Part shown: positions 1 to 64,000 of the stretch, piece after piece | How positions within the stretch are numbered: position 1 is the stretch's first letter | Layout of the letters: each line of letters begins with the position of its first letter | DNA from: Siphonobacter aquaeclarae | GTDB taxonomy: Bacteria; Bacteroidota; Bacteroidia; Cytophagales; Spirosomataceae | Assembly (NCBI RefSeq): GCF_900103285.1 | Contig: NZ_FNGS01000003.1 | Coordinates: 124,001-188,000, forward strand | Direction of reading: 5' to 3' | Length of the DNA: 64,000 bases | Notes under the pieces: model-generated | Databases searched by the model: none | Told to the model about the DNA's origin: nothing | The model's input: only the letters and a program-made list of their open reading frames with translations | Position numbers and translations under genes: made by a program

Positions 1-151
1 TCCGTTCGAGGATCGCTTCGACGGGCCAGGTATCGCCCACCGGAATCTGGTGCAGCGCCGTGACAACGCCGGTGCAGCCGGCCTGGCGGATGTCCATCAA
101 CGACACCGGGTCGTGCGGACCGAACCAACGCATGGTTTGAATGAAAGGCAT
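1..151 (-). CDS. uxuA: Mannonate dehydratase, N-terminal fragment (cut by window edge)
   Basis: UxuA dehydrates D-mannonate to 2-keto-3-deoxygluconate in hexuronate catabolism, in the cytoplasm. Only the first 50 codons are visible. The minus strand from position 151 reads [18 protein letters not shown] and continues with an IRQAG...[13 protein letters not shown] segment, which is the characteristic UxuA N-terminus. The gene runs off the left edge, so completeness cannot be judged. It is divergent from the LacI-type regulator at 426, with a 44-bp palindrome between them, which suggests local control of glucuronate/mannonate use. The start at 151 fits the family; a second ATG lies six codons further in. 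Confidence 0.9.
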
Positions 152-279
152 GATATCGGAGAAAAGTACAAATTCAAACGCCGGACGGCCTCGTCCCAAC
201 GCCAACCGAAAGGAAAAATGACAGTGTATTTCCGACAAAAGCAAATGCTTTTCGTCTAATCCTGACCCGGTTATCGTCC

Positions 280-323
280 AAAAAGTATCTCAAACGTTTT
301 CGAAAACTTTTGAGATACTTTTT
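280..323. promoter_or_regulatory. 44-bp near-perfect palindrome, candidate LacI-family operator
   Basis: The sequence is a near-perfect palindrome centred at 301/302 on TTTTCGAAAA, with outer arms AAAAAGTATCTCAAA and TTTGAGATACTTTTT. The only asymmetry is one C/A pair near the core. It lies between the divergent uxuA start (151) and the LacI-type regulator (426). LacI-family operators are palindromes with a central CG step, so this is the natural candidate binding site. A transcript through it would also form a long hairpin, so a terminator-like role cannot be excluded. Confidence 0.6.
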
Positions 324-425
324 GAAAAATCCGGTAATTTGGAAAAAGATAGGTGCGGTCGTGGATTGCTATATCTGGTGACAGGCAAAGTGCCTGCGGG
401 TGTTTTCCCGGTAAAATCCAAAACC

Positions 426-1565
426 ATGATTGAGTGTACGCGTTGCGGCAGGGTAGAAGGCATCAAACGGGCGGGTTTCGTCCGCGGGCAGCAGCGGTAT
501 TTCTGCCGGGATTGCCGGTATTACTTCGTGCTGGAAAAGCAGGCGCCTGCGCCCCGGCGGCGTCAGACAACGATCATTGACATCGCCCGGCACCTCGGCG
601 TCTCTCCTTCCACGGTATCGAAAGCGCTGTCGGGCCGGCAGGATATCAGCCCACGTACCCGCGAAGAAATCCGCCGGGTCGCCGCTGAGTTGCAGTACCA
701 GCCCAATTTGCTGGCACAGGGGCTTACGTCCAGCAAAACCTTTACCATCGGGGTGATTATTCCGAATATCGAGCGACCGTTTTTTGCTTCGGTCGTCAGC
801 GGCATCCAACAGGTCGTTTCTCCGGCGGGGTACCGCGTGATGATCTGTCAGTCAAATGAATCGCATGCGACGGAGGTCGCCAACGTCCAGGCGCTGGTAG
901 CGAGCCGGGTGGAAGGCATGCTGATCTGCCATTCCATCGAAACAGAAACATTTGATCACATCGCGCGACCGTTTGCCAACGGATTTCCGATCGTGCATTT
1001 CGACCGTGTTTGCGAAGAAATCGCGACAGCTAAGGTCATTCAGGACGATTTTGGCGGCGCCTTTGCGATGGTGGAGCATCTCCTTCAGCAAGGGTACCGC
1101 CGGATCGCCATCCTCGCCGGACCGGAGAAACTGCTGATCAGCCGCCGGCGCCTGGCCGGGTATCAGGCCGCGCTGGAAAAATACGGTCTGCCGCTGGAAG
1201 AAGAGCTGATCTATCATGGTGATTTCCGGCCGGAGACAGCCCGGCGGGCGCTGGAACAATGGGAAAACCAGCGTCCGGATGCCGTGTTTTGCATTCACTA
1301 CGGCAATGCCATTGACCTGTTGCAAGCCTTGCATGAGCGGGGCATCCGGGTGCCGGAGGAGATGGCGCTCGCCGGTTTCGGCGATGAGCTGCTGACCGCC
1401 CTTATCGAGCCGGGTCTGACGACTATCCAGCCCTACCCGTTTCAGATCGGGCAGAAAGCCGCGCGTTTGCTGCTGGAACAGATTCATCATCCCGAGTCAT
1501 TTGTCCCGGCAACGCATGTGCTGAAGGGGGAGTTGATCGTGCGGGGGTCTTCCAGGAAGAAATAA
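426..1565 (+). CDS. LacI-family transcriptional regulator with N-terminal zinc ribbon
   Basis: Predicted cytoplasmic DNA-binding repressor/activator of about 379 residues. Residues 1-35 form a four-cysteine zinc ribbon (Cys4, Cys7, Cys27, Cys30, with G..RGQQRYFC between) like those at the N-termini of IS1-type transposases. The LacI helix-turn-helix follows at about 49-70 (IIDIARHLGVSPSTVSKAL), then the hinge (YQPNLLAQGL) and a periplasmic-binding-protein-like sugar sensor (TIGVIIPNIERPFF onward). I chose the ATG at 426, directly ahead of the zinc ribbon; a TTG at 339 would add 29 residues with no recognisable content. It is divergent from uxuA and probably controls hexuronate use. The inducer is inferred from context only. 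Confidence 0.9.
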   Translation: MIECTRCGRVEGIKRAGFVRGQQRYFCRDCRYYFVLEKQAPAPRRRQTTIIDIARHLGVSPSTVSKALSGRQDISPRTREEIRRVAAELQYQPNLLAQGLTSSKTFTIGVIIPNIERPFFASVVSGIQQVVSPAGYRVMICQSNESHATEVANVQALVASRVEGMLICHSIETETFDHIARPFANGFPIVHFDRVCEEIATAKVIQDDFGGAFAMVEHLLQQGYRRIAILAGPEKLLISRRRLAGYQAALEKYGLPLEEELIYHGDFRPETARRALEQWENQRPDAVFCIHYGNAIDLLQALHERGIRVPEEMALAGFGDELLTALIEPGLTTIQPYPFQIGQKAARLLLEQIHHPESFVPATHVLKGELIVRGSSRKK

Positions 1566-1592
1566 AAAACGCCGGTACATGGGTACCGGCGT
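1565..1592 (-). terminator. Terminator of nrdB
   Basis: A 10-bp perfect stem (ACGCCGGTAC / GTACCGGCGT, loop ATGG) is followed on the minus strand by a run of six T. It lies just past the nrdB stop and abuts the stop of the convergent LacI gene. Confidence 0.8.
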
Positions 1593-1615
1593 CAGAAAAG
1601 AGAATATTCTATTGA

Positions 1616-2608
1616 CTAGAAATCTTCGTCAAGCGCGAATTTCGGCGAATCCTTCTCCTGATTTCCGGACATGACGCCGGCCTTCTGGTATTCGCCGACC
1701 CGTTTTTCGAAGAAATTGGTCTTGCCCTGGAGGGAGATCATCTCCATGAAATCGAACGGATTGGTAGCGTTGAATTGCTTTTCAAGGCCAAGCGCTACAA
1801 GAAGGCGGTCGGCTACGAATTCAATGTACTGACTCATCAAAGCCGCGTTCATCCCGATAAGGGAAACCGGCAGGGCGTCGGTCACGAATTCTTTTTCGAT
1901 CGCGACAGCATCGAGGATGATGTCGTAGATATCCTGCTTCGGCATTTTGTTCACGATGTGGTTCGTGTACAGGAGGCAGGCAAAATCGCAGTGAAGACCT
2001 TCATCCCGGGAAATAAGCTCGTTCGAGAATGACAGGCCGGGCATGAGGCCGCGTTTTTTCAGCCAGAAAATGGAGCAGAATGAACCGGAGAAGAAAATAC
2101 CTTCCACGGCGGCAAAAGCGATCAGGCGCTCGGTAAAGTTGCCGCTTTCGATCCAGCGGAGCGCCCATTCGGCTTTCTTCTGCACGCACGGAATCGTGTC
2201 GATCGCGCGCAGCATCTTGTCCTTTTCAACCGGATTTTTGATATAGGTATCGATCAGGAGGGAGTACGTTTCCGAGTGGATGTTCTCCATCATGACCTGA
2301 AAGCCATAGAAGCACTTGGCTTCGGCGTACTGTACTTCGCTGAGGAAGTTGACAGCGAGGTTTTCGTTGACAATGCCGTCAGAAGCAGCGAAGAAAGCGA
2401 GCACGTGAGAAATGAAGTGCCGCTCCCCGTCACTGAGGTTTTCCCAGTCTTTCAGGTCCTGGCCGAGGTCAATTTCCTCCGCCGTCCAGAAAGAGGCTTC
2501 GTGCTTCTTATACATTTCCCAAATGTCCTGATGCTTGATCGGAAACAGCACAAAACGCAGCGGATCTTCCACCAGCAGCGGTTCGTTGACAGTTTGCTCC
2601 TGAGCCAT
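1616..2608 (-). CDS. nrdB: Class I ribonucleotide reductase, small (R2) subunit
   Basis: The R2 subunit generates the tyrosyl radical used by the large subunit to reduce ribonucleoside diphosphates to deoxyribonucleotides. The 330 residues closely resemble the eukaryotic-type R2. Diiron ligands and the radical site are visible: Asp77 ([12 protein letters not shown]), Glu108 and His111 (MENIH) and the radical Tyr115 (HSETYSLL). Later motifs [10 protein letters not shown] and [11 protein letters not shown] are intact, and the C-terminal tail ends in an acidic/aromatic sequence (FALDEDF) as in R2 proteins that dock to R1. The large-subunit gene is not adjacent, so it must lie elsewhere. A strong terminator follows at 1565-1592. 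Confidence 0.97.
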
Positions 2609-2923
2609 AGAATGTCGGTCGATTATTGTTTTGTAACGATCTGATTATGAATGTATTTCCGAGAGAAGGACCGCAGGCGGCCTGTGGATGCAAGGGTTAA
2701 TCCGGAATCGGGTATCAACAAAATTAGGGCTTTCCTCGGCGGATGCAAGGAAAAAAATGAAAGAAGAAATTACCGCCCGCGGGAACCTTTTCACAACGCC
2801 CGCCGGGTCTGGGAGTTACCGGCCTGAAGAAAAAAATCAGTTGAGAGAAGACCTTACCCTGCCTGAAGTTTACCGGAAGCGGAGAGGTTCAGGCGCTGGA
2901 GTCCCGTATACTCGGGAGCAAAC
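2609..2923. other. Intergenic region between nrdB and the nagA terminator
   Basis: About 315 bases upstream of nrdB. I see no convincing gene: the only reading frame (from 2688, plus strand) has low-complexity composition and no recognisable motif. It should contain the nrdB promoter, but no clear TAnnTTTG box or NrdR-type repeat was found. Confidence 0.4.
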
Positions 2924-2958
2924 AAAAAGCCTTCCGGTTATGGCACCGAAAGGCTTTT
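2924..2958 (-). terminator. Terminator of nagA
   Basis: Inverted repeat AAAAAGCCTTCCGGT / ACCGAAAGGCTTTT with a short loop. Read on the minus strand it ends in CTTTTTG, just past the nagA stop at 2978. Confidence 0.75.
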
Positions 2959-2977
2959 GAAGAAGGATAAATCCGGA

Positions 2978-4099
2978 TTAAACCCAGCGGAAATGCCCGT
3001 TGGTATAAAGGGCTTTCAGCTCAAATGCCGGCGTGAAAAGCAGCAGGCTGGCTTCGAAGCCCGGTGCCACGCGGCCCAGGTGATACTCCTGCCGGATTGC
3101 CTGAGCGGGGTATAGGGAGGCCATCCGAAGGGCCTCTTCCATTGGAATACCCACTTTTCTGACGCAATTGGCAACGGCCTCCATCATTTTCAAATTGGAG
3201 CCTGACAGCGTACCGGAGGCATCCTCGAAACGCGCTGTCTGCGGATTCATCCGGAAGACATACTCGCCGCGGAGGTCTTCCGTGACGGCGTCCGTGATCA
3301 GAAAGAGCCGCTCCTTCATGATTTCCTTTGCGATCCGTACGCTGGCGTAATTGACGTGGATACCGTCGACGATGATGCTCGCCCGGGCATGTGAGTCAAA
3401 CGTCGCTCCCAGCAATCCGGGCTCCCGGCTGCCAAACGGAGACATGGCATTGAACAGGTGCGTCACCAGGCCGATGCCCTTGTCAAACGCATGCTGAGCC
3501 TGCTCATAAGTGGCGTTGGAGTGCCCGGCCGACAGGCGGATGGGGCTGTCGAGGAGCCAGTCGAGAACCTCTTCGTCGGCTTCTTCCGGCGCCAGCGTGA
3601 GGAATAAGGGCAGGTCTCCGGCCGCGTCGACAAGCAACTGAAGCTCGGCGATGGTCGGCTTCCGGATATATTTCAGGATATGGGCGCCTTTTTTGGCCGG
3701 ACTGAAATAAGGCCCTTCCAGGTGCAGACCGAGTAATCCGGCGCCTCCTTCGGCCCGGTAAGTTCGGCAGGCTTCAATCGCTTTGAGCATGCCGCTGAGC
3801 GGCCCGGTGTGATAGGTTACCTGAAAGTGCGTGGTACCTCCCTCCAGGTGCTCTTCGTAGGTTTTCCGGATCGATTCGGGGGAGATTTCGGTGGTAAACA
3901 GCGACCCTTTGCCGCCATATACCTGCAGCTCCATAAATCCGGGAGCCAGCAGCAGGCCGCGGCAATCGATCACTTCAGTATTCTCCGGGAGCGTATCCAG
4001 CAGACCGGCAACAGATTGATTTTCAATCAGTACGACTTTATCTTCCACGAAAGCCGAGCCATCAAAGACACGGGCGTTCGTCAGGGCAGTGAACGACAT
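2978..4099 (-). CDS. nagA: N-acetylglucosamine-6-phosphate deacetylase
   Basis: Cytoplasmic amidohydrolase of 373 residues that removes acetate from GlcNAc-6-phosphate, feeding amino sugars from cell-wall turnover or chitin into metabolism. Motifs in order: PGFMELQVYGG (about 53-63), HLEGPYFSP with metal ligand Glu128, SAGHSNATY with His193, THLFNAMSP with His214, DGIHV with His248, and LITDAV with catalytic Asp270. The first strand carries Q-V-Y where many amidohydrolases have HxH; this is common in single-metal NagA proteins and is not a defect. No nagB or transporter is adjacent. Confidence 0.95.
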   Translation of the reverse strand: MSFTALTNARVFDGSAFVEDKVVLIENQSVAGLLDTLPENTEVIDCRGLLLAPGFMELQVYGGKGSLFTTEISPESIRKTYEEHLEGGTTHFQVTYHTGPLSGMLKAIEACRTYRAEGGAGLLGLHLEGPYFSPAKKGAHILKYIRKPTIAELQLLVDAAGDLPLFLTLAPEEADEEVLDWLLDSPIRLSAGHSNATYEQAQHAFDKGIGLVTHLFNAMSPFGSREPGLLGATFDSHARASIIVDGIHVNYASVRIAKEIMKERLFLITDAVTEDLRGEYVFRMNPQTARFEDASGTLSGSNLKMMEAVANCVRKVGIPMEEALRMASLYPAQAIRQEYHLGRVAPGFEASLLLFTPAFELKALYTNGHFRWV

Positions 4100-4167
4100 G
4101 GGGATTCTGGAATTTTGACGCCCGAATATACAGGCATTCCGCCGGGATTACCGCCACCTTTTGTACC

Positions 4168-4278
4168 TCAGAAGATCTTGCTGAAAAGCCAAAAGAAAAA
4201 CCATACCCAGACAAGGGTAATAAGCGGTATGGCGATGAACCAAACCCAGATATTGAGTCTATTGTACGGCCGTTTCAT
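4168..4278 (-). CDS. 36-residue single-pass membrane peptide
   Basis: A complete short reading frame (ATG at 4278, TGA at 4168) encodes a 36-residue peptide. It starts MKRPYNRLN, then has one long hydrophobic, tryptophan-rich segment of about 23 residues (from I10 to F32), and ends SKIF. The charged start and single helix suggest a small inner-membrane protein with the N-terminus inside. It lies 68 bases upstream of nagA on the same strand and may share its transcript. I do not recognise a family. The clean alternation of polar head and hydrophobic core supports coding, but chance cannot be excluded. Confidence 0.5.
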   Translation of the reverse strand: MKRPYNRLNIWVWFIAIPLITLVWVWFFFWLFSKIF

Positions 4279-4470
4279 GGACGGGTTATAAAATACCAGC
4301 CGGGATACCGCTGGAGTGGACAACTCGATAATTCAGGCGGAAGTATAAAGCAAAAAGGCGGTGGCGGCCGGGGGCAAACAAATATCAATAATTCCGGGGG
4401 ATTTCTGAGGGATCGGTCAAAAACAGCGCTGTTTTTTGATTCAACGGCAGCGGGTCTTCTGAAAATGAAT

Positions 4471-4496
4471 GAAGGCCGGTAGAAACACCGGCCTTC
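4471..4496 (-). terminator. Hairpin after the metallo-beta-lactamase gene
   Basis: Perfect 10-bp stem GAAGGCCGGT / ACCGGCCTTC with a six-base loop, immediately past the stop at 4499. On the minus strand it is followed by a weak T-rich stretch (CATTCATTTTC). Confidence 0.65.
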
Positions 4497-4498
4497 GC

Positions 4499-5893
4499 TT
4501 ACAACTCAAATCCTTCATGCATGTGCGGAATCTCGATATCCCGGAAACCGATCGCCCGGAGCTTATCCCGGAATACTTCCTGCACCGGCAGGTCTCCGTG
4601 GACCAGAAATACCCTGCTGACCTTCTCCGGAGCCTGGTCCTGCAGAAAATGAATCATTTCCGCGTAATCAGCATGGGCAGAAAACGAGTCCATGACCTCC
4701 ACATGGCAGCGTACCTGATACAGCTCCCCGAAAATCTTTACTTCCTGATCGCCCCGCTTCAGCGCCCCGCCAAGGCTGTCGGGCGAGCAGTACCCGACAA
4801 TCAGAATGGTATTGCGCGGATCGCCGATGTTGTTTTTGATGTGGTGCTTGATGCGCCCGGCCTCGGCCATTCCCGAAGCGGAAATGATGATGCACGGGCC
4901 GCTGCGATCATTAATGGCTTTCGATTTTTCTACGCTTGTAACATAGTGGAGATTGGGAAAATCAAATGCATCCCCGTCTTTCTTGATGTAGGAAAGGATG
5001 GAGGGATTAAAGCACTCTTCGTGATCACGCATAACGGACGTTGCCCGTACCGCAAGCGGACTGTCCACATACACCGGCAGGCGCGGCAGCCGGTCTTCGC
5101 TTTCCAGCTGATCAAGGGCAAAAATGAGTTCCTGGGTGCGGTCGACCGCAAACGCCGGAATAATTACCTTCCCCTGCCGCTCCACGCAGGTTTCCCGTAC
5201 AATATCCAGCAGGTGCCGCTTCATATCCGGTTCGGGCTCGTGGAGGCGATCGCCGTAGGTCGACTCGCAGATGATGTAATCCGCCTGCGGAGCTGACTCG
5301 GGTGAGCGGAGAATCTTGTCGTCCGGTCGCCCGATATCTCCCGTAAACCATACCTTCTTTTCTTCCCCGTTTTCCCGGACGGTGACAAATACGCTGGCAC
5401 TGCCGAGGATATGGCCCGTATCATAAAACCGGACGCTTACTTCTTCGTTGAGGAAGAATGTTTCGTGGTAGTCAACCGTCTTGAACATGCGGATAGCATC
5501 CGTCACATCCTGCAGGTCATACAATGGTTCGAGGGCCGGCTCTCCGCGACGCTGGCGCCGTGCGTTGACCCGCTCGAGGTCCGTTTCCTGGATATGCGCG
5601 CTGTCGAGGAGCAGAATTTCCGCCAGATCCCGGGTGGCAGGCGTGCAATAGATATCGCCTTCGAACCCTTTCCGGATCAGCCGGGGTATCAGTCCGCAAT
5701 GATCGATGTGTGCGTGCGAAAGGACGAGTACGTCTACCTTGACAGGGTCGAAACCGAACTCCTGGTTCATTTCCGTCGTCCCGATACCCTGAAAAAGTCC
5801 GCAATCGAGCAGTACCCGGAAGCCGGATTGCGTGGTGAGGAGGTGCTTGCTGCCGGTGACCGTCTGCGCGGCACCATAAAACTGAAGTTTCAT
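4499..5893 (-). CDS. MBL-fold beta-CASP ribonuclease-like protein (CPSF73/YSH1 type)
   Basis: A 464-residue metallo-beta-lactamase-fold protein of the beta-CASP group, which are typically cytoplasmic RNA endo/exonucleases. The zinc motif SHAHIDHCG is at His60, His62, Asp64 and His65. DTGHILGSA follows, then the beta-CASP insert with PAFAVDRTQELIFAL, and C-terminal motifs SASGMAEAGRIKHH, DSFSAHADYAEM and FLVHGD. No KH domain is present, unlike archaeal homologues. It starts only 12 bases after the GH43 stop, so the two may be co-transcribed, although their functions appear unrelated. The RNA substrate is unknown. Confidence 0.9.
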   Translation of the reverse strand: MKLQFYGAAQTVTGSKHLLTTQSGFRVLLDCGLFQGIGTTEMNQEFGFDPVKVDVLVLSHAHIDHCGLIPRLIRKGFEGDIYCTPATRDLAEILLLDSAHIQETDLERVNARRQRRGEPALEPLYDLQDVTDAIRMFKTVDYHETFFLNEEVSVRFYDTGHILGSASVFVTVRENGEEKKVWFTGDIGRPDDKILRSPESAPQADYIICESTYGDRLHEPEPDMKRHLLDIVRETCVERQGKVIIPAFAVDRTQELIFALDQLESEDRLPRLPVYVDSPLAVRATSVMRDHEECFNPSILSYIKKDGDAFDFPNLHYVTSVEKSKAINDRSGPCIIISASGMAEAGRIKHHIKNNIGDPRNTILIVGYCSPDSLGGALKRGDQEVKIFGELYQVRCHVEVMDSFSAHADYAEMIHFLQDQAPEKVSRVFLVHGDLPVQEVFRDKLRAIGFRDIEIPHMHEGFEL

Positions 5894-5905
5894 AACGAAA
5901 AGAAG

Positions 5906-7645
5906 CTACTTGACAGAAATAATCGGACTGAGTACAGAGACGCCGTTTTCGTTAAACGCCTCGATCGCAAAGAAATACGGCACACCGACGTTCAGCGCGC
6001 GTATTTCCAGCGAGGATGGCTGGTCGTTCCAGACCTGCCAGGTTTGATATAGTTTATCCGGCGCGATACCCCAGCGAATGTTGTATCCGACAGCGCCCGG
6101 TACTTTGTTCCAACGGATATCGGCATTGCGTTCGTCTTTCTGGCGGACAGCCGAAAAGCCTCCCGGCACGGCAGGCGCCGGGCCGGTACCTTTTCCAAAT
6201 ACCCGTATGTCGCTGATAGCCAGGTTCGGACCGGCCGTGTAAACGTGTTCGTAACGCATGTACCTCGTGCGTACCGGTTGCGGAAGCTCGACATAGGCGC
6301 AGGCCCGGTCCCGCTTCGGCTCCCGGGTGAGGTCGGCCAGAAGCGACCAGGACTTCCCGTCAGCCGAGTGCAGAAGCCGGAACTGTGTGTAAACAGCCGT
6401 ATCGCTGTTGAAAATCGTGTTTTTGTAATCGGTGTAATTGACCTGGACAGCGCGTACCTCCGCCGTTTTTTCGAGATCGATGGTGACGGTCTCTCCGCCT
6501 TTGTTTCGGGCGGCTACCCAGTATGTCCGCGGATTTTCGTCGGTCACAAAGCCGGCTCGGAGCGTATCACGGGTGGAAGAAGCCGTCGCCGGCTTCCGGT
6601 AAGAAAGCAGCATCCAGCCGGTGAAAAGGGCGTCTTTCTGCTGCCATTTGCCTGTTGGAAGATAGTGGGGGAAATCGCCAAAGCGCGTATCGGAAAAAAG
6701 CTGGTCGTCCTTATCAAACCCCGCCGGAAACATCGCTATGCGCCGTTCAAAATTCCAGTTGACGGCTATCCACGGAGTACCGGTATTCCAGTAGTTGCCG
6801 TGTACATCCTGAAAGGTATTGCCATGCCCGGCGCCGGTCATGAATCCACCGGGTTTGTAGGAGAACGGGTTGTAGGGCGCGTATTCCCAGGGGCCGAGCG
6901 GCTCCTTTCCGACATAGGTGCCGTTTGCGTAGACATTGTACTCAGTACCCGGCGCGCCGTACTGAAGGTAGTATTTCCCGTTGTGCTTGGTCATCCAAGC
7001 ACCTTCCACAAAGGGCTTGATCAGGTCGGCGTGATTGGGGCCGAACCGCTCCCAGCCGTGTTTCCAGGGGTCGAGCCAGAGCATAGCCTGGTAAGGGCCG
7101 GCATAGGTGAGCCGGCGGTGATAGTCGAGCTCAGCGCCGAAAATCGGGTAAACATTCGACGACCCCCAGTACATAAACCACCGGTCCGTATCCGGGTCAT
7201 GGAAGATAGCCGGGTCCCACGGGCCGATGTCTTTCGGAAGCCGGGGAAGCCAGCGGTTGTAAAACTGAAGCTTTCCTTTTTCAGGTTCGACGGAGTAGAG
7301 AATGGGGCGCTGCTCAAAAGTAGACTGAAAGAGAAACAGCGTATCCCGGACCGACAGCGCCGCCGGCGCGCACATGTCTTCAAACGGCCATTTATCAGGC
7401 ACAACATAGTGCCAGTCGGACAGGTCTTTCGAATGCCAGTATCCCCCGGAAATCGTCACAAAAAGGTAGTATTCGCCTTTGTGCGTTACGATCACGGGAT
7501 CAGCTCCGGACCGGTACGAGATCCGTTCGTTCAGTTGCTCAAAGTTGTACCGGTAACCGATGTCCATCGGATTACAGTATGTTTTTTGGGCGAAAGCGCT
7601 GATTCCGGGGAGGAGCCAGAGCAGTAACAAGCGGAATACAGACAT
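5906..7645 (-). CDS. Secreted GH43-family glycoside hydrolase with discoidin-like and FN3 domains
   Basis: Probable secreted beta-xylosidase or alpha-L-arabinofuranosidase-type enzyme. Starting at the ATG at 7645 gives 579 residues with a signal peptide (MSVFRLLLLWLLPGISAFAQ); an upstream ATG at 7672 would bury it. The five-bladed propeller shows Asp49 in SGADPV (candidate base), GPWDPAIFHDPDTDRWFMYWG (transition-state Asp) and VEGAWMTKHNGKYYL (candidate acid Glu). An F5/8-type C (discoidin) carbohydrate-binding segment occupies roughly 340-470, then a fibronectin type III domain to the end. There is no T9SS tail. The substrate cannot be told from sequence alone. Confidence 0.88.
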   Translation of the reverse strand: MSVFRLLLLWLLPGISAFAQKTYCNPMDIGYRYNFEQLNERISYRSGADPVIVTHKGEYYLFVTISGGYWHSKDLSDWHYVVPDKWPFEDMCAPAALSVRDTLFLFQSTFEQRPILYSVEPEKGKLQFYNRWLPRLPKDIGPWDPAIFHDPDTDRWFMYWGSSNVYPIFGAELDYHRRLTYAGPYQAMLWLDPWKHGWERFGPNHADLIKPFVEGAWMTKHNGKYYLQYGAPGTEYNVYANGTYVGKEPLGPWEYAPYNPFSYKPGGFMTGAGHGNTFQDVHGNYWNTGTPWIAVNWNFERRIAMFPAGFDKDDQLFSDTRFGDFPHYLPTGKWQQKDALFTGWMLLSYRKPATASSTRDTLRAGFVTDENPRTYWVAARNKGGETVTIDLEKTAEVRAVQVNYTDYKNTIFNSDTAVYTQFRLLHSADGKSWSLLADLTREPKRDRACAYVELPQPVRTRYMRYEHVYTAGPNLAISDIRVFGKGTGPAPAVPGGFSAVRQKDERNADIRWNKVPGAVGYNIRWGIAPDKLYQTWQVWNDQPSSLEIRALNVGVPYFFAIEAFNENGVSVLSPIISVK

Positions 7646-7697
7646 AGGCAGGGGGATGATCTCACCTGCCACGAATCTAGGTTTTGTTTCAGGAAAC

Positions 7698-7705
7698 CAA
7701 AAATA
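7698..7705 (-). promoter_or_regulatory. Candidate -7 promoter box for the GH43 gene
   Basis: TATTTTTG on the minus strand matches the Bacteroidota -7 consensus TAnnTTTG about 55 bases upstream of the GH43 start. No good -33 element was found. Confidence 0.45.
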
Positions 7706-7717
7706 AGTTCAAAAATG

Positions 7718-8407
7718 TCACATGGCCGTCGCCAACGCCCAGACGTGCACCTCCCGGCAGCCGCTGTCCAGAAGCGCCTGTGCGCAGGCTTCGAGGGTGG
7801 AGCCGGTAGTGACGACGTCGTCGACCAGGGCAATCCGCCGGCCGGCGATCTGCTCACCCTCTGAGACGCGGAAGAGGGCATCCGTATTCCGGAACCGCTC
7901 CATGCGGGATTTATGCGTCTGGGTATCCGTCGCATGTTCTTTCCGGAGAATCTCCCCTGACCAGGGCGACTGAAGTACTTCGGCCAGTCCGCGGGCAATA
8001 CATTCGCTTTGGTTGTAGCCCCGTTGACGGAGCCGGCTTTCGTGCAGCGGGACGGGTATGATCAGGTCGATCTGTTCCGAAAAACCGGCCTTCCGGAGCT
8101 CGGCGCCGAAAAGACGGCCGAGTACTTCCCCGACTTCCTGCCGGCCGTTGTACTTCAGTTGGTGCAGCAGGCGCTGTACCCGCCCGCCTTTGCGAAACCG
8201 GAGAAACGCATGTGCGCTGCCGACGCGCACCCGGCCTTCGAACTTTCCGGCTACCAGCGGATTTCCCGTTTCCGCGCTCCCGGTACGCGGAAGTTCGTAC
8301 CGGCAAACGGTACAGATGGTGCGTTCTCCGTCGGTCAGGGCGTCCTGACAGGCCAGGCAGATTTCGGGGAAAAGCAGCCTGCGGAAGGCCTCCCAATATC
8401 GTTTCAT
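7718..8407 (-). CDS. comF: ComF-family phosphoribosyltransferase-like protein
   Basis: A 229-residue protein of the ComF family, associated with DNA uptake and processing of incoming DNA during natural transformation. An N-terminal zinc-finger-like segment has paired cysteines (CLAC ... CTVC, about residues 18-36). The C-terminal phosphoribosyltransferase fold has the PRPP-binding motif RIALVDDVVTTGST. It stands alone, 72 bases upstream of the GH43 gene on the same strand, without other competence genes in view. Confidence 0.93.
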   Translation of the reverse strand: MKRYWEAFRRLLFPEICLACQDALTDGERTICTVCRYELPRTGSAETGNPLVAGKFEGRVRVGSAHAFLRFRKGGRVQRLLHQLKYNGRQEVGEVLGRLFGAELRKAGFSEQIDLIIPVPLHESRLRQRGYNQSECIARGLAEVLQSPWSGEILRKEHATDTQTHKSRMERFRNTDALFRVSEGEQIAGRRIALVDDVVTTGSTLEACAQALLDSGCREVHVWALATAM

Positions 8408-8506
8408 TCGCAGGAAAAGTTTTTGGCTAACTTCGCAGGGAATTGAATCCGGACGAATGCCGTTCGGTAAGTCAGGCTGCCCTGCGCAGCGTTACATGAA
8501 AACAAG

Positions 8507-8866
8507 ATGTCTCAGATAGAAGCTTTTAATGACTACAGAAGCCGCATGAATGAGCGGATTCTGGGCTCGGATAACCTGATTGTCAAGCGGTTATTTAACC
8601 TCGATACCAATACCTATGCCGACGGAGCGCTTGACGGCAAAACCAAGGAAATGATTGGCCTCGCCTGCTCCATGGTACTCCGCTGCGACGACTGCGTCAG
8701 GTACCACCTTGGCAAATGCTATGAACTGGGCGTGACCGAAGCCGAAATGCAGGAGATCTTTTCGGTGGCGACGGTCATCGGCGGAACGATTGTCATTCCG
8801 CACCTCCGGCGGGCAGTAGAATATTGGGACGAATTACAAGCAGCAGGCCATGGAGACAACGCATGA
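8507..8866 (+). CDS. Carboxymuconolactone decarboxylase (AhpD-like) family protein
   Basis: A small all-helical cytoplasmic protein of 119 residues. It carries a CxxC motif (RCDDCVRYHLGKCYELG) typical of the AhpD-like branch, in which the cysteine pair has peroxidase-linked thiol-disulfide activity; the C-terminal helix is EIFSVATVIGGT..IPHLRRAVEYWDEL. The true substrate is unknown. The gene overlaps the next one by 17 bases and appears to lead a three-gene unit with that gene and xth, hinting at a link to oxidative damage, though this is inference from position. Confidence 0.88.
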   Translation: MSQIEAFNDYRSRMNERILGSDNLIVKRLFNLDTNTYADGALDGKTKEMIGLACSMVLRCDDCVRYHLGKCYELGVTEAEMQEIFSVATVIGGTIVIPHLRRAVEYWDELQAAGHGDNA

Positions 8867-9197
8867 CGATACCCGGCAGTGGGATGAGCTGCTCGACAAG
8901 CTCGAAGGACTCCTCGGGAAACGCCCGGGCGATCTGAATGGGGTCCTTTTCCTCATCGGCGTGCAGGAACTGGGCAAGGGCCACCAGTTTTTCACCAAAG
9001 AACAGAAGCAGGACCTCATGCATATCGCCATCTGTAAAGTATTGAGCTACAGCGGATACTATGAGCTGGAAGGACTCGATGCCGAAGGATGGCCGCACTG
9101 GAAACTGGTACAGAAGCTCCCGTTTGTAGACCTGCTGAGCCAGGAAAAATTATTAAAACAACACGTCGTCGAGTATTTCGAACGCGAAGGTATCTGA
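8850..9197 (+). CDS. Conserved hypothetical protein, 115 residues
   Basis: A soluble, acidic 115-residue protein with no signal peptide or membrane helix. Visible segments include LGKRPGDLNGVLFLIGVQELG and FTKEQKQDLMHIAICKVLS, then a WPHWKLVQKLPF segment. I do not recognise a named family with confidence. It starts inside the 3' end of the AhpD-like gene (17-base overlap) and is followed 24 bases later by xth, so translational coupling and co-expression are likely. The overlap and the complete helical pattern support a real gene. Confidence 0.75.
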   Translation: METTHDDTRQWDELLDKLEGLLGKRPGDLNGVLFLIGVQELGKGHQFFTKEQKQDLMHIAICKVLSYSGYYELEGLDAEGWPHWKLVQKLPFVDLLSQEKLLKQHVVEYFEREGI

Positions 9198-9221
9198 ACC
9201 GGCCGGAACCGGTTTTCCCCC

Positions 9222-9983
9222 ATGAAACTACTTACTTACAACGTCAACGGCATCCGTGCGGCGCTGAACAAAGGCTTTGCGGATTGGCTGCAATCGACCA
9301 ACGCCGACGTCGTCGCCCTGCAGGAAGTCAAGGCCGACGAGAGCCAGATCAACCGGGCCGTTTTCGAAGACCTCGGGTACCATATTTACTGGAATGCCGC
9401 GGTCAAGAAGGGCTACTCAGGCGTAGCCGTTCTCACGAAGAAAAAGCCGCAACACGTGCAGTATGGCTGCGGGAAAGAGGTATATGACCAGGAAGGACGT
9501 ATGCTGCGGCTCGACTTTGACGATTTTTCCTTCATGAGCCTGTACCTGCCGTCGGGTACTACGGGAGATATGCGGCAAGCCTTCAAAATGGAGTTCTGCC
9601 ATGATTTTCAGGACTATATCGACGACCTGAAGAAAGAAGTACCCAACCTGATTGTTTCCGGCGACTACAATATCTGCCACCAGGCGATCGATATCCACAA
9701 TCCGAAAACCAACGCGAATTCATCCGGTTTTTTGCCGGAAGAGCGGGAATGGATCGGAAAGTTCATGGAGAGCGGGTTTATTGACTCGTTCCGCCATTTC
9801 CACCCCGAACCGCATCAGTACACCTGGTGGACATTCCGGGCCGGCGCCCGGGAGCGGAACCTCGGCTGGCGGATCGACTACCACCTGGTTGCCGAATCGC
9901 TGCGGGATCGCCTCAAAGACGCGGCCATCTGGCCTGATGTCAAGCATTCCGACCACTGCCCTGTGATGCTCGAGCTTCATTGA
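9222..9983 (+). CDS. xth: Exodeoxyribonuclease III / AP endonuclease
   Basis: Cytoplasmic DNA repair nuclease of 253 residues that cleaves at abasic sites and degrades DNA from 3' ends. Family motifs are complete: MKLLTYNVNGIRAA, LQEVKAD (metal-binding Glu), SLYLPSG, GDYN(I)CH (Asp/Asn), WTFRAG..ERN..WRIDY and the final KHSDHCPV with the catalytic His. The 3' end overlaps the convergent DUF2085 gene by 7 bases. Confidence 0.96.
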   Translation: MKLLTYNVNGIRAALNKGFADWLQSTNADVVALQEVKADESQINRAVFEDLGYHIYWNAAVKKGYSGVAVLTKKKPQHVQYGCGKEVYDQEGRMLRLDFDDFSFMSLYLPSGTTGDMRQAFKMEFCHDFQDYIDDLKKEVPNLIVSGDYNICHQAIDIHNPKTNANSSGFLPEEREWIGKFMESGFIDSFRHFHPEPHQYTWWTFRAGARERNLGWRIDYHLVAESLRDRLKDAAIWPDVKHSDHCPVMLELH

Positions 9984-10306
9984 AAAAAGGCATGGAGCAG
10001 GGGGCGGAGAGCATCCAGCAGGGTGTGTGCGAGTGAAAAGGAAAACAGAACTACGCCGATACCTGCCGGAAAGCCGGTCAGAAACCGCAGGGTATTGGTG
10101 CTGGTTCGCCAGCCGCGGTACTGGGTGTAGCCGTCGACTGCCAGGGGCAATACCAGCAATCCCCAGCGCAGATCGGCCGGAAGCCACCAGAACAGGACCG
10201 CGCCGGCGGCATAGCCGGCGTAAAGACCGGTACACCGGGCGCAGACGGGAAAGGGTTTTCCCCGCCAGAAAAAGGACCGGTCGGGGCGGTGATGGCAGGC
10301 AAACAT
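9977..10306 (-). CDS. DUF2085 family membrane protein
   Basis: A small integral membrane protein of about 109 residues. The DUF2085 signature is clear: FACHHRPDRSFFWRGKPFPVCARCTG, followed by hydrophobic helices, a DGYTQYRGWR loop and another helix. The paired Cys/His suggest metal or redox chemistry, but the function of the family is unknown. I chose the ATG at 10306, just before the CHHRP motif. In-frame starts at 10369 and 10420 are possible but would crowd the divergent glpD promoter. It is convergent with xth. Confidence 0.8.
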   Translation of the reverse strand: MFACHHRPDRSFFWRGKPFPVCARCTGLYAGYAAGAVLFWWLPADLRWGLLVLPLAVDGYTQYRGWRTSTNTLRFLTGFPAGIGVVLFSFSLAHTLLDALRPLLHAFFQ

Positions 10307-10393
10307 ACGGAAACGGGTGATTCGGGTATCCAATTTCGGCAGTATGGCCGAAACATCCGCCGGAATCATCCCCGCGATGTCAATAATTCCGGA

Positions 10394-10401
10394 TATTTTT
10401 G
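10394..10401 (+). promoter_or_regulatory. Candidate -7 promoter box for glpD
   Basis: TATTTTTG matches TAnnTTTG 25 bases upstream of the glpD ATG. No clear -33 TTTG was found. Confidence 0.45.
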
Positions 10402-10426
10402 GGCTTTGTCCTTTCATCAAGTTCGT

Positions 10427-11977
10427 ATGGATCGTCAGCGTAACCTGGATCAGCTGTCAGGTCAGTCATTTGATCTGTGTATTATCGGCGGAGGAGCAAC
10501 CGGTGCAGGATGTGCCCTGGACGCGGCTTTGCGGGGATTGAAGGTATGTCTCATCGAAAAGGAAGACTTTGCGGCTCAGACGTCGTCGAAGTCGACCAAG
10601 CTGATTCACGGCGGAGTACGCTACCTGGAGCAGGCCGTTAAACAACTCAGCCGGGAGCAGTTCCACATGGTCCGGAAGGCGCTCCGCGAGCGGAAAACCC
10701 TGTTGCGGAATGCGCCTCACCTTACCCGTCCGCTGCCCCTGCTGACGCCCTGCCACAACTGGTTTGAGGGTGTATACTACTCGATCGGACTGAAGATGTA
10801 CGACTGGCTGGCCGGTTCCCGCAACCTGAGCCCGAGCCGCTGGCTGTCGAAAAAGCAAGTACTGGAACTCATCCCCCAGCTACAGACACAGGGTCTCCAT
10901 AGCGCGGTGATGTATTACGACGGGCAACTGGACGACGCCCGTTTCTGCCTTGCCCTGATCCGCTCGGCAGCGCGCGAAGGCGCCGTGGTCCTGAACCATA
11001 CCGAAGCCCTGGATTTCGGTCGCTCGAAATTCGGAAAGCTGAAAAGCGTGGAAGTCCGCGACCGCCTCTCCGGCAAAACCTATGAAATTCAGGCGAAGGT
11101 CTTTGTCAATGCGACGGGCCCCTTTGCCGACCATATCCGGGAAATGGCGAACCCGAAAATGCGGCCGCGGATGCGGGTCAGCAGAGGGTCGCATATTGTC
11201 CTGAAAAAGAGTCATTTGCCGGGAGATACGGCTATTCTGGTGCCGAAAACAGACGACGGCCGCGTGCTGTTTCTCATCCCCTGGCAGGAGCAGGTACTGG
11301 TAGGTACCACCGATCTCGAAGACCAGCTCAGCGAGACGCCGATGCCGACGGAAGATGAAACGAAGTACCTCATCGGCTACGTCAACCGGTACCTCAGCAC
11401 GCCGATTACCGAAGCGGATGTCCGGGCGGGCTTCACCGGCCAGCGCCCGCTGATCGAGGCTATTTTCGCGAAGGATACCAAATCGCTTGTCCGTGACCAT
11501 GAAGTCGAGCAGGATGATAAGTCCAAACTGATCAGTATTCTGGGCGGAAAATGGACAACGTACCGCCTGATGGCCAGCGATACCATCGACGCAGTGTGCG
11601 AGCAACTGAAAATTTCCGATCAGGAATGCCGGACGGAAAACCACATACTGATCGGAGGAGAAAAATACTCGCCCGCGCTGGAGAGCGAGCTGACCCGGAC
11701 GTATGGCTTTGACAGCGATATTGCCCGGCATTTGCTTCACAAATACGGATCGGAAGCACTGGAAGTAGCCGCGCTGACGCGTGAGAATAGTGCCTGGAAA
11801 GCGCGCCTCGCCGACGGGCATCCGTTTATTCAGGCGCAGGTAATATTCGCTGCGCGGAAGGAAATGGCCTGTTCGCCGGAAGATATTCTCTACCGCCGGC
11901 TGGGCTTGGGATTGATGGACGCGGCAGCAGCGGAACAGGCCTATCCGGTCATTACCCGGCTGCTGACAGAAGCATAA
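10427..11977 (+). CDS. glpD: Glycerol-3-phosphate dehydrogenase, FAD-dependent
   Basis: A membrane-associated flavoenzyme of 516 residues that oxidises glycerol-3-phosphate to dihydroxyacetone phosphate and passes electrons to quinone. The N-terminal FAD-binding Rossmann motif is LCIIGGGATGAGCALDAALRG with LIEKEDFAAQTSSKSTKLIHGG. Later motifs are GPFAD, RVSRGSHIVL, VGTTDLED and ILGGKWTTYR. The C-terminal helical domain is present. The start at 10427 places the Rossmann fold 14 residues in; an earlier ATG at 10289 would run through the divergent gene. No glycerol kinase or transporter is adjacent. Confidence 0.95.
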   Translation: MDRQRNLDQLSGQSFDLCIIGGGATGAGCALDAALRGLKVCLIEKEDFAAQTSSKSTKLIHGGVRYLEQAVKQLSREQFHMVRKALRERKTLLRNAPHLTRPLPLLTPCHNWFEGVYYSIGLKMYDWLAGSRNLSPSRWLSKKQVLELIPQLQTQGLHSAVMYYDGQLDDARFCLALIRSAAREGAVVLNHTEALDFGRSKFGKLKSVEVRDRLSGKTYEIQAKVFVNATGPFADHIREMANPKMRPRMRVSRGSHIVLKKSHLPGDTAILVPKTDDGRVLFLIPWQEQVLVGTTDLEDQLSETPMPTEDETKYLIGYVNRYLSTPITEADVRAGFTGQRPLIEAIFAKDTKSLVRDHEVEQDDKSKLISILGGKWTTYRLMASDTIDAVCEQLKISDQECRTENHILIGGEKYSPALESELTRTYGFDSDIARHLLHKYGSEALEVAALTRENSAWKARLADGHPFIQAQVIFAARKEMACSPEDILYRRLGLGLMDAAAAEQAYPVITRLLTEA

Positions 11978-11981
11978 AAAA

Positions 11982-12001
11982 AGCCCGGCAATTGCCGGGC
12001 T
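11982..12001 (-). terminator. Terminator between glpD and the DUF2795 gene
   Basis: Perfect stem AGCCCGGCA / TGCCGGGCT. On the minus strand it is followed by seven T, so it mainly serves the DUF2795 gene. Confidence 0.8.
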
Positions 12002-12024
12002 GTCATGTCCTTTGGGGTCGAAGA

Positions 12025-12246
12025 TCAGTATTCGTCTTCGTTGAAGAAAAAGTCGTCCTTCGTAGGGTAGTCAGGCCAGATTTCTTCAATGCTTTCGTAA
12101 GGTTGCCCGTCGTCTTCGAGTTCTTGCAGGTTTTCGACCACTTCGAGCGGAGCACCCGTACGGATCGCGTAATCAATAAGCTCGTCTTTCGTTGCAGGCC
12201 ACGGAGCGTCCTCCAAATAGGAAGCAAGTTCAAGTGTCCAGTACAT
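12025..12246 (-). CDS. DUF2795 family small acidic protein
   Basis: A 73-residue acidic protein typical of DUF2795, widespread in Bacteroidota and of unknown function. Visible features are the start MYWTLELASYLEDAPWPATK, the LIDYAIRTGAPLEVVENLQEL helix region and the end YPTKDDFFFNEDEY. Unusually for this lineage, a good Shine-Dalgarno sequence (AGGAGGG) sits about 8 bases before the ATG, which fixes the start and suggests high expression. A TACTTTTG -7 box lies 45 bases upstream. Confidence 0.88.
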   Translation of the reverse strand: MYWTLELASYLEDAPWPATKDELIDYAIRTGAPLEVVENLQELEDDGQPYESIEEIWPDYPTKDDFFFNEDEY

Positions 12247-12290
12247 GCGTTTTCCCTCCTATAAAAATAATGGGTTCAGAAAAATGACTG

Positions 12291-12298
12291 CAAAAGTA
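12291..12298 (-). promoter_or_regulatory. Candidate -7 promoter box for the DUF2795 gene
   Basis: TACTTTTG on the minus strand matches TAnnTTTG exactly, about 45 bases upstream of the start codon. Confidence 0.5.
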
Positions 12299-12428
12299 AG
12301 TCTTTTTTGGATAGCATAACGACTTACCCCTATTTTTCGCCTGAATAAACTAAAAAACGGATCAAAAAGAATACAGAGGCCCGAAAAAAATACGGATACT
12401 TCTCTTTTTCTTTTCTAAGCGTCTGATT

Positions 12429-13190
12429 ATGAGTAAGCAACAAACGAGGAAGGTGGAAGTGTGCGCATATTCCCTCGAGTCATGTCTGGCGGCGGAAGAA
12501 GCCGGCGCAGACCGGATCGAATTATGCGCCTCTCCGTTTGAAGGAGGAACGACGCCTCCGGCAGGTATGGCCTATCTGGCAGTCCATGCGGTGTCATTGC
12601 CGGTCAATGTGATGGTCCGGCCGCGGGGCGGCGATTTCTGTTACGACGAGACGGAGTTTGCCGTCATGAAAGCGGAAATCGAAGCCTTCAAGGCCATCGG
12701 AGTGGCAGGCATCGTGCTGGGTATTCTGACGCCGGAAGGAGAAATAGACATTGCCCGTACCCGGGAACTGACCGAACTGGCGGCGCCGCTGCCTGTTACG
12801 TTCCACCGGGCGATCGATTTTGCCGTAGATATGGAAAAAGCCGTGGAAGACGTGATCGCGGCGGGTTGCCGGATCATCCTGACTTCCGGCGGGAAAGACA
12901 AGGCGCCGGACGGAGCAGAGACCATCGCCCGGATGGTTGCCGCCGCCGCCGGCCGGATCGACATCATGGCCGGAAGCGGAGTAAGTGGAGCGAACGCAAC
13001 CAGGCTGTTGCAAACCGGAGCGGATGCCCTGCATCTGACCGGAAAGGTGGATCGGGATAGTGCCATGGCATTCCGCAAGCCCGGAATCGCCCTCGGCGGC
13101 GTGCCGTCGGTACCCGAGTATGCCATCTCGTATACGGACCCCGCGCGCGTGAAGGCTGTCGTAGATGCCGTCCGGCAATGGCCGGCCTGA
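12429..13190 (+). CDS. cutC: CutC family protein (copper homeostasis / TIM barrel)
   Basis: A cytoplasmic TIM-barrel protein of 253 residues. Family motifs are VEVCAYSLESCLAAEEAGADRIELCAS, GGTTPPAG, VMVRPRGGDFCYDE, TFHRAIDF, ILTSGGK, IMAGSGVS and the C-terminal TDPARVKAVVDAV. CutC was linked to copper tolerance in E. coli, but that link is disputed and the enzymatic role remains unclear. It stands alone here and lies about 9 kb from the copper-dependent tyrosinase gene, which need not be meaningful. Confidence 0.93.
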   Translation: MSKQQTRKVEVCAYSLESCLAAEEAGADRIELCASPFEGGTTPPAGMAYLAVHAVSLPVNVMVRPRGGDFCYDETEFAVMKAEIEAFKAIGVAGIVLGILTPEGEIDIARTRELTELAAPLPVTFHRAIDFAVDMEKAVEDVIAAGCRIILTSGGKDKAPDGAETIARMVAAAAGRIDIMAGSGVSGANATRLLQTGADALHLTGKVDRDSAMAFRKPGIALGGVPSVPEYAISYTDPARVKAVVDAVRQWPA

Positions 13191-13237
13191 TTCCCGTGCA
13201 TTTTCGTGCCGGAAAGAGGGTTTTCCCCCAAAGTTTG

Positions 13238-13245
13238 TACTTTTG
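13238..13245 (+). promoter_or_regulatory. Candidate -7 promoter box for the membrane protein / ggpS-like pair
   Basis: TACTTTTG matches TAnnTTTG 37 bases ahead of the ATG at 13283. Confidence 0.5.
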
Positions 13246-13282
13246 AGAACCTGACGTCGGGGCGTTTTCGCTTCGCCGGGCC

Positions 13283-13666
13283 ATGAAAAACTACGAAAAG
13301 TCTATGATCAGTATCAGCAAGAAAAAGGAAAATCCCTTTCCTGACGACCCTTTCCAGGCGCATTTCCGGCAGATTGGTTCCTCTATTGAACGGGGCGTCC
13401 GGCAGGATATCCGGGAAATCGGAACGAGAACCCTCGTCATCACCGGATCTCTCCTGGCCGCCTATGCCCTGTTCGAGTGGCTGATGCCCGGGGAAGAAGA
13501 ACGCCCCGCAAAAACCGAAGAGCGCAGTACTCCCTCCTTTCTGGCGGAGACCGTGAAAGGATTGGCTGTACCGGTGCTGCTGCAGCTGGCCCGGGAGAAG
13601 CTCGTCGATGTTCTCGCTCATTTGAACCCTAAATCCAATGATAAAACCGATTCTGAAACAGTTTGA
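13283..13666 (+). CDS. Hypothetical membrane-anchored protein
   Basis: A 127-residue protein with a charged N-terminal half (about 1-47), one predicted membrane segment (about 48-64, TLVITGSLLAAYALFEWL), a Glu-rich spacer and a second amphipathic, moderately hydrophobic stretch (LAVPVLLQLA). I recognise no named family. It overlaps the ggpS-like gene by 29 bases, so the two are almost certainly translated from one mRNA. A membrane partner for a lipid-precursor synthase is a reasonable but unproven reading. An internal ATG at 13304 is an alternative start. Confidence 0.7.
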   Translation: MKNYEKSMISISKKKENPFPDDPFQAHFRQIGSSIERGVRQDIREIGTRTLVITGSLLAAYALFEWLMPGEEERPAKTEERSTPSFLAETVKGLAVPVLLQLAREKLVDVLAHLNPKSNDKTDSETV

Positions 13667-14396
13667 GACGCTTCGGGAACAGGGACGGAAAGCGTTCGCG
13701 GTCCTGATTGACCCGGATGACGTCCGACTGGATGAATTTCCGCTCCTGTTACAGCGGGCGGAAAAGGAGCAGGTAGATTATTTCTTTATCGGAGGAAGTC
13801 TCATTACCCAGTTCCACATGGGGGATATCATCGCCCTGATCCGGCAGCATACCCGGATTCCGGTGGTACTTTTTCTGGGTAGTAATATGCATGTGCACCC
13901 GGCAGCGGATGCGGTATTGTTTTTGTCCCTGATTTCGGGCCGAAACCCCGAATACCTCATCGGACAGCAGGTAGTGGCCGCGCCGATGCTGAAGAAATCC
14001 GGCCTGGAGGTACTCCCAACGGGCTATCTCCTCATTGATGCCGGCCGGCAAACCACGGCGTCGTACATTTCCAACACGACGCCCATTCCGAACGACAAGC
14101 CCGCCGTAGCCGCCTGTACCGCAATGGCCGGTGAAATGCTGGGCCTCCGGCTCACCTACCTTGACGCCGGCAGCGGCGCCCTGAAGGCGATTACGCCGGA
14201 GATGATTGCCGCTGTGCGCCAGTCGGTGGAGACCCCGATTATCGTCGGCGGAGGGATCGATTCGGCGCAGAAGGCCCGAACCGCTCTGGAAGCCGGCGCG
14301 GATGTGGTGGTAGTAGGGAACGGAATCGAGCGAAATCCGGATTTGCTGCCGGAAATCGCGGCGACCGTCCGGCACTACAATGCCCAATACGCATAA
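13638..14396 (+). CDS. Geranylgeranylglyceryl-phosphate synthase family protein
   Basis: A TIM-barrel prenyltransferase of 252 residues that couples a polyprenyl diphosphate to sn-glycerol-1-phosphate, forming the ether bond first known from archaeal lipids. Signatures are AVLIDPDDV, FFIGGSLIT, IPVVLFLGSN, EVLPTGYLLID, the YLDAGSGA loop and VGGGIDSAQKA with the phosphate site VVGNGIE. The group II form found in Bacteroidota is known to exist, but the product's fate in the cell is not settled. It overlaps the preceding membrane protein by 29 bases and is followed by a very strong bidirectional hairpin. Confidence 0.93.
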   Translation: MIKPILKQFETLREQGRKAFAVLIDPDDVRLDEFPLLLQRAEKEQVDYFFIGGSLITQFHMGDIIALIRQHTRIPVVLFLGSNMHVHPAADAVLFLSLISGRNPEYLIGQQVVAAPMLKKSGLEVLPTGYLLIDAGRQTTASYISNTTPIPNDKPAVAACTAMAGEMLGLRLTYLDAGSGALKAITPEMIAAVRQSVETPIIVGGGIDSAQKARTALEAGADVVVVGNGIERNPDLLPEIAATVRHYNAQYA

Positions 14397-14411
14397 ACCA
14401 TAACTGGAAAA

Positions 14412-14463
14412 GACATAAGAAAAGCGGCTGGCTCATTCATGAGCCAGCCGCTTTTCTTATGTC
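14412..14463. terminator. Bidirectional terminator, 24-bp perfect stem
   Basis: A 24-bp perfect inverted repeat with a TTCA loop lies between the convergent ggpS-like and Nfu genes. Its arms contain AAGAAAAG and CTTTTCTT, giving U-rich 3' sides on both strands. Confidence 0.85.
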
Positions 14464-14476
14464 CGAAATCGGATGA

Positions 14477-15076
14477 TCAGGCGTTTTCAGCCTCTACCAG
14501 CTTCACTTCGGGAACCATCCGGGTCAGGAGATTTTCGATACCGGCCTTGAGCGTCATGGTAGACGACGGGCAGCCGCTGCACGATCCCTGAAGGAGGAGT
14601 TTTACGATACCGGTGTCTTCCTGGAAGGAGGAGAAAGTAATGGCGCCGCCGTCTGATTCGACGGCGGGTTTGACGTATTGGTCAAGTACCGCCTTGATTT
14701 TAACAACCGTATCCGAATCCTGCTCGCCGTTGACTACTTCGAGCTGGGCTTCGCCGGCAGCGCGGGTCAGGACGGGCTTGCCGCTGTCCATGTAGCGCTT
14801 GATGACCTGCTTGGCATCGAAGAGCACGTCGTCCCATGATGTTTCGTCATTCTTCGTGATTGTCACGAAGTTATAGGAGATGAAAACGCGGTTGACCCAC
14901 TCAAATCCGAACAGCTCTACCGCGAGGGGAGAGTTTTTGTCGGGAGAAATGGCTTCGGATGCGTCGGCGTAATCGAACGTGCTGCCTTCCGGAACCAGTT
15001 CAAAATTGACGACAAATTTGATGGAGTTCGGATTGGGAGTCGATTCCGTATAAACAAGTACCTGTGGTCTGAGCAT
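14477..15076 (-). CDS. Nfu-type iron-sulfur cluster scaffold protein
   Basis: A cytoplasmic protein of 199 residues that carries and delivers Fe-S clusters. The N-terminal Nfu_N domain (about 1-90) begins RPQVLVYTESTPNPNSIKFV; the C-terminal NifU-like domain (about 115-195) has the cluster-binding CxxC in LLQGSCSGCPSSTMTL. I chose the ATG at 15076; an upstream in-frame ATG at 15181 would add 35 residues with no resemblance to the family and would crowd the rpmA terminator. No isc or suf genes are adjacent. Confidence 0.93.
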   Translation of the reverse strand: MLRPQVLVYTESTPNPNSIKFVVNFELVPEGSTFDYADASEAISPDKNSPLAVELFGFEWVNRVFISYNFVTITKNDETSWDDVLFDAKQVIKRYMDSGKPVLTRAAGEAQLEVVNGEQDSDTVVKIKAVLDQYVKPAVESDGGAITFSSFQEDTGIVKLLLQGSCSGCPSSTMTLKAGIENLLTRMVPEVKLVEAENA

Positions 15077-15183
15077 GACGATAGAAAGTCGTTTGGAGGG
15101 CGAACACCGCCGGGGCTGGAAAAGTTTGCCGGAGGAGCCGGTTTTAGCCGCCTGCAAACAGTTGATTTTCAGGCGTTGCACAA

Positions 15184-15217
15184 AAAAGCCTGTTCAGTGC
15201 AAACTGAACAGGCTTTT
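15184..15217 (-). terminator. Terminator of the rplU-rpmA operon
   Basis: A 14-bp stem (AAAAGCCTGTTCAG / CTGAACAGGCTTTT) with a six-base loop is followed on the minus strand by TTTTTT. It lies 17 bases past the rpmA stop. Confidence 0.85.
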
Positions 15218-15234
15218 GAGAAGAAAAGAATACC

Positions 15235-15501
15235 TTACGCTTCTGCTTCAACGGGGACTACGCTCACGAAAGAACGGCCTTTCAGACCTTTCTTGAATTC
15301 GACAACACCGTCAGTAAGAGCGAAGAGCGTGTGATCTTTGCCGATACCAACGTTACGACCCGGGTTGTGCTGCGTTCCGCGCTGACGTACGAGTACGTTG
15401 CCGGCAATGGCTGCCTGGCCGCCGAAAATCTTCACGCCGAGGCGCTTGCTTTCTGATTCCCGGCCGTTTTTGGAGCTACCTACACCTTTTTTGTGTGCCA
15501 T
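15235..15501 (-). CDS. rpmA: 50S ribosomal protein L27
   Basis: Large-subunit ribosomal protein of 88 residues that reaches the peptidyl transferase centre with its N-terminus. It begins [19 protein letters not shown], directly after the initiator Met with no cleavable leader, and continues [23 protein letters not shown]. It is the second gene of the rplU-rpmA operon, 68 bases after rplU, and ends at a strong terminator. Confidence 0.98.
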
Positions 15502-15569
15502 GGTTCTGTTCAGTTGGGGAGAAAGACCGGAATCATCCGTTTAACGGGATATCCGTATCCGTCACCTTT

Positions 15570-15881
15570 TTAAAGAGAAATTTCTTCAATGAGGATCTTC
15601 GTCAGGTCCTGACGGTGTCCGTTTTGCTTCTGATACCCTTTGCGGCGTTTCTTCCGGAAGACAATTACCTTTTCACCACGAACGTGGTTCAGGATTTTGG
15701 CTTTGACGCTGGCGCCGGCTACTGTCGGAGCACCTACTTTTACGTCACCACCATTGTCCACCAGCAGAACCTTATCCAGCACAAGGGCAGCACCCTCCTC
15801 ACCCGCTAAACGATGCGTGTAGAGGTAGCGGTTTTTTTCTACTTTAAACTGCTGACCTGCGATTTCAACAATTGCGTACAT
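15570..15881 (-). CDS. rplU: 50S ribosomal protein L21
   Basis: Large-subunit ribosomal protein of 103 residues that binds 23S rRNA. Typical features are the start MYAIVEIAGQQFKVEKNRYL and the C-terminal VFRKKRRKGYQKQNGHRQ RNA-binding stretch. It precedes rpmA in the conserved order. A TATATTTG -7 promoter box lies about 35 bases upstream. Confidence 0.98.
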   Translation of the reverse strand: MYAIVEIAGQQFKVEKNRYLYTHRLAGEEGAALVLDKVLLVDNGGDVKVGAPTVAGASVKAKILNHVRGEKVIVFRKKRRKGYQKQNGHRQDLTKILIEEISL

Positions 15882-15915
15882 TTTTAGATAAGATTTGGTC
15901 CTGAAAAATGGACTG

Positions 15916-15923
15916 CAAATATA
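15916..15923 (-). promoter_or_regulatory. Candidate -7 promoter box for rplU-rpmA
   Basis: TATATTTG on the minus strand matches TAnnTTTG, about 35 bases upstream of rplU. Confidence 0.55.
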
Positions 15924-15989
15924 GCTGAAACGTTTTGAAAATCAGCGTTCTGTTTCAAAAAAAATCAAAGATATTCCCGATGATTGTTT

Positions 15990-16829
15990 TTACTCCAGAA
16001 TCCGCTGAATGTCATTTGCCTCCCGCAGGTACTCTTCGAAGCGCCCGTAGCTGTCGGACAGCATGAGTCCTTTGAACTTCAGCAGGTTATTGATGTATTC
16101 ATCGAGTACGTCGAGCAGGTTATCCCGGTTTTGCCGGAAAATCGGGATCCAGGTTTCGGGCGAGCTCTTGGCCAGCCGCACTGTACTTGCGAAGCCGGAA
16201 CTCGCCAGCTCGAAGATGCGATTGGCTTCCTTCTCTTTCTCCAGCGTGGTCAGCGCGAGGGCAAACGAGCAGATATGGGAAATGTGGGAGATGTAGGCCG
16301 TATGCACGTCATGCGAGACCGAATCGAACTCGGTAATCTTCATGCCGATGGCTTCGTAGAGGGCCTTGACGGTCGTTACAGCGTCTTCATCCGAATCGGC
16401 TGCGTCACAAATGACCGTGTATTTGTCTGTGAATAATCCGCGTATGGCTGCCTCCGGACCGGAGTACTCGGTTCCGGCCATGGGGTGCGTAGCGACAAAG
16501 CGCCCGCGCTTGGGGTGCTGGCGGACGGCTTCGACGATGGGCCGCTTCGTTGACCCGACATCGATGACGATTTGCCTGTCGACCCGGTCCAGTACGTAGG
16601 GAAGCAGCGTCAGCAGGGAGTCGACGGGCACCGCCAGGACGATGAGATCGGCCTGCTGGATGGCGTCATCGAGGAGGGCCATCTTATCGGCGAGTTGCAG
16701 TTCAAGGGCTTTGACGACGTGCTCGACCTGCTTGTCGACGCCGATGATGGTTTGGGCGAAGCCGGATTCCTTGAGAGCCAGGGAGAGCGAGCCTCCGATC
16801 AGGCCCATTCCGACGATGGATATGGTCAT
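15990..16829 (-). CDS. tyrA: Prephenate dehydrogenase
   Basis: A cytoplasmic NAD(P)-dependent enzyme of 279 residues that converts prephenate to 4-hydroxyphenylpyruvate, the committed step to tyrosine. The Rossmann motif is at the very start (MTISIVGMGLIGGSLSLALKE), followed by DLIVLAVPVDSL, DVGSTK and the prephenate-binding THPMAGTE with its His. The C-terminal helical dimerisation region is present; no ACT or chorismate mutase domain is fused. The ATG at 16829 is set by the Rossmann fold; upstream in-frame residues come from a repeat-like spacer. It is the second gene after an aminotransferase, under the tyrosine leader at 18142-18317. Confidence 0.95.
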   Translation of the reverse strand: MTISIVGMGLIGGSLSLALKESGFAQTIIGVDKQVEHVVKALELQLADKMALLDDAIQQADLIVLAVPVDSLLTLLPYVLDRVDRQIVIDVGSTKRPIVEAVRQHPKRGRFVATHPMAGTEYSGPEAAIRGLFTDKYTVICDAADSDEDAVTTVKALYEAIGMKITEFDSVSHDVHTAYISHISHICSFALALTTLEKEKEANRIFELASSGFASTVRLAKSSPETWIPIFRQNRDNLLDVLDEYINNLLKFKGLMLSDSYGRFEEYLREANDIQRILE

Positions 16830-16863
16830 GAGGGGGTATGAATCTATAGTGAATGTTTTTGGA

Positions 16864-16933
16864 GCTTTAAGCCATAGGCGATAAGCGTTAAGCAAACTAC
16901 TCGCACAGTCGGCTAATGCCAATAGCTTAAAGC
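16864..16933. repeat. Imperfect inverted repeat between the aminotransferase and tyrA
   Basis: Arms GCTTTAAGCCATAGGC (16864-16879) and GCCAATAGCTTAAAGC (16918-16933) pair with two mismatches. Related AGC/TAAGC-type units continue into the last codons of the aminotransferase (to about 16975). It looks like a small dispersed intergenic repeat that has reached into the gene end. Confidence 0.5.
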
Positions 16934-18118
16934 CTACTGCTTATTGCTCAAAGCCTGCTGCCTAATCCTCCTCCCGGCTTCCTCAAAAACACGAACATCC
17001 GCGCAGAGCGAAATACGGATATAGCGGTCGCCCTGGGTACCGAAGATGCCTCCGGGTGTGATGAAGACATGCGCCTTGTGCAGGACTTCGTCCGACAACG
17101 CATAGCCGCTTTCCCAGGTATCCGGAATGCGGGCCCAGACAAACATACCCGTCTGCTGAGGATCATACCGGCAATCGAGCAGGTCCAGCAGTTCGAAAAC
17201 TGCTTTCTGCCGCTCCCGGTAGATCGCATTCAGTCCGGCGTACCAGGAAGGAGGGTTTGATAACGCCTGTATAGCAGCTTCCTGCATCGGAAGGAACATA
17301 CCCGAGTCCATATTCGACTTGAATTTCAGGACATTCGATAAAATCTCCGCGCCGCCGGCGAGTACCCCCATGCGCCAGCCGGCCATGTTATGGGACTTCG
17401 ACAGGGAATTAAGCTCAACAGCGACTTCCTTCGCACCCGGTACCGAAAGGATACTCAGGTACTCCTCGTTCAGGATAAAACTATAGGGATTGTCGTTGGC
17501 AATGAGGATGTTATGCTCTCTGCCAAATGCTACGAGCTCTTCGTAAAGGGCACGGGTCGCTTTCGCTCCGGTAGGCATATGCGGGTAATTGACCCACATG
17601 ACCCGGACGGCCGACAGGTCCGTTTGTGCCAGCGCTTTGAGGTCAGGCAGCCAGCCGGTTTCTTCCGACAGATCATAATTCCGCACTTCCGCACCCGCCA
17701 GCAGCGAAGCCGAGCGGTACGTCGGGTACCCCGGATTCGGAACAAGGGCTACGGTACCCGGCTCGAGGTAGCTCATCGCGATGTGCATGATTCCCTCTTT
17801 CGAGCCGATCAGGGGCAGTATTTCATTGACCGGGTTGAGATCCGCCCCGAAATACGTCCGGTACCAGTCTGCAAAAGCCTGACGCAATGCCGGTAATCCC
17901 ACGTAGCTTTGATATGCGTGGTTTTTCGGGTCTTGCGCAGAAACATGAAGGGCCTCGATGGTTTGGGGCGAAGGCGGCAGATCAGGGCTGCCGATGCCCA
18001 GGTTGACCACATCAAGTCCCCGGCTTTTCATCTCGGCGATCTCTTTCAGTTTCGTCGAGAAATAGTACTCCTGTACCAAATTAAGCCTTTTTGCCGGCTG
18101 GATACTGGACGATGCCAT
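16934..18118 (-). CDS. Class I/II PLP aminotransferase, probably aromatic (tyrosine) aminotransferase
   Basis: A cytoplasmic fold-type I aminotransferase of 394 residues. Motifs include VVNLGIGSPDLPPS near the N-terminus, NPGYPTYRSA, WVNYPHMPTGA, the NDNPYSF segment and the PLP-binding lysine in ELNSLSKSHNMAGWRMG. By sequence it resembles the broad LL-diaminopimelate/alanine aminotransferase group. Its position before tyrA and behind a leader ORF with six Tyr codons argues that it makes tyrosine (and perhaps phenylalanine) from the 2-oxo acids. The ATG at 18118 is preferred; an earlier one at 18184 would overlap the terminator hairpin. The last codons lie in a repeat. Confidence 0.88.
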   Translation of the reverse strand: MASSSIQPAKRLNLVQEYYFSTKLKEIAEMKSRGLDVVNLGIGSPDLPPSPQTIEALHVSAQDPKNHAYQSYVGLPALRQAFADWYRTYFGADLNPVNEILPLIGSKEGIMHIAMSYLEPGTVALVPNPGYPTYRSASLLAGAEVRNYDLSEETGWLPDLKALAQTDLSAVRVMWVNYPHMPTGAKATRALYEELVAFGREHNILIANDNPYSFILNEEYLSILSVPGAKEVAVELNSLSKSHNMAGWRMGVLAGGAEILSNVLKFKSNMDSGMFLPMQEAAIQALSNPPSWYAGLNAIYRERQKAVFELLDLLDCRYDPQQTGMFVWARIPDTWESGYALSDEVLHKAHVFITPGGIFGTQGDRYIRISLCADVRVFEEAGRRIRQQALSNKQ

Positions 18119-18141
18119 GACTGTATGAAGGGGATAAAAAC

Positions 18142-18168
18142 AAAAAAACCGAACCCAACAGGGCCGGT
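18142..18168 (-). terminator. Attenuator terminator hairpin of the tyrosine operon
   Basis: On the minus strand ACCGGCCC, loop TGTT and GGGTTCGGT form a GC-rich stem with one bulge and one G-T pair, followed by seven T. It lies between the Tyr-rich leader ORF and the aminotransferase, where a regulated terminator would be expected. Confidence 0.8.
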
Positions 18169-18209
18169 CGCGGAATGCACTCAATCAAAATGACAAATTC
18201 CTACCCGGC
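18163..18209 (-). promoter_or_regulatory. Candidate antiterminator hairpin of the tyrosine leader
   Basis: On the minus strand GCCGG (18209-18205) can pair with CCGGC (18167-18163), and GGAAT (18201-18197) with ATTCC (18176-18172), separated by a small internal loop. The CCGGC half is part of the 5' arm of the terminator, so the two structures exclude each other. The upstream GCCGG starts three bases after the leader stop codon, within reach of a ribosome paused at the stop. Confidence 0.7.
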
Positions 18210-18211
18210 TC

Positions 18212-18265
18212 CTACGACATTGCGTAGTAGTAATAATAAGAAGCCGTGTAGTTGCGAGATGTCAT
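18212..18265 (-). CDS. Tyrosine leader peptide (17 residues, six Tyr)
   Basis: The minus-strand frame from ATG at 18265 to TAG at 18212 encodes MTSRNYTASYYYYYAMS. Six of 17 residues are Tyr, with five consecutive codons TAT TAT TAC TAC TAC. It begins about 15 bases after the expected transcription start of a consensus promoter and ends just before paired antiterminator/terminator sequences. Such a leader is the sensor in ribosome-mediated attenuation: stalling at Tyr codons leaves the antiterminator free, while completion masks it. The downstream operon (aminotransferase, tyrA) makes tyrosine, matching the codons. The peptide itself needs no function. Confidence 0.85.
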   Translation of the reverse strand: MTSRNYTASYYYYYAMS

Positions 18266-18285
18266 GTTGCGTGATGGATGCGCTG

Positions 18286-18317
18286 CAAAAGTATCGGATA
18301 ATTCCGTATTCTTCAAA
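18286..18317 (-). promoter_or_regulatory. Promoter of the tyrosine operon
   Basis: On the minus strand a -33 TTTG (18317-18314) is separated by 20 bases from the -7 box TACTTTTG (18293-18286). This is a full match to the Bacteroidota promoter consensus. Initiation would fall near 18280, just ahead of the leader ORF. Confidence 0.8.
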
Positions 18318-18441
18318 ATTGTGTATCTTTTTTCATAACGAATTGAACATCAGTTCTGTACCGGTTCCATTAACAGAAAACCAGCCAACCAAACCTACAT
18401 CAGGCATCCCGAAATGCCCAACTCCTCCGTAACTTCACGGC

Positions 18442-20181
18442 ATGGAAGACAAGCAGTTTGTGGTTTCGGCCCGGAAATACCGGCCGGTGACATTCGATTC
18501 GGTGGTTGGGCAGTCGCACATTACGACGACCCTGAAGAACGCCATCCGGACGAATCACCTGGCGCAGGCGTTTCTGTTCTGCGGTCCGCGGGGAGTCGGA
18601 AAAACTACCTGCGCGCGGATTCTGGCCAAGACTATCAACTGCCTCCGCCTCGACGATCACGTCGAGCCCTGCGGAGAATGCGAAAACTGCGTAGCCTTCC
18701 AGAACAATGCCTCGCTCAACGTCCACGAGCTCGATGCGGCGTCGAACAACTCCGTCGAAGATATCCGGAACCTGATCGATCAGGTACGCTACCCGCCTCA
18801 GATGGGGAGCAAGAAGGTATACATCATTGACGAAGTGCACATGCTGTCGACGAGCGCCTTCAATGCTTTTCTGAAGACGCTGGAAGAGCCGCCGTCGTAC
18901 GCCATTTTTATTCTGGCAACGACGGAGAAGCACAAAATCCTGCCGACGATCCTCAGCCGCTGCCAGATTTTCGACTTCAACCGTATTCAGATCAAAGACA
19001 TGGCCGACCACCTCGGCCGTATCGCGAACAACGAAGGGATCCGGGCCGAGTACGAAGCGCTTGAGCTCATTGCGCAGAAAGCAGACGGCGGGCTTCGGGA
19101 TGCGCTATCAATGTTTGACCTCAATGTGACTTTTTCGAAAGACAACGCGCTGCACTACCGCGATGTCCTCGAAAACCTCCATATTCTCGACTACGATTAC
19201 TACTTCCGGATGACCGACGCGCTCCTCGACGGCAGCGTTCCGGCTACCTGGCTGCTTTTTGATGAAATTCTCCGGAAGGGCTTTGACGGCCACCAGTTTG
19301 TGGTGGGCCTCCTCGAACACCTCCGGAATCTGATGGTCTGCAAAGACCCCGCGACAGTCCAGCTTCTGCAGGTATCTGCTTCGGTGCAGAACCGCTACCT
19401 CGAGCAGTCGGCGCGGGCATCCCTTTCCTTCCTGCTGTCGGCCCTGAGCCTGGGCAGCCAGTGTGATATCAACTACAAGCAGGCCAAGCAACAACGCCTG
19501 CATGTGGAAATCGCGCTTTCGAAGATGGCGCACCTGCCGGCGGTGCTGAACCTGGCAAGTCTGCCGTCGGAGCCTGCGGCCGACGGCGAAAAAAAAAAGC
19601 CGGTTGAGTCCGTAAGCACACCTGCCGAACCGAAAGGCGCGGCGCCGGTCGCGGTTCCGCAGCCGGAAGCCCCCGCTGCACCTGTAACCCCGCCAGCTCC
19701 CCCCGTTCCGCGCAAACCGGCTGTCTCCTCCCGGCTGAAAGCGACGATCGACCTCAACGACTTTGCCGAGACGTCGGAGAAAGAAACGGAAGTAGCCGAG
19801 GTAGTCGTCCGGCAAAACCAGGAATACACCGAAGAAGAGCTGCACAAGGCCTGGCATGCGTTTGTAGAACAGCGCCGCCAGGGCGGCTCGATGAGCGAAG
19901 TTGTGATGCTGGACCGCGCTTTTTCGGTCGAAAAACACGTCATTCAGTTGGGAGTTGACAACCCCGTTCAGCTGGAGCTGCTCAACGACCTGAAGACGGA
20001 TCTGCTGACCTTTCTCCGCACAACCCTGAAAAACGGGCAGCTGCAGATACATGCCTTCGTGCTGGAACAACAGGTAAATCGCCTGCCGTACACCCAGTCG
20101 GAAAAATTCAGCTATATGCTCGAGAAAAACCCTGCTATTCAGGATCTTAAGAATTCCCTCGGGCTGGATTTCGACTGGTAA
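18442..20181 (+). CDS. dnaX: DNA polymerase III subunits gamma/tau
   Basis: Clamp-loader ATPase of 579 residues. Domain I has Walker A GPRGVGKTT (48-56), a four-cysteine zinc module (Cys67, Cys77, Cys80, Cys83), Walker B IIDEVHM (128-134) and the sensor region ATTEKHKILPTILSRCQ. Domains II-III extend to about 370. A proline/alanine-rich linker (about 370-440) precedes a C-terminal tau-like domain. A run of ten A at 19589-19598 encodes Glu-Lys-Lys-Lys at the start of the linker; a -1 shift meets a stop two codons later, so a short gamma-like form of about 388 residues is plausible. Confidence 0.96.
   Translation: MEDKQFVVSARKYRPVTFDSVVGQSHITTTLKNAIRTNHLAQAFLFCGPRGVGKTTCARILAKTINCLRLDDHVEPCGECENCVAFQNNASLNVHELDAASNNSVEDIRNLIDQVRYPPQMGSKKVYIIDEVHMLSTSAFNAFLKTLEEPPSYAIFILATTEKHKILPTILSRCQIFDFNRIQIKDMADHLGRIANNEGIRAEYEALELIAQKADGGLRDALSMFDLNVTFSKDNALHYRDVLENLHILDYDYYFRMTDALLDGSVPATWLLFDEILRKGFDGHQFVVGLLEHLRNLMVCKDPATVQLLQVSASVQNRYLEQSARASLSFLLSALSLGSQCDINYKQAKQQRLHVEIALSKMAHLPAVLNLASLPSEPAADGEKKKPVESVSTPAEPKGAAPVAVPQPEAPAAPVTPPAPPVPRKPAVSSRLKATIDLNDFAETSEKETEVAEVVVRQNQEYTEEELHKAWHAFVEQRRQGGSMSEVVMLDRAFSVEKHVIQLGVDNPVQLELLNDLKTDLLTFLRTTLKNGQLQIHAFVLEQQVNRLPYTQSEKFSYMLEKNPAIQDLKNSLGLDFDW
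19589..19598 (+). other. A10 slippage site in dnaX
   Basis: Ten consecutive adenines span codons GAA AAA AAA AAG. A -1 shift (or one extra transcribed A) leads to GCC GGT TGA, stopping at 19605-19607. A +1 shift reaches TAA after about five codons. The site is at residues 383-386, right after the conserved clamp-loader domains, where gamma forms end in other bacteria. Confidence 0.6.
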
Positions 20182-20228
20182 CGCCCTGCTTTCTGCGGAA
20201 ACGGCATCTCACCTGCCGGGGCAATACC

Positions 20229-20236
20229 TATCTTTG
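20229..20236 (+). promoter_or_regulatory. Candidate -7 promoter box for comB
   Basis: TATCTTTG matches TAnnTTTG 41 bases ahead of the chosen comB ATG. Confidence 0.5.
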
Positions 20237-20277
20237 TGCCGCATTTCTTCCCGGACCGTCCGGCGATCCCCTTTCTC

Positions 20278-20982
20278 ATGAAACAAATCGACGTCTGCTT
20301 CACTCCCGAATTGCTTTACCAGCATAAGATTGACAATGCCATTGTAGTTGTGGTGGATATTTTCCGGGCTACCTCCTGTATGGTGACCGGCTTTGCCTAC
20401 GGAGTGGAAGGTATTATTCCTGTTGCGACGATCGAAGAATGCGTAGCACTGCGTGAAAAAGGGTATTTCGCCGCAGCCGAACGGAACGGCGTCACGCCTG
20501 ATGGCTTTGATCTCGACAACTCCCCGTTCAGCTATATGAATGAGAAGTTTGCCGGCTCGACCATCGCCGTTACGACTACCAACGGTACCCTGGCGATTAC
20601 CAAATCCCGCTCGGCGGTGAAAGTCATGATCGGGGCATTTCTCAACCTCGAAGCCCTGGCCGGCTACCTCCGTACGCAACAATATGACGTACTGGTGCTC
20701 TGCGCCGGCTGGAAGGGCAAGCCCAACCTGGAAGATACCCTGTTTGCCGGTGCATTGGTAGACCGTCTCCAAAATGATTTTATGATTTCGGAAGATGCCG
20801 CGCTGATGGCGCAGCGGTTATATGTACAGGCGCAGGGTAACCTGCCGGCCTTTGTGGCGAATTCTTCGCACGTACGCCGCCTGCATCGCCTGGGTATTCA
20901 CAAAGACATTTCCTATTGCCTGCAACACGACCTGTACGATGTCCTGCCCGTTCTCCGGGGGAATCAGCTGGTTCGTATGTAA
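20278..20982 (+). CDS. comB: 2-phosphosulfolactate phosphatase (ComB) family protein
   Basis: A cytoplasmic phosphatase family protein of 234 residues. ComB dephosphorylates 2-phosphosulfolactate in archaeal coenzyme M synthesis. Many bacteria without coenzyme M also carry it, so the physiological substrate here is uncertain; sulfolactate metabolism is one possibility. Family motifs are VVVVDIFRATSCMVTG, AAERNGVTPDGFDLDNSP, TTTNGTLAI, VLVLCAGWKGKPNLEDTLFAGA and the Ser/His-rich NSSHVRRLHRLG. I chose the ATG at 20278, matching the family start MKQIDVCFTPEL. An ATG at 20236 overlaps the promoter box. The next gene starts 17 bases after its stop. Confidence 0.9.
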   Translation: MKQIDVCFTPELLYQHKIDNAIVVVVDIFRATSCMVTGFAYGVEGIIPVATIEECVALREKGYFAAAERNGVTPDGFDLDNSPFSYMNEKFAGSTIAVTTTNGTLAITKSRSAVKVMIGAFLNLEALAGYLRTQQYDVLVLCAGWKGKPNLEDTLFAGALVDRLQNDFMISEDAALMAQRLYVQAQGNLPAFVANSSHVRRLHRLGIHKDISYCLQHDLYDVLPVLRGNQLVRM

Positions 20983-20999
20983 GCCCTTCCACCATCCAG

Positions 21000-21935
21000 A
21001 TGAAAAAGTACCTCCTGCTCGGCCTCCTCGGCCTGATGACTTCCGGCGTATATGCCCAGAAGGCGAAACCCCGGAAACCTGCTCCCAAGAAAAAGGGATC
21101 AGTTACGGTGAAAACCGTCGCCACGCAAACAGCGCTTGACGCCCACCCGCTTCAATCCGGGCAGTCGTATGCCTATGATGTCGTGAATGGTTCGCTGACG
21201 AAGACAGATGCAGAAGAAACGGTTGGTACCAAAAAACGGTACTACGACGTCTATACCCTGTCGCTGAAAGAAGGAGAAGAGCTGCGGATCGAAGCGGCGT
21301 CGGACCGGTACCGGGTGGCGCTTCAGCTCAAAACGCCCGATAACCAGACCATTGCACGGGCCGATACGGCCGAATTTCCCGGCTTCAGTATTCAGAAGCT
21401 GGCGTATAAAGTACCGGCTACCGGTATTTACTCGCTGCGTATTTCGACGACAGACGCCGGCCCTACCGGCGATTACCTGATCCGGAAGTACCTGCTGCCG
21501 GGTACCCTCGAACTACCCGCCGCTACCGCTGACGCCTGCGAACGGCTGCATTTTCTCCTGGCGCACCATCAGGATCACTTCCTGAAACTGAAAGGTAAAA
21601 AGGGCAAAACCGATAAAAAAGCGGGGATCACCGAGCATTACGAAACCCCGTTTGCGTTCGTAGCTGGCAAACCGGCGGAAATTATCTTCGAAACGGAGCA
21701 GCAAAAGACGAAATACCTCAATGTACTTGGCGAGTTTCCGACAAAAGACGCCGCGCTGAAGGCCCATGCGGAATATGTCGCGCAATTGAAAAAATGCCTG
21801 GAAGGATGGCAGACGGATGAATTGTCCGGCGAAAAATTCCAGGAATTCAGCCTTTCGAGCTATACCGATTTCATTACTCTGACGGTGAAGGAAGTGGGAA
21901 AAAAGAAATTCCAGCTGGTCTTCGGGCTGGACTAA
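21000..21935 (+). CDS. Secreted hypothetical protein with PPC-like beta domain
   Basis: A 311-residue exported protein with a signal peptide (MKKYLLLGLLGLMTSGVYAQ), then a Lys/Pro-rich basic linker. A beta-rich segment (about 45-165: EELRIEA..YRVALQL.TPDNQTIA, then ATGIYSLRISTTDAGPTGDYLI) resembles bacterial pre-peptidase C-terminal (PPC) domains. The C-terminal half has no domain I can name. There is no T9SS tail, so it probably stays in the periplasm. It is 17 bases downstream of comB and ends at a good terminator, so it is likely co-transcribed with comB. Its function is unknown. Confidence 0.75.
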   Translation: MKKYLLLGLLGLMTSGVYAQKAKPRKPAPKKKGSVTVKTVATQTALDAHPLQSGQSYAYDVVNGSLTKTDAEETVGTKKRYYDVYTLSLKEGEELRIEAASDRYRVALQLKTPDNQTIARADTAEFPGFSIQKLAYKVPATGIYSLRISTTDAGPTGDYLIRKYLLPGTLELPAATADACERLHFLLAHHQDHFLKLKGKKGKTDKKAGITEHYETPFAFVAGKPAEIIFETEQQKTKYLNVLGEFPTKDAALKAHAEYVAQLKKCLEGWQTDELSGEKFQEFSLSSYTDFITLTVKEVGKKKFQLVFGLD

Positions 21936-21954
21936 CCATCTGGCCTGTTTTTCG

Positions 21955-21992
21955 AAAAGCCCCTGTCGCATTCCCGCGGCGGGGGCTTTTTT
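21955..21992 (+). terminator. Terminator after the comB operon
   Basis: A hairpin pairs AAAAGCCCCTGTCG with CGGCGGGGGCTTTT and is followed by a T run, 20 bases past the stop at 21935. Confidence 0.8.
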
Positions 21993-22631
21993 CATGCCGG
22001 AAACAGCAGGAGAGGTAATCAGCAAAAACGTCAAAAAAAAATGGGAAATTTCCCATTGTTGTTCGGAAAGGTTCGCCCTATATTTACCGCCAGACGCCTT
22101 TCTTTTTTACACGTAACTTTCTCAGGGACACCGGATAAATGCTTTCGCTGACGAGCTGTTCGGCGCAGGAAGTATTTTGTCCGGGAGATAATCAGAAACC
22201 GTTTCCGCGCTCCGGCGCCGGGAGCCTCCGTATGCCTTTTTAGTTGGAAAAGTCCCTTGTTACACGAATCGGAATGAATTATCTCAACCCTAAAAATCCC
22301 CCTGAATAACCCCCTGGATTGCGCGCAACAACTGCCTGCCGGACGACCCACGGCCCCAGGCAGCTGCCTGCCGGCTTTTTGCAATCGCCCAACCGAACGT
22401 AACCTACGGCCGGATGATCCCGTTTTCACGCTTTTTACCAGTAATCGCCCGGAAAAAAGCATACTTCGTCGTATAGACTACCCGGTTACCCGGGAAGGCT
22501 GGAAAGCTATGTCTTGCTGCGGGAAACGGGGATGTCCCGGGTCAGCCGGTTCCGCCTGATTACCCGGTTGTTGCAGGCCCGCCAGTACTGTCCTGCCGGC
22601 CGGATTCCTCACCTTCTTTACTACAAAACCT
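21993..22631. other. Long intergenic region upstream of the tyrosinase operon
   Basis: About 640 bases with no convincing gene. It holds a 16-bp perfect palindrome ATGGGAAATTTCCCAT (22041-22056) after a run of nine A, a weak promoter-like TATATTTA near 22080, and a GC-rich block around 22335-22380 with repeated CTGCCTGCCGG and the palindrome CAGGCAGCTGCCTG before CTTTTT, which could act as a terminator or 5'-UTR structure. A possible 11-codon ORF at about 22274 has no supporting features. The length suggests regulation of the tyrosinase operon. Confidence 0.45.
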
Positions 22632-24236
22632 ATGGCAACCTATTTGCGTCATAACGCGTGGAACAACGGTGGTAACTTCACCAATCTCGACCTTTTCTGG
22701 TATGCGAAAGGCGTCGAAAAGATGATGAGCCGGGGATTGAACGACCCGGCCAGCTGGTGGTTCTACGCGGCCATTCACGGCGAATATGTCAACCCCAATA
22801 CTCCGTGGTACCCCCGGCCTCCCGCCTTTCCGGCCTGGGGGTATATCACGGCTCCGCCGCGTGTGCCGACCTCACCCCTGCCGGCGCCCGCCTCGCTGAG
22901 CCTCTACTGGAATCAGTGTCAGCATGGTAGCTGGTACTTCCTGCCCTGGCACCGCGGGTACCTGATGGCGCTCGAAGTACAGCTTCGGACGGATATTGTC
23001 AGCCTAGGTGGCCCGTCGACATGGGCACTGCCTTACTGGGATTATTTCGGAGGAACGAACGGCAATCAGTACCAGATGCCGCCGGCATTTGCCGCGAGAA
23101 CGCTGCCCGACGGAAGCCTCAACGCGCTGTATGTCTCGATGCGGTACGGTCCGGATGGTAACCGGAATATTTACGTACCCACTCCGGCCGGCGCCGCTGC
23201 TCACCCCGGAGATCCCAACTTTCAGTATGGTATCGTGACGAAAGATGCCCTGAAGAATAATCTTTTTACCGGCTCTAATGCCGTGACGCCGCCTCCCGGT
23301 TTCGGTGGCCCTGAAACGGGCTTCTCGCACTCGGGACGGGCACATGGAAATTTCGAAAGCAATCCCCACGACCTCGTACACGTGTATGTAGGCGGGCAGG
23401 TTTCGGACACCGACTACGGTCTTATGGCTGACCCCGGTACCGCGGCGCTGGACCCGATATTCTACCTCCACCACTGCAATATCGATCGGCTGTGGGGCGT
23501 CTGGAATGCCAGCGGCAATGCCAACCCGACAAGCGCCGCCTGGCTCAACGGCCCCGCGACACGCAAATTTGCCATGCCAACCCCCAACGGGCAGCCGTGG
23601 TACTACACGCCGGCGCAGGTGCAAAACCTCAGCAACCTCAATTATTCGTATCAGGAGCTTCAGGCTCAGCCGATTCCGCATGCGCCGATCGTGGCAAAAC
23701 GCCTGGAAATGCTCGGCGCAACCGAAGCGACCGCCAAAGCCACCAGCGAAGCCGCCACGACGGCAGTACCCAAGCAGCCCGAACTGCTGGGCGCCAGCGC
23801 CGGGCCGCTCACGCTGACCGGCAAAGGCGCGCATACTACCGTGAAGCTCGACGCCACCGAACGGCAGCATACCCTGAAGAGCTTCGCGCTGGCCGCCGAT
23901 CACCTGCCGGATAAGGCGTTTCTGAAGCTGGAAAACGTCAGGGGAACGTTCGATGCCACAGCCCTGAGCATCTACGTGCCTACCACGGGTGGAAAGGAAC
24001 TCCTCGCAGGTACCGTCGGACTATTTGGCCTGCGGCGCGCGAGCGTTCCCGACGGCGAGCATGCCGGGGAAGGGCTCACGTTCATCCTCGATATCACACC
24101 CATTATCGACCAGCTGCACCTGTCCAACGGGCTGTCGGGCGATACGATACCGGTTGATATCGTCCCGAACCGTCCTTTACCGGAAAATACCGAAATTCAG
24201 GTAGGCCGCGTCAGCGTTTACCGACAGGAGTTCTGA
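22632..24236 (+). CDS. Tyrosinase / polyphenol oxidase-like copper protein
   Basis: A type-3 copper oxidase of 534 residues, predicted to hydroxylate phenols and oxidise catechols to quinones. CuA ligands are visible as His49 (AIHGEY), His98 and His107 (QCQHGSWYFLPWHRGY). CuB has His246 and His250 (NPHDLVHVYVG) and His280/281 (DPIFYLHHCNIDRLW). No signal peptide is seen, so it is either cytoplasmic or exported by a non-standard route. The C-terminal domain (about 395-534, LENVRGTFDATALSIYV ... GLFGLRRASVP) resembles the C-terminal domain of plant polyphenol oxidases. It is first in a tight operon with a DUF2182 membrane protein and an orphan copy of that C-terminal domain. Confidence 0.92.
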   Translation: MATYLRHNAWNNGGNFTNLDLFWYAKGVEKMMSRGLNDPASWWFYAAIHGEYVNPNTPWYPRPPAFPAWGYITAPPRVPTSPLPAPASLSLYWNQCQHGSWYFLPWHRGYLMALEVQLRTDIVSLGGPSTWALPYWDYFGGTNGNQYQMPPAFAARTLPDGSLNALYVSMRYGPDGNRNIYVPTPAGAAAHPGDPNFQYGIVTKDALKNNLFTGSNAVTPPPGFGGPETGFSHSGRAHGNFESNPHDLVHVYVGGQVSDTDYGLMADPGTAALDPIFYLHHCNIDRLWGVWNASGNANPTSAAWLNGPATRKFAMPTPNGQPWYYTPAQVQNLSNLNYSYQELQAQPIPHAPIVAKRLEMLGATEATAKATSEAATTAVPKQPELLGASAGPLTLTGKGAHTTVKLDATERQHTLKSFALAADHLPDKAFLKLENVRGTFDATALSIYVPTTGGKELLAGTVGLFGLRRASVPDGEHAGEGLTFILDITPIIDQLHLSNGLSGDTIPVDIVPNRPLPENTEIQVGRVSVYRQEF

Positions 24237-24237
24237 T

Positions 24238-25047
24238 ATGGTCTACACTACCCGGGAATACACGCAACTACAGAAAGCCGGCCTTGCCGTTAGTCTGGCC
24301 GCATGGGGTATCCTCCTGCTGCGGCCGGCGCAGGCTGCTTCGTGGTGCTGCGGGGGAGATTGCCTGACGCCTGTACAGACTGTGCTGGCTTGGGACCCGC
24401 CGTTTTCCCTGGTCGTCCGGATGGTAATGGCTTCATACGCGCCCGGTTCCCTTGCCGGGGACTGGGCGCTGATGCTGCCTGCGATGATGACGCCGACGCT
24501 CATTCCGCCGTTGTATCACATCAGGATCAGTAGCTTTGCGCGAAGGAGGGGGCGCTCAACCATTCTCTTTGCGATCGGCTATGGTCTTGTCTGGATGGCC
24601 GCCGGGGCTGTATTGCTCCTGCCGGGATTACTGACGCGGGCACTTATGCCCCAATCGTGGCTACCGGCTTTGTGCGCGGCGGCGGTTGCAGTGGTCTGGC
24701 AGGCGACTCCTGTCAAGCAGCGGAGTCTCAACCGCGCCCACCAGCACGATTCACTCGCGGCGTTCGGAACCGCGGCAGACAGGGATGCGTTCAAACTGGG
24801 AATCGATCACGGGCGCTGGTGCGTGGTCTCCTGCTGGGCGGCGATGCTCGTTCCGACGCTGCTCCCGCACGGGCACATGGCCGGAATGCTGGCCGTTGGC
24901 CTGCTGATGTTTTGCGAGCGGCTTGATCCGCCTGCCATACCTGCGTGGCGCCTGCGTGGATTCCGGACTGTGTTCCGGTATGTCGTTCTTCAATGGAAAA
25001 ATGCCCGGATACCTGCGGCGCAAAACGATATGACTCAGGATGGATGA
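24238..25047 (+). CDS. DUF2182 polytopic membrane protein
   Basis: An integral membrane protein of 269 residues with about six hydrophobic helices. The DUF2182 signature is visible as GDWALMLPAMMTPTLIPP, with a later HGRWCVVSCWAAMLVP segment; family members are described as predicted metal-binding membrane proteins. A cysteine motif (SWCCGGDC, about 36-43) and several His/Met residues could bind copper. It starts one base after the tyrosinase stop and overlaps the next gene by 8 bases, so all three are co-translated. A role in supplying copper to the tyrosinase or anchoring it is inference from context. Confidence 0.85.
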   Translation: MVYTTREYTQLQKAGLAVSLAAWGILLLRPAQAASWCCGGDCLTPVQTVLAWDPPFSLVVRMVMASYAPGSLAGDWALMLPAMMTPTLIPPLYHIRISSFARRRGRSTILFAIGYGLVWMAAGAVLLLPGLLTRALMPQSWLPALCAAAVAVVWQATPVKQRSLNRAHQHDSLAAFGTAADRDAFKLGIDHGRWCVVSCWAAMLVPTLLPHGHMAGMLAVGLLMFCERLDPPAIPAWRLRGFRTVFRYVVLQWKNARIPAAQNDMTQDG

Positions 25048-25477
25048 TCCGATCGGAGTAAATGACGGCGCGCTTGCCGTCAGGGGGGCCGGTGCGCGGA
25101 CGCTGGTTCGCCTCTCGCCCGACGGCCGGCGGGGGCTGCGACTGCTCGCGGAAGGCGGTGGCCGGCTGTATCTCCGGCTGGAAAACATCCGGGGTACGCG
25201 GGATGCGACCGTCCTCAACGTGTATCTCTTCGGTATGCCGGATGAGCCCGGCTCCCGGCTGGCGGGAAGCGCCGGCCTGTTTGGCCTCCGCCTGGCAAGC
25301 GTACCGGAGGGAGACAACCAGGGCGCAGGGCTGACGTTTGTCTTTGATGTGACGGCGTTATTGCCCGGGCCGGAAACAGACGCGCTGCCGGTGGGAATCG
25401 TGCCGGTGCACCCGTTGTCGGAGCTGTCGGATGTGGTGGTCGAACGGGTCAGTCTATTCTTCCGGCCAGCGGAATAA
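25040..25477 (+). CDS. Free-standing homologue of the tyrosinase C-terminal domain
   Basis: A 145-residue soluble protein whose whole length matches the C-terminal domain of the tyrosinase two genes upstream. Shared landmarks in order are L.LEN.RGT.DAT.L..Y, LAG..GLFGLR.ASVP, G.GLTF..D.T, P..IVP..PL and V.RVS. No copper site or signal peptide is present. In plant polyphenol oxidases the equivalent domain shields the active site until removed. A separate copy could therefore act as an inhibitor, chaperone or oligomerisation partner for the tyrosinase. The start overlaps the DUF2182 gene by 8 bases. Confidence 0.8.
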   Translation: MDDPIGVNDGALAVRGAGARTLVRLSPDGRRGLRLLAEGGGRLYLRLENIRGTRDATVLNVYLFGMPDEPGSRLAGSAGLFGLRLASVPEGDNQGAGLTFVFDVTALLPGPETDALPVGIVPVHPLSELSDVVVERVSLFFRPAE

Positions 25478-25480
25478 AAA

Positions 25481-25504
25481 AAGCCCCGGAACCATCCGGG
25501 GCTT
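25481..25504. terminator. Bidirectional terminator after the tyrosinase operon
   Basis: Stem AAGCCCCGGA / TCCGGGGCTT with loop ACCA, flanked by A and T runs, between two convergent genes (stops at 25477 and 25511). Confidence 0.85.
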
Positions 25505-25510
25505 TGCTTT

Positions 25511-25879
25511 TCAGGAATAGGTGGGTTCATCGCCGGGCTCTTCGAGTGATTGCCCGGACTGTAGGTTTTTCATCGTCCTGACGGGGTTTTGTTCGAAATG
25601 CTGCCCGATTTTGAGAATTCCGCCTACAATATGCATCCCCGTCATCCCCACCAGAAAAGACAATACATTCTGGAAGGAGGGGCTGATGTTCACCCATTTG
25701 CTGAGAAACGGGGTCAGGTATCCGGAGGCGAGCATGCCGACGATGAGCATGCCGGTCACTTTCCGGAGAGACAGTCGTTGTTCGGACTGATAGATCGCCG
25801 CGACAGCGCCGGCAAACCCGGCGGCGACGGCGGTAAGGCTCAGTCCCATTTCGATCAGAAACTGCTTGATTTCATTCAT
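25511..25879 (-). CDS. Holin-like small membrane protein
   Basis: A 122-residue membrane protein with an N-terminal segment MNEIKQFLIEMGLS, a first hydrophobic helix (about 13-30, AVAAGFAGAVAAI), a short basic loop, and one or two more hydrophobic stretches (about 43-60 and 72-90), ending in a charged tail. This arrangement resembles phage holins. The gene follows an M15-type endolysin by 12 bases on the same strand, the classical pairing of a phage lysis cassette. I cannot name a specific holin family, so the role rests on topology and neighbour. Confidence 0.65.
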   Translation of the reverse strand: MNEIKQFLIEMGLSLTAVAAGFAGAVAAIYQSEQRLSLRKVTGMLIVGMLASGYLTPFLSKWVNISPSFQNVLSFLVGMTGMHIVGGILKIGQHFEQNPVRTMKNLQSGQSLEEPGDEPTYS

Positions 25880-25891
25880 GGCTGTAGCGTG

Positions 25892-26383
25892 TCATAGGCG
25901 CAGCGGATCTACGCCGGCCAGGGCTTTTGCCCAGGTCATGCCTTTGAATTGAAAATGCGGCATATCCCGCTTCGCGCCCGGCCATTCGCCTCCCCATTCA
26001 ATAAGGGGATCCTGCCGGGCGAGTGCCGCAAATTGCCGGAAAAGCTGTTCGCTCCAGTCTAACCCGGCGTCGGTCGTCCGGAAGCCGATGTCATAGGCCA
26101 GCGCAGGCGAGAAATTATGGAGGCTTTTGCCGGCAGGCGCATGCGTGACGACCTTATTCTGTGCCGGAGCAATTGGTCCCAGACCGGCGATTTTCCGCAG
26201 GCGGTTGACTTCTTCCGGCGTATTTCTTCCCTGCGCGTACAGGGCCGTCTGCTCTTCGGAAGAACGATGTGTTTCCGTCAATACGGGTACCGGCGCTCCG
26301 GGATACCGCGCCTGAAAGGCGGCGGCGGTGCGGCGGAAATGCGCCAGCAGATACGGATGGAGAAATTCGGGTTTTCTGCCCAT
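25892..26383 (-). CDS. M15-family peptidoglycan peptidase (endolysin-like)
   Basis: A 163-residue zinc peptidase of the M15 (VanY/L-alanyl-D-glutamate endolysin) type, which cuts peptidoglycan peptides. Zinc-site motifs are SLHNFSPALAYDIG (His89 and Asp98) and DMPHFQ (His143), with WGGEW supplying the likely catalytic acid. No signal peptide is seen from the ATG at 26383, as expected for a holin-dependent endolysin. An upstream in-frame ATG at 26527 adds 48 residues of non-conserved sequence. It precedes a holin-like gene by 12 bases and is divergent from an S24-type repressor. Confidence 0.85.
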   Translation of the reverse strand: MGRKPEFLHPYLLAHFRRTAAAFQARYPGAPVPVLTETHRSSEEQTALYAQGRNTPEEVNRLRKIAGLGPIAPAQNKVVTHAPAGKSLHNFSPALAYDIGFRTTDAGLDWSEQLFRQFAALARQDPLIEWGGEWPGAKRDMPHFQFKGMTWAKALAGVDPLRL

Positions 26384-26594
26384 GAAAATAGATCGATAAA
26401 GGAAAGGGCACGGCGATTCCGGTGAAAAGGCCGGCCCTTTCAGGATTGGATAAAAGATACAGCTATGCAGAAGATCTCTCCCGGAAGGAGAGCGAACGGT
26501 ACCGGCGGACGGAGCCGGAAAAAGCAAGGTCAGATAAGCCGGACCAACGGTTTCATAACGTGGGCGAGGATGACGCGCTCAGCGATCAGGATGT

Positions 26595-26657
26595 GACAAA
26601 TGTATGTACAATATTTTACATGATGCAAATATTTTACATTTAATTTTTACATTTGTC
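26595..26657. promoter_or_regulatory. Divergent promoter/operator region of the repressor
   Basis: AT-rich block bounded by a perfect 10-bp inverted repeat (GACAAATGTA at 26595-26604, TACATTTGTC at 26648-26657) with two direct copies of AATATTTTACAT (26610-26621 and 26628-26639) inside. Each outer repeat contains TACATTTG, a -7 box, one pointing each way. The minus-strand box has a -33 TTTG 21 bases upstream (26629-26626). The layout resembles phage repressor operators. Confidence 0.65.
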
Positions 26658-26682
26658 GAAGGGACACTCGCACACATCGTAT

Positions 26683-27411
26683 ATGCTTGACATCAAAAAA
26701 CTACGGAAAGAAATGGGCCTCTCCCAGCTGGATTTTGCCCGGCTGATGGGCGTTTCGCGGCAGACCGTCGTCAACTACGAAAACGGACTGCCTATCCCGG
26801 CATCCCGGATCTCCTTTATTGAAAAAATGAAGGATGACTTCGCCGGAGCCGCCAAAAAAAGAAAACCGGAAGCGGAAATACTTCCCGGTTTTGACGAATA
26901 TAGCGACGCCGGATTCTCGAAATCCGGCAACCATTTCCTCGAGCACTCCTCGGGGCAGTTGATCATGTCGGTTCCGCTGGTCGAATCCTACGCCTACGCC
27001 GGCTATCCCGCAGGCTGGAACGACCCTGAATACCTGGAAGAGTTGCCAAGGCACAGCATCACCGTCGAAAAGCACCACAAAGGCGTATACCGGTCGTTTC
27101 GCGTCCGCGGGGATTCCATGGATAACGACAGGCGTAATGCCATATGTGCTGGTGACATCGTGTCCGGACGGCGCATCGAACGGCAATACTGGCAGAGCAA
27201 ACTACACCTGCACAAGTACAAGTATTATGTCATCGTTCAGGAAGACGGTATTATCGTGAAGTGGATTTACGACCACGATGTAGAGGCCGGAATCGTCTAC
27301 TGTCGTTCGCTGAACCCTGACAAGGAGCTTTACCCGGACTTCGAACTGCCGCTGTCCGATATCCTCGAACTGTATAACATCGTGAGCGTAGACCGGAAGT
27401 TTGCCTTCTGA
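26683..27411 (+). CDS. HTH (XRE) - S24/LexA-like repressor
   Basis: A transcription factor of 242 residues resembling phage CI-type repressors. The N-terminal XRE helix-turn-helix is at about 4-35 (LRKEMGLSQLDFARLMGVSRQTVVNYE). The C-terminal S24 domain has the Ser145 motif VRGDSMDND and candidate Lys193 (DGIIVKW). No obvious Ala-Gly or Cys-Gly cleavage site was located, so self-cleavage is uncertain. The ATG at 26683 is preferred over an in-frame TTG at 26653, which lies inside the operator repeat. It is divergent from the endolysin/holin pair and probably controls it. Confidence 0.85.
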   Translation: MLDIKKLRKEMGLSQLDFARLMGVSRQTVVNYENGLPIPASRISFIEKMKDDFAGAAKKRKPEAEILPGFDEYSDAGFSKSGNHFLEHSSGQLIMSVPLVESYAYAGYPAGWNDPEYLEELPRHSITVEKHHKGVYRSFRVRGDSMDNDRRNAICAGDIVSGRRIERQYWQSKLHLHKYKYYVIVQEDGIIVKWIYDHDVEAGIVYCRSLNPDKELYPDFELPLSDILELYNIVSVDRKFAF

Positions 27412-27617
27412 GAAAAGGTGCAGGCAGCTTTTCCGGCCTGTAGCTGGGGTACTTTCCGGCCGGTTTCCCGAAATGTAAGATTTTTGTAAGATGCGTTTCT
27501 GACGTCTGACGGCAGGCTCAGGATAAGTTTGTCGCCTGGTCCGGTGATCGCCTGCGGGCTTCGCCGGCGACAATCTCCTGTACCGGGAAAACCTTCCCGC
27601 CACCTGTTGTCACACGT

Positions 27618-30035
27618 ATGAAACCTCTTTACCTTTCTTTCGGGAGACCGTCCGTTTTCCGTTTCCTGCTGTTGCTGTCACTGCTTTGCCTGGGGAGAGT
27701 ATCCCGCGCCCAGTTTACGGAGAATTTCGAATCGGCATCCTTTCCTGCTTCGTGGAAGGTAATCAACGTCGCCAGCGGGTCAACCGCCGGCTGGACCATC
27801 CTGCAAAATCAGCTCGGTACCACTGCTTATCAGGGCTCCCGGATGGCGTATTTGCAGGGAAATGTCATCGGCTCCTCGGCACCGCATGACGACTACCTCA
27901 TTACTCCGGCTATTACGGTCACCGCCGGGGTCAACGACTACCTGTCTTTTTATGCACGGGTCGGTGTGACCACCGCCTATTCCGACGCCCTGAGCATCAA
28001 GGTATCCACCACCGGAAACGACGCGGCGGATTTTACGGCAACCCTTGCGTCCAACGTCAAACCAACTACTTCGTGGAGTAAGTACGGCTATGATTTATCG
28101 GCTTATGTGGGCAAAACGATATACGTAGCGATTTATAACAATACGTATGACGGAGGGAAGAACCTGTACCTCGACAATGCCGTCAGCGGTCCGAAGCCCG
28201 GCGCGCCTGCCGGGTGTACGGATGCTCCCAACGGTCAGTACCCCTCCGGCACCGTCAGCGCGGGCAATTGTACGGGTACTCCGAAGGTCGTCACCGACGA
28301 AGGATACGCCGGTGAATACAGCGTCGTCAGCCTCAAAGGAGGCGTAACGTATACTTTCAGCAGTTCCAAAGCCACCGACTACATTACGATTTCGACAACC
28401 GGCAGAGTCGTCCTGAAACATGGTACTACGCCTGTTACATACACGCCGGCGGCCGACGGGAACGTCCGTTTTTACACCCATACCAACCAGAATTGCGGCG
28501 CCGAAAGCACTAACCGTACGCGGGCGGTAGTATGCGGCACGCCCCCGCCGCCGGTCGTCAACGACGAAGCCTCCGGCGCAGTTGCCATGACGGTAGGCGC
28601 ATCGTGCTCCGGCGGAGCCTATTCCATGAGCCGGGCGACCGCCGCACCAAATGAACCGCTGCCGGGATGCGGTTTGCGGGAAGACGTCGGCGAACAAACG
28701 CTCTGGTTCAAGTTTACCGCTCCCGCTTCCGGGGCCGTTAAAATCAGTACGGATTTCGCCGGGACCAGCCTCGACGACCCCCGTATGGCGCTCTACTCTG
28801 CCACCAACCCGGCTGATTACAGTACGTTTACCAACCTGGCCTGCGACGATGACGGCGGCGTGAAAGACGGCGGCTGGAAATCCGTCATCTTCTGCACCGG
28901 ACTCATCGCGGGGCAGACCTATTATGTGCAGGTGGAAGACTACATCGGCAGTTCGGCCAATTTCTGCCTGGAAGTGAAGGAACTGACGGCAGATATGCTG
29001 TCTGCGTCGACCGGCTGCACCCCGAACAGCAACAGCGAATTCGGTAGCGTCGTCTACAAGGGCTGGCTGTCGCTGACGGACGACGAAGGACGGCTGATTG
29101 CCCTGGTTAAAAACAGCGCCGGCGTTCCGAGCAGCTCCACGACTGAATTGATGCACATACATACCGGTCCGGTCCGGAAAGACGGCAGCGGTACGTACTA
29201 CCTCGACCGAAATGTCAACCTGCACAATGACAATGCGGGACCGTACGAAGTTGTCCTGTTTTTCCTGCAAAGCGAACTGGCTGCGCTTCAGGCGGCTAGT
29301 CCGGCAACTACACTTGGCTCTCTGAACATCACCCGGCAAACCGGCACGGGGTGCGCCAGTGATTTTGACGGAACGCAGGGGACTTCGTCACTGCTGGGAA
29401 TCTCGTCGTCCGGGTCTACTTCCGACGTCGCCTGGGTGACATTTACAACGCCCGGATTTTCTAACTTTTTCATCGCCGGATCGACCGGCGCGCTGCCGGT
29501 CACCTGGGGTAGCTTCACCGCCAGAGCGTCTTCCAAAGACATAACGCTGCAATGGACGACCCGTTCGGAAAAGAACAATACCGGGTTCGTGATTGAGCGC
29601 AGTACCGACGCAGTGCAGTTTTCCCGCATCGGATGGAAAGACGGCGCCGGAAACTGGTCGGGTGTGCGGACGTATGAATTTCCGGACCGGACGATCGATC
29701 CCGGTGTGACCTATTATTACCGCCTCCGGCAGGTAGATGCAGATGGAAAAGAGTCGGTATCCGTCGTCAGAAGCGCGCAAGTGGAAGGAACAGCTGTCCG
29801 GGTAGGTCCCAATCCTGCCAAAGGGCATGTCTATCTGTATTTTCCCGGTACGCTCGCCGGTGTGGCAGAGGTCAGTTTGCTGAGCGGAGAGGGCAGAATC
29901 GTGCGGAAGTGGGACAGAACAGAGGTTAAAAACGAACCTGTCCCGCTGGATCTTAGCCATATCGCACCGGGACTATACTTTGTGCAGGTACGGACGGCAG
30001 GCGCTGTTTATGCCCGAAAACTTGTCGTCGAGTAA
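27618..30035 (+). CDS. T9SS-exported multidomain surface protein with CHRD domain
   Basis: An 805-residue secreted protein. It has a signal peptide (1-31, ending SRAQ), then a choice-of-anchor/cleaved-adhesin-like beta domain (about 33-190: FTENFES..FPASW ... PHDDYLITPAI). Further beta-rich segments include a PPC-like module (about 320-455). A CHRD-like domain follows at about 465-605 (MHIHTGPV, L..ELAAL), then a fibronectin-like stretch (LQWTTRSEKNNTGFVIERS). The C-terminal type A sorting signal (about 730-805: VGPNPAKGHVYLYF ... LDLSHIAPGLYFVQV) directs outer-membrane export by T9SS. Likely an adhesin or surface-binding protein; the ligand is unknown. Confidence 0.85.
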   Translation: MKPLYLSFGRPSVFRFLLLLSLLCLGRVSRAQFTENFESASFPASWKVINVASGSTAGWTILQNQLGTTAYQGSRMAYLQGNVIGSSAPHDDYLITPAITVTAGVNDYLSFYARVGVTTAYSDALSIKVSTTGNDAADFTATLASNVKPTTSWSKYGYDLSAYVGKTIYVAIYNNTYDGGKNLYLDNAVSGPKPGAPAGCTDAPNGQYPSGTVSAGNCTGTPKVVTDEGYAGEYSVVSLKGGVTYTFSSSKATDYITISTTGRVVLKHGTTPVTYTPAADGNVRFYTHTNQNCGAESTNRTRAVVCGTPPPPVVNDEASGAVAMTVGASCSGGAYSMSRATAAPNEPLPGCGLREDVGEQTLWFKFTAPASGAVKISTDFAGTSLDDPRMALYSATNPADYSTFTNLACDDDGGVKDGGWKSVIFCTGLIAGQTYYVQVEDYIGSSANFCLEVKELTADMLSASTGCTPNSNSEFGSVVYKGWLSLTDDEGRLIALVKNSAGVPSSSTTELMHIHTGPVRKDGSGTYYLDRNVNLHNDNAGPYEVVLFFLQSELAALQAASPATTLGSLNITRQTGTGCASDFDGTQGTSSLLGISSSGSTSDVAWVTFTTPGFSNFFIAGSTGALPVTWGSFTARASSKDITLQWTTRSEKNNTGFVIERSTDAVQFSRIGWKDGAGNWSGVRTYEFPDRTIDPGVTYYYRLRQVDADGKESVSVVRSAQVEGTAVRVGPNPAKGHVYLYFPGTLAGVAEVSLLSGEGRIVRKWDRTEVKNEPVPLDLSHIAPGLYFVQVRTAGAVYARKLVVE

Positions 30036-30045
30036 AAATCAATCT

Positions 30046-30082
30046 ACCCGTCTGTGAGAAAAGTACGTCCTCACAGACGGGT
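30046..30082. terminator. Hairpin between convergent genes
   Basis: Perfect 13-bp stem ACCCGTCTGTGAG / CTCACAGACGGGT. Its right arm overlaps the last codons and stop of the LuxR-type gene. There is no clear T tract on either side. Confidence 0.5.
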
Positions 30083-31786
30083 AATTACGTCTTCCAGCTC
30101 TTCATTGTCGGCGAAATGGTGCTTTTTTCGAATACGGTGCCGTAAAACCTGCACAGTATTCGGCGATACCCCGAGCATAGCGGCCATTTCCCGGTAGGAT
30201 AGTTTCATGCGTGATAAAACAAAATAGCGTAGCTCACTCAGCGATAGGTCATTGTAGGCCTCTTTTGCCCGGGTAATAAAACCGGGATAGGCTTTGTCGA
30301 AAAGACGCTGGAAGGTTTGCCAGTCTTCTTCGGTCAGAATAGAGCTTTGCTGTAACCGGCCGATCAGCCCGTCGTGCTCATTTTCGGATCGCTGGCTTTG
30401 TAATTGCTCAATCAGCCGGTTTTTCTCCGAGATACTTTCGGTAAACTGCTTCAGCCGGAGCGTCGCCGTTTCGAGCTCCAGCGCCGCGGCCTGTATTTGC
30501 AGGTCTTTTGCCTGTTGTTTTTTCTTTTGGACGAAGTATCCCAGCGTCAGAATAATGACGGCGGCGGAAGCGACGATGAAAAGTAATACCCGCTGATTGG
30601 CTTTCTGCTGTTTTTCGAGGGTGAGTTCGGCCTGTCGGAGTTCTTCTTCCTGAAGGTTGATTTTCTGTTGTGCCCGGAGGATTTTCGTAGCGCTGAACTG
30701 CTCCTGATAGGCATTGATGGCCTGTATGGTAGAATCGAGGTACAGGCGGGAAAGGTGGCCGTCTCCCGCGGCGCTGTACCACTTGCTCATAACCGGATAC
30801 AGGAGCTGCAGCCGGTCTTTTTGCCCGGCTTTCTCAATGCATTCCCGGGCTGCGGTGAAGTATTCCCGTGATTTTTCCCGTTGATTTCGCCCGAGAAAAA
30901 TATCCGCCAGCAGGATGGAAGCGCCGGCCGCCGGGCCGTAGTCGGCCTCCCGGATTGCTCCCTCGAAATCGTATTGCAGTAACGGAATCGCTTTGTCGTA
31001 TTCGCCGCGGTAGTAGCAGTTGGTACCGAGGTTGCCCATGGCAATACGCCGCCAGAGTTTCTTCGGCAGCTCGAACCTGGTTTTCAGAATTTCCTGAAAA
31101 TAGTAGTCCGACCGGCGGTAGTCTTTTTCTTTCTGATAACACAGCCCGAGGGTATTGCGGGCGGAGTTCATGAACATGGTATTGAAATCGTTTTCGGGGA
31201 GGCGGATAATGCGCTCGAAGTAGCTTTTTGCCCGCTCGTAGTCGTGGAAGAAGTAGTAGGCTTCTCCGATTTTGAGTAGGTCGCGTACGAGCTCCGGGTA
31301 CTCGTACACGTTGGTAGCCCGTAGCTTTTTGTCTAACAGCATGTACTGTTCAAAAGCCCGTTCGTAGCTTTTTTGCTCCCAGTAGTATTGTGCCAGGACG
31401 CGCACGGCCCGGATATGGATATGTTCAATCTTTTCGCGTTCGGACCGGGCGATGAGCGCTTCGATGGCTGTTATGGCACGCGGGGTAGGTATCTTCCGGA
31501 AAAAGGCGTCGTGATAGACGCGGAAGAGGTCCATTTCCATCTCCAGTTCCCGGTCATTTTCCTGCCGGGCAAAGGCTTTGATCTGCGCCGTCCGGCGGGC
31601 AAGGGCGACGGAGTCTTTCAGACCGAGCAACTCAACGTACAGGTAATGATACCCGTTGATTCGTTGGGCATACGGCCGGTGGACGAGGCTATCGTAGCGG
31701 GGCGTTTCCGCCTGTGCGGCAACCGGTTGCGCCCGGGCCGGAAACCACAGGCACAGCTGCGTGAAAAAAAGCAGAAGGTATTTCAA
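30071..31786 (-). CDS. TPR-repeat sensor with C-terminal LuxR-type HTH
   Basis: A membrane-anchored regulator of about 571 residues. It has a signal peptide (KYLLLFFTQLCLWFPARAQ), a periplasmic helical region of tetratricopeptide-like repeats (about 100-370), one transmembrane helix (LLFIVASAAVIILTLGYFV), a cytoplasmic coiled coil rich in Glu/Gln, and a LuxR-type helix-turn-helix at the C-terminus (LSELRYFVLSRMKLSYREMAAMLGVSPNTVQVLRHRIRKK). No ATG lies near the signal peptide. A TTG at 31786 starts exactly at the signal sequence; an upstream TTG at 31867 is also possible. It is convergent with the CHRD surface protein. The signal sensed is unknown. Confidence 0.85.
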   Translation of the reverse strand: MKYLLLFFTQLCLWFPARAQPVAAQAETPRYDSLVHRPYAQRINGYHYLYVELLGLKDSVALARRTAQIKAFARQENDRELEMEMDLFRVYHDAFFRKIPTPRAITAIEALIARSEREKIEHIHIRAVRVLAQYYWEQKSYERAFEQYMLLDKKLRATNVYEYPELVRDLLKIGEAYYFFHDYERAKSYFERIIRLPENDFNTMFMNSARNTLGLCYQKEKDYRRSDYYFQEILKTRFELPKKLWRRIAMGNLGTNCYYRGEYDKAIPLLQYDFEGAIREADYGPAAGASILLADIFLGRNQREKSREYFTAARECIEKAGQKDRLQLLYPVMSKWYSAAGDGHLSRLYLDSTIQAINAYQEQFSATKILRAQQKINLQEEELRQAELTLEKQQKANQRVLLFIVASAAVIILTLGYFVQKKKQQAKDLQIQAAALELETATLRLKQFTESISEKNRLIEQLQSQRSENEHDGLIGRLQQSSILTEEDWQTFQRLFDKAYPGFITRAKEAYNDLSLSELRYFVLSRMKLSYREMAAMLGVSPNTVQVLRHRIRKKHHFADNEELEDVITRL

Positions 31787-32146
31787 GGCGACGGTGCGGG
31801 TATGGGATTTCCGATAGGCAAAAATGCACGTTTTCCTGTCGTATCGGGAGACCTTATTGCCAAACAATACCGAAACCCTTCCCGGTATGGACTACTTCAG
31901 CAGGAAGAACGACTGCCTGCTCTTCTTCCGGCAGAAAATGCCAGCCCTGAAACTCCCGCAGAAATCCAGTATTTGTTTACAATATTTAATAATTCCTTCA
32001 TCTTTATCGGACGGTAGCGTCGCGGGTGGCGGACTACATTTGTTTCCCGGAGCGGTGTTGTGCTGCGGGTTTCGCAGCGGCAGGATACCGCCTTTTTCTT
32101 CCCGAAGTATTCCGAAAAACAATCCTCTCTTCTAAAACCTGTTCAG
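31787..32146. other. Divergent intergenic region
   Basis: About 360 bases between the TPR-LuxR sensor and the YncE-type lipoprotein. A TACATTTG box at 32035-32042 (plus strand) is a candidate -7 promoter for the lipoprotein gene, 105 bases upstream. An AT-rich stretch at 31970-32005 may contain the sensor promoter. No gene is apparent. Confidence 0.4.
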
Positions 32147-34645
32147 ATGAAAACACTTTTCCACTGGGGTGTGCTGAGCCTCGCGGCGGTTTGTTTGCTG
32201 GTCGTCAGCTGCCGGAAGGATACCTCCGGCAAATCCGGCAAGGAGCTGGCCGTATATAAAGAGCTGTCGGCCAGTCGTGTACAGCTACCCAATGGCTGGT
32301 CGCTCACGCCTGTTGGTACCAGCACCGAGCTGGATGATCTTCCGCTGAATCTCGTTGTCTCCCCCGGAAAAAAATACCTCGCCGTTTCGAACAACGGGCA
32401 GAGTACGCAGAGTATCTCCCTGATCGACGCCCGGACGGGCACCGTTCTCGACACTGCGCGCGTGGGGAAGGCCTATCTCGGCCTGGCCTTCAGCGACGAT
32501 GAAAAGACGCTTTATGCATCTGGCGGAAATGATAACCTGATTCTGACCTATTCCCTCGAAAATAACCAGCTCGTCAAACACGAACCCATCGTATTGGGCA
32601 AGCCCTGGCCGGTGCGTATTTCGCCGGTCGGCATCGCACTGGACGACGCGGCACATCGCCTGTATGTCGTCACGAAAGACGACAGCACGCTGTATATCTG
32701 CGATACCCGCACCCGGCAGACGCTGAAAAAAGTACCGCTGGGCGCGGCCGCGTATACCTGCCTGCTTTCGCCCGATAAAAAAGAACTATATGTTTCGCTG
32801 TGGGGCGGTTCCCGCGTGGCGGTGGTGAATACGGCTGCGCAGACGGTAGCGGGGGAAGTACCGACGAACAAAAACCCGAATGATTTGCTCCTTACCCGCG
32901 ACGGGCAGTACCTCTTCGTCGCCAATGGAAACGACAATACCGTCGCTGTAATCGATACCAAATCCCGCCGCGTACTGGAAACGCTCACGACGTCGCTTTT
33001 TCCTGACGCGCCGGTAGGTACAACGCCAAATGGTTTGGCCCTCAGCGAGGACGAAAACACGCTCTATATCGCTAATGCGGACAACAACTGTCTTGCCGTA
33101 TTTGACGTCAGCACGAAAGGCCGAAGCCGGTCAAACGGCTTTATTCCCACCGGCTGGTACCCGACGGCGGTGAAGGTGATCGGTAACCGTCTCTTTGTCT
33201 GTAACGGGAAAGGACTGACGTCGAAAGCCAATCCCAAAGGCCCGAACCCGTCGCTGGCAAAGGTACCGCAGCAAAAAGGACCCAATCCGCAGGCGTATAC
33301 CGGCCGGGATCAGTACATCGGCGGGCTATTTAAAGGAACGCTGTCGGTGTTTGCCATTCCGGACGAAGAAACACTGGCGGCGTATTCCCGCGTGGTCTAC
33401 GAAAACACGCCGTATACGAAAGACAAGGAGCTGCATGCGGAGGGAGAAAAAGGTAACCCGATTCCGATAAAGGTAGGCGATCCGTCGCCGATCAAATACG
33501 TGTTCTATATCATCAAGGAAAATCGCACCTACGATCAGGTACTGGGGGATATGAAGGAAGGAAACGGCGATGCGTCGCTGTGTCTTTTTCCGGAGAAAGT
33601 GACGCCCAACCTGCATGCGCTGGCCCGGGAGTTTGTGTTGCTGGACAACTTTTACGTGGATGCGGAAGTGAGCGCCGACGGGCATAACTGGTCGTCCGCC
33701 GCCTATGCCAACGACTACGTTGAGAAGACCTGGGTGACGAGCTACGGCGGGCGCGGAGGCACCTATGACTATGAAGGCCAAAAAGAAATAGCCCACCCGC
33801 GTGACGGCTTCATCTGGGATCATTGCCAGCGCGCCGGGATCTCGTTCCGGACCTATGGCTGGTTTGCCGACGGCGGAAAGCCGAATATCAAAACCCTGGC
33901 CGGACACTACGCGCCACATTTCAAGGGGTATGACCTCGGGTACATGGACATCAAACGGGAAGAAGCCTGGGAGGCGGATTTTGACTCCCTCCTGGCGATC
34001 GGCAAGCTGCCCCGGCTGAGTACGGTACGTTTCGGAAACGACCATACCTCCGGCGCGGCGGTGGGCAAGCCGACGCCGTTTGCGGCCGTGGCGGATAACG
34101 ACCTGGCAGTCGGTCGGTTTGTCGAACACCTTTCAAAGAGTAAAATCTGGAAGGAGGCGGTGGTTTTTGTGCTGGAAGACGATGCCCAGAATGGTCCGGA
34201 CCATGTCGACGCGCACCGGTCTATCGCATTTGTCGCCGGCGGAATGGTGAAACGGGGTTTTGTGGACCACACGATGTACTCCACCTCCGGCATGCTGCGC
34301 ACGATGGAACTGATTCTGGGCCTGAAGCCCATGAGCCAGTATGATGCGGCGGCGGTGCCGATGTGGCGGTGTTTTGCGAAAACGCCTGATAAACGGACGT
34401 TTACGGCGCGCGAAGCGGGCGTAGATCTTAGCCAGCGGAACGTCGCCGTCAATTTCAACTCCCGGCGTACAGATCGCTTTAACCTGTCCGTCCCCGACGC
34501 CATCGACGACCTGATTTTCAGCGAAATCGTCTGGCAGACGGTTCGGGGGGATAAAAGTGTGATGCCTGCGCCAAGGAGAGGAGCATTTGTGCGGTTGAAG
34601 AAGGGAGGGGGTGAGGAGGAGGAGGGTGAGGATGATGATGATTGA
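32147..34645 (+). CDS. YncE-like beta-propeller / phosphoesterase lipoprotein
   Basis: An 832-residue lipoprotein. The lipobox LLVVSC is at about residues 17-22 after a signal peptide starting MKTLFHWGVLSL. Residues about 60-440 form a seven-bladed propeller of YVTN/YncE type (repeated SPDKK.LYV, RDGQYLFVANG). A phosphoesterase (alkaline-phosphatase-like) domain follows (about 475-800: YIIKENRTYDQVLGDM, FYVDAEVSADGHNWS, VFVLEDDAQNGPDHVDAHRS), with its metal ligands. The C-terminus is very acidic (EEEEGEDDDD). Probably a surface or periplasmic phosphoesterase; the substrate is not known. The ATG at 32147 is set by the lipobox. Confidence 0.88.
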   Translation: MKTLFHWGVLSLAAVCLLVVSCRKDTSGKSGKELAVYKELSASRVQLPNGWSLTPVGTSTELDDLPLNLVVSPGKKYLAVSNNGQSTQSISLIDARTGTVLDTARVGKAYLGLAFSDDEKTLYASGGNDNLILTYSLENNQLVKHEPIVLGKPWPVRISPVGIALDDAAHRLYVVTKDDSTLYICDTRTRQTLKKVPLGAAAYTCLLSPDKKELYVSLWGGSRVAVVNTAAQTVAGEVPTNKNPNDLLLTRDGQYLFVANGNDNTVAVIDTKSRRVLETLTTSLFPDAPVGTTPNGLALSEDENTLYIANADNNCLAVFDVSTKGRSRSNGFIPTGWYPTAVKVIGNRLFVCNGKGLTSKANPKGPNPSLAKVPQQKGPNPQAYTGRDQYIGGLFKGTLSVFAIPDEETLAAYSRVVYENTPYTKDKELHAEGEKGNPIPIKVGDPSPIKYVFYIIKENRTYDQVLGDMKEGNGDASLCLFPEKVTPNLHALAREFVLLDNFYVDAEVSADGHNWSSAAYANDYVEKTWVTSYGGRGGTYDYEGQKEIAHPRDGFIWDHCQRAGISFRTYGWFADGGKPNIKTLAGHYAPHFKGYDLGYMDIKREEAWEADFDSLLAIGKLPRLSTVRFGNDHTSGAAVGKPTPFAAVADNDLAVGRFVEHLSKSKIWKEAVVFVLEDDAQNGPDHVDAHRSIAFVAGGMVKRGFVDHTMYSTSGMLRTMELILGLKPMSQYDAAAVPMWRCFAKTPDKRTFTAREAGVDLSQRNVAVNFNSRRTDRFNLSVPDAIDDLIFSEIVWQTVRGDKSVMPAPRRGAFVRLKKGGGEEEEGEDDDD

Positions 34646-34661
34646 AGGGCGAAAGAAAAAG

Positions 34662-34695
34662 AAAACCCGCCTGGTGAGAACCGGGCGGGTTTTTT
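34662..34695. terminator. Bidirectional terminator
   Basis: Stem AAAACCCGCC / GGCGGGTTTT with flanking A and T runs, between the phosphoesterase gene and the convergent Fic gene. Confidence 0.8.
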
Positions 34696-34709
34696 GTGTG
34701 GAGTAGGTT

Positions 34710-35825
34710 TTATTTCGGAGGGTTGAGAGGGTTAGCTAAAATATAGCTTGTGCTCCTGCCTCCGCTATTTTCTTTGAGGAGGATGCCTTGTTCGACGAGG
34801 CCGAGGATATCGCGGAGGGCTGTGTCGGTTGATACCTTCATGATTTTTGCCCATTTCGCGGTTCGCAGCTTTCCTTCAAAACCATCCAGAAGTTTGTTAA
34901 TCATTATTTTCTGGCGATCGTTGAGCTTGGATGAAGAGATGGTTTCCCAGAAGCGTGCTTTTGACAGGACAGTGTCCAACAGATCATTCGCCGCCGAAAG
35001 TGCAAGATCGAGGCAATGAAAAAACCACAGAAGCCAACCGGTGATAGTCAAGTCCCCTTTCTGCGTTGTTTCCAGTATCTCGTAGTATTGTTTGCGCTCG
35101 AGCCGGATCTGAGCCGACATACTGTAAAAGCGCTGTGCGCTTTCATCAGAACGGGCAAGCATCAGATCGGTCAGAGCCCGCGCAATCCGGCCGTTCCCGT
35201 CGTCGAAAGGATGAATGGTGACAAACCATAAATGGGCGAGCGCCGCTTTCAATACCGGGTCAATGCGGTCTTCCGCATTGAACCATGTCAGGAAGGAGTC
35301 CATTTCCTCCGGTATCAGAGTCGCTTCCGGTGCCTCAAAATGGGTGATCTCGCGACCAACCCGTCCCGAAACTACCTGCATCGGGCCGTTTTCAGACCGA
35401 CGCCATTCTCCGGTTGTGATGGCATATAATCCGCTTCTGCCGGTCGGAAACAGCGAGGTATGCCATCCCATTAACCGATCCTTCGTTAACGGGAGCGAAT
35501 AGTGCTGGGTGGCATCCAGAATCATATCTACAGCGCCATCGATCTGTCTGTCACTCTGAATCGGCGCGCCGATGTCCATTTCCAGCCGTCTGGCTATGGA
35601 CGACCGAACCTGATCCGGATTAAGTAACTCGCCCTCGATCTCGCTTGTTTTAACTACGTCCTGTGTCAGTGTTTGAAGTACTGCTTCGTCGCGCATAGGA
35701 AATCCCAGCGCCTCCATTCGTCCGACAAGCCTGCCTTGTTTGTGACGTACGGCCGCAAGGGCAAATGAAACCGTTTTTTGATCCCAGGAAAAAGCAGGCC
35801 ATTCCGGCAGTTGATGGATATACAT
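34710..35825 (-). CDS. Fic family protein with N-terminal inhibitory helix and winged-helix tail
   Basis: A 371-residue Fic-domain protein predicted to transfer AMP (or another nucleotide group) from ATP to target proteins. An N-terminal DUF4172-like region precedes the inhibitory motif TSEIEGE (60-66, matching S/T-x-x-x-E-G/N). The Fic core HPFDDGNGR is complete at 205-213, and a flap region (GRSGLYAITTGEWR) is present at about 129-142. The C-terminal part (about 300-365: LNDRQKIMINKLL..., TDTALRDILGLVEQGIL) looks like a winged helix, so the protein may regulate its own gene. The start codon lies inside a palindromic repeat. Confidence 0.9.
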   Translation of the reverse strand: MYIHQLPEWPAFSWDQKTVSFALAAVRHKQGRLVGRMEALGFPMRDEAVLQTLTQDVVKTSEIEGELLNPDQVRSSIARRLEMDIGAPIQSDRQIDGAVDMILDATQHYSLPLTKDRLMGWHTSLFPTGRSGLYAITTGEWRRSENGPMQVVSGRVGREITHFEAPEATLIPEEMDSFLTWFNAEDRIDPVLKAALAHLWFVTIHPFDDGNGRIARALTDLMLARSDESAQRFYSMSAQIRLERKQYYEILETTQKGDLTITGWLLWFFHCLDLALSAANDLLDTVLSKARFWETISSSKLNDRQKIMINKLLDGFEGKLRTAKWAKIMKVSTDTALRDILGLVEQGILLKENSGGRSTSYILANPLNPPK

Positions 35826-35887
35826 TCACCGCATGTTTTGCGGTGAATGTAAAAAATAACAAGCACACTCACCGCATGATTTGCGGT
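35822..35887. repeat. Tandem ACCGCA/TGCGGT palindromes over the Fic start
   Basis: Two related palindromes. The first (35822-35850) has a perfect 12-bp stem ACATTCACCGCA / TGCGGTGAATGT and includes the Fic start codon. The second (35871-35887) has ACCGCA / TGCGGT around TGATT. Both share CACCGCATGnTTTGCGGT, 47 bases apart. They are candidate operators, or an RNA hairpin hiding the start codon. Confidence 0.7.
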
Positions 35888-36004
35888 AAATAAGTCCTGT
35901 ATTCGCCGCACCGGCCAACGATACCGGCGTGAGAAAGACATATCTCAGCGAATGGAGCGGTGAGACAACCGGGAAGTGATAACAATGAAAGCAGATATAA
36001 AACA

Positions 36005-36036
36005 AAAACGGCTACGACGTTCATCGTAACCGTTTT
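36005..36036 (-). terminator. Terminator of tRNA-Asn
   Basis: On the minus strand a 13-bp stem with one mismatch (AAAACGGTTACGA / TCGTAGCCGTTTT) is followed by TGTTTTAT, nine bases past the tRNA. Confidence 0.75.
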
Positions 36037-36044
36037 CTAAAATG

Positions 36045-36118
36045 CTCCCGAAGCTGGGCTCGAACCAGCGACCCTCTGATTAACAGTCAGATGCTCTAAC
36101 CGACTGAGCTATTCGGGA
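36045..36118 (-). tRNA. tRNA-Asn (anticodon GTT)
   Basis: A 74-base tRNA on the minus strand. The acceptor stem is TCCCGAA / TTCGGGA with discriminator G. The D arm reads GCTCAGTCGGTTAGAGC, the anticodon arm TCTGA-CTGTTAA-TCAGA with anticodon GTT (plus-strand 36082-36084), and the T arm contains GGTTCGAGCCC. CA follows the discriminator, but the full CCA is not encoded. A consensus promoter and terminator flank it. Confidence 0.97.
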
Positions 36119-36137
36119 GTGCTGTTGAAAGCGAGTG

Positions 36138-36168
36138 CAAAACTAATGCTTCAAACAGGCGAACGCAA
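36138..36168 (-). promoter_or_regulatory. Promoter of tRNA-Asn
   Basis: Minus strand: -33 TTG (36168-36166), 20-base spacer and -7 TAGTTTTG (36145-36138), about 20 bases upstream of the tRNA. Confidence 0.7.
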
Positions 36169-36186
36169 GTGTTTCCAGAAAAAAAA

Positions 36187-36588
36187 TTAATTAAACGTGT
36201 TTCGGGACTGCTTGTACTGGTCGTACTGCTCCTGGAATTTCCGGCGGAATTCGAGGGGATCGCTCACCAGTGTGTAGCGGGCATTGGTGACGCCTGTTCC
36301 ATGAACTGTGATCGTTCCATAGCCCAGCATGCGCGCCCAGACGCTCTGATCGATCTGAATGCTCTCAACCTTGTCCAGGTTCAGCTCGACTGAATCGCGG
36401 GCTATGAAGCCGGTTTTGATGATCAGCCGCTTGTTGGTGATGACGAACTCGTTGCTCGACTTCCGGATCCACGCCGCGATCGTCAGCGTGAAGAGCGACG
36501 CCCAGGTGAAGAAGATCACCCAGTGATGCGTGGTTTCGTATTCGACTTTTTCGTCTTTGATGAGGTGATTATCGACGTAGCTGCCCAT
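36187..36588 (-). CDS. PH-domain membrane protein (bPH2/YdbS type)
   Basis: A 133-residue protein with a short N-terminal region, a hydrophobic segment (about 23-42, HHWVIFFTWASLFTLTIAAW), and a bacterial PH domain (about 47-115: EFVITNKRLIIKTGFIARDSVELNLDKVESI, then GYGTITVHGTGV). Such proteins sit in the cytoplasmic membrane; their role is unclear, although some are linked to envelope stress. It is 52 bases after rsmG on the same strand and may be the last gene of the GT2-rsmG unit. Confidence 0.85.
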   Translation of the reverse strand: MGSYVDNHLIKDEKVEYETTHHWVIFFTWASLFTLTIAAWIRKSSNEFVITNKRLIIKTGFIARDSVELNLDKVESIQIDQSVWARMLGYGTITVHGTGVTNARYTLVSDPLEFRRKFQEQYDQYKQSRNTFN

Positions 36589-36640
36589 GTGTGATAAGGG
36601 AAATTAGGTGTAAAGGGGTGAAAAGACCGGCTGCCCGGCC

Positions 36641-37267
36641 TCAGGAAAACGGAACATAAACGACTTTCTTCGTCTCGAAAAACTCTCCGGCAAAGTAGTC
36701 CGACAGGTTGTAGACCTGCGTCTTCCGGCCCAGCTCCCGGAGCTCTTCTTCGAGATCGCCGCCTTTGAGGTACAAAATACCGTTCCGGAGGTCGTTGAAC
36801 TGGTTCTTGTGGACTTTCGTCTTGACCCAGCCATAAAACGGCGTCAGGCGCGTGACAGCACGGCTCACGACGAAATCATAGGCCTCCGCCGGTACCTGCT
36901 CGGCACGGGTCTGTTGGGCGCGGACGTTCATCAGGCCGACGCCCTTGGCAACTTCCTCCACGACTTTGATCTTTTTCCCGATGCTGTCGACAAGATGAAA
37001 CCGGCACTCCGGAAACAAAATCGCCAGCGGAATACCCGGAAAGCCGCCGCCCGTACCCACATCGAGGATCTCCGTCATGGGTTTGAACGACATGACCTTC
37101 GCAATTCCGAGCGAATGCAGCACGTGCCGCTCGTAGAGATTGTCCACGTCGCTCCGCGAAATCACGTTGATCTGGTTGTTCCAGAAACGATACAGCTCGC
37201 CCAACTGGCCGAACTGCTCCTCCTGCCGCGGGGTCAGGGACGGAAAATACTGTTTAATCAATTCCAT
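36641..37267 (-). CDS. rsmG: 16S rRNA (guanine-N7) methyltransferase
   Basis: A cytoplasmic SAM-dependent methyltransferase of 208 residues that modifies G527 of 16S rRNA (E. coli numbering). The SAM-binding motif ILDVGTGGGFPGIPLAI and the downstream FHLVDSIGKK and VVSRAVTRL segments are typical. I chose the ATG at 37267 (MELIKQYFPSLTPRQ); the in-frame ATG at 37357 would extend back into the GT2 gene. It is 10 bases downstream of the GT2 stop, suggesting an operon. Confidence 0.95.
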   Translation of the reverse strand: MELIKQYFPSLTPRQEEQFGQLGELYRFWNNQINVISRSDVDNLYERHVLHSLGIAKVMSFKPMTEILDVGTGGGFPGIPLAILFPECRFHLVDSIGKKIKVVEEVAKGVGLMNVRAQQTRAEQVPAEAYDFVVSRAVTRLTPFYGWVKTKVHKNQFNDLRNGILYLKGGDLEEELRELGRKTQVYNLSDYFAGEFFETKKVVYVPFS

Positions 37268-37277
37268 AGCGCAAAAG

Positions 37278-38390
37278 TCATTTCCAGGAAACGGTCTTCC
37301 GGGAAAACAGCGAAACAAAACCCGACCAGGACAGGTAAAAGGCCCAGAGCAGGTCAAAAAGCGGTAATTGCCATGTGCGGAGGGGAGAGCCGAGTTTCCG
37401 GTTTACTCCCGACCAGACCAGCCACACCAGGAGCGTCCGCACGCCAAAAATACCGAGTATCCAGCCAAGTTCTTCCAGGTTGCGGCTCAGGAGGGCGATT
37501 ACCGCCGTTACCACAAAAATAGCCCAGCTGCCGGCATGGCTCAGCGCCTGCATGCCGAGCAGAAATTGATGCCGTTTTTTGTACAGCTTTCCGACCGAGA
37601 GGTGCCGGCGTTTCTGGTGCGACCACTCCTCTTTCGTCTGCTTCGGCACTGACCATACAAAGCTATCCGGGTGCAGGGATACCGTTGTGTTGCGTCCTTT
37701 GGCCGTTTTGTTGACGAAGAGGTCGTCGTCTCCCCCCAATACATTCAAAAAGCCATGAAAGCCTTTGTGTTCGAGAAAAAACGACTTCCGGTACATCAGG
37801 TTCCGGCCTACGCCCATGTACGGCGCTCCGGCCAGGGCAAACGACAGGTATTGAAGGGCGGTATAGAACGTTTCGAACTGGATGAGGGTATTCAGAAAAC
37901 CGGGATAGGCAAAGTACGGCGAGTACCCCAGTACAATGTCTCCGGAGAGATTCCCGGCCATGTACCGGACCCAATCGGGCGAGGCGGGGCGACAATCCGC
38001 GTCCGTCAGCAAAATGACATCGTATTTCGCTGCCTGAATACCCAGGGTAACGGCGTATTTTTTGGCGGATATATGCGACGGCGTCCGGTTGATCGTCACC
38101 ACCCGTACCTGCTCCGGCGTAAAACCCTGCAAAAAGGCGTAGGTGCCGTCGGTCGAGCGGTCGTTTACCACGACGATTTCAAACTCCGGGTAGTTCTGTT
38201 CCTGCAGCACAGGTATCAGCACCTGCAGGTTTTCCAGCTCATTCCAGGCACATACCACAATCGAAACGCCGGGAAGCGAAGAGGCGGGTTCTTCACCGGG
38301 CGTATGAAAGGCCGCCCGGGAAAAGACCAGCAGGTACAGTCCCTGAACAGCGCATACAGTAGAAAGCAGGATAATTCCGACGGTGATCAC
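37278..38390 (-). CDS. Membrane glycosyltransferase, family 2
   Basis: A 370-residue inner-membrane GT2 enzyme. It has an N-terminal helix (about 1-20), then the GT-A domain with VSIVVCAWNELENL, VVVNDRSTDGT, LLTDADCRP (metal-binding DxD) and GGDDDLF. QKRRHLS matches the Q..RW-like motif. Three or four C-terminal membrane helices follow (from about 275). Such enzymes extend or transfer sugars for surface polysaccharides; the acceptor is unknown. It leads the GT2-rsmG-PH unit and has a TATTTTTG box just upstream. Confidence 0.9.
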   Translation of the reverse strand: MITVGIILLSTVCAVQGLYLLVFSRAAFHTPGEEPASSLPGVSIVVCAWNELENLQVLIPVLQEQNYPEFEIVVVNDRSTDGTYAFLQGFTPEQVRVVTINRTPSHISAKKYAVTLGIQAAKYDVILLTDADCRPASPDWVRYMAGNLSGDIVLGYSPYFAYPGFLNTLIQFETFYTALQYLSFALAGAPYMGVGRNLMYRKSFFLEHKGFHGFLNVLGGDDDLFVNKTAKGRNTTVSLHPDSFVWSVPKQTKEEWSHQKRRHLSVGKLYKKRHQFLLGMQALSHAGSWAIFVVTAVIALLSRNLEELGWILGIFGVRTLLVWLVWSGVNRKLGSPLRTWQLPLFDLLWAFYLSWSGFVSLFSRKTVSWK

Positions 38391-38414
38391 GGTGGGGAAA
38401 AGTCATCAAAGCCG

Positions 38415-38495
38415 CAAAAATAGCGGTTTGACGGGGAATAATCGCCTGTGCAACACCGGGGATACGCGCCCTCCGGCCCGAAATAATTAACTTTG
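38415..38495. promoter_or_regulatory. Divergent -7 boxes for GT2 and tgt
   Basis: TATTTTTG on the minus strand at 38415-38422 (for GT2) and TAACTTTG on the plus strand at 38488-38495 (for tgt, 21 bases ahead of the ATG) both match TAnnTTTG. No convincing -33 elements. Confidence 0.5.
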
Positions 38496-38515
38496 CCTCC
38501 TTTGACTACGGAATT

Positions 38516-39649
38516 ATGCAGTTCGATCTCATCAAGCAGGACCCCGGCAGCAAGGCCCGGGCCGGGCGTATCCAAACCGATCACGGGACGATTGAAACCC
38601 CGATTTTCATGCCGGTTGGAACCGTCGGAACGGTTAAGGCAGTGCACCAGCGGGAACTGAAAGACGATATACAGGCACAGATTATCCTCGGCAACACGTA
38701 TCACCTGTACCTCCGCCCCGGCCTCGAAGTACTCGAAAAAGCCGGTGGATTACATGGATTTAATGGCTGGGACCGCCCTATTCTGACCGATTCAGGCGGG
38801 TTTCAAGTGTATTCCCTTGCCGGTACCGGCCGTAAAATCGACGAGGCAGGTGTCAAGTTCAAATCGCATATCGACGGCTCCACGCACTACTTCACGCCGG
38901 AAGGTGTGATGGATATACAGCGGACCATCGGCGCTGATTTTGTCATGGCGTTTGACGAGTGTACGCCCTACCCGTGCGACTACGGGTATGCCCGCCGCTC
39001 GATGGAGCTCACCCACCGCTGGCTCAAACGCTGCTGCGAGCGGTTCGACGCTACCGAACCGAAATACGGACATTCCCAGACGCTCTTCCCGATAGTTCAG
39101 GGCAGTACCTACAAGGATTTGCGCGCCCAGTCGGCCGAATTCATCGCTTCGATGGGCCGGGAAGGCAACGCCATCGGCGGTCTGTCCGTCGGCGAACCCG
39201 TCGAAGACATGTATGAGATGACCGATCTCGTTTGCTCCATCCTACCGGCCGACAAGCCCCGGTATCTGATGGGCGTCGGCACGCCGGCCAATATCCTCGA
39301 AAGCATCGCGCTTGGCGTCGATATGTTCGATTGCGTGATGCCAACGCGCAACGCCCGCCATGGCATTCTCTATACCACGCAGGGGATTATCAACATCAAA
39401 AACGAGAAGTGGCGGGAAGATTTCAGCCCGGTCGACGAAGCCCTCGGCGGCTATGCCAGTACGTTTTACACGAAGGCATACCTGCGCCATCTTTTCAAGT
39501 CGGACGAGCTCCTCGGCCCGCAGATTGCCAGCGTGCATAACCTGACGTTCTACCTCTGGCTGGTGAAACAGGCCCGCGAACGGATTCTCGACGGTACCTT
39601 CGCCGCCTGGAAAGACGGGATGGTCCGGCAGGTGATGCAACGCCTTTGA
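38516..39649 (+). CDS. tgt: tRNA-guanine transglycosylase
   Basis: A cytoplasmic enzyme of 377 residues that exchanges guanine-34 for preQ1 in tRNAs with GUN anticodons, including the tRNA-Asn in this window. Catalytic motifs are PIFMPVGT, LTDSGGFQVYSL (Asp nucleophile region), FDECTPYP, GGLSVGEP, YLMGVGTP and DCVMPTRNARHG. The usual zinc-binding Cys cluster before the YLRHL motif is absent: the region reads VDEALGGYASTFYTKAYLRHL with no Cys. This zinc-less form seems characteristic of Bacteroidota homologues, from memory, and is not a sign of decay. Confidence 0.95.
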   Translation: MQFDLIKQDPGSKARAGRIQTDHGTIETPIFMPVGTVGTVKAVHQRELKDDIQAQIILGNTYHLYLRPGLEVLEKAGGLHGFNGWDRPILTDSGGFQVYSLAGTGRKIDEAGVKFKSHIDGSTHYFTPEGVMDIQRTIGADFVMAFDECTPYPCDYGYARRSMELTHRWLKRCCERFDATEPKYGHSQTLFPIVQGSTYKDLRAQSAEFIASMGREGNAIGGLSVGEPVEDMYEMTDLVCSILPADKPRYLMGVGTPANILESIALGVDMFDCVMPTRNARHGILYTTQGIINIKNEKWREDFSPVDEALGGYASTFYTKAYLRHLFKSDELLGPQIASVHNLTFYLWLVKQARERILDGTFAAWKDGMVRQVMQRL

Positions 39650-39787
39650 TCCACAGAAGAGAAGGGAAGAAATAGCAATGCCCCGGAATCCCGTAGGTAT
39701 CGCAGGGAAGTGAATTGGAATTAACTTCTATTTTTGCGGAGACTGTTTCAAACTGACAACCGGGGGATACGTCCCTTCTCTTCCAAC

Positions 39788-41275
39788 ATGAACCTTATGA
39801 GAAGATTCTGCTTGCTGTCTTTGCTTCTGGTTACGGGAATCGCCTCCTCATGGTCGCAAACAGTTCCTTACTCGCCGAATGCGCTTTACGAAGGCCCTAA
39901 CAGCATGAATACCTGGTCGCTGACGGTACGCGGCGGCTCTCCTCAGTTTTTCGGGGATCTCCGGGAATATGATTTCTGGCCGGCTCCCCACCCCAAAGAA
40001 TACTCTCCCGCCTCTGAGCGTGGCGCTTTCGGTTTCGGAGTAGACCTCAACAAACAGCTTTCGCATCTTTTCGGCTTAAGCCTCAAAGGCGATTTCGGAA
40101 ACCTCCGGGGCGCGAAAAGCCGCATCTATAACTCGTATTTCCGCGCGGATTACTACCAGGGCGCGCTCGTCGGCAGTACCAACCTCAAAAGTCTCCTCTT
40201 CGGGCCGCGGAAGCTCAACCGCTGGAAAATCGATCTGCATGCCGGAATCGGCGTGATGTGGTTCAAATCCACCGCCTATGAAATCGGGACGGGTCGCGTG
40301 CAGCGCATGTCGAACCCCACACTGACGGTTATCGAAAGCGACCCGGCCTACACGGGTATCAAGGCATCGACAAAAAGCATGACACGGGAAGTGGTTTTTC
40401 CGGTCGGACTGGCGGTTTCCTATGAACTTTCTCCCCGGTTTGACCTTGGTTTGGATATTGTGCTGAATAATGTCAATACGGAAAAGCTGGACGCGACCGT
40501 CGGCGGAGACAACACGTCAATGTATGACAAAACAGGTAACCGGGGCGATATCAGCACCTTCAAGAAAGGTAACTCGGACCTCGACAAATACGCGACGCCG
40601 TATCTCTCCCTGACCTACAAATTCGGTCGGAACGCCATCAAGGTAGGACGCGATAAAGTATGGGACTCTTCCAAGGGTACTTACCACCTCCGCAATACCG
40701 ATCCCCGCCTGCTGATCAAGCCGGAGAAGATCCTGACGATGTCGGAAATCGATTCGATTGCGAAGGCCAACCGCCCGAAAGACATCGATCCCCGTCTGCT
40801 GATCGATTCGGACGACGACGGCGTTTCCGACTACTTCGACAAACAGCCGAATACACCTGCCGGAAGTATCGTTTCCGGCGCGGGTGTAGCCATCGATTTC
40901 GAGCAGGTAGTCAACTCGCTCGTGCCGGGTCAGGCCTGTTTGGAAATTTTCGCCAATATCCAGTTTGATACCGATAAGAGCGTCGTCAAACCGGAATACA
41001 ACGATATGCTGCGGAAAGTGGCTGAATTGCTCAACCGGACCAACTGCCGCCTGCAATTAACCGGCCATGCCGACCGCCGCTCGTCTGACCGCCACAACGT
41101 GGCCCTGTCTGACCGTCGGGTACAGGCTGTCAAGAAATACCTCATCAGTGCCGGCGTAGCGAATCCGAGCCGGATTCTGACGGATTCCTTCGGGTCGTTC
41201 AAACCCATTGCTGACAATTCCTCGCGGGAGGGTCAGCAACGCAACCGTCGGGTAGAAATCCGGTTGCTGCCCTGA
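39788..41275 (+). CDS. OmpA family outer-membrane protein
   Basis: A 495-residue protein. It has a signal peptide (MRRFCLLSLLLVTGIASSWSQ, after an ATG at 39788 or 39797), then a beta-rich N-terminal region (about 35-300) that looks like an outer-membrane barrel. A short calcium-binding thrombospondin-3-like repeat follows (DSDDDGVSDYFDKQPNTPAG, about 357-376). The C-terminal OmpA domain (about 400-495: ANIQFDTDKSVVKPEY, LTGHADRRSSDRHNVALSDRRVQAVKKYL) binds peptidoglycan. It anchors the envelope. A TATTTTTG -7 box lies at 39729-39736 and a terminator follows. Confidence 0.9.
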   Translation: MNLMRRFCLLSLLLVTGIASSWSQTVPYSPNALYEGPNSMNTWSLTVRGGSPQFFGDLREYDFWPAPHPKEYSPASERGAFGFGVDLNKQLSHLFGLSLKGDFGNLRGAKSRIYNSYFRADYYQGALVGSTNLKSLLFGPRKLNRWKIDLHAGIGVMWFKSTAYEIGTGRVQRMSNPTLTVIESDPAYTGIKASTKSMTREVVFPVGLAVSYELSPRFDLGLDIVLNNVNTEKLDATVGGDNTSMYDKTGNRGDISTFKKGNSDLDKYATPYLSLTYKFGRNAIKVGRDKVWDSSKGTYHLRNTDPRLLIKPEKILTMSEIDSIAKANRPKDIDPRLLIDSDDDGVSDYFDKQPNTPAGSIVSGAGVAIDFEQVVNSLVPGQACLEIFANIQFDTDKSVVKPEYNDMLRKVAELLNRTNCRLQLTGHADRRSSDRHNVALSDRRVQAVKKYLISAGVANPSRILTDSFGSFKPIADNSSREGQQRNRRVEIRLLP

Positions 41276-41292
41276 TAGTTAACAGATAGCAG

Positions 41293-41325
41293 AAAAGCCC
41301 CGCGACATCCTCGCGGGGCTTTTTT
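41293..41325 (+). terminator. Terminator of the OmpA gene
   Basis: 13-bp stem AAAAGCCCCGCGA / TCGCGGGGCTTTT with loop CATCC and a T run, 18 bases past the stop. Confidence 0.85.
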
Positions 41326-41344
41326 GTGACCTGAAAATACCTGC

Positions 41345-41408
41345 TGTGTATTCTGTGCTTTCTGTGAGAACATACTTTTCTTTTCTCACAGAAAGCACAG
41401 AATACACA
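41345..41408. repeat. Dispersed hairpin element, copy 1
   Basis: Perfect 26-bp inverted repeat (arm TGTGTATTCTGTGCTTTCTG, then TGAGAA) with a 12-base loop. A second copy differing at one stem position is at 54062-54122. Both lie just after the ends of plus-strand genes. Confidence 0.85.
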
Positions 41409-41434
41409 GAAAATGGGGATATCGTGGTCATGAA

Positions 41435-41481
41435 CAAGACAAGCGGCTGGTATCCTGAACAGATACCAGCCGCTTGTCTTG
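41435..41481. terminator. Hairpin downstream of the esterase gene
   Basis: 20-bp perfect stem (CAAGACAAGCGGCTGGTATC and its complement) with a seven-base loop, 16 bases past the stop at 41498. There is no strong T tract outside the stem. Confidence 0.6.
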
Positions 41482-41497
41482 TGTTGTAAAAGAAGGA

Positions 41498-44266
41498 TTA
41501 TGGACGAACAACGAGCCGTTTCGTCCGGGTTTCGGTAGCCGTCTGAATCCGCAGAATATAAACACCCGGCTGCGTACCGAGGCGCAGGAATTTCCGCTCG
41601 TTAAATTCTGTCACCCGGCCCTGGTAAATGACGGTCCCGTTCATGGTCGTCACCGATACATCTGCATTTTTCCAGACGTCTTTGGTTTCGAGCGTGAAGT
41701 CGCCGGTCGTACTGAAGTTCGGATACACGATGAAGTTATCGCTGTTGGCATTGTAAGCAAAAGTATACGGCTGCGAAACGGCCGAAAAGCATGTGAAAGA
41801 GCCTGTGTCAACTGTGTAGCGAATAACGCTGCTGACGCGGTACGTCCCCTCTTTCAGCGGCTTGAAGTACACGGAATTGAACGTCAGCGTGTCTTCCCCG
41901 ATAAACCAGGAATTCTGCGTGCCGGGGATATCGGCTTTCGCCTGAAGGGTATACGGGCTGATAGCCACGATCGTCGGCGTCTGCGGATTCGGACGGGAAC
42001 TCACCGTCACCGGATCAGAGAGGTTTTTACAATTATTCTGATCGGTAGCCTGGGCGTAGTACGTACCGGAAATACCTGTTTTGAGCGTGGCATTGTCCGA
42101 AACCTGGGTCGTTCCCGAAACCCAGGAAGCTTTCTGATCGGTAATGGCTTCGAGCGTAACAGTTTTCCCTTCACAGAAGGCCAGCAGGCCGTCTTTTACA
42201 CGGGTAGTAGGCTTGGCGGGCAGGGGATTGACTTTCACGCCCACAGCGTCCGACCAGGGCGAATAACAATTCGCTTTGCTGATGGTCTGTACCTGAAACG
42301 AACCGTTTTGGTTAACGGTAATGCCGGCGGACGTCTGGCTCTGGTAGTTCCAGTTGTATCCCGATTCGGAAGCGCTGGAGGTCAGGGTGACGTTTTCTCC
42401 GTCGCAAAGCGAGACGCTGCCGCCGCTGATTGTCCGGCTGGCTGTGATACTCGGTTTTGCAGGGGCGGGGTTCACCGTTACCTGAATGCCGTCGGACGCA
42501 GCCGAAGTACACTGGTATTCGTCGACGACCTGAGCCGTGTATACTCCGGACGTAGACGGCTGGATGGTTTTGTTATTTGAGCCGTTGCTCCACAGGTAGG
42601 AACTGGCGTTTTGATCCACCGAGAGATTACGTCCTGTTCCTTCGCAGAAAGTAGTCGACCCGTCTGCCGAAATACTGGGTTTCGCCGGGCGGGAGCGCTG
42701 GATGATCTGTACTGTTCCGGACGCAAATTCACAACCGAGTACATCCTTGTATTTCAGGCTGTAAGAGCCGCCGTTCGGAGCCAGGCTGATGCTCTGGGTC
42801 GTGGCGCCCGTACTCCAGGTATTGCCGGTGTTGTAGGAAGAAGTCAGAACAGGCGAAGACCCCTCGCAGTAATAGGCATTGCCGCCGGTATACTTCAGAT
42901 CATTGCTGTTGATCGTCGGAACGGATGGTACCTTGTATGGAGCGGAGAAGCGGGTTTTATTGCCGCTTTTCACCTTCGCGAAATAAGTCCCCTGCCCGAC
43001 GGTGACATTGGAACCGGTGGCGCCGTTGCTCCAGGCGTAGGGAGTTTGCCCCGGAACGGTCAGCGTGAGGGTATTGGTGCCGGCACAAGCTGCTGAAATA
43101 CTAAGCAGGTCGGCGGCTTCCATCGGAGCAGTATTGGCGAAATAGGCGTCGGTCAGACTGTTTCCCCAGGCCTGAGCGACAGTGGGAAGTGCTTCTCCGT
43201 GGAAGTGTACATCGCCGGGAGGGTCGACCCGGGGAATGTCAATGCCATCGGTTGCAGGTCCGGGATAGACGTCCGATACACTGGCGATTACCTGATTCTG
43301 ACCGTTGATCGTAGCTTGCCAGGTTTGTCCTGAATTGTATGAAACCCGCGAAACCATCCAGGAAAGCCGGTTGTAGCCAAAGTCGCTCCGGCTCTTGGCA
43401 ATAACTTTCGTCAGATCTGAAACATAGCTGGCAGTGGAAGTTTTCATCGTCCAGTCGTCGGCCTCTCCCTGGTGCCACAACACACCGCGTACGCCGGTCA
43501 GCGAGCAGTAATAATTGAGCGTGTTTTTCAGATTGTCATAGGGAATGCCCTGCGGATAGTAGCCGGCTTCGCCGCAGGAAGTACAGTACCGGTTCTGGGT
43601 GCGGATCCCTTCGGATGACTCGCGCCAGTTCTGGACCGTTGTCCTGTCTGTCGCCGCATTGTAAAAGAGAATGGGTACGTTAAGGCGGCGTGTAAGGATC
43701 TCGCCGACCATCCCCCAATACCAGGAATTCGGACCATTGGGAAGTACATTGGAGCCGGCCGTCATGCGTTTGAATGCCGGTGACTGCGGGTTGGATGGGA
43801 ATCCGTCTTCGTAATTGGAACCATCAGCGATGGAGATACGCTCGTCGGACGGATCCGGAATAGCTGTCCCCGGAACTCCACGGGCATTGGATTGGCCGGC
43901 GACAACAAATACTTCTCCTACGCCTACCCGGTCGACCCGGTCCGTGGCGACGACATTGCCCTGGTAGCTGCCACGGACTTCCAGGGTATACCAGCCCCCG
44001 GACACCGTCAGTGCCCCGGCAAAAGCGCCGCCGGACGGCGACTGCTGTATCGTTGTCCAGTCAATGAGGTTGCCTCCGTTTACCGGCGTGAGCTTCGCTT
44101 CGACCTTATCTACAGCCTGGTAGTACGTTCCGGCAATCTGCATTTTGGTCTGATTGGCATTATTGCGCTGGAGAACAATGCGATTGAGCGGAAACGTAAC
44201 GGCGATCTGGGCGTGAGTAATGACGGGTACAAGTAAAAAAATAAAGACAAGGTTGCGGAAATACAT
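41498..44266 (-). CDS. T9SS-exported sialate O-acetylesterase-like protein with Ig-like repeats
   Basis: A 922-residue secreted protein with signal peptide MYFRNLVFIFLLVPVITHAQ. An N-terminal beta domain (about 20-110) precedes an SGNH/SASA esterase domain (about 110-370) with VFVVAGQSNARG (nucleophile Ser), LWHQGEAD and GDVHFHGEAL. From about 390 to 830 there are five to six Ig/PKD-like repeats marked by FCEG, CDGENVTL and YLWSNGS segments. A T9SS type A sorting domain ends the protein (YPNFSTTGDFTLE ... GVYILRIQTATETRTKRLVV). Family members deacetylate sialic acids or xylan; the substrate here is unknown. Confidence 0.87.
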   Translation of the reverse strand: MYFRNLVFIFLLVPVITHAQIAVTFPLNRIVLQRNNANQTKMQIAGTYYQAVDKVEAKLTPVNGGNLIDWTTIQQSPSGGAFAGALTVSGGWYTLEVRGSYQGNVVATDRVDRVGVGEVFVVAGQSNARGVPGTAIPDPSDERISIADGSNYEDGFPSNPQSPAFKRMTAGSNVLPNGPNSWYWGMVGEILTRRLNVPILFYNAATDRTTVQNWRESSEGIRTQNRYCTSCGEAGYYPQGIPYDNLKNTLNYYCSLTGVRGVLWHQGEADDWTMKTSTASYVSDLTKVIAKSRSDFGYNRLSWMVSRVSYNSGQTWQATINGQNQVIASVSDVYPGPATDGIDIPRVDPPGDVHFHGEALPTVAQAWGNSLTDAYFANTAPMEAADLLSISAACAGTNTLTLTVPGQTPYAWSNGATGSNVTVGQGTYFAKVKSGNKTRFSAPYKVPSVPTINSNDLKYTGGNAYYCEGSSPVLTSSYNTGNTWSTGATTQSISLAPNGGSYSLKYKDVLGCEFASGTVQIIQRSRPAKPSISADGSTTFCEGTGRNLSVDQNASSYLWSNGSNNKTIQPSTSGVYTAQVVDEYQCTSAASDGIQVTVNPAPAKPSITASRTISGGSVSLCDGENVTLTSSASESGYNWNYQSQTSAGITVNQNGSFQVQTISKANCYSPWSDAVGVKVNPLPAKPTTRVKDGLLAFCEGKTVTLEAITDQKASWVSGTTQVSDNATLKTGISGTYYAQATDQNNCKNLSDPVTVSSRPNPQTPTIVAISPYTLQAKADIPGTQNSWFIGEDTLTFNSVYFKPLKEGTYRVSSVIRYTVDTGSFTCFSAVSQPYTFAYNANSDNFIVYPNFSTTGDFTLETKDVWKNADVSVTTMNGTVIYQGRVTEFNERKFLRLGTQPGVYILRIQTATETRTKRLVVRP

Positions 44267-44688
44267 GATTAACAGTTCATTCTGGGTCTGAAGAAAGTCC
44301 TTTTATAGTATCGTTTTCAGGGGGTCCCGGTTATCATGGACAGCCTCCGGAAGAACAAGCGATCCCCGATCCGGACGACCGCCTATGGCAGCCTTTCCCC
44401 GGAATAGATACGAGGTATTGTGCTTCTACGTTGCTCTCAAGACAAAAATTATGCTAGAGAGGTTGGATGGCCGTGCGGAATTCGGGCATAAAAAGACCTA
44501 TAGGCTGAACGAAAAATGGTCCTATGCTCATATTCCGAACCGGCAGGGAAAGGTGGTAAGGGTAAAATCGACTTCAAAAATCGGAGAAAAAACCAAGACG
44601 GACATTCCACTTACTAAATTCCTCGTATCAACTGTCGATTCTTATAGTAAAGACTGTAGAAATAATACCCCGTCTTATGCAAAAAAAA
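44267..44688. other. Intergenic region upstream of the esterase gene
   Basis: About 420 bases. A plus-strand reading frame (44385-44858) extends antisense into serS and has an unnatural Lys/Arg/Pro-rich composition with no motif, so I do not call it. No clear promoter consensus for the esterase gene was found. Confidence 0.4.
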
Positions 44689-44716
44689 AGCGACTCCCTT
44701 CGAAAAGGAAGTCGCT
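44689..44716 (-). terminator. Terminator of serS
   Basis: 12-bp stem with one mismatch (AGCGACTCCCTT / AAGGAAGTCGCT), loop CGAA, followed on the minus strand by nine T. It lies 20 bases past the serS stop. Confidence 0.8.
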
Positions 44717-44736
44717 CGTTTATCGGTCAACCCGAA

Positions 44737-45999
44737 TCATATCCGGTCAAAACCGCAATACGGAACCAGGACAGGAGGAATCGCGATGCCGTCCGCCGTC
44801 TGATTATTTTCCAGCATCGCCGCGAGAATACGGGGCAAGGCCAGGGCAGAACCATTGAGCGTATGGAGCAGCTGGGTTTTCCCGTCGACCTTATAGCGGA
44901 GCTTCAGACGGTTGGCCTGGTATGTTTCAAAATTGGAAACAGAGCTGCATTCCAGCCAGCGCTGCTGTGCGGCAGACCATACTTCGAAATCATACGTCAG
45001 TGCAGACGTGAAGCCGAGGTCGCCTCCGCACAGGCGGAGGATGCGGTAGGGCAGATTCAATTGCTCCAGCAGCGTTTTGACGTGGGCAACCATTTCGTCG
45101 AGCGCCTGGTAGGATTCCTCCGGCTTCCGGATCTGAACAATTTCAACCTTATCAAACTGGTGGAGGCGGTTAAGGCCCCGTACGTGAGCGCCCCAGCTGC
45201 CTGCTTCCCGGCGGAAACACGGCGTGTACGCAACGTTTTTCACCGGAAGATCCGTCAGAATTTCGTCCCGGTACAGGTTCGTCACAGGGACCTCGGCCGT
45301 CGGGATCAGGTACAGGTCATCTTCGCCGGCGTAATACATCTGGCCTTCCTTATCCGGCAGCTGACCGGTAGCAAAGCCGGAATCCTTGTTGACGAGAATC
45401 GGAGGCTGCATTTCCGTGTAACCCGCGTCAGACGCCTGATTAAGGAAAAAATTAATCATCGCTCGCTGCAAACGGGCGGCTTTTCCCTTGTAGACCGGGA
45501 ATCCGGCGCCGGTAATCTTGTTGCCCAGCTCGAAATCGATGATATCGTATTTTTTGATCAGCTCCCAGTGCGGTTGCGCGTCGGCCGGAAGCTCCGGCAG
45601 TGTGCCCCAGCGGAATACTTCCACGTTTTCTTCCGGCGTACGGCCTTCCGGAACGCTGGCGTGCGGCAGGTTCGGCAATTTCACGAGCTCATCCAGCAGC
45701 ACAGATTCCGCCTGGCGGAGCTGTTCTTCGAGTTCCCGGGATTTCGCCTTCAGCTCGGCCGTTTGTGCCTTGGCCGCTTCGGCTTCTTCTTTTTTGCCTT
45801 CTTTCATCAGGCCGCCGATCTGCTTGGCCAGCGCGTTGGACTGAGCCAGGGTCGTATCCAGTTCGGCCTGGGTTTCCCGGCGTTGCTGATCGAGGTGGAT
45901 GAGTTGATCGACGGCTGCCTCGGGATCTTTAAACCCCCGTTTGGTAAGGCCGGCGATCGTCAGGTCTTTATTTTCCCGGATGAAGTTGAGTTGTAGCAT
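44737..45999 (-). CDS. serS: Seryl-tRNA synthetase
   Basis: Class II aminoacyl-tRNA synthetase of 420 residues that charges tRNA-Ser. The N-terminal antiparallel coiled-coil arm (about 25-105) contacts the long variable arm of the tRNA. The catalytic domain shows VNKDSGFATGQLP, motif 2 FRREAGSWGAHVRGLNRLHQF and motif 3 TLNGSALALPRILAAMLENNQ. Length and architecture are normal. Confidence 0.97.
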   Translation of the reverse strand: MLQLNFIRENKDLTIAGLTKRGFKDPEAAVDQLIHLDQQRRETQAELDTTLAQSNALAKQIGGLMKEGKKEEAEAAKAQTAELKAKSRELEEQLRQAESVLLDELVKLPNLPHASVPEGRTPEENVEVFRWGTLPELPADAQPHWELIKKYDIIDFELGNKITGAGFPVYKGKAARLQRAMINFFLNQASDAGYTEMQPPILVNKDSGFATGQLPDKEGQMYYAGEDDLYLIPTAEVPVTNLYRDEILTDLPVKNVAYTPCFRREAGSWGAHVRGLNRLHQFDKVEIVQIRKPEESYQALDEMVAHVKTLLEQLNLPYRILRLCGGDLGFTSALTYDFEVWSAAQQRWLECSSVSNFETYQANRLKLRYKVDGKTQLLHTLNGSALALPRILAAMLENNQTADGIAIPPVLVPYCGFDRI

Positions 46000-46035
46000 T
46001 GGTTTTGACCCGTAAGGTCAGAAAAATGGAACCAT

Positions 46036-46060
46036 CAGCCGGGCGTCATCCGCCCGGCTG
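46036..46060 (-). terminator. Hairpin after lysC
   Basis: 10-bp perfect stem CAGCCGGGCG / CGCCCGGCTG with loop TCATC, eight bases past the lysC stop. The following minus-strand T content is modest. Confidence 0.55.
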
Positions 46061-46067
46061 TCGGCTC

Positions 46068-47426
46068 TCAGGGAGCCGTAAAAATACCTTTCATGGCGTC
46101 TTCATAATAGAAGAGGCGCTCGTTGAGGGCGTTGAGCGCGTCGGCTTTGAATTTGCCGTCCACCAGAATCGAAATATTATGTTCGGAACCACCATAGGAA
46201 ATCATCCGGATCGGGATGTTTTTCATGGCTTCCAATACCTTCAGAGCCACTCCTTCCTTGTCGGCCGAGAAATTCCCCACGATACAGATGATGGTCTGGT
46301 TATAATCGTGGTCTTCCAGGTCGGCAAACTGGCGCAGTTCCGCGGAAATAGCCTCCAGGTTTTCGGGGTTGTCGATCGTGACAGATACCGAAATTTCCGA
46401 GGTAGTTATCATGTCCACAGGCGTTTTATACTTCTCAAACACCTCGAATACCCTGCGCAGGAAGCCATAGGCATTCAGCATACGTGTCGAGTGGATGTAT
46501 ACTGCTGTGATACCGTCTTTCGCGGCAATCGCCTTGATTTCCCGGTCGCTGGATTTGGTTGCAATCAGGGTACCGAACGCTTCCGGTTCCATTGTATTCT
46601 TCAGCCGAACCGGTACACCGCGGAGTTTCGCCGGTGTAATCGTACTCGGGTGCAGGATTTTGGCGCCGAAATAAGCCAGTTCAGCCGCCTCTTCAAACGT
46701 GAGTTCCCGGATGGGGAATGTTTTCCTCACAATGCGGGGATCGTTGTTATGCATCCCGTCGATGTCGGTCCAGATCTGGATTTCTTCCGCCCGGATCGCT
46801 CCGCCGATCAGCGATGCGGTGTAGTCTGAACCGCCCCGCTTGAGATTGTCTACCTCTCCGCGCGGATTCCGGCAAATGAATCCCTGGGTAATAACCAACT
46901 GTTTGTCAGCATGCTGGAGCAACATCTGGCCGAGGGCTTCTTCGGTATGTGACAGAACGGGCTCGTTGTCAGCGTCGATGAGCATGAATTCCAGGGCCGG
47001 AAGCAGCACCGAGCTTTCGCCCTGCTCTTCGAGGTAGGCCTGGAAGAGCTGCGTCGACATGAGCTCTCCCTGTGCGACGAGTTCCTTCTCCTGTTTCAGT
47101 GTAAACGGCCGGATGGACGTCACCGACTGAATAAAGGAAAACTCTTTTTCAACGATCTGCTGTCCGTTTGCGAGGCCTTCAGGGCTGACGAGAAGCTCCT
47201 TCACAAACGCGTCGTAATGCGCGCGCAGTTCGGCAATCTTGCCGGCGAGTTCCTCTTCGTTTCCGGATTTGGCGGACTCACCCATCGAAAGCAGGCTGTT
47301 CGTGGTACCGGAAAGCGCTGAAAGAACGACGATTTTCCTGCCGCTGTCGGCAGTGATGAGATTCCGGATAGAATGCATCCGTTCCGGTTTGCCTACGGAT
47401 GTTCCACCAAATTTCCAGACTTGCAT
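46068..47426 (-). CDS. lysC: Aspartate kinase (monofunctional, ACT-regulated)
   Basis: A cytoplasmic kinase of 452 residues that phosphorylates aspartate, the first step to lysine (and diaminopimelate), methionine and threonine. The N-terminal kinase domain has VWKFGGTSVGKPERM, RGGSDYTASLIGGA and WTDIDGMHNNDPRI. Two C-terminal ACT domains (about 300-450) bind the feedback amino acid. No homoserine dehydrogenase is fused. I chose the ATG at 47426, just ahead of the kinase motif. It is 25 bases after ribH, likely on the same transcript. Confidence 0.95.
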   Translation of the reverse strand: MQVWKFGGTSVGKPERMHSIRNLITADSGRKIVVLSALSGTTNSLLSMGESAKSGNEEELAGKIAELRAHYDAFVKELLVSPEGLANGQQIVEKEFSFIQSVTSIRPFTLKQEKELVAQGELMSTQLFQAYLEEQGESSVLLPALEFMLIDADNEPVLSHTEEALGQMLLQHADKQLVITQGFICRNPRGEVDNLKRGGSDYTASLIGGAIRAEEIQIWTDIDGMHNNDPRIVRKTFPIRELTFEEAAELAYFGAKILHPSTITPAKLRGVPVRLKNTMEPEAFGTLIATKSSDREIKAIAAKDGITAVYIHSTRMLNAYGFLRRVFEVFEKYKTPVDMITTSEISVSVTIDNPENLEAISAELRQFADLEDHDYNQTIICIVGNFSADKEGVALKVLEAMKNIPIRMISYGGSEHNISILVDGKFKADALNALNERLFYYEDAMKGIFTAP

Positions 47427-47451
47427 GAGGTAGTAGTTAAGGTTTAAAAAG

Positions 47452-47934
47452 TCAGAAAGAAACGCCGAGCATTTTGATCGCCGTGATGGCGGCTTCATCG
47501 CCTTTGTTTCCATGTTTGCCGCCTGCCCGGTCCAGCGCCTGCTGAAGCGTATTCGGCGTCAGAACACCAAAAATGACGGGTTTATTGTATTGAATACTTA
47601 CCTGCGTGAGCCCATGCGCGACGGCATTGTTGATGTAATCGTTGTGCCGGGTTTCGCCCTGGATGACGCAGCCGATGCAGATCACCGCATCGATGTGCGA
47701 GGCCTGAGCCGCGAGTGCCGCGCCATAGCTCAGCTCATAGCTGCCCGGAACGGTCTGTACATGGATAAACTCCTCTTTCGCTCCGAAACGCAGCAGCGTC
47801 TGATAGGCGCCGCTGAACAGCGGATCGGTTACTTCACTGTTCCATTCCGCAACGAGGATAGCGAAATGTTTTTCGCTGATGTCCGGAAGATTCTCGGTGG
47901 AAAAAACGCTCAGGTTTTTATGTTCGGAAGCCAT
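47452..47934 (-). CDS. ribH: 6,7-dimethyl-8-ribityllumazine synthase
   Basis: A cytoplasmic enzyme of 160 residues that makes the immediate riboflavin precursor; usually an icosahedral or decameric assembly. Motifs are FAILVAEWNSEVTD, TVPGSYEL, VICIGCVIQGETRHNDYINNAVAHGL and PVIFGVLTPNTLQQALDRAGGKHGNKG. The ATG at 47934 fits the family; an in-frame ATG at 48003 overlaps the preceding terminator. No FMN riboswitch is visible upstream. Confidence 0.95.
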   Translation of the reverse strand: MASEHKNLSVFSTENLPDISEKHFAILVAEWNSEVTDPLFSGAYQTLLRFGAKEEFIHVQTVPGSYELSYGAALAAQASHIDAVICIGCVIQGETRHNDYINNAVAHGLTQVSIQYNKPVIFGVLTPNTLQQALDRAGGKHGNKGDEAAITAIKMLGVSF

Positions 47935-47968
47935 ATTCGGGCAAAAATGTGAGACGACAGATACGAAA

Positions 47969-48000
47969 AAAGGGATGTGACCAACAGGCCCCATCCCTTT
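47969..48000 (-). terminator. Terminator of the TPR protein gene
   Basis: Stem AAAGGGATG / CATCCCTTT; on the minus strand the distal arm is followed by TTT, giving a six-T run. It separates the TPR gene from ribH. Confidence 0.7.
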
Positions 48001-48026
48001 CATTTTTAGTGCTTTTGTGCCCTAAA

Positions 48027-48719
48027 TTACTCGGAAGCAGGCCCTTCAAGTTTGGCCTTGTATTTCTTCGCGGACACCAGCTCGGGGGATTGAGGATATT
48101 TCTCAATGATTTCCGAGTACGCGCCGATAGCTTCCTTGTCCTGCTTTGCGGTTTCATAAGCGATACCGAGCTTCAGCAGGTAAGTAGGCGTAAAGAACTT
48201 ATTGGGCTTGTATTCAGCCGCTTTTTTGTAATAGTCGATCGCAGAAGACGCGTCCTTCTTCTCCAGATAAGCATCGCCGATCAGGGAGTAAGCACGTGCC
48301 TGGATGAGCAGGTCGCTGCTGCTGAAGTTTTTCAACTGCTCGATAGCCTGATCGTACTTGCCTTGTTTCAGCAGCGCCACGCCGGCATAGAAACTGGCGA
48401 GCTTGCCTGCTTTCGTTGAACCGTATTCGTCGGCGATGGAAACGAGGCTCTCCACTCCCGGGCCGCCTTTCAGCGCCTTGTTGAGGGAATCGGCTTCAAA
48501 TTCGTTGATGGCCGGGAACAGCGCTTCCGAGGCTTTCTCGTTTTGAGTGCCCTGCAGGTACTGGTATCCGAAAACTGCAGCGATCACCACGATAACCGCA
48601 GCAGCAGCTCCGTAAACAAGCTTTTTGTTTTTATCCAAAAAAGACTGGGCTTTTCCGAACTCGCCTGCCAGTCCTTCCGGACTTTCCAAAAACTCCAAGC
48701 CGCTGTTTTTCTTTGCCAT
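48027..48719 (-). CDS. Membrane-anchored tetratricopeptide repeat protein
   Basis: A 230-residue protein with one N-terminal transmembrane helix (about 34-53, LVYGAAAAVIVVIAAVFGYQYL) after a charged cytoplasmic stretch. TPR repeats follow (about 100-220: SFYAGVALLKQGKYDQAIEQL, YSLIGDAYLEKKDASSAIDYY, LLKLGIAYETAKQDKEAIGAY). The order helix-then-TPR resembles YfgM-like or Tol-Pal-associated envelope proteins. A location just before ribH is, from memory, common in Bacteroidota. The precise function is unknown. A full consensus promoter lies upstream. Confidence 0.88.
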   Translation of the reverse strand: MAKKNSGLEFLESPEGLAGEFGKAQSFLDKNKKLVYGAAAAVIVVIAAVFGYQYLQGTQNEKASEALFPAINEFEADSLNKALKGGPGVESLVSIADEYGSTKAGKLASFYAGVALLKQGKYDQAIEQLKNFSSSDLLIQARAYSLIGDAYLEKKDASSAIDYYKKAAEYKPNKFFTPTYLLKLGIAYETAKQDKEAIGAYSEIIEKYPQSPELVSAKKYKAKLEGPASE

Positions 48720-48746
48720 TTAAAGGTGCTATTGAAATTTGGAACG

Positions 48747-48777
48747 CAAAAGTAAGCATCCGTATGGATAGCTCAAA
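48747..48777 (-). promoter_or_regulatory. Promoter of the TPR protein gene
   Basis: Minus strand: -33 TTTG (48777-48774), 19-base spacer, -7 TACTTTTG (48754-48747), 28 bases upstream of the start codon. Confidence 0.75.
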
Positions 48778-48836
48778 CGTTTACGTCCAAAGATTTAGAC
48801 GCAGAGACAAAATAGTTGCAATCTTCGCCGAAGTAG

Positions 48837-48953
48837 CTAGCGTTTAGCGCTTTCAACACGGGTATTACCATACGCCGGGCAGTTATTTTTCCGGGCGCAG
48901 GAAGCCAGCATCAAAAGGGTAGCCAGGGCGAACAAACAGGCAGATCTTTTCAT
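48837..48953 (-). CDS. 38-residue lipoprotein
   Basis: A complete short reading frame (ATG 48953, TAG 48837) encoding a 38-residue lipoprotein precursor. It starts MKRSACLFALATLLMLASC, which is a signal peptide with a clear lipobox (LASC, Cys19), followed by a short basic mature part containing NNCPAYGNTRV. A consensus promoter (49007-48977) precedes it by about 24 bases, which strongly supports expression. Function unknown; the NCPAYG stretch is the only distinctive motif in the mature peptide. Confidence 0.8.
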   Translation of the reverse strand: MKRSACLFALATLLMLASCARKNNCPAYGNTRVESAKR

Positions 48954-48976
48954 AAAAGGAGGATACAAATAGACGT

Positions 48977-49007
48977 CAAAAGTAGTACCTATTTTAATGG
49001 AAATCAA
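48977..49007 (-). promoter_or_regulatory. Promoter of the small lipoprotein gene
   Basis: Minus strand: -33 TTG (49007-49005), 20-base spacer, -7 TACTTTTG (48984-48977). Confidence 0.7.
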
Positions 49008-49036
49008 TAACTTATCCGCATAGCCCCTGAAGGGGA

Positions 49037-49068
49037 GTAAACGGGCGGCCCGTGAGCCGCCCGTTTAC
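49037..49068 (-). terminator. Hairpin after the decarboxylase gene
   Basis: 13-bp perfect stem GTAAACGGGCGGC / GCCGCCCGTTTAC with a six-base loop, six bases past the stop at 49074. Weak T tract. Confidence 0.6.
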
Positions 49069-49073
49069 CCGTG

Positions 49074-50543
49074 TTATTGTTCAACCAGCTCGTGCTGCTC
49101 TTCACCTGGCTCTTCGCCGGCTGCAGGTTCCCCTTCGTGCGGTTTCAGGGGATAGCCGAGGATCTGAAGCATGGATTCATGCGTCTGCTGCGGCGCAAAC
49201 AGCCGCGTAACGATGTTTCCGTCCTCATCGCGGTCGACGATCACGTGCTTCGGCGCCGGAATGAGGCAGTGCTGAATGCCGCCGTATCCGCCCAGGGACT
49301 CCTGATAAGCGCCGGTGTGGAAGAATCCGATGTACTGGTCTTCCTGGTCAATGTCAAAGCTCGGCACGTATAAGTCTTCCGAGTGCGCTTCGGTATTGTA
49401 GAAATCCTGTGAGTCGCAGGTAAGGCCGCCGAGGTTGACCTTTTCATACGGCCGCTCCCAGTTATTAACCGGCAGCATGATGTATTTCTGACCGATTCCC
49501 CAGGAGTCCGGCAGTTGCGTAATGAAACTGCCATCGATCATGTACCATAGCTCGCGGTCGTTCTGCTGCTTTTTGTCTACTACCTTGTAAACAACTGCGC
49601 CGCTTTCTCCTACCGTATAGCTGCCGAATTCCGTAAAGATATTCGGAACCGGTACGTTGTTCTTGTTACAGATCCACTGGATATTTTCGATGATTTCATC
49701 TACCATCGCCTGGTAATCGTACTTGAAAAACACCGACGTCTGAATCGGCAGGCCGCCGCCGATATCGATCGAATCCAGGTCAGGACATACCTTTTTGATT
49801 TCGCAGTACTTGAACATGAACCGGGTCAGCTCCGACCAGTAGTAGGCGTTGTCCTTGATGCCCGAATTGATGAAAAAGTGAAGCATTTTCAGCTTCAGCT
49901 TCGGATTGGGCTCGATCTTGTTCTTGTACAAATCCATGATATCCGAATACCGGATACCCAGACGGGAGGTATAGAAAGCAAAATTCGGCTCCTCGTCCGT
50001 AGCGATACGAATCCCGAGATTGACCGTTTCCGCGTGCGTATTCTGAATGTAATAGTCGATTTCCTTGAGGTTATCGAGAATAGGCACGCAGTTGAACCCG
50101 TCGTTGATCAGGTTTGTAATGTATTTCTGGTATTGCGGAAGCTTGTATCCGTTACAAAGAATATAGGTGTTCTTTGACAGCTTTTGCTGACGGTACAATT
50201 CCCGGATAATGGCAATGTCGTAAGCGGAAGAAGTCTCCAGGTGACAGTTATTGCTCAGTACTTCTTCCAGCACAAACTGAAAGTGAGACGACTTGGTACA
50301 ATAACAATACGTGTACGCACCCTTGTAATTGAACTTTTTCATCGCGTTCCGGAACAGGACGCGGGCATGTTCAATATGCTCTTCGATTTTCGGCAGGTAC
50401 GTAAGCTTGAGCGGAGTGCCATACTGACGGATGATGTCCATCAGGGGGACGTTGTTGAAGAGCAGCGTGTTTTGCTCGTCAATACCGAATTCCCGGGTAG
50501 GGAACTCGAAGGTCTGCTCAATGAGATCAATGTAATTTTTCAT
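49074..50543 (-). CDS. PLP-dependent arginine decarboxylase (fold type III)
   Basis: A cytoplasmic decarboxylase of 489 residues of the alanine-racemase-like fold, closest to the arginine decarboxylases of Bacteroidota. It would make agmatine for polyamine synthesis. Visible sites: the PLP lysine in YTYCYCTKSSHF, SRLGIR, the glycine-rich IDIGGGLPIQ, TEFGSYTVG, the catalytic-cysteine motif GLTCDSQDFY, and GAYQESLGGYGG. The C-terminus is an acidic Glu/Pro tail (GEPAAGEEPGEEQ), probably disordered. Ornithine or diaminopimelate specificity cannot be excluded. No agmatinase is adjacent. Confidence 0.85.
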   Translation of the reverse strand: MKNYIDLIEQTFEFPTREFGIDEQNTLLFNNVPLMDIIRQYGTPLKLTYLPKIEEHIEHARVLFRNAMKKFNYKGAYTYCYCTKSSHFQFVLEEVLSNNCHLETSSAYDIAIIRELYRQQKLSKNTYILCNGYKLPQYQKYITNLINDGFNCVPILDNLKEIDYYIQNTHAETVNLGIRIATDEEPNFAFYTSRLGIRYSDIMDLYKNKIEPNPKLKLKMLHFFINSGIKDNAYYWSELTRFMFKYCEIKKVCPDLDSIDIGGGLPIQTSVFFKYDYQAMVDEIIENIQWICNKNNVPVPNIFTEFGSYTVGESGAVVYKVVDKKQQNDRELWYMIDGSFITQLPDSWGIGQKYIMLPVNNWERPYEKVNLGGLTCDSQDFYNTEAHSEDLYVPSFDIDQEDQYIGFFHTGAYQESLGGYGGIQHCLIPAPKHVIVDRDEDGNIVTRLFAPQQTHESMLQILGYPLKPHEGEPAAGEEPGEEQHELVEQ

Positions 50544-50827
50544 CCTTTGGGACGGAGGAACATAAAAAGGTTATTTTGTTTGCGTTCGTCCCCGGGTACT
50601 TCCCGGGAGGCCGGCCCCTTCCGTAGGACCGTCCGAAAAACGGGCGTGCGAAATTGCACGGAAATTACAACCTTTGCAACCGAAAAACGGATGCAATAAT
50701 TGCAGGCCCGTTCATTTTTTTTCATTGAAGCTCAGATAATTGCCCGTCGCTTCCGGGAGAGGGTCCGCAAAGCAGCGGAATAGTCCCTTTTCTTGGAAAT
50801 ATTAAATTTTTAAATCACTGATTTTGA

Positions 50828-52216
50828 ATGAGTTCACCTGACGTCACTACGCCGCAGCGTATTCACTTCATCGCCATCGGCGGAGCTGCTATGCACAATC
50901 TGGCCCTGGTTCTTCACCAAAAAGGCCATGCCGTGACCGGTTCCGATGATGAAATCTACGAACCGTCCCGCTCCCGGCTTGCGCAGGCGGGACTGCTTCC
51001 GGCCGAAATGGGCTGGTTTCCGGAGAAAATTACCGGCGATCTCGACGCCGTCATCCTCGGGATGCACGCCCGGGCCGATAACCCCGAACTGAAAAAAGCG
51101 CAGGAGCTGGGTATTCCGGTCTATTCCTACCCGGAGTTTGTGTACCGGCAGAGCCGGAACAAGCAGCGCGTGGTGATTGCTGGCAGTCATGGCAAAACCA
51201 CGACTACCGCGATCATCCTCCATGTGCTGAAGCATTTCGACCGGAAATTCGACTACCTCGTCGGCGCACGCGTTGCCGGGTTCGATACCATGGTCAAATT
51301 GTCGGATGACGCGCCGGTGATTGTCATCGAAGGCGACGAGTATTTCTCTTCGCCGATCGATCGTCAACCCAAATTCCTGCACTACCATCCGCATATTACC
51401 CTGATTTCGGGCATTGCCTGGGATCACATCAATGTCTACCCGGAGTTTGAAGAATACGTACGTCAGTTTGAACTGCTGGCCGAAGATTCCCCGAAGGGCG
51501 GCGCGCTGATCTACGACGAAACCGACGACGTTGTTTCTGTTATTTGCAAGAAGGAACGCGTTGATGTTCAGCCCATTGGGTATGGTGAGCACCCGCATGT
51601 GATCCGGGACGGAAAGACCTACCTCGTCAAGCCTGACGGCGGCGAAGTATCCCTCCAGATCTTCGGCGGTCACAACATGAAAAACCTGAACGGCGCCAAG
51701 GCAGTACTCGAAAAGCTCGGCGTCGAGGACTTCATGTTTTATGAAGCTATTCAGTCGTTTACCGGCGCAGCCAACCGCCTGGAGCGTGTCGGAGAAAACA
51801 GCGGTACGGTGATTTTCCGGGATTTTGCCCACGCGCCGTCGAAGCTCGAAGCTACGTCTGACGCCGTGAAGAGCCAGTTTCCAGACCGCCGGCTGATCGC
51901 CTGCGTGGAGCTTCATACCTTCAGCAGCCTCAACAAGTATTTTCTGCCCCAGTACAAAGGGACCTTCAACACGCCCGATGTAGCGGCGGTGTACTATAGC
52001 CCGCATACCATCGAGCACAAGAAACTGACGCCGATTTCGCCGGAAGATATCGTCTCCGCATTCGGAAATCCGGACCTGAAGGTATTTACCGATAACCAGT
52101 CGCTCAAGCAATTCCTGCTGGCGCAGGACTGGCACAATGCCAACCTGCTCCTGATGTCGTCCGGTACTTTTGACGGCCTGAATGTGCCGGAACTGGTGAA
52201 GGAAATTCTGAACTGA
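50828..52216 (+). CDS. mpl: UDP-N-acetylmuramate:L-alanyl-gamma-D-glutamyl-meso-DAP ligase
   Basis: A cytoplasmic Mur-ligase family enzyme of 462 residues that reattaches recycled murein tripeptide to UDP-MurNAc. The N-terminal Rossmann domain has IHFIAIGGAAMHNLALVL (Mpl rather than MurC pattern), the ATP site VVIAGSHGKTTTTAI, VIEGDEYFSS, SGIAWDHINVY and the late FRDFAHAPSKLEATSDAV. It indicates peptidoglycan recycling. It is followed 54 bases later by a small secreted-protein gene. Confidence 0.94.
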   Translation: MSSPDVTTPQRIHFIAIGGAAMHNLALVLHQKGHAVTGSDDEIYEPSRSRLAQAGLLPAEMGWFPEKITGDLDAVILGMHARADNPELKKAQELGIPVYSYPEFVYRQSRNKQRVVIAGSHGKTTTTAIILHVLKHFDRKFDYLVGARVAGFDTMVKLSDDAPVIVIEGDEYFSSPIDRQPKFLHYHPHITLISGIAWDHINVYPEFEEYVRQFELLAEDSPKGGALIYDETDDVVSVICKKERVDVQPIGYGEHPHVIRDGKTYLVKPDGGEVSLQIFGGHNMKNLNGAKAVLEKLGVEDFMFYEAIQSFTGAANRLERVGENSGTVIFRDFAHAPSKLEATSDAVKSQFPDRRLIACVELHTFSSLNKYFLPQYKGTFNTPDVAAVYYSPHTIEHKKLTPISPEDIVSAFGNPDLKVFTDNQSLKQFLLAQDWHNANLLLMSSGTFDGLNVPELVKEILN

Positions 52217-52270
52217 CAGAAATACCCATTCGTTCTCACCAAGCGGATGCTGACCCAGTATCCGCTTTTT

Positions 52271-52726
52271 ATGTCGCTGGATATGAGAATGTTATCAATT
52301 GTTTCCGTACTTTTGTGCCTCCTTTTCCAAACGAAGGTACACGCCGCCAAACCCGGGCAGGGTATCCGCGGCCAGGTTGTCTGGAAAGCGGGCAATCAGA
52401 TGCCGTCGCCTGACCGGCCTCCGTCGCAGGCAAAAGGCGTCAGACGGGAAGTGTGGATATACGAACTCACCCGGCAGGATCAGGTGACGAGCGACGAAGG
52501 GTTTTACGGACACTTCCGAACCAAACGGATCCGGAAAGTCGTTACCGACTCCCGCGGCCGGTTTTCGGCGGCGCTCCCACCCGGCCGGTATTCGGTGTTT
52601 ACGAAAGAACCGAAAGGCCTATGGGCGAATATCACCGACGGCGACTCAAATCTGTATCCGGTGACGGTGGAGAAAGGAAAATGGACAGAGATCCGTTTTG
52701 AAATCAATTACGCGGCGGCATTCTGA
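52271..52726 (+). CDS. Small secreted carboxypeptidase-regulatory-like protein
   Basis: A protein of about 151 residues with a signal peptide (MLSIVSVLLCLLFQTKVHA) and one beta-sandwich domain. The pattern GIRGQVVWKAGNQMP ... VVTDSRGRFSAALPPGRYSVFTKEP ... GLWANITDGD resembles the transthyretin-like fold common in Bacteroidota exported proteins. No T9SS tail is present. Starts at 52247, 52283 and 52289 are also possible; the last two put the signal sequence closest to the N-terminus. It lies 16 bases before rimO and may share its transcript. Confidence 0.75.
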   Translation: MSLDMRMLSIVSVLLCLLFQTKVHAAKPGQGIRGQVVWKAGNQMPSPDRPPSQAKGVRREVWIYELTRQDQVTSDEGFYGHFRTKRIRKVVTDSRGRFSAALPPGRYSVFTKEPKGLWANITDGDSNLYPVTVEKGKWTEIRFEINYAAAF

Positions 52727-52742
52727 CCGGCGAAACTGAGCA

Positions 52743-54050
<1,308 letters not shown>

Positions 54051-54061
54051 ACTACCCTTCC

Positions 54062-54122
54062 GTGTATTCTGTGGTTTCTGTGAGAAATATCTTTTTGTTC
54101 TCACAGAAACCACAGAATACAC
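54062..54122. repeat. Dispersed hairpin element, copy 2
   Basis: 25-bp perfect inverted repeat (arm GTGTATTCTGTGGTTTCTGT, then GAGAA) with an 11-base loop, 11 bases past rimO. It is the same element as 41345-41408, with compensatory C-to-G and G-to-C changes at one pair. Confidence 0.85.
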
Positions 54123-54289
54123 AGAAAAAGAGGGAGTAGTTGTTTCTTCCGCCTGCAATCGGCAACCGAATAAAGCTGATTCGTCCCTTTCCTTTTCCTT
54201 ACTTCTTCCGGTTTTGAACTAAGCGCTCCGCATTGCGGTTTGTTTGCTTGCCCCAATTCGCGAACTTCGGGCACCCAAATTCCGGTATT

Positions 54290-55828
54290 ATGCAGGTTAG
54301 CTGTATCCCATTGGCCGCCACCCGGCAGTTTTCTTCTCTGTTTCTGAATTTTATTTCCGGCGATGAAACGCTGAAACCTTTTTACGGAGAATTTCCGAAC
54401 CTGGATGGATTCCGCCGGCAGCTGGAAATCAAGCAACTCGATCCCGAAAGACGCCGGACGTTGGTGTCAGTTCTTGAAAAACAATATGCCGGGCTGGAAA
54501 ATCAGCCGGATATCCGTTCCCTGCTCGACGAAAAGACGTTTACCGTTACCACCGGTCACCAGCTCAATCTCTTCACGGGGCCGTTATACGTGATTTTCAA
54601 GCTGGTATCAACCATCAACCTAGCCAAACGCCTCAGCCGGGAGTTTCCGGAACACCGGTTTGTACCGGTATACTGGATGGCTACGGAAGACCACGATTTC
54701 GACGAAATCAACCATTTCCGTCTTTCCGGAAAGACCTATACCTGGAATACATCGCAGACGGGCGCCGTCGGCCGGATGGACCCTTCCGGCTTAAAGGCGT
54801 TGTTTGAGGAAATTCCGGAACGCCTTCCCCTCTTCGAAAAGGCCTATTCCGAACAAAAGACACTGGCGGACGCGGTTCGGTTTTACATGCACGAACTGTT
54901 CGGCGCTGAAGGCCTGATTTGCCTCGATGCCGACGACCGCGACCTGAAAGCGTCTTTCCGAAGTGTCATCGAAGACGATATCCGTCACCATACCGCGCAG
55001 CGCCTCGTCGCCGAATGCGGCCTCGACGCCCTCGGCTACAAGCAGCAGGTCACCCCGCGCGATATCAATTTCTTTTACCTGAAAGACGGCCTCCGTGAAC
55101 GGCTCATTCCCGCAGACGGAGGCGTACAGGTAAACGATACGAAAATTCATTTTTCAGACGCCGAAGTCCGGGATCTTCTGGAGCAAACGCCGGAAGTATT
55201 CAGTCCCAATGTCATTCTCCGGCCGTTGTACCAGGAAATGATTCTCCCGAACCTGGCCTATCTCGGCGGGCCGGGTGAATTGGCTTACTGGCTGCAATTG
55301 AAGCCGGTTTTTGATCACTATGGCGTGCCATACCCGGTATTGATGCCGCGGAACTTTGCGATGGTACTCTCGGCTGCGACACGCCGGCGTATCAGTAACC
55401 TGGATCTGTCTGCGGAAGAACTCTTTCAGGACGAGACACATCTGCGCCGGAAATACGTTGAAAAACATGCTGAGTATTCCCTCGATATCCACCCGGAACT
55501 CGGGCAAATCCTGAAATCGCTGGAAGGTATCCGGGAAAAGGCAGCACGGATCAACCCGACGCTCGACGGCCATATCAAAGCCGAAGAGCAGAAAGTAAAA
55601 AACTGGGCGGAAAGGCTGGAGCGCAGGCTGTTTGCCTCCGAATCGCAGAATCAGGAAACGGCCATCCGGCAGTTGAGCGAGTTGAAAGCCTATCTGTTTC
55701 CCGGGGGCGGTCTTCAGGAGCGGACGGATAACTTCCTCAATTTCTCCCTGGCAGACCCGGCATTCATCCCGAAACTACTTGAAACCTTTGACCCCTTCCG
55801 CTACGAATTTTACCTGCTGGAAGTATAG
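54290..55828 (+). CDS. bshC: Bacillithiol biosynthesis cysteine-adding enzyme
   Basis: A cytoplasmic enzyme of 512 residues that adds cysteine to glucosaminyl-malate, the last step of bacillithiol synthesis. Family motifs include VTTGHQLNLFTGPLYVIFKLVSTINLAKRL, YWMATEDHDFDEINHF, GPGELAYWLQL and PVLMPRNF, with a long coiled-coil segment in the C-terminal part (about 390-470). The ATG at 54290 starts the conserved N-terminus; an earlier ATG at 54233 is less likely. bshA and bshB are not in the window. Confidence 0.94.
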   Translation: MQVSCIPLAATRQFSSLFLNFISGDETLKPFYGEFPNLDGFRRQLEIKQLDPERRRTLVSVLEKQYAGLENQPDIRSLLDEKTFTVTTGHQLNLFTGPLYVIFKLVSTINLAKRLSREFPEHRFVPVYWMATEDHDFDEINHFRLSGKTYTWNTSQTGAVGRMDPSGLKALFEEIPERLPLFEKAYSEQKTLADAVRFYMHELFGAEGLICLDADDRDLKASFRSVIEDDIRHHTAQRLVAECGLDALGYKQQVTPRDINFFYLKDGLRERLIPADGGVQVNDTKIHFSDAEVRDLLEQTPEVFSPNVILRPLYQEMILPNLAYLGGPGELAYWLQLKPVFDHYGVPYPVLMPRNFAMVLSAATRRRISNLDLSAEELFQDETHLRRKYVEKHAEYSLDIHPELGQILKSLEGIREKAARINPTLDGHIKAEEQKVKNWAERLERRLFASESQNQETAIRQLSELKAYLFPGGGLQERTDNFLNFSLADPAFIPKLLETFDPFRYEFYLLEV

Positions 55829-55863
55829 AAAAAGCCCCGGAATTCGAAATTCCGGGGCTTTTT
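55829..55863. terminator. Bidirectional terminator
   Basis: 16-bp perfect stem (AAAAAGCCCCGGAATT and its complement) with loop CGA, between bshC and the convergent lipase gene. A and T runs flank it on both strands. Confidence 0.9.
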
Positions 55864-56952
55864 TCAATCAGGATAATAACGTTTCGACAGGTAATAGTAC
55901 GGCTCCAGGAAATGGTGGGTAAATACCCCTTTGGAACTGTCGGGATAGAGAGCAGGATACTTGTCGTCGGGCGCCAGAATAACCGGTACCCCCGCCCGTG
56001 TATAGTTGTGTACTTCGACGTATTTCGGCTGAACAAGGTCAGGCTTGAACTTGCGTATCTGGCTGTATACCACCTTGCCGAGGTATTTCCGGAAACGCCG
56101 TTCAGACTTGCGGGTGGAGCGGTTCAGGTGGTTGTATACCCGGTTTCCGTAAAGTCTGACGAGGAACTTCTGCTTTTTGAGGACCAATTTGATGTCCTTG
56201 AACGGGTTGACGTCGTTAAAATCGGACAGGGTTTGCAGCGAAAACGCCGTTTCCGGTACCCAGTCCTGCGAGTTGAGCACGGTAAAGCTCCAGCCACCGC
56301 GTGTCAGAAACTCATACTCATAGGCATAATAGAGGTTACCCGGTTTCGGCGCGGCGCTGCAATAGGTTTTGAAGCGGAGGTCTTTCGGCAGCTCTCCTTT
56401 TTCCATCAGGTCGGCCAGGTAGGAACGCGTCAGGAACGCCAGCGCGCCGCCCTGGCTATGGCCCATGAGGAGAAACTCCCGGACACCTGCGGCATATTGC
56501 TCCCGTATTTTCGGAATGAGCGTGACGGAAAGATCGGCGAGGCCCACGGTCCATCCGACATGTACCGCCGCTTTCGGGTTTTTCGACAGCTGATACCGGA
56601 ACGTGCGCTGTTTATCGAGCTGCAGTTCGCCGGAGGCCGGAATCATGGCGGCGTAGAAGTTTTCGAGCCAGCTGGGGAGGTCGCTCGTCGTTCCGCGGAT
56701 GGAGATAATACCGACGCCATCGTTCCGTTTCCACAGTTCCCAGCGGTTTTTCAGCTCGGATTCCGGGCTGCGGTAGAGGCGCTTGCTGCGGGCCGGTGCC
56801 GGAATAAGGTCTGATTTTACCGTGTCGATTTGCTGAAGGAATATTTCGAGCAATTCCCGGTATTCCTTGCCGTCAAAGCCGGGGCGAAGTTGCTGGGCCG
56901 ACAGACCCCCCACGGAGCAGAGTATGCATAACAGAGTCAAAAAGCGGGTCAT
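55864..56952 (-). CDS. Secreted lipase, class 3 family
   Basis: An alpha/beta-hydrolase of 362 residues with a signal peptide (MTRFLTLLCILCSVGGLSAQ) from the ATG at 56952. The catalytic serine motif is MGHSQGGALAFL; an upstream IISIRGTTSD segment fits the class 3 lipase oxyanion region. Later Asp/His residues in the C-terminal part should complete the triad but were not assigned. Several basic stretches (RSTRKSERRFRKYL) are unusual. The substrate is unknown. It is divergent from the cystathionine synthase/lyase gene. Confidence 0.85.
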   Translation of the reverse strand: MTRFLTLLCILCSVGGLSAQQLRPGFDGKEYRELLEIFLQQIDTVKSDLIPAPARSKRLYRSPESELKNRWELWKRNDGVGIISIRGTTSDLPSWLENFYAAMIPASGELQLDKQRTFRYQLSKNPKAAVHVGWTVGLADLSVTLIPKIREQYAAGVREFLLMGHSQGGALAFLTRSYLADLMEKGELPKDLRFKTYCSAAPKPGNLYYAYEYEFLTRGGWSFTVLNSQDWVPETAFSLQTLSDFNDVNPFKDIKLVLKKQKFLVRLYGNRVYNHLNRSTRKSERRFRKYLGKVVYSQIRKFKPDLVQPKYVEVHNYTRAGVPVILAPDDKYPALYPDSSKGVFTHHFLEPYYYLSKRYYPD

Positions 56953-57086
56953 AAGGGCGGTTGGGGGCTGAAGGAGGTCATTTTTCCGGAGAATCCCGGG
57001 GAAGAATGCCGTCCAATGATGAGAGATAGCGAACTTCGGCAAAAATCAATCAAGAAAGCAAACTCCTGCCTATAATTCCTTTGCGT

Positions 57087-58226
57087 ATGCGTTTTGCCAC
57101 AAAAGCCATCCATGCCGGTGTTGAACCCGACCCTACGACCGGGGCCATCATGACACCTATCTACCAGACGTCGACCTACGTTCAGGAGGCGCCGGGCGTA
57201 CACAAGGGGTATGAATATTCCCGCACGCATAATCCGACCCGCACGGCGCTCCAGAATGCGCTCGCAGCGCTGGAAAACGCCACGCATGGCATTTGCTACG
57301 CCTCAGGCCTGGCGGCTACCGACGCCCTGCTGAAGCTTTTCAAACCCGGGGATGAAATCGTCGCAACCAATGATCTCTACGGAGGTACCTACCGGATTTT
57401 TACGAAGGTCTTTGAAGGGTTCGGATTGACCTTCCGCTTCGTGGATATGAGCGATCCGGAGACGGTAGCTTCCGCGCTGACGGACAAAACACGCATGCTC
57501 TGGCTCGAAACGCCGACCAATCCCCTGCTCCGCCTCATTGATATCGAAGCGCTGACGACCCTCGCCAAAAGCCGGGGAATCCTGACCGTGGTAGACAATA
57601 CGTTCGCGTCTCCCTACCTGCAGAATCCGCTCGATCTGGGCGCTGATATGGTCATGCACTCCGTCACGAAGTACCTGGGCGGGCATTCGGATACGGTAAT
57701 GGGTGCGCTCATGCTCAACGACGACGATCTCGCCGCGCGCCTGCGGTTTATTCAGAATGCCTGTGGCGCAGTACCCGGCCCGCAGGACTGCTTCCTCGTG
57801 CTGAGAGGGCTGAAAACCCTGCCCGTCCGCATGCGCCAGCACTGCGAAAATGCCCGGAAGGTAGCCGCCTGGCTTCAGGCGCATCCGAAAGTGGGAAAAG
57901 TCTATTATCCGGGGCTGAAAAGCCACCCCGGCCATGCGCTGGCGGCGAAGCAGATGCGGGATTTCGGCGGAATGGTGTCGTTTGAGCTGAAAGGCGACGA
58001 TTATGCGGAAGCCGTACGGGTAATGTCGTCCTTCCATGTTTTTTCCCTCGGCGAATCACTGGGTGGCGTCGAATCGCTCTGTACGCATCCCGCGAGCATG
58101 ACGCACGCGAGTATTCCGAAATCCGAACGCGAAAAATCCGGACTGAAGGATACCCTCATCCGCCTGAGCGTTGGAATAGAAGACGTCGAAGACCTGATCG
58201 AAGACCTCGCACAGGCAATCGGCTAA
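57087..58226 (+). CDS. Cystathionine gamma-synthase / gamma-lyase family enzyme
   Basis: A cytoplasmic PLP enzyme of 379 residues of the Cys/Met metabolism family. Signatures are KAIHAG..PDPTTGA, QTSTYVQEAPG, YSRTHNPTR, YASGLAAT, WLETPTNPLLR, VDNTFASPYLQNPLDLGADMVMHSVTKYLGGHSD (PLP lysine in SVTKYLGGH) and SLGGVESL.THPASMTHA. Sequence alone does not separate the synthase (methionine) from the lyase (cysteine). The ATG at 57087 follows a TTG two codons upstream. A strong terminator follows. Confidence 0.92.
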   Translation: MRFATKAIHAGVEPDPTTGAIMTPIYQTSTYVQEAPGVHKGYEYSRTHNPTRTALQNALAALENATHGICYASGLAATDALLKLFKPGDEIVATNDLYGGTYRIFTKVFEGFGLTFRFVDMSDPETVASALTDKTRMLWLETPTNPLLRLIDIEALTTLAKSRGILTVVDNTFASPYLQNPLDLGADMVMHSVTKYLGGHSDTVMGALMLNDDDLAARLRFIQNACGAVPGPQDCFLVLRGLKTLPVRMRQHCENARKVAAWLQAHPKVGKVYYPGLKSHPGHALAAKQMRDFGGMVSFELKGDDYAEAVRVMSSFHVFSLGESLGGVESLCTHPASMTHASIPKSEREKSGLKDTLIRLSVGIEDVEDLIEDLAQAIG

Positions 58227-58227
58227 G

Positions 58228-58259
58228 AAAAAAGGGAGGCTCGAAGGCCTCCCTTTTTT
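58228..58259 (+). terminator. Terminator between the cystathionine enzyme and the SusD-like gene
   Basis: 13-bp stem AAAAAAGGGAGGC / GCCTCCCTTTTTT with a short loop, usable in both directions. Confidence 0.85.
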
Positions 58260-58274
58260 TGTAATACCCCGGGA

Positions 58275-59714
58275 TCAGTTTTTATCCCAGAAGAGTTTGG
58301 AAGTGACCTTGTCACTTCCGATAGCATTGGATGCCGCCTGCCAGTTGGCGTTGTTCAGGGTCTGTTCGCCGATCGGATAGGTAAACCGTACGGGAATATC
58401 GGCATAGGTCATACCCGGAGGCGGATTAAATGTCGGAAAATCAAAGCGACGCCATTCGGTCCAGGCCTCGAACCCCCGGTTGTACAGGGCGATATACTTT
58501 TGCGTACCGATGACCTGCCGGAATGTTCCTTTGGCTGTTGCATAGGCCACATCGGGAGTGGCAAGGTAGGCCGAAGCGTCGTCCACAGTACCACCCCAGT
58601 AAGTAATGGAAGCGGTAATTCCCTTGTTGTAGAAAGATTCGGCCGTTCCGCCAACGTTAAAGCCCCGCGCGGCGCCTTCCGCCAGTCCGAAACATACTTC
58701 TGAGTAGTCCATCAGAACACCTTCCAGCGACGGAGTAAAGAAGATATCTCCGACCTGAGAGAAATTGGTATAGTTGCCGCCGGCCGCATAAGCTCCGCCG
58801 ACGTATTTCCCGTTGAGAAGGGTGAAATACGCCTTTCTTCTGGGATCCGCGAGCTGGTTCATGAGATCCACGACGGTATTGGCGGGCACGAAATCGTGTC
58901 GCTGGCTTTGGACGAGATCCAGCCATACCGGGTTGGTATTGGGCATACTGGCCGAATACCGAAGCCGAGTGTTATCCGCATCGGACGAGAAAACACCTGC
59001 CGCCGCTGCTTCCACCATGGATTTGGCCGTTGCCGGATCCACGTCTGACAGGGTGAGCCCGATTTTTAATTTCAGGCTGTTGGCAAACTTCGCCCATTTG
59101 GTCATATCTCCCTGATAAATGAGATCGGCTGAGCCGAAAGACCCCCCATCCGCCTTGATACCTGCAATGGCAGCATCGAGGCGTTTGGCTAAATCCTGGT
59201 AGATCGTCTTGGCGTCATCGTATTTGGGCAGGACATTATCCGGGTTCGTGGCCTCAGAGTAGGGCACATTGCCGTAGGTGTCGACCAGGACCTGATACGT
59301 ATAAATGGTGAGCAATTCGATGACCTGAATCTTGTTGGCTTTCGCTACTACTTCATCAGGTGCAATCGGCTTTTCAGCGGTAACGAGTGCTTTGGCCTCT
59401 TTGAGGTTGTTCAGCACCCGTATGTACAATTGAAACCAGACGGCATCGGGAATTTTGCGGTTCACGATGTTGTAGTTGCTTTCGTCAGTATAGGTGGTTT
59501 CTGTCCATTGCTGTGCAAACAGGCGGAACACGTTTCGGTTGACGCTCGTATTGACCATTTGCTCGAAAAGGTTCGTTTCAGCGGCCGCAAAGACGGTACC
59601 GGAGGGGACTGTTCCGGCGCTGGGATGCTTTTTGTCTGTATTGAGATCCTGAAGATCACGTTCGCAGGAAGCAGCAAGGGCCGCGACGATCAGGAGGGAA
59701 AGTATCTTTTTCAT
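58275..59714 (-). CDS. SusD/RagB-like outer-membrane lipoprotein (SusD-like_2 type)
   Basis: A 479-residue lipoprotein with signal peptide MKKILSLLIVAALAASC and lipobox LAASC (Cys17). The sequence after it (DLQDLNTDKKHP, then FAAAETNLFEQM and FRLFAQQWTETTY) fits the SusD-like_2 branch, whose members bind nutrients at the cell surface and cap the partner SusC barrel. It follows the susC gene by 40 bases in the usual order. The ATG at 59714 is set by the signal peptide. The ligand is unknown; this branch is often not linked to polysaccharides. Confidence 0.9.
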   Translation of the reverse strand: MKKILSLLIVAALAASCERDLQDLNTDKKHPSAGTVPSGTVFAAAETNLFEQMVNTSVNRNVFRLFAQQWTETTYTDESNYNIVNRKIPDAVWFQLYIRVLNNLKEAKALVTAEKPIAPDEVVAKANKIQVIELLTIYTYQVLVDTYGNVPYSEATNPDNVLPKYDDAKTIYQDLAKRLDAAIAGIKADGGSFGSADLIYQGDMTKWAKFANSLKLKIGLTLSDVDPATAKSMVEAAAAGVFSSDADNTRLRYSASMPNTNPVWLDLVQSQRHDFVPANTVVDLMNQLADPRRKAYFTLLNGKYVGGAYAAGGNYTNFSQVGDIFFTPSLEGVLMDYSEVCFGLAEGAARGFNVGGTAESFYNKGITASITYWGGTVDDASAYLATPDVAYATAKGTFRQVIGTQKYIALYNRGFEAWTEWRRFDFPTFNPPPGMTYADIPVRFTYPIGEQTLNNANWQAASNAIGSDKVTSKLFWDKN

Positions 59715-59754
59715 CTTAGTCAGATTTTGTCTTGATAGAAGGGCTGTGAGCTGA

Positions 59755-62700
59755 TCAGAAAGAAAACCGGAGGCTTCCGCCAATTTCCCGCAGAGAAGGA
59801 TAGGCGCCTGATTGCCAGCCCGACAGGTTTCCGGAGGTCAGCCCGTCTTCGGGGTCAGCATAGGGAAGATTCTTGTGGATAATCCACAGGTTGCGGCCTA
59901 CCACAGATATTGACGCTGACTTGAAGAACCGGGTGTTACCGAGGATAGTAGCCGGCAATTTGTAAGAAAGGGTTACTTCCCGGAGTTTCACATAACCTGC
60001 GTCGTATACAAATACGCTGGCTGGGTTTCTCCGGTAGCCAAACACCCCGTAATTTTCGCCTGATACGCGGACAGTATTGGCGGATCCGTCTTCCTGAACG
60101 CCGTCGAAAACCCAACCGCCGCCCTGCGAAATCGGAGCACGTACCGAAACGCCCTTGTCATTGAGGATATCTGTTTCCTTGTATAGGCCGGTCGCAAGTC
60201 CGTAGTACCGGTCTAGGGAGAAGATACTGCCTCCATGCTGGATATCAATCAGGAAGCTGAAAGAGAAGCTCTTGTAATTCAAGGTGTTGGAAACACCCAT
60301 TTTCCATTTCGGGGTGACGTTACCAATGATGGAAGTAGCATCCGTCTGCGTGTAGTAACCCGTTGTAGCGACGAGCTTTTGGCCGTTATCGTTCAGTTTG
60401 ATGGCAGTCCCCTGCAATACGCCGTACGCCTGGCCACGGGTGGCGTTCAGGGTTACTCCGCCTCCGAAAGAGGCAAGTTGCAGGTTCGGGGTATCCCCGT
60501 AAAGCGAAACCACTTCGTTCCGGTTACGCGTAAAGTTGACGAGTACCCTCCACGAAAAGTCCTTCGTTTCCACCGGCGTACCGAAGGCTGAGAGTTCAAT
60601 ACCTTTATTCTGAATGGTACCTGCATTGACATATTTCGTGTCGTATCCGGTCGCTTTGGATACTGCCACCGGCATGATCTGGTCGACAGACATCGTGCGG
60701 TAAGCAGTCAGGTCAAATCCGATCCGGTTTTTGAGGAACTTCATTTCCAGACCGATTTCAGCGCTTCTTGTCCGTTCGGGACGCAGGTTCGGGTTGTTCA
60801 GCGTCGAGGATACGGCAAATAGTGTCTGGCCGCCGAATGCATCGCGGTTGTCGGCATTGAGGTTGGTCGGCTTGACATAGGTATTCTTCAGGCTGAATGC
60901 CGGTGCTGTATTTCCCACTTCCGCGTAGTTGACGCGCAGCTTGCCGAAGCTGAGCGCCGGAATCTTATCGCTGAGGTGATTCGAGAAAATATAGCTCAGC
61001 GAAGCCGACGGGTAGAAGTAGGTATTGTTCGCGACAGGAAGCGTGGAAGATACGTCGCGGCGCGCCGTCAGGTCCAGGTAGTACGTGTTTTTATAACCCA
61101 GAGAGACACTTCCAAAGACCCCCTGCTGATACAGTGCTACCGCGGTTTCAGTCGGAGCGCTCATCGGAGAGGCAGAGTTGGAAAGGGCGTAAATTCCCGG
61201 AACGACCAGTCCGCCTACCGTTGCAGCCCGCATGGTATTGACGTCTGTCCGCCGGATGTTATTCCCGAGCATCGCCTTGATGTTGAAATCTTCGGTGATG
61301 TTTTTTGAATAGTTGACAAACAGGTCGTAGTTCATTTCCCGGAAATCACGATTGAAACGCGCGTACTGGGCTGTCCCGTTGTTGACGATTGAGCCCACGG
61401 CCACCCGCTCTTCCTGAAGTTCGTTGTAAGTGTCCATGGTTACCCGTCCCATGACGTTGATGTCGTCCGTGATTTTATAGGTCAGGGCAACATTTCCGAA
61501 AAGGCGGTTGCGCCAATCTGTTTCGTAGTCGTTGTAGCGCTGCCAGTAAGGGTTGTTCCAGTAAATCGGCTTCAGATCGGTCGGGTCTGCCCAGTTCCAG
61601 GTAATGTTTTGACCGGTGCGTTCGAAAGCATTTTTCAGGTCGACGATGTCTACGTTCCGCTGATACCATTGGCGGAACGACGTCATGAGGTTGTCGCTAT
61701 ACCCGTTGCTGTATCGGCCTTTGGCATCCTGACGAGTGAAGTTGATGTTCGTGGAGACGGACAGCTTCTTGTTGAAATCATGCGTACCGGAAAACGAGAA
61801 ATTGTTCTTCTGAAGCCGGCTGTTGGGAAGGATACCGGTTTGATCAAAACGGGTATAGGAAACGCGGAAAGATCCGTTTTCGCCGCCGCCGTCAATACCG
61901 ACAGTACCGTTGAAAGTTGTCGCGTCCTGAAGGAACTTCGTCGGTACGTTCGCAGCGGCTGTCCACGGGCTGGTTTTTTGGTAATGTGAAGAGGTTGGAT
62001 CAAAAGACCGCCAATCGTATACCTGCAGATTCGGGTCGAATTTGGCTCCCCAGGAAGCATCCTCCGAGGTCGGTACGACAAGGTGCTTTTTTCCGTCACT
62101 CGCCATATCCGGGAAGAGGTCGTTCAGGTCCCGGTAAAGGAACCGGGACGTGGGATCTTCGTAATACAAGCCATATCCGCCGCCGTAGTTGTTCTGGTAC
62201 TTGGGTAATGTACTCTGATCCGGTGAGCCGACCGAATATCCCACACTCATCGATACCCCCAGGCCCTGGTTTTTCCGGCCTTTTTTGGTGGTAATCATGA
62301 TGACTCCGTTGGCGGCCCGTGAACCGTACAGGGCCGTCGAGGCCGCTCCTTTCAGGACGTTGATAGATTCAATGTCGTCTGGGTTGATGTCGGACGCTAC
62401 GTTACCGTAATCATACCCTCCACGCCCGGTTGCGGCGTCGTTGGTCGATGAGTTCGAGTTGTCAATCGGGACACCATCTACTACAAACAGGGCCTGGTTA
62501 TTGCCCGTCAGGGATTTGAATCCCCGGACAACGATGTTCGAAGATGCGCCCAGGTTGTTGTTGCGTTTGATTTCAACGCCGGAAACTTTCCCGGAGAGGG
62601 AGTTGATAAAGTTGCCCTCTTTTGCCGTGTTGACCAGCTCTCCCTTGATTTCCTGTGAGGCATATCCCAGCGATTTCTTCTCGCGCGAGACCCCGAGTGC

Positions 62701-63024
62701 CGTCACAACGACTTCGGAAAGCGCGGAGACGCTTGGTTTGAGGTGTACTTCAAGGGTTGTCTGCGTATTGCCGACTTCGATGGTTTGCGGATCAAAACCA
62801 ATGGATGTGAAAACGAGTACCGCGTCGTTGGAAATCCGGAGACGGAAGGTGCCGTCTGTTGCGGTATTGGTGCCGGTAGTGGTTCCCTTGACGGCAATAC
62901 TGACGCCGGGAATCGGCGAGCCGTCATCACTGGAGGTTACTTTACCGGTGATGACCCGGTCCTGCGCCTGTGCCGTCCAGCAGGACAACACCAGCAGGAA
63001 ACAGAAGAATAGAAATTTCTTCAT
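59755..63024 (-). CDS. SusC/RagA-type TonB-dependent outer-membrane transporter
   Basis: A 1089-residue outer-membrane protein with signal peptide MKKFLFFCFLLVLSCWTAQA. The N-terminal carboxypeptidase-regulatory-like domain (about 25-110) is followed by the plug (about 115-250: VVVTALGVSREKKSLGYA as TonB box/SusC motif, VRGFKSLTGNNQALFVVDGVP, GSRAANGVIMITTKKG) and the beta-barrel to the C-terminal Phe. It imports a ligand bound by the SusD-like partner encoded 40 bases downstream. No glycoside hydrolase or sigma/anti-sigma pair is adjacent, so the substrate is unknown. Confidence 0.95.
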   Translation of the reverse strand: MKKFLFFCFLLVLSCWTAQAQDRVITGKVTSSDDGSPIPGVSIAVKGTTTGTNTATDGTFRLRISNDAVLVFTSIGFDPQTIEVGNTQTTLEVHLKPSVSALSEVVVTALGVSREKKSLGYASQEIKGELVNTAKEGNFINSLSGKVSGVEIKRNNNLGASSNIVVRGFKSLTGNNQALFVVDGVPIDNSNSSTNDAATGRGGYDYGNVASDINPDDIESINVLKGAASTALYGSRAANGVIMITTKKGRKNQGLGVSMSVGYSVGSPDQSTLPKYQNNYGGGYGLYYEDPTSRFLYRDLNDLFPDMASDGKKHLVVPTSEDASWGAKFDPNLQVYDWRSFDPTSSHYQKTSPWTAAANVPTKFLQDATTFNGTVGIDGGGENGSFRVSYTRFDQTGILPNSRLQKNNFSFSGTHDFNKKLSVSTNINFTRQDAKGRYSNGYSDNLMTSFRQWYQRNVDIVDLKNAFERTGQNITWNWADPTDLKPIYWNNPYWQRYNDYETDWRNRLFGNVALTYKITDDINVMGRVTMDTYNELQEERVAVGSIVNNGTAQYARFNRDFREMNYDLFVNYSKNITEDFNIKAMLGNNIRRTDVNTMRAATVGGLVVPGIYALSNSASPMSAPTETAVALYQQGVFGSVSLGYKNTYYLDLTARRDVSSTLPVANNTYFYPSASLSYIFSNHLSDKIPALSFGKLRVNYAEVGNTAPAFSLKNTYVKPTNLNADNRDAFGGQTLFAVSSTLNNPNLRPERTRSAEIGLEMKFLKNRIGFDLTAYRTMSVDQIMPVAVSKATGYDTKYVNAGTIQNKGIELSAFGTPVETKDFSWRVLVNFTRNRNEVVSLYGDTPNLQLASFGGGVTLNATRGQAYGVLQGTAIKLNDNGQKLVATTGYYTQTDATSIIGNVTPKWKMGVSNTLNYKSFSFSFLIDIQHGGSIFSLDRYYGLATGLYKETDILNDKGVSVRAPISQGGGWVFDGVQEDGSANTVRVSGENYGVFGYRRNPASVFVYDAGYVKLREVTLSYKLPATILGNTRFFKSASISVVGRNLWIIHKNLPYADPEDGLTSGNLSGWQSGAYPSLREIGGSLRFSF

Positions 63025-63713
63025 GATGTAGTGGAAATAAGTGAATGAAAAAAAGGAGTTAGCAGCATGTAGCCGCCAGAGCGGCTGACCCGGGGCATGC
63101 TTCCCGGCCGGAAGTCAGAAAACAGCTTGGCAGTAAGAGGGCATAGTCATGGTTTCAGAAATTGATGAAGTGCGAAAAATACTCAAGATTAATGTATTTT
63201 TAAAAAGGATATTATAATTATATAAATACCAAAAGATGTATTATTGATAAATTGACAGATAGTGAGCGTTTTGAAGGATAAAATCTAACCCTTTATGGGG
63301 GATGTTGAAAACATGTTTCCGGAGTTTTCAACCATTGTTCTAGAAGATCAGCAGAAACTTGAATGTAATTATAATAGGAAAAAATAGATTTTATCAGCTA
63401 TGATACAAAATATTATTCGGCTGAATACGCCAGTCAGCCGGGTAAGACTTGTTCAACGGTATTGAATAGGTGTTTCAATGCGGAAAAACGAAGGAACAAA
63501 TATCCTTCAAAAAGGGGTAAGTGTAAGTCGCTAGAGAGTGCTATTATTGTCTATAGATAGAGTAGACATAGAAAGAATGAAATGCCGTGCAGAGGTATAC
63601 GATCTAACGCTATTTTGTTATGTGACGCAGGTATATGAATAAAAATACCTATTTTTTTTAAGCACAGTACGGGTGCGCATTTTCAGGCAGGAACTGTCCC
63701 GGGGCGAGGGCAT
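63025..63713. other. AT-rich intergenic region upstream of susC
   Basis: About 690 bases, clearly more AT-rich than its surroundings (especially 63180-63660). It contains a small hairpin AGCCGC-CAGA-GCGGCT at 63071-63086 in the susC leader and no gene that I can support. It should hold the susC promoter; the nearest candidate is TATTTTTC near 63165 on the minus strand, one base from consensus. Confidence 0.4.
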
Positions 63714-63716
63714 AAA

Positions 63717-63751
63717 AAAAACGGACTCCCTGCGATAGGGAGTCCGTTTTT
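63717..63751. terminator. Terminator after the partial SusD gene
   Basis: 15-bp perfect stem AAAAACGGACTCCCT / AGGGAGTCCGTTTTT with loop GCGAT, 22 bases past the SusD stop. On the minus strand the run of T continues. Confidence 0.9.
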
Positions 63752-63773
63752 GACGTGCAAAGAAGTTCAGCGA

Positions 63774-64000
63774 TCAATAGCCGTCATTCTGAACCAGCTT
63801 GGGGTTTTTCTGCATATCATACAGCGGCAGGGGCAGTACAACATAATTAGAACCATAGGGCTGAGCTCCGACGATGCTGTGCGCGGGAATACCGCGGCCC
63901 GTCCGGAGGAAGTCGATGATGCCGTGGCCTTCGAAAGACAGCTCTCTGCGGCGTTCTTTCAGGATGGCATCGATCAGATCCGCCTTTGCGGCCGGAGCCG
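63774..64000 (-). CDS. SusD/RagB family lipoprotein, C-terminal fragment (cut by window edge)
   Basis: The last 75 codons of a canonical SusD/RagB protein. The minus strand reads AILKERRRELSFEGHG, then DFLRTGRGIP and a C-terminal VVLPLPLYDMQKNPKLVQN-type segment ending just before TGA at 63774. The ERRREL.FEG.G..DF.R.G pattern is the hallmark of the SusD C-terminus. The rest of the gene, and presumably its own SusC, lie beyond the right edge. It belongs to a different SusC/SusD pair from the one at 58275-63024 and ends at a strong terminator. Confidence 0.9.
   Translation of the reverse strand, partial: APAAKADLIDAILKERRRELSFEGHGIIDFLRTGRGIPAHSIVGAQPYGSNYVVLPLPLYDMQKNPKLVQNDGY

Follow-up and report, generated by a model that had tools for sequence, protein, structure and literature searches.

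A short open reading frame (ORF) with six tyrosine codons precedes an aminotransferase-tyrA operon of Siphonobacter aquaeclarae and very probably forms part of a ribosome-mediated transcription attenuator of the trp/his/phe type, which would sense charged tRNA-Tyr and control this operon. The window, by which we mean the whole 64,000-nucleotide stretch analysed, is positions 124,001-188,000 of the forward strand of contig NZ_FNGS01000003.1 (GCF_900103285.1), and window coordinates are used throughout. The leader region, on the minus strand, is flanked by a divergent dnaX-like gene (18442-20181) and by the gene for a class I aminotransferase. Read in the direction of the leader transcript, the order is TTTTG, TACTTTTG, the leader ORF, region 2, the terminator, seven T and the aminotransferase start at 18118. 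The features are:

18314-18318 and 18286-18293, minus strand: Bacteroidota-type promoter read from the sequence, TTTTG and, after a 20-nt spacer, TACTTTTG, which corresponds to TAnnTTTG
18212-18265, minus strand: leader ORF, MTSRNYTASYYYYYAMS-stop, 17 codons with six Tyr, seen in the sequence, with a Tyr-rich ORF in 30 of 30 loci
18240-18251, minus strand: region 1, the 5' arm of the protector hairpin (CTACACGGCTTC), pairing with the bases after the stop at -16.1 kcal/mol and present in the MFE structure
18224-18238, minus strand: run of five Tyr codons (TATTATTACTACTAC), the putative stall site and the sole TAYx5 of the genome
18197-18211, minus strand: region 2 (GAGCCGGGTAGGAAT), immediately past the leader stop, able to pair with either region 1 or region 3
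18163-18176, minus strand: region 3 (ATTCCGCGACCGGC), the antiterminator 3' arm, which includes part of the terminator 5' arm; antiterminator -17.8 kcal/mol
18142-18168, minus strand: intrinsic terminator, stem ACCGGCCC/GGGTTCGGT (-10.7 kcal/mol) plus seven T, from sequence and folding
16934-18118, minus strand: class I aminotransferase of 394 aa, first gene of the operon (PF00155; best NCBIfam matches below cut-off)
15990-16850, minus strand: tyrA, prephenate dehydrogenase, second gene (NF006307 above cut-off; PF02153 and PF20463)

The terminator hairpin, ACCGGCCC-TGTT-GGGTTCGGT, occupies 18148-18168, with the seven T at 18142-18148, and ends 23 nt upstream of the aminotransferase-tyrA operon. 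The antiterminator hairpin starts at 18211, the first base past the stop codon (18212-18214), and runs into the terminator 5' arm. An earlier note, made from the sequence alone, had described the 17-codon ORF with six Tyr codons, the terminator hairpin with seven T and an alternative hairpin that uses the terminator 5' arm and begins just past the leader stop, and all three are present as listed above; the protector is a third hairpin, absent from that note. Its assignment of a prephenate dehydrogenase to the operon also holds, the tyrA product scoring 347 bits against NF006307 (NCBIfam cut-off 295). A few kb from the tyrosine operon, the plus strand encodes a tyrosinase-domain protein (PF00264 and DUF7868, 22632-24236) and, directly after it, a PpoB2 copper-chaperone-like protein (24238-25047).

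The ORF, the identity of its codons and the content of the operon are visible in the sequence itself, and with 6 of 17 codons for Tyr in front of an operon carrying tyrA the leader has the regulated codons of a ribosome-mediated attenuator. The TAYx5 pattern (TAYTAYTAYTAYTAY) occurs once in the 6,189,941-base (6.19 Mb) genome, in this leader; the reversed pattern, used as a control, also occurs once. When an ORF with Tyr at 4 or more of 9 residues was searched for together with a terminator, this leader was the single match on both strands of the window. To look at relatives, we searched for the aminotransferase family (E <= 1e-110), found it in 187 of 222 genomes, and examined what lies upstream of the gene in the window, in its 29 best relatives and in another 20 loci spread across genera. 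A short upstream ORF with at least five Tyr was present at the window and at all 29 relatives with the most similar aminotransferase (30/30 loci). Adding seven loci preselected as carriers (L055, L060-L065) gave a set of 37, in all of which an ORF and a terminator lay within 300 nt, compared with none of 3700 dinucleotide shuffles (100 per locus); without the terminator requirement, 40 of the 3700 shuffles contained the ORF alone. The leader peptides themselves diverge (MTSRNYTASYYYYYAMS, MNFKSATYYAGYYYAGYYVCA, MNSHAINYTTGYYYAGYYNAA), and mainly the Tyr content is kept. In the Tyr run of 17 aligned loci, letters departing from the majority numbered 0 at the first codon position, 2 at the second and 8 at the third (82 cells each), those at the third position being all T or C; one codon was replaced in two rows, and the run was one codon shorter in three rows.

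From these elements we infer a transcription start, translation of the leader, stalling and a response to tyrosine, which would work together as follows. With plenty of Tyr-tRNA, the ribosome would pass the Tyr run, reach the stop at 18212-18214 and cover region 2, so that regions 3 and 4 would pair as the terminator. With scarce Tyr-tRNA, it would stall in the Tyr run and cover region 1, leaving region 2 free; the 2:3 helix would then form, take the terminator 5' arm and let the polymerase enter the operon. Without translation, 1:2 and 3:4 would both pair and transcription would stop. The leader has an intrinsic terminator before the first gene, a protector overlapping the leader codons and, in the window, an antiterminator that shares the terminator 5' arm and, in the simulation described below, would be freed by a ribosome at the Tyr codons.

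Comparison between relatives argues for these three helices, all of which covary to some extent. The whole-leader fold was modestly better than that of shuffled sequences (z -1.91, 8 of 200 as good). The helices were counted on a 17-row alignment, and since RNAalifold on the whole alignment gave the terminator alone, the protector and the antiterminator were specified as named helices on a single relative (L015) and tested in that form, a choice that somewhat favours both. The antiterminator was paired in 87.7% of cells in the 17 loci, against 28-40% when slid, and its covariation score was 0.256 against 0.124 in shuffles; 67 of 500 shuffles had at least as many of its pairs altered on both sides. 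The terminator was paired in 94.8% of cells, with 5 of 8 pairs changed on both sides. The protector was the weakest of the three (81.2% of cells paired, 2 of 9 pairs changed on both sides), and in the window it uses a register shifted relative to the helix of the relatives. In the number of further pair types the helices did not beat the shuffles: 482 of 500 shuffles scored at least as well as the antiterminator, and 88 of 500 at least as well as the protector and terminator together. Column 134 pairs with column 74 (U-A in 12 rows, C-G in 5) and also with column 147 (A-U in 12, G-U in 4, G-C in 1), so region 3 keeps both partners. The Tyr-codon attenuator that the earlier note had placed before this operon thus gains support from leader conservation and covariation, its tyrosine response being a prediction; of the two checks the note had proposed in relatives, Tyr-rich ORFs were found in 30 of 30 loci, window included, and with a terminator in 37 of 37, and for covarying stems the antiterminator and terminator covary in the 17 loci, the protector more weakly.

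The same results bear on a very unlikely alternative, namely that translation of the leader ORF serves coupling or reinitiation at the aminotransferase gene, with an incidental Tyr run and a hairpin that is no more than an ordinary terminator. Leader genes have indeed been proposed to boost the translation of downstream genes (PMC4833913), but the peaks in that report lie at 10-14 bp, far from the 93 nt between the leader stop and the aminotransferase start. Moreover, coupling is at odds with the covariation of mutually exclusive helices, with the retention of Tyr under codon drift that is mostly synonymous, and with a codon identity that tracks operon content (see below). A second alternative keeps the attenuator but has the ribosome stalled by the growing peptide itself, or by poly-Tyr being decoded slowly, in place of tRNA charging. 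Five identical aromatic residues in a row could alone slow translation, but the leader peptides diverge, with mainly the Tyr content kept, and Phe joins Tyr when the operon includes pheA, which makes this reading very improbable. We give still less credit, to the point of considering it extremely improbable, to a T-box or other known RNA element that would read tRNA-Tyr or a metabolite directly, with the ORF as a by-product. Tyrosine genes are under T-box control in other species (PMC1262725), but Rfam at its gathering thresholds matched just a tRNA in the window, and a permissive scan of 18000-18450 gave a single sub-threshold sRNA match (15 bits, threshold 52); no T-box family matched in the window at gathering thresholds or in 18000-18450 at E <= 1.

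For the ribosome-mediated attenuator, an equilibrium simulation was run with the ribosome edge assumed to lie 13 nt downstream of where the A-site codon starts. In the window, P(terminator) was 0.87 without a ribosome, 0.92 with a ribosome at the stop and 0.00-0.20 whichever of the six Tyr codons the ribosome occupied. A clear switch, taken as a stalled mean of at most 0.6 with a usable stop value, was obtained in 12 of the 37 leaders, window included. The stalled mean was below the stop value in 34 of 37, many of the differences being tiny; L030 and L034 had no usable stop value since the script misplaced the terminator, and L055 behaved in the opposite way, its stalled mean not being below the stop value. 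In the Arcicella and Pseudarcicella leaders P(terminator) was high in every simulated state. Leaders lacking a clear equilibrium switch would have to pair 2:3 while region 4 has yet to be transcribed, as classical attenuators do.

The promoter called a full consensus promoter in the earlier note is present in the Bacteroidota sense (TTTG / TAnnTTTG); read as a sigma-70 promoter the claim fails, a scan of 17900-18500 having given no such site. From this box, transcription is predicted to start near 18281. TAnnTTTG was found within 60 nt upstream of the leader ATG in 36 of the 37 loci, and in 24 of them (L013-L031, L033, L034, L061-L063) it stands 4-5 nt from it. Five loci have it at 10 nt, each with another ATG in frame at 4 nt, and five more at 18 nt; the distance is 20 nt in the window and 24 nt in L055. 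Leaders recovered with the covariance model described below had the box 4-5 nt before the ATG in 14 of 21 cases, among them many of L085-L109. Before pheA, the first or single Phe/Tyr leaders had TAnnTTTG in 35 of 54 cases, at 14-38 nt, and the second leaders in none of 24. Since the box is placed at -12 to -5 in PMC9723704, a 4-nt spacing puts the leader AUG at +1, and many Tyr leader transcripts, the window's own excepted, are therefore predicted to be leaderless or near-leaderless; leaderless mRNAs make up 5.5% in the same report.

Synteny argues that the first gene of the operon encodes an aromatic aminotransferase, since in many Bacteroidota the gene sits between pheA and tyrA, and the enzyme is probably aromatic on this basis. 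The part of the earlier note that predicted an aromatic enzyme stands to that extent; against it, the best NCBIfam models are LL-diaminopimelate aminotransferases, with scores below their cut-offs. Solved relatives are named unspecifically or in mixed fashion, one as aromatic. We looked for a separate diaminopimelate aminotransferase, TIGR03542, that would relieve the enzyme of a lysine role, and none scored above cut-off in the 11 genomes searched, so the enzyme may have such a role.

Named relatives carrying the leader include Pseudarcicella hirudinis, Flectobacillus, Arcicella rosea, Sandaracinomonas limnophila and Aquirufa antheringensis. In the 20 further family loci it was found once, in L055 (65% identity). 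The other 19 (50-53% identity) had no convincing leader, two of them carrying longer ORFs with 4 Tyr, and tyrA was just downstream in 15 of these 19, which we count against the attenuator. A search of the order added 23 loci, in which the leader lay directly before the aminotransferase in L060-L065 and was absent in 17; at 11 of these 17, pheA is upstream and Phe/Tyr leaders precede pheA. Among the best 80 named loci listed, 22 had a Tyr-rich ORF directly before the aminotransferase. L057-L059 (family f5) encode aminotransferases 69-71% identical to that of the window, and neither a leader nor an adjacent tyrA was found there. When 142 aminotransferases were put on a tree and labelled by hand, the Tyr-only label, given to 47 rows, required two changes, one of them forced. 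The Tyr-only state before the aminotransferase thus probably has one origin, so that the Tyr-only loci are not independent of each other.

The codon content of the leaders follows the content of the operons, as judged from gene order in 153 loci, 56 with pheA upstream of the aminotransferase and 97 without detected pheA (11 of the 97 being named records of genomes already in the set). Phe/Tyr-rich leaders were present in 54 of the 56 loci with pheA, and 26 of these 54 had two leader-terminator units in tandem, by a script count partly checked by eye. By the same criteria, a leader was absent in 39 of the 97 loci without detected pheA. Of the 64 distinct leaders that belong to pheA units, 63 had at least two Phe codons, against 5 of the 33 distinct leaders of units without pheA, and three of those five are not true leaders (L016, a neighbouring ORF; L017, an upstream extension of a Tyr leader; L038, a chance ORF). 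Without pheA, then, the codons are almost purely Tyr, the exceptions being L055 and L201, real leaders that keep Phe codons where no pheA was found. In L201 the mixed Phe/Tyr leader precedes aminotransferase-tyrA on a 3.6 kb contig without pheA. Tandem attenuators before pheA-aminotransferase-tyrA are seen in L169 (Chitinophaga qingshengii), L067, L078 and others; in L169 the first leader has Phe, Tyr and Trp, and the second Phe and Tyr.

Similar leaders stand before genes of other kinds. At E <= 0.01, a covariance model built on the leader matched 81 of 390 genomes in the order and 49 of 395 in the phylum, every match of the phylum search except the window's own being at E 3e-5 or worse. We inspected 28 loci, 25 from the order and three from the phylum search (L110-L112); seven downstream proteins were checked with HMM families and the rest named by eye from their likeness to these. 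In 15 of the 28, Tyr-rich leaders precede phenylalanine 4-hydroxylase (L085-L095, L097, L098, L102, L103), and phenylalanine 4-monooxygenase NF008877 was above cut-off in the three proteins checked. Some of these leaders mix His codons among the Tyr, as in MLKNKAYHYHYYHNN, so Tyr is not the sole candidate signal there. Four loci, from another family of the order, have mixed Phe/Tyr leaders before DAHP synthase/chorismate mutase (L096, L099, L108, L109), two of the DAHP synthases being identified by Pfam, with a chorismate mutase domain. Single cases were a Tyr-rich leader, MNNLMQSYYTYAYYYLIVRAGDCYIIK, before tyrS (L100, G353, 1501-1647; TIGR00234 above cut-off), a leader before tyrA (NF006307 above cut-off) and, judged by eye, an Ile-rich frame, ATTATTATCACTATTACTATTATTGCAATT, before a threonine dehydratase-like gene (L110, G768, 1501-1638). 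The remaining six matches (L101, L104-L107, L112) showed no such leader on inspection.

In the 15 hydroxylase leaders, every cell of the terminator was paired (100%) and 5 of its 9 pairs had changes on both sides, while the antiterminator was paired in 90.8%, against 71.7% when slid by one column; covariation of this antiterminator was weaker, 20 of 500 shuffles being as high. The hydroxylase family PF00351 matched in 89 of 148 genomes of the order, and a Tyr-rich leader with terminator was present at 9 of 50 inspected PF00351 loci (L298, L299, L313, L315, L317, L322, L324, L329, L341), a tenth flagged locus, L316, being left out as chance. The hydroxylase locus of the window's own genome (L326) has no Tyr-rich leader. 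The hydroxylase leaders occur in several families of the order, and they suggest a role for phenylalanine hydroxylase in making tyrosine in several Cytophagales.

Other amino-acid genes served as controls. At trpE, a short upstream ORF with WW or WWW was present in 14 of 14 of the same genomes and the terminator test was also passed in 10, the window's genome included; its trpE (L365, contig C18) has the Trp leader MIISFAQAWWWQPESSVEQPCYA with a strong terminator, and leader-peptide attenuation therefore seems to be in use in this genome. No His leader was found at hisG in 14 genomes. Within the window's family, none of 28 had an aromatic leader at pheA, and no convincing leader was seen at DAHP synthase in the 20 genomes inspected out of 28, three weak ORFs (L277, L278, L287) appearing at a looser setting. 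Both results count against the attenuator; they also mean that in this family the Tyr leader marks aminotransferase-tyrA and not the neighbouring steps examined.

The enterobacterial trp, his and pheA leaders are ribosome-mediated leader-peptide attenuators, and the window's leader resembles them in its short ORF with the regulated codons and in the helices 1:2, 2:3 and 3:4. Unlike them, it would sense the Tyr codon and has a promoter of the Bacteroidota type, and its counterparts in many relatives have their AUG on the predicted transcription start or 1 nt away from it. The nearest described case that we found is aroR of Corynebacterium glutamicum, located before aroF, which is also an aromatic-codon leader peptide at an aromatic pathway gene. 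However, aroR has Phe-Tyr-Phe and is reported to respond to Phe limitation, Tyr availability being without effect (PMC11802643), whereas Tyr is the only repeated aromatic codon in the window's leader. In the same phylum, a putative attenuator taken from website predictions precedes the related operon pheA-hisHb-aroA-aroQ-tyrA of Bacteroides thetaiotaomicron (PMC1173090, Table 7), likewise as a predicted terminator and antiterminator; its gene order differs from that of the window, the word 'leader' does not occur in the accessible text of that paper, and no codon content was seen in it. Flavobacterium psychrophilum, also of this phylum, gave 'strong clues' that leader peptides precede amino-acid operons (PMC9723704), in a main text that, in its accessible part, never names 'tyrosine'. 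Attenuation by ribosomes was inferred from codon content and terminators, as here, for the motifs uORFC-8-2 (cysS) and uORFC-13-1 (aroF, Phe) of alphaproteobacteria and Acholeplasma (PMC8632094), which sense Cys and Phe, respectively, unlike the window's Tyr leader. No description of a Tyr-only leader attenuator was found in the mostly open-access literature searched, nor was such a leader found in the accessible parts of PMC4833913, PMC9723704, PMC7366714, PMC1262725, PMC1173090, PMC11802643 and PMC8632094; priority for a tyrosine-only attenuator is thus not firmly claimed.

Taken across the phylum, it seems rather likely that Bacteroidota steer much of their tyrosine supply through aromatic leader peptides whose codons track the downstream genes: Phe and Tyr, often in tandem, at pheA-aminotransferase-tyrA; Tyr alone once pheA is gone; Tyr, in some cases with His, at phenylalanine 4-hydroxylase; and Tyr at tyrS, many of the Cytophagales Tyr leaders being read leaderless or near-leaderless. 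If this is true, phenylalanine 4-hydroxylase would be a biosynthetic source of tyrosine in the genomes with a Tyr leader before its gene. The window's leader would be a tyrosine-sensing ribosome-mediated attenuator, a form of a classic switch for which no tyrosine-only case was found in the literature searched. The phylum offers a natural experiment, in which leader codons shift with operon content, and the leaders could serve as a sequence-based guide to the physiological roles of the genes downstream of them.
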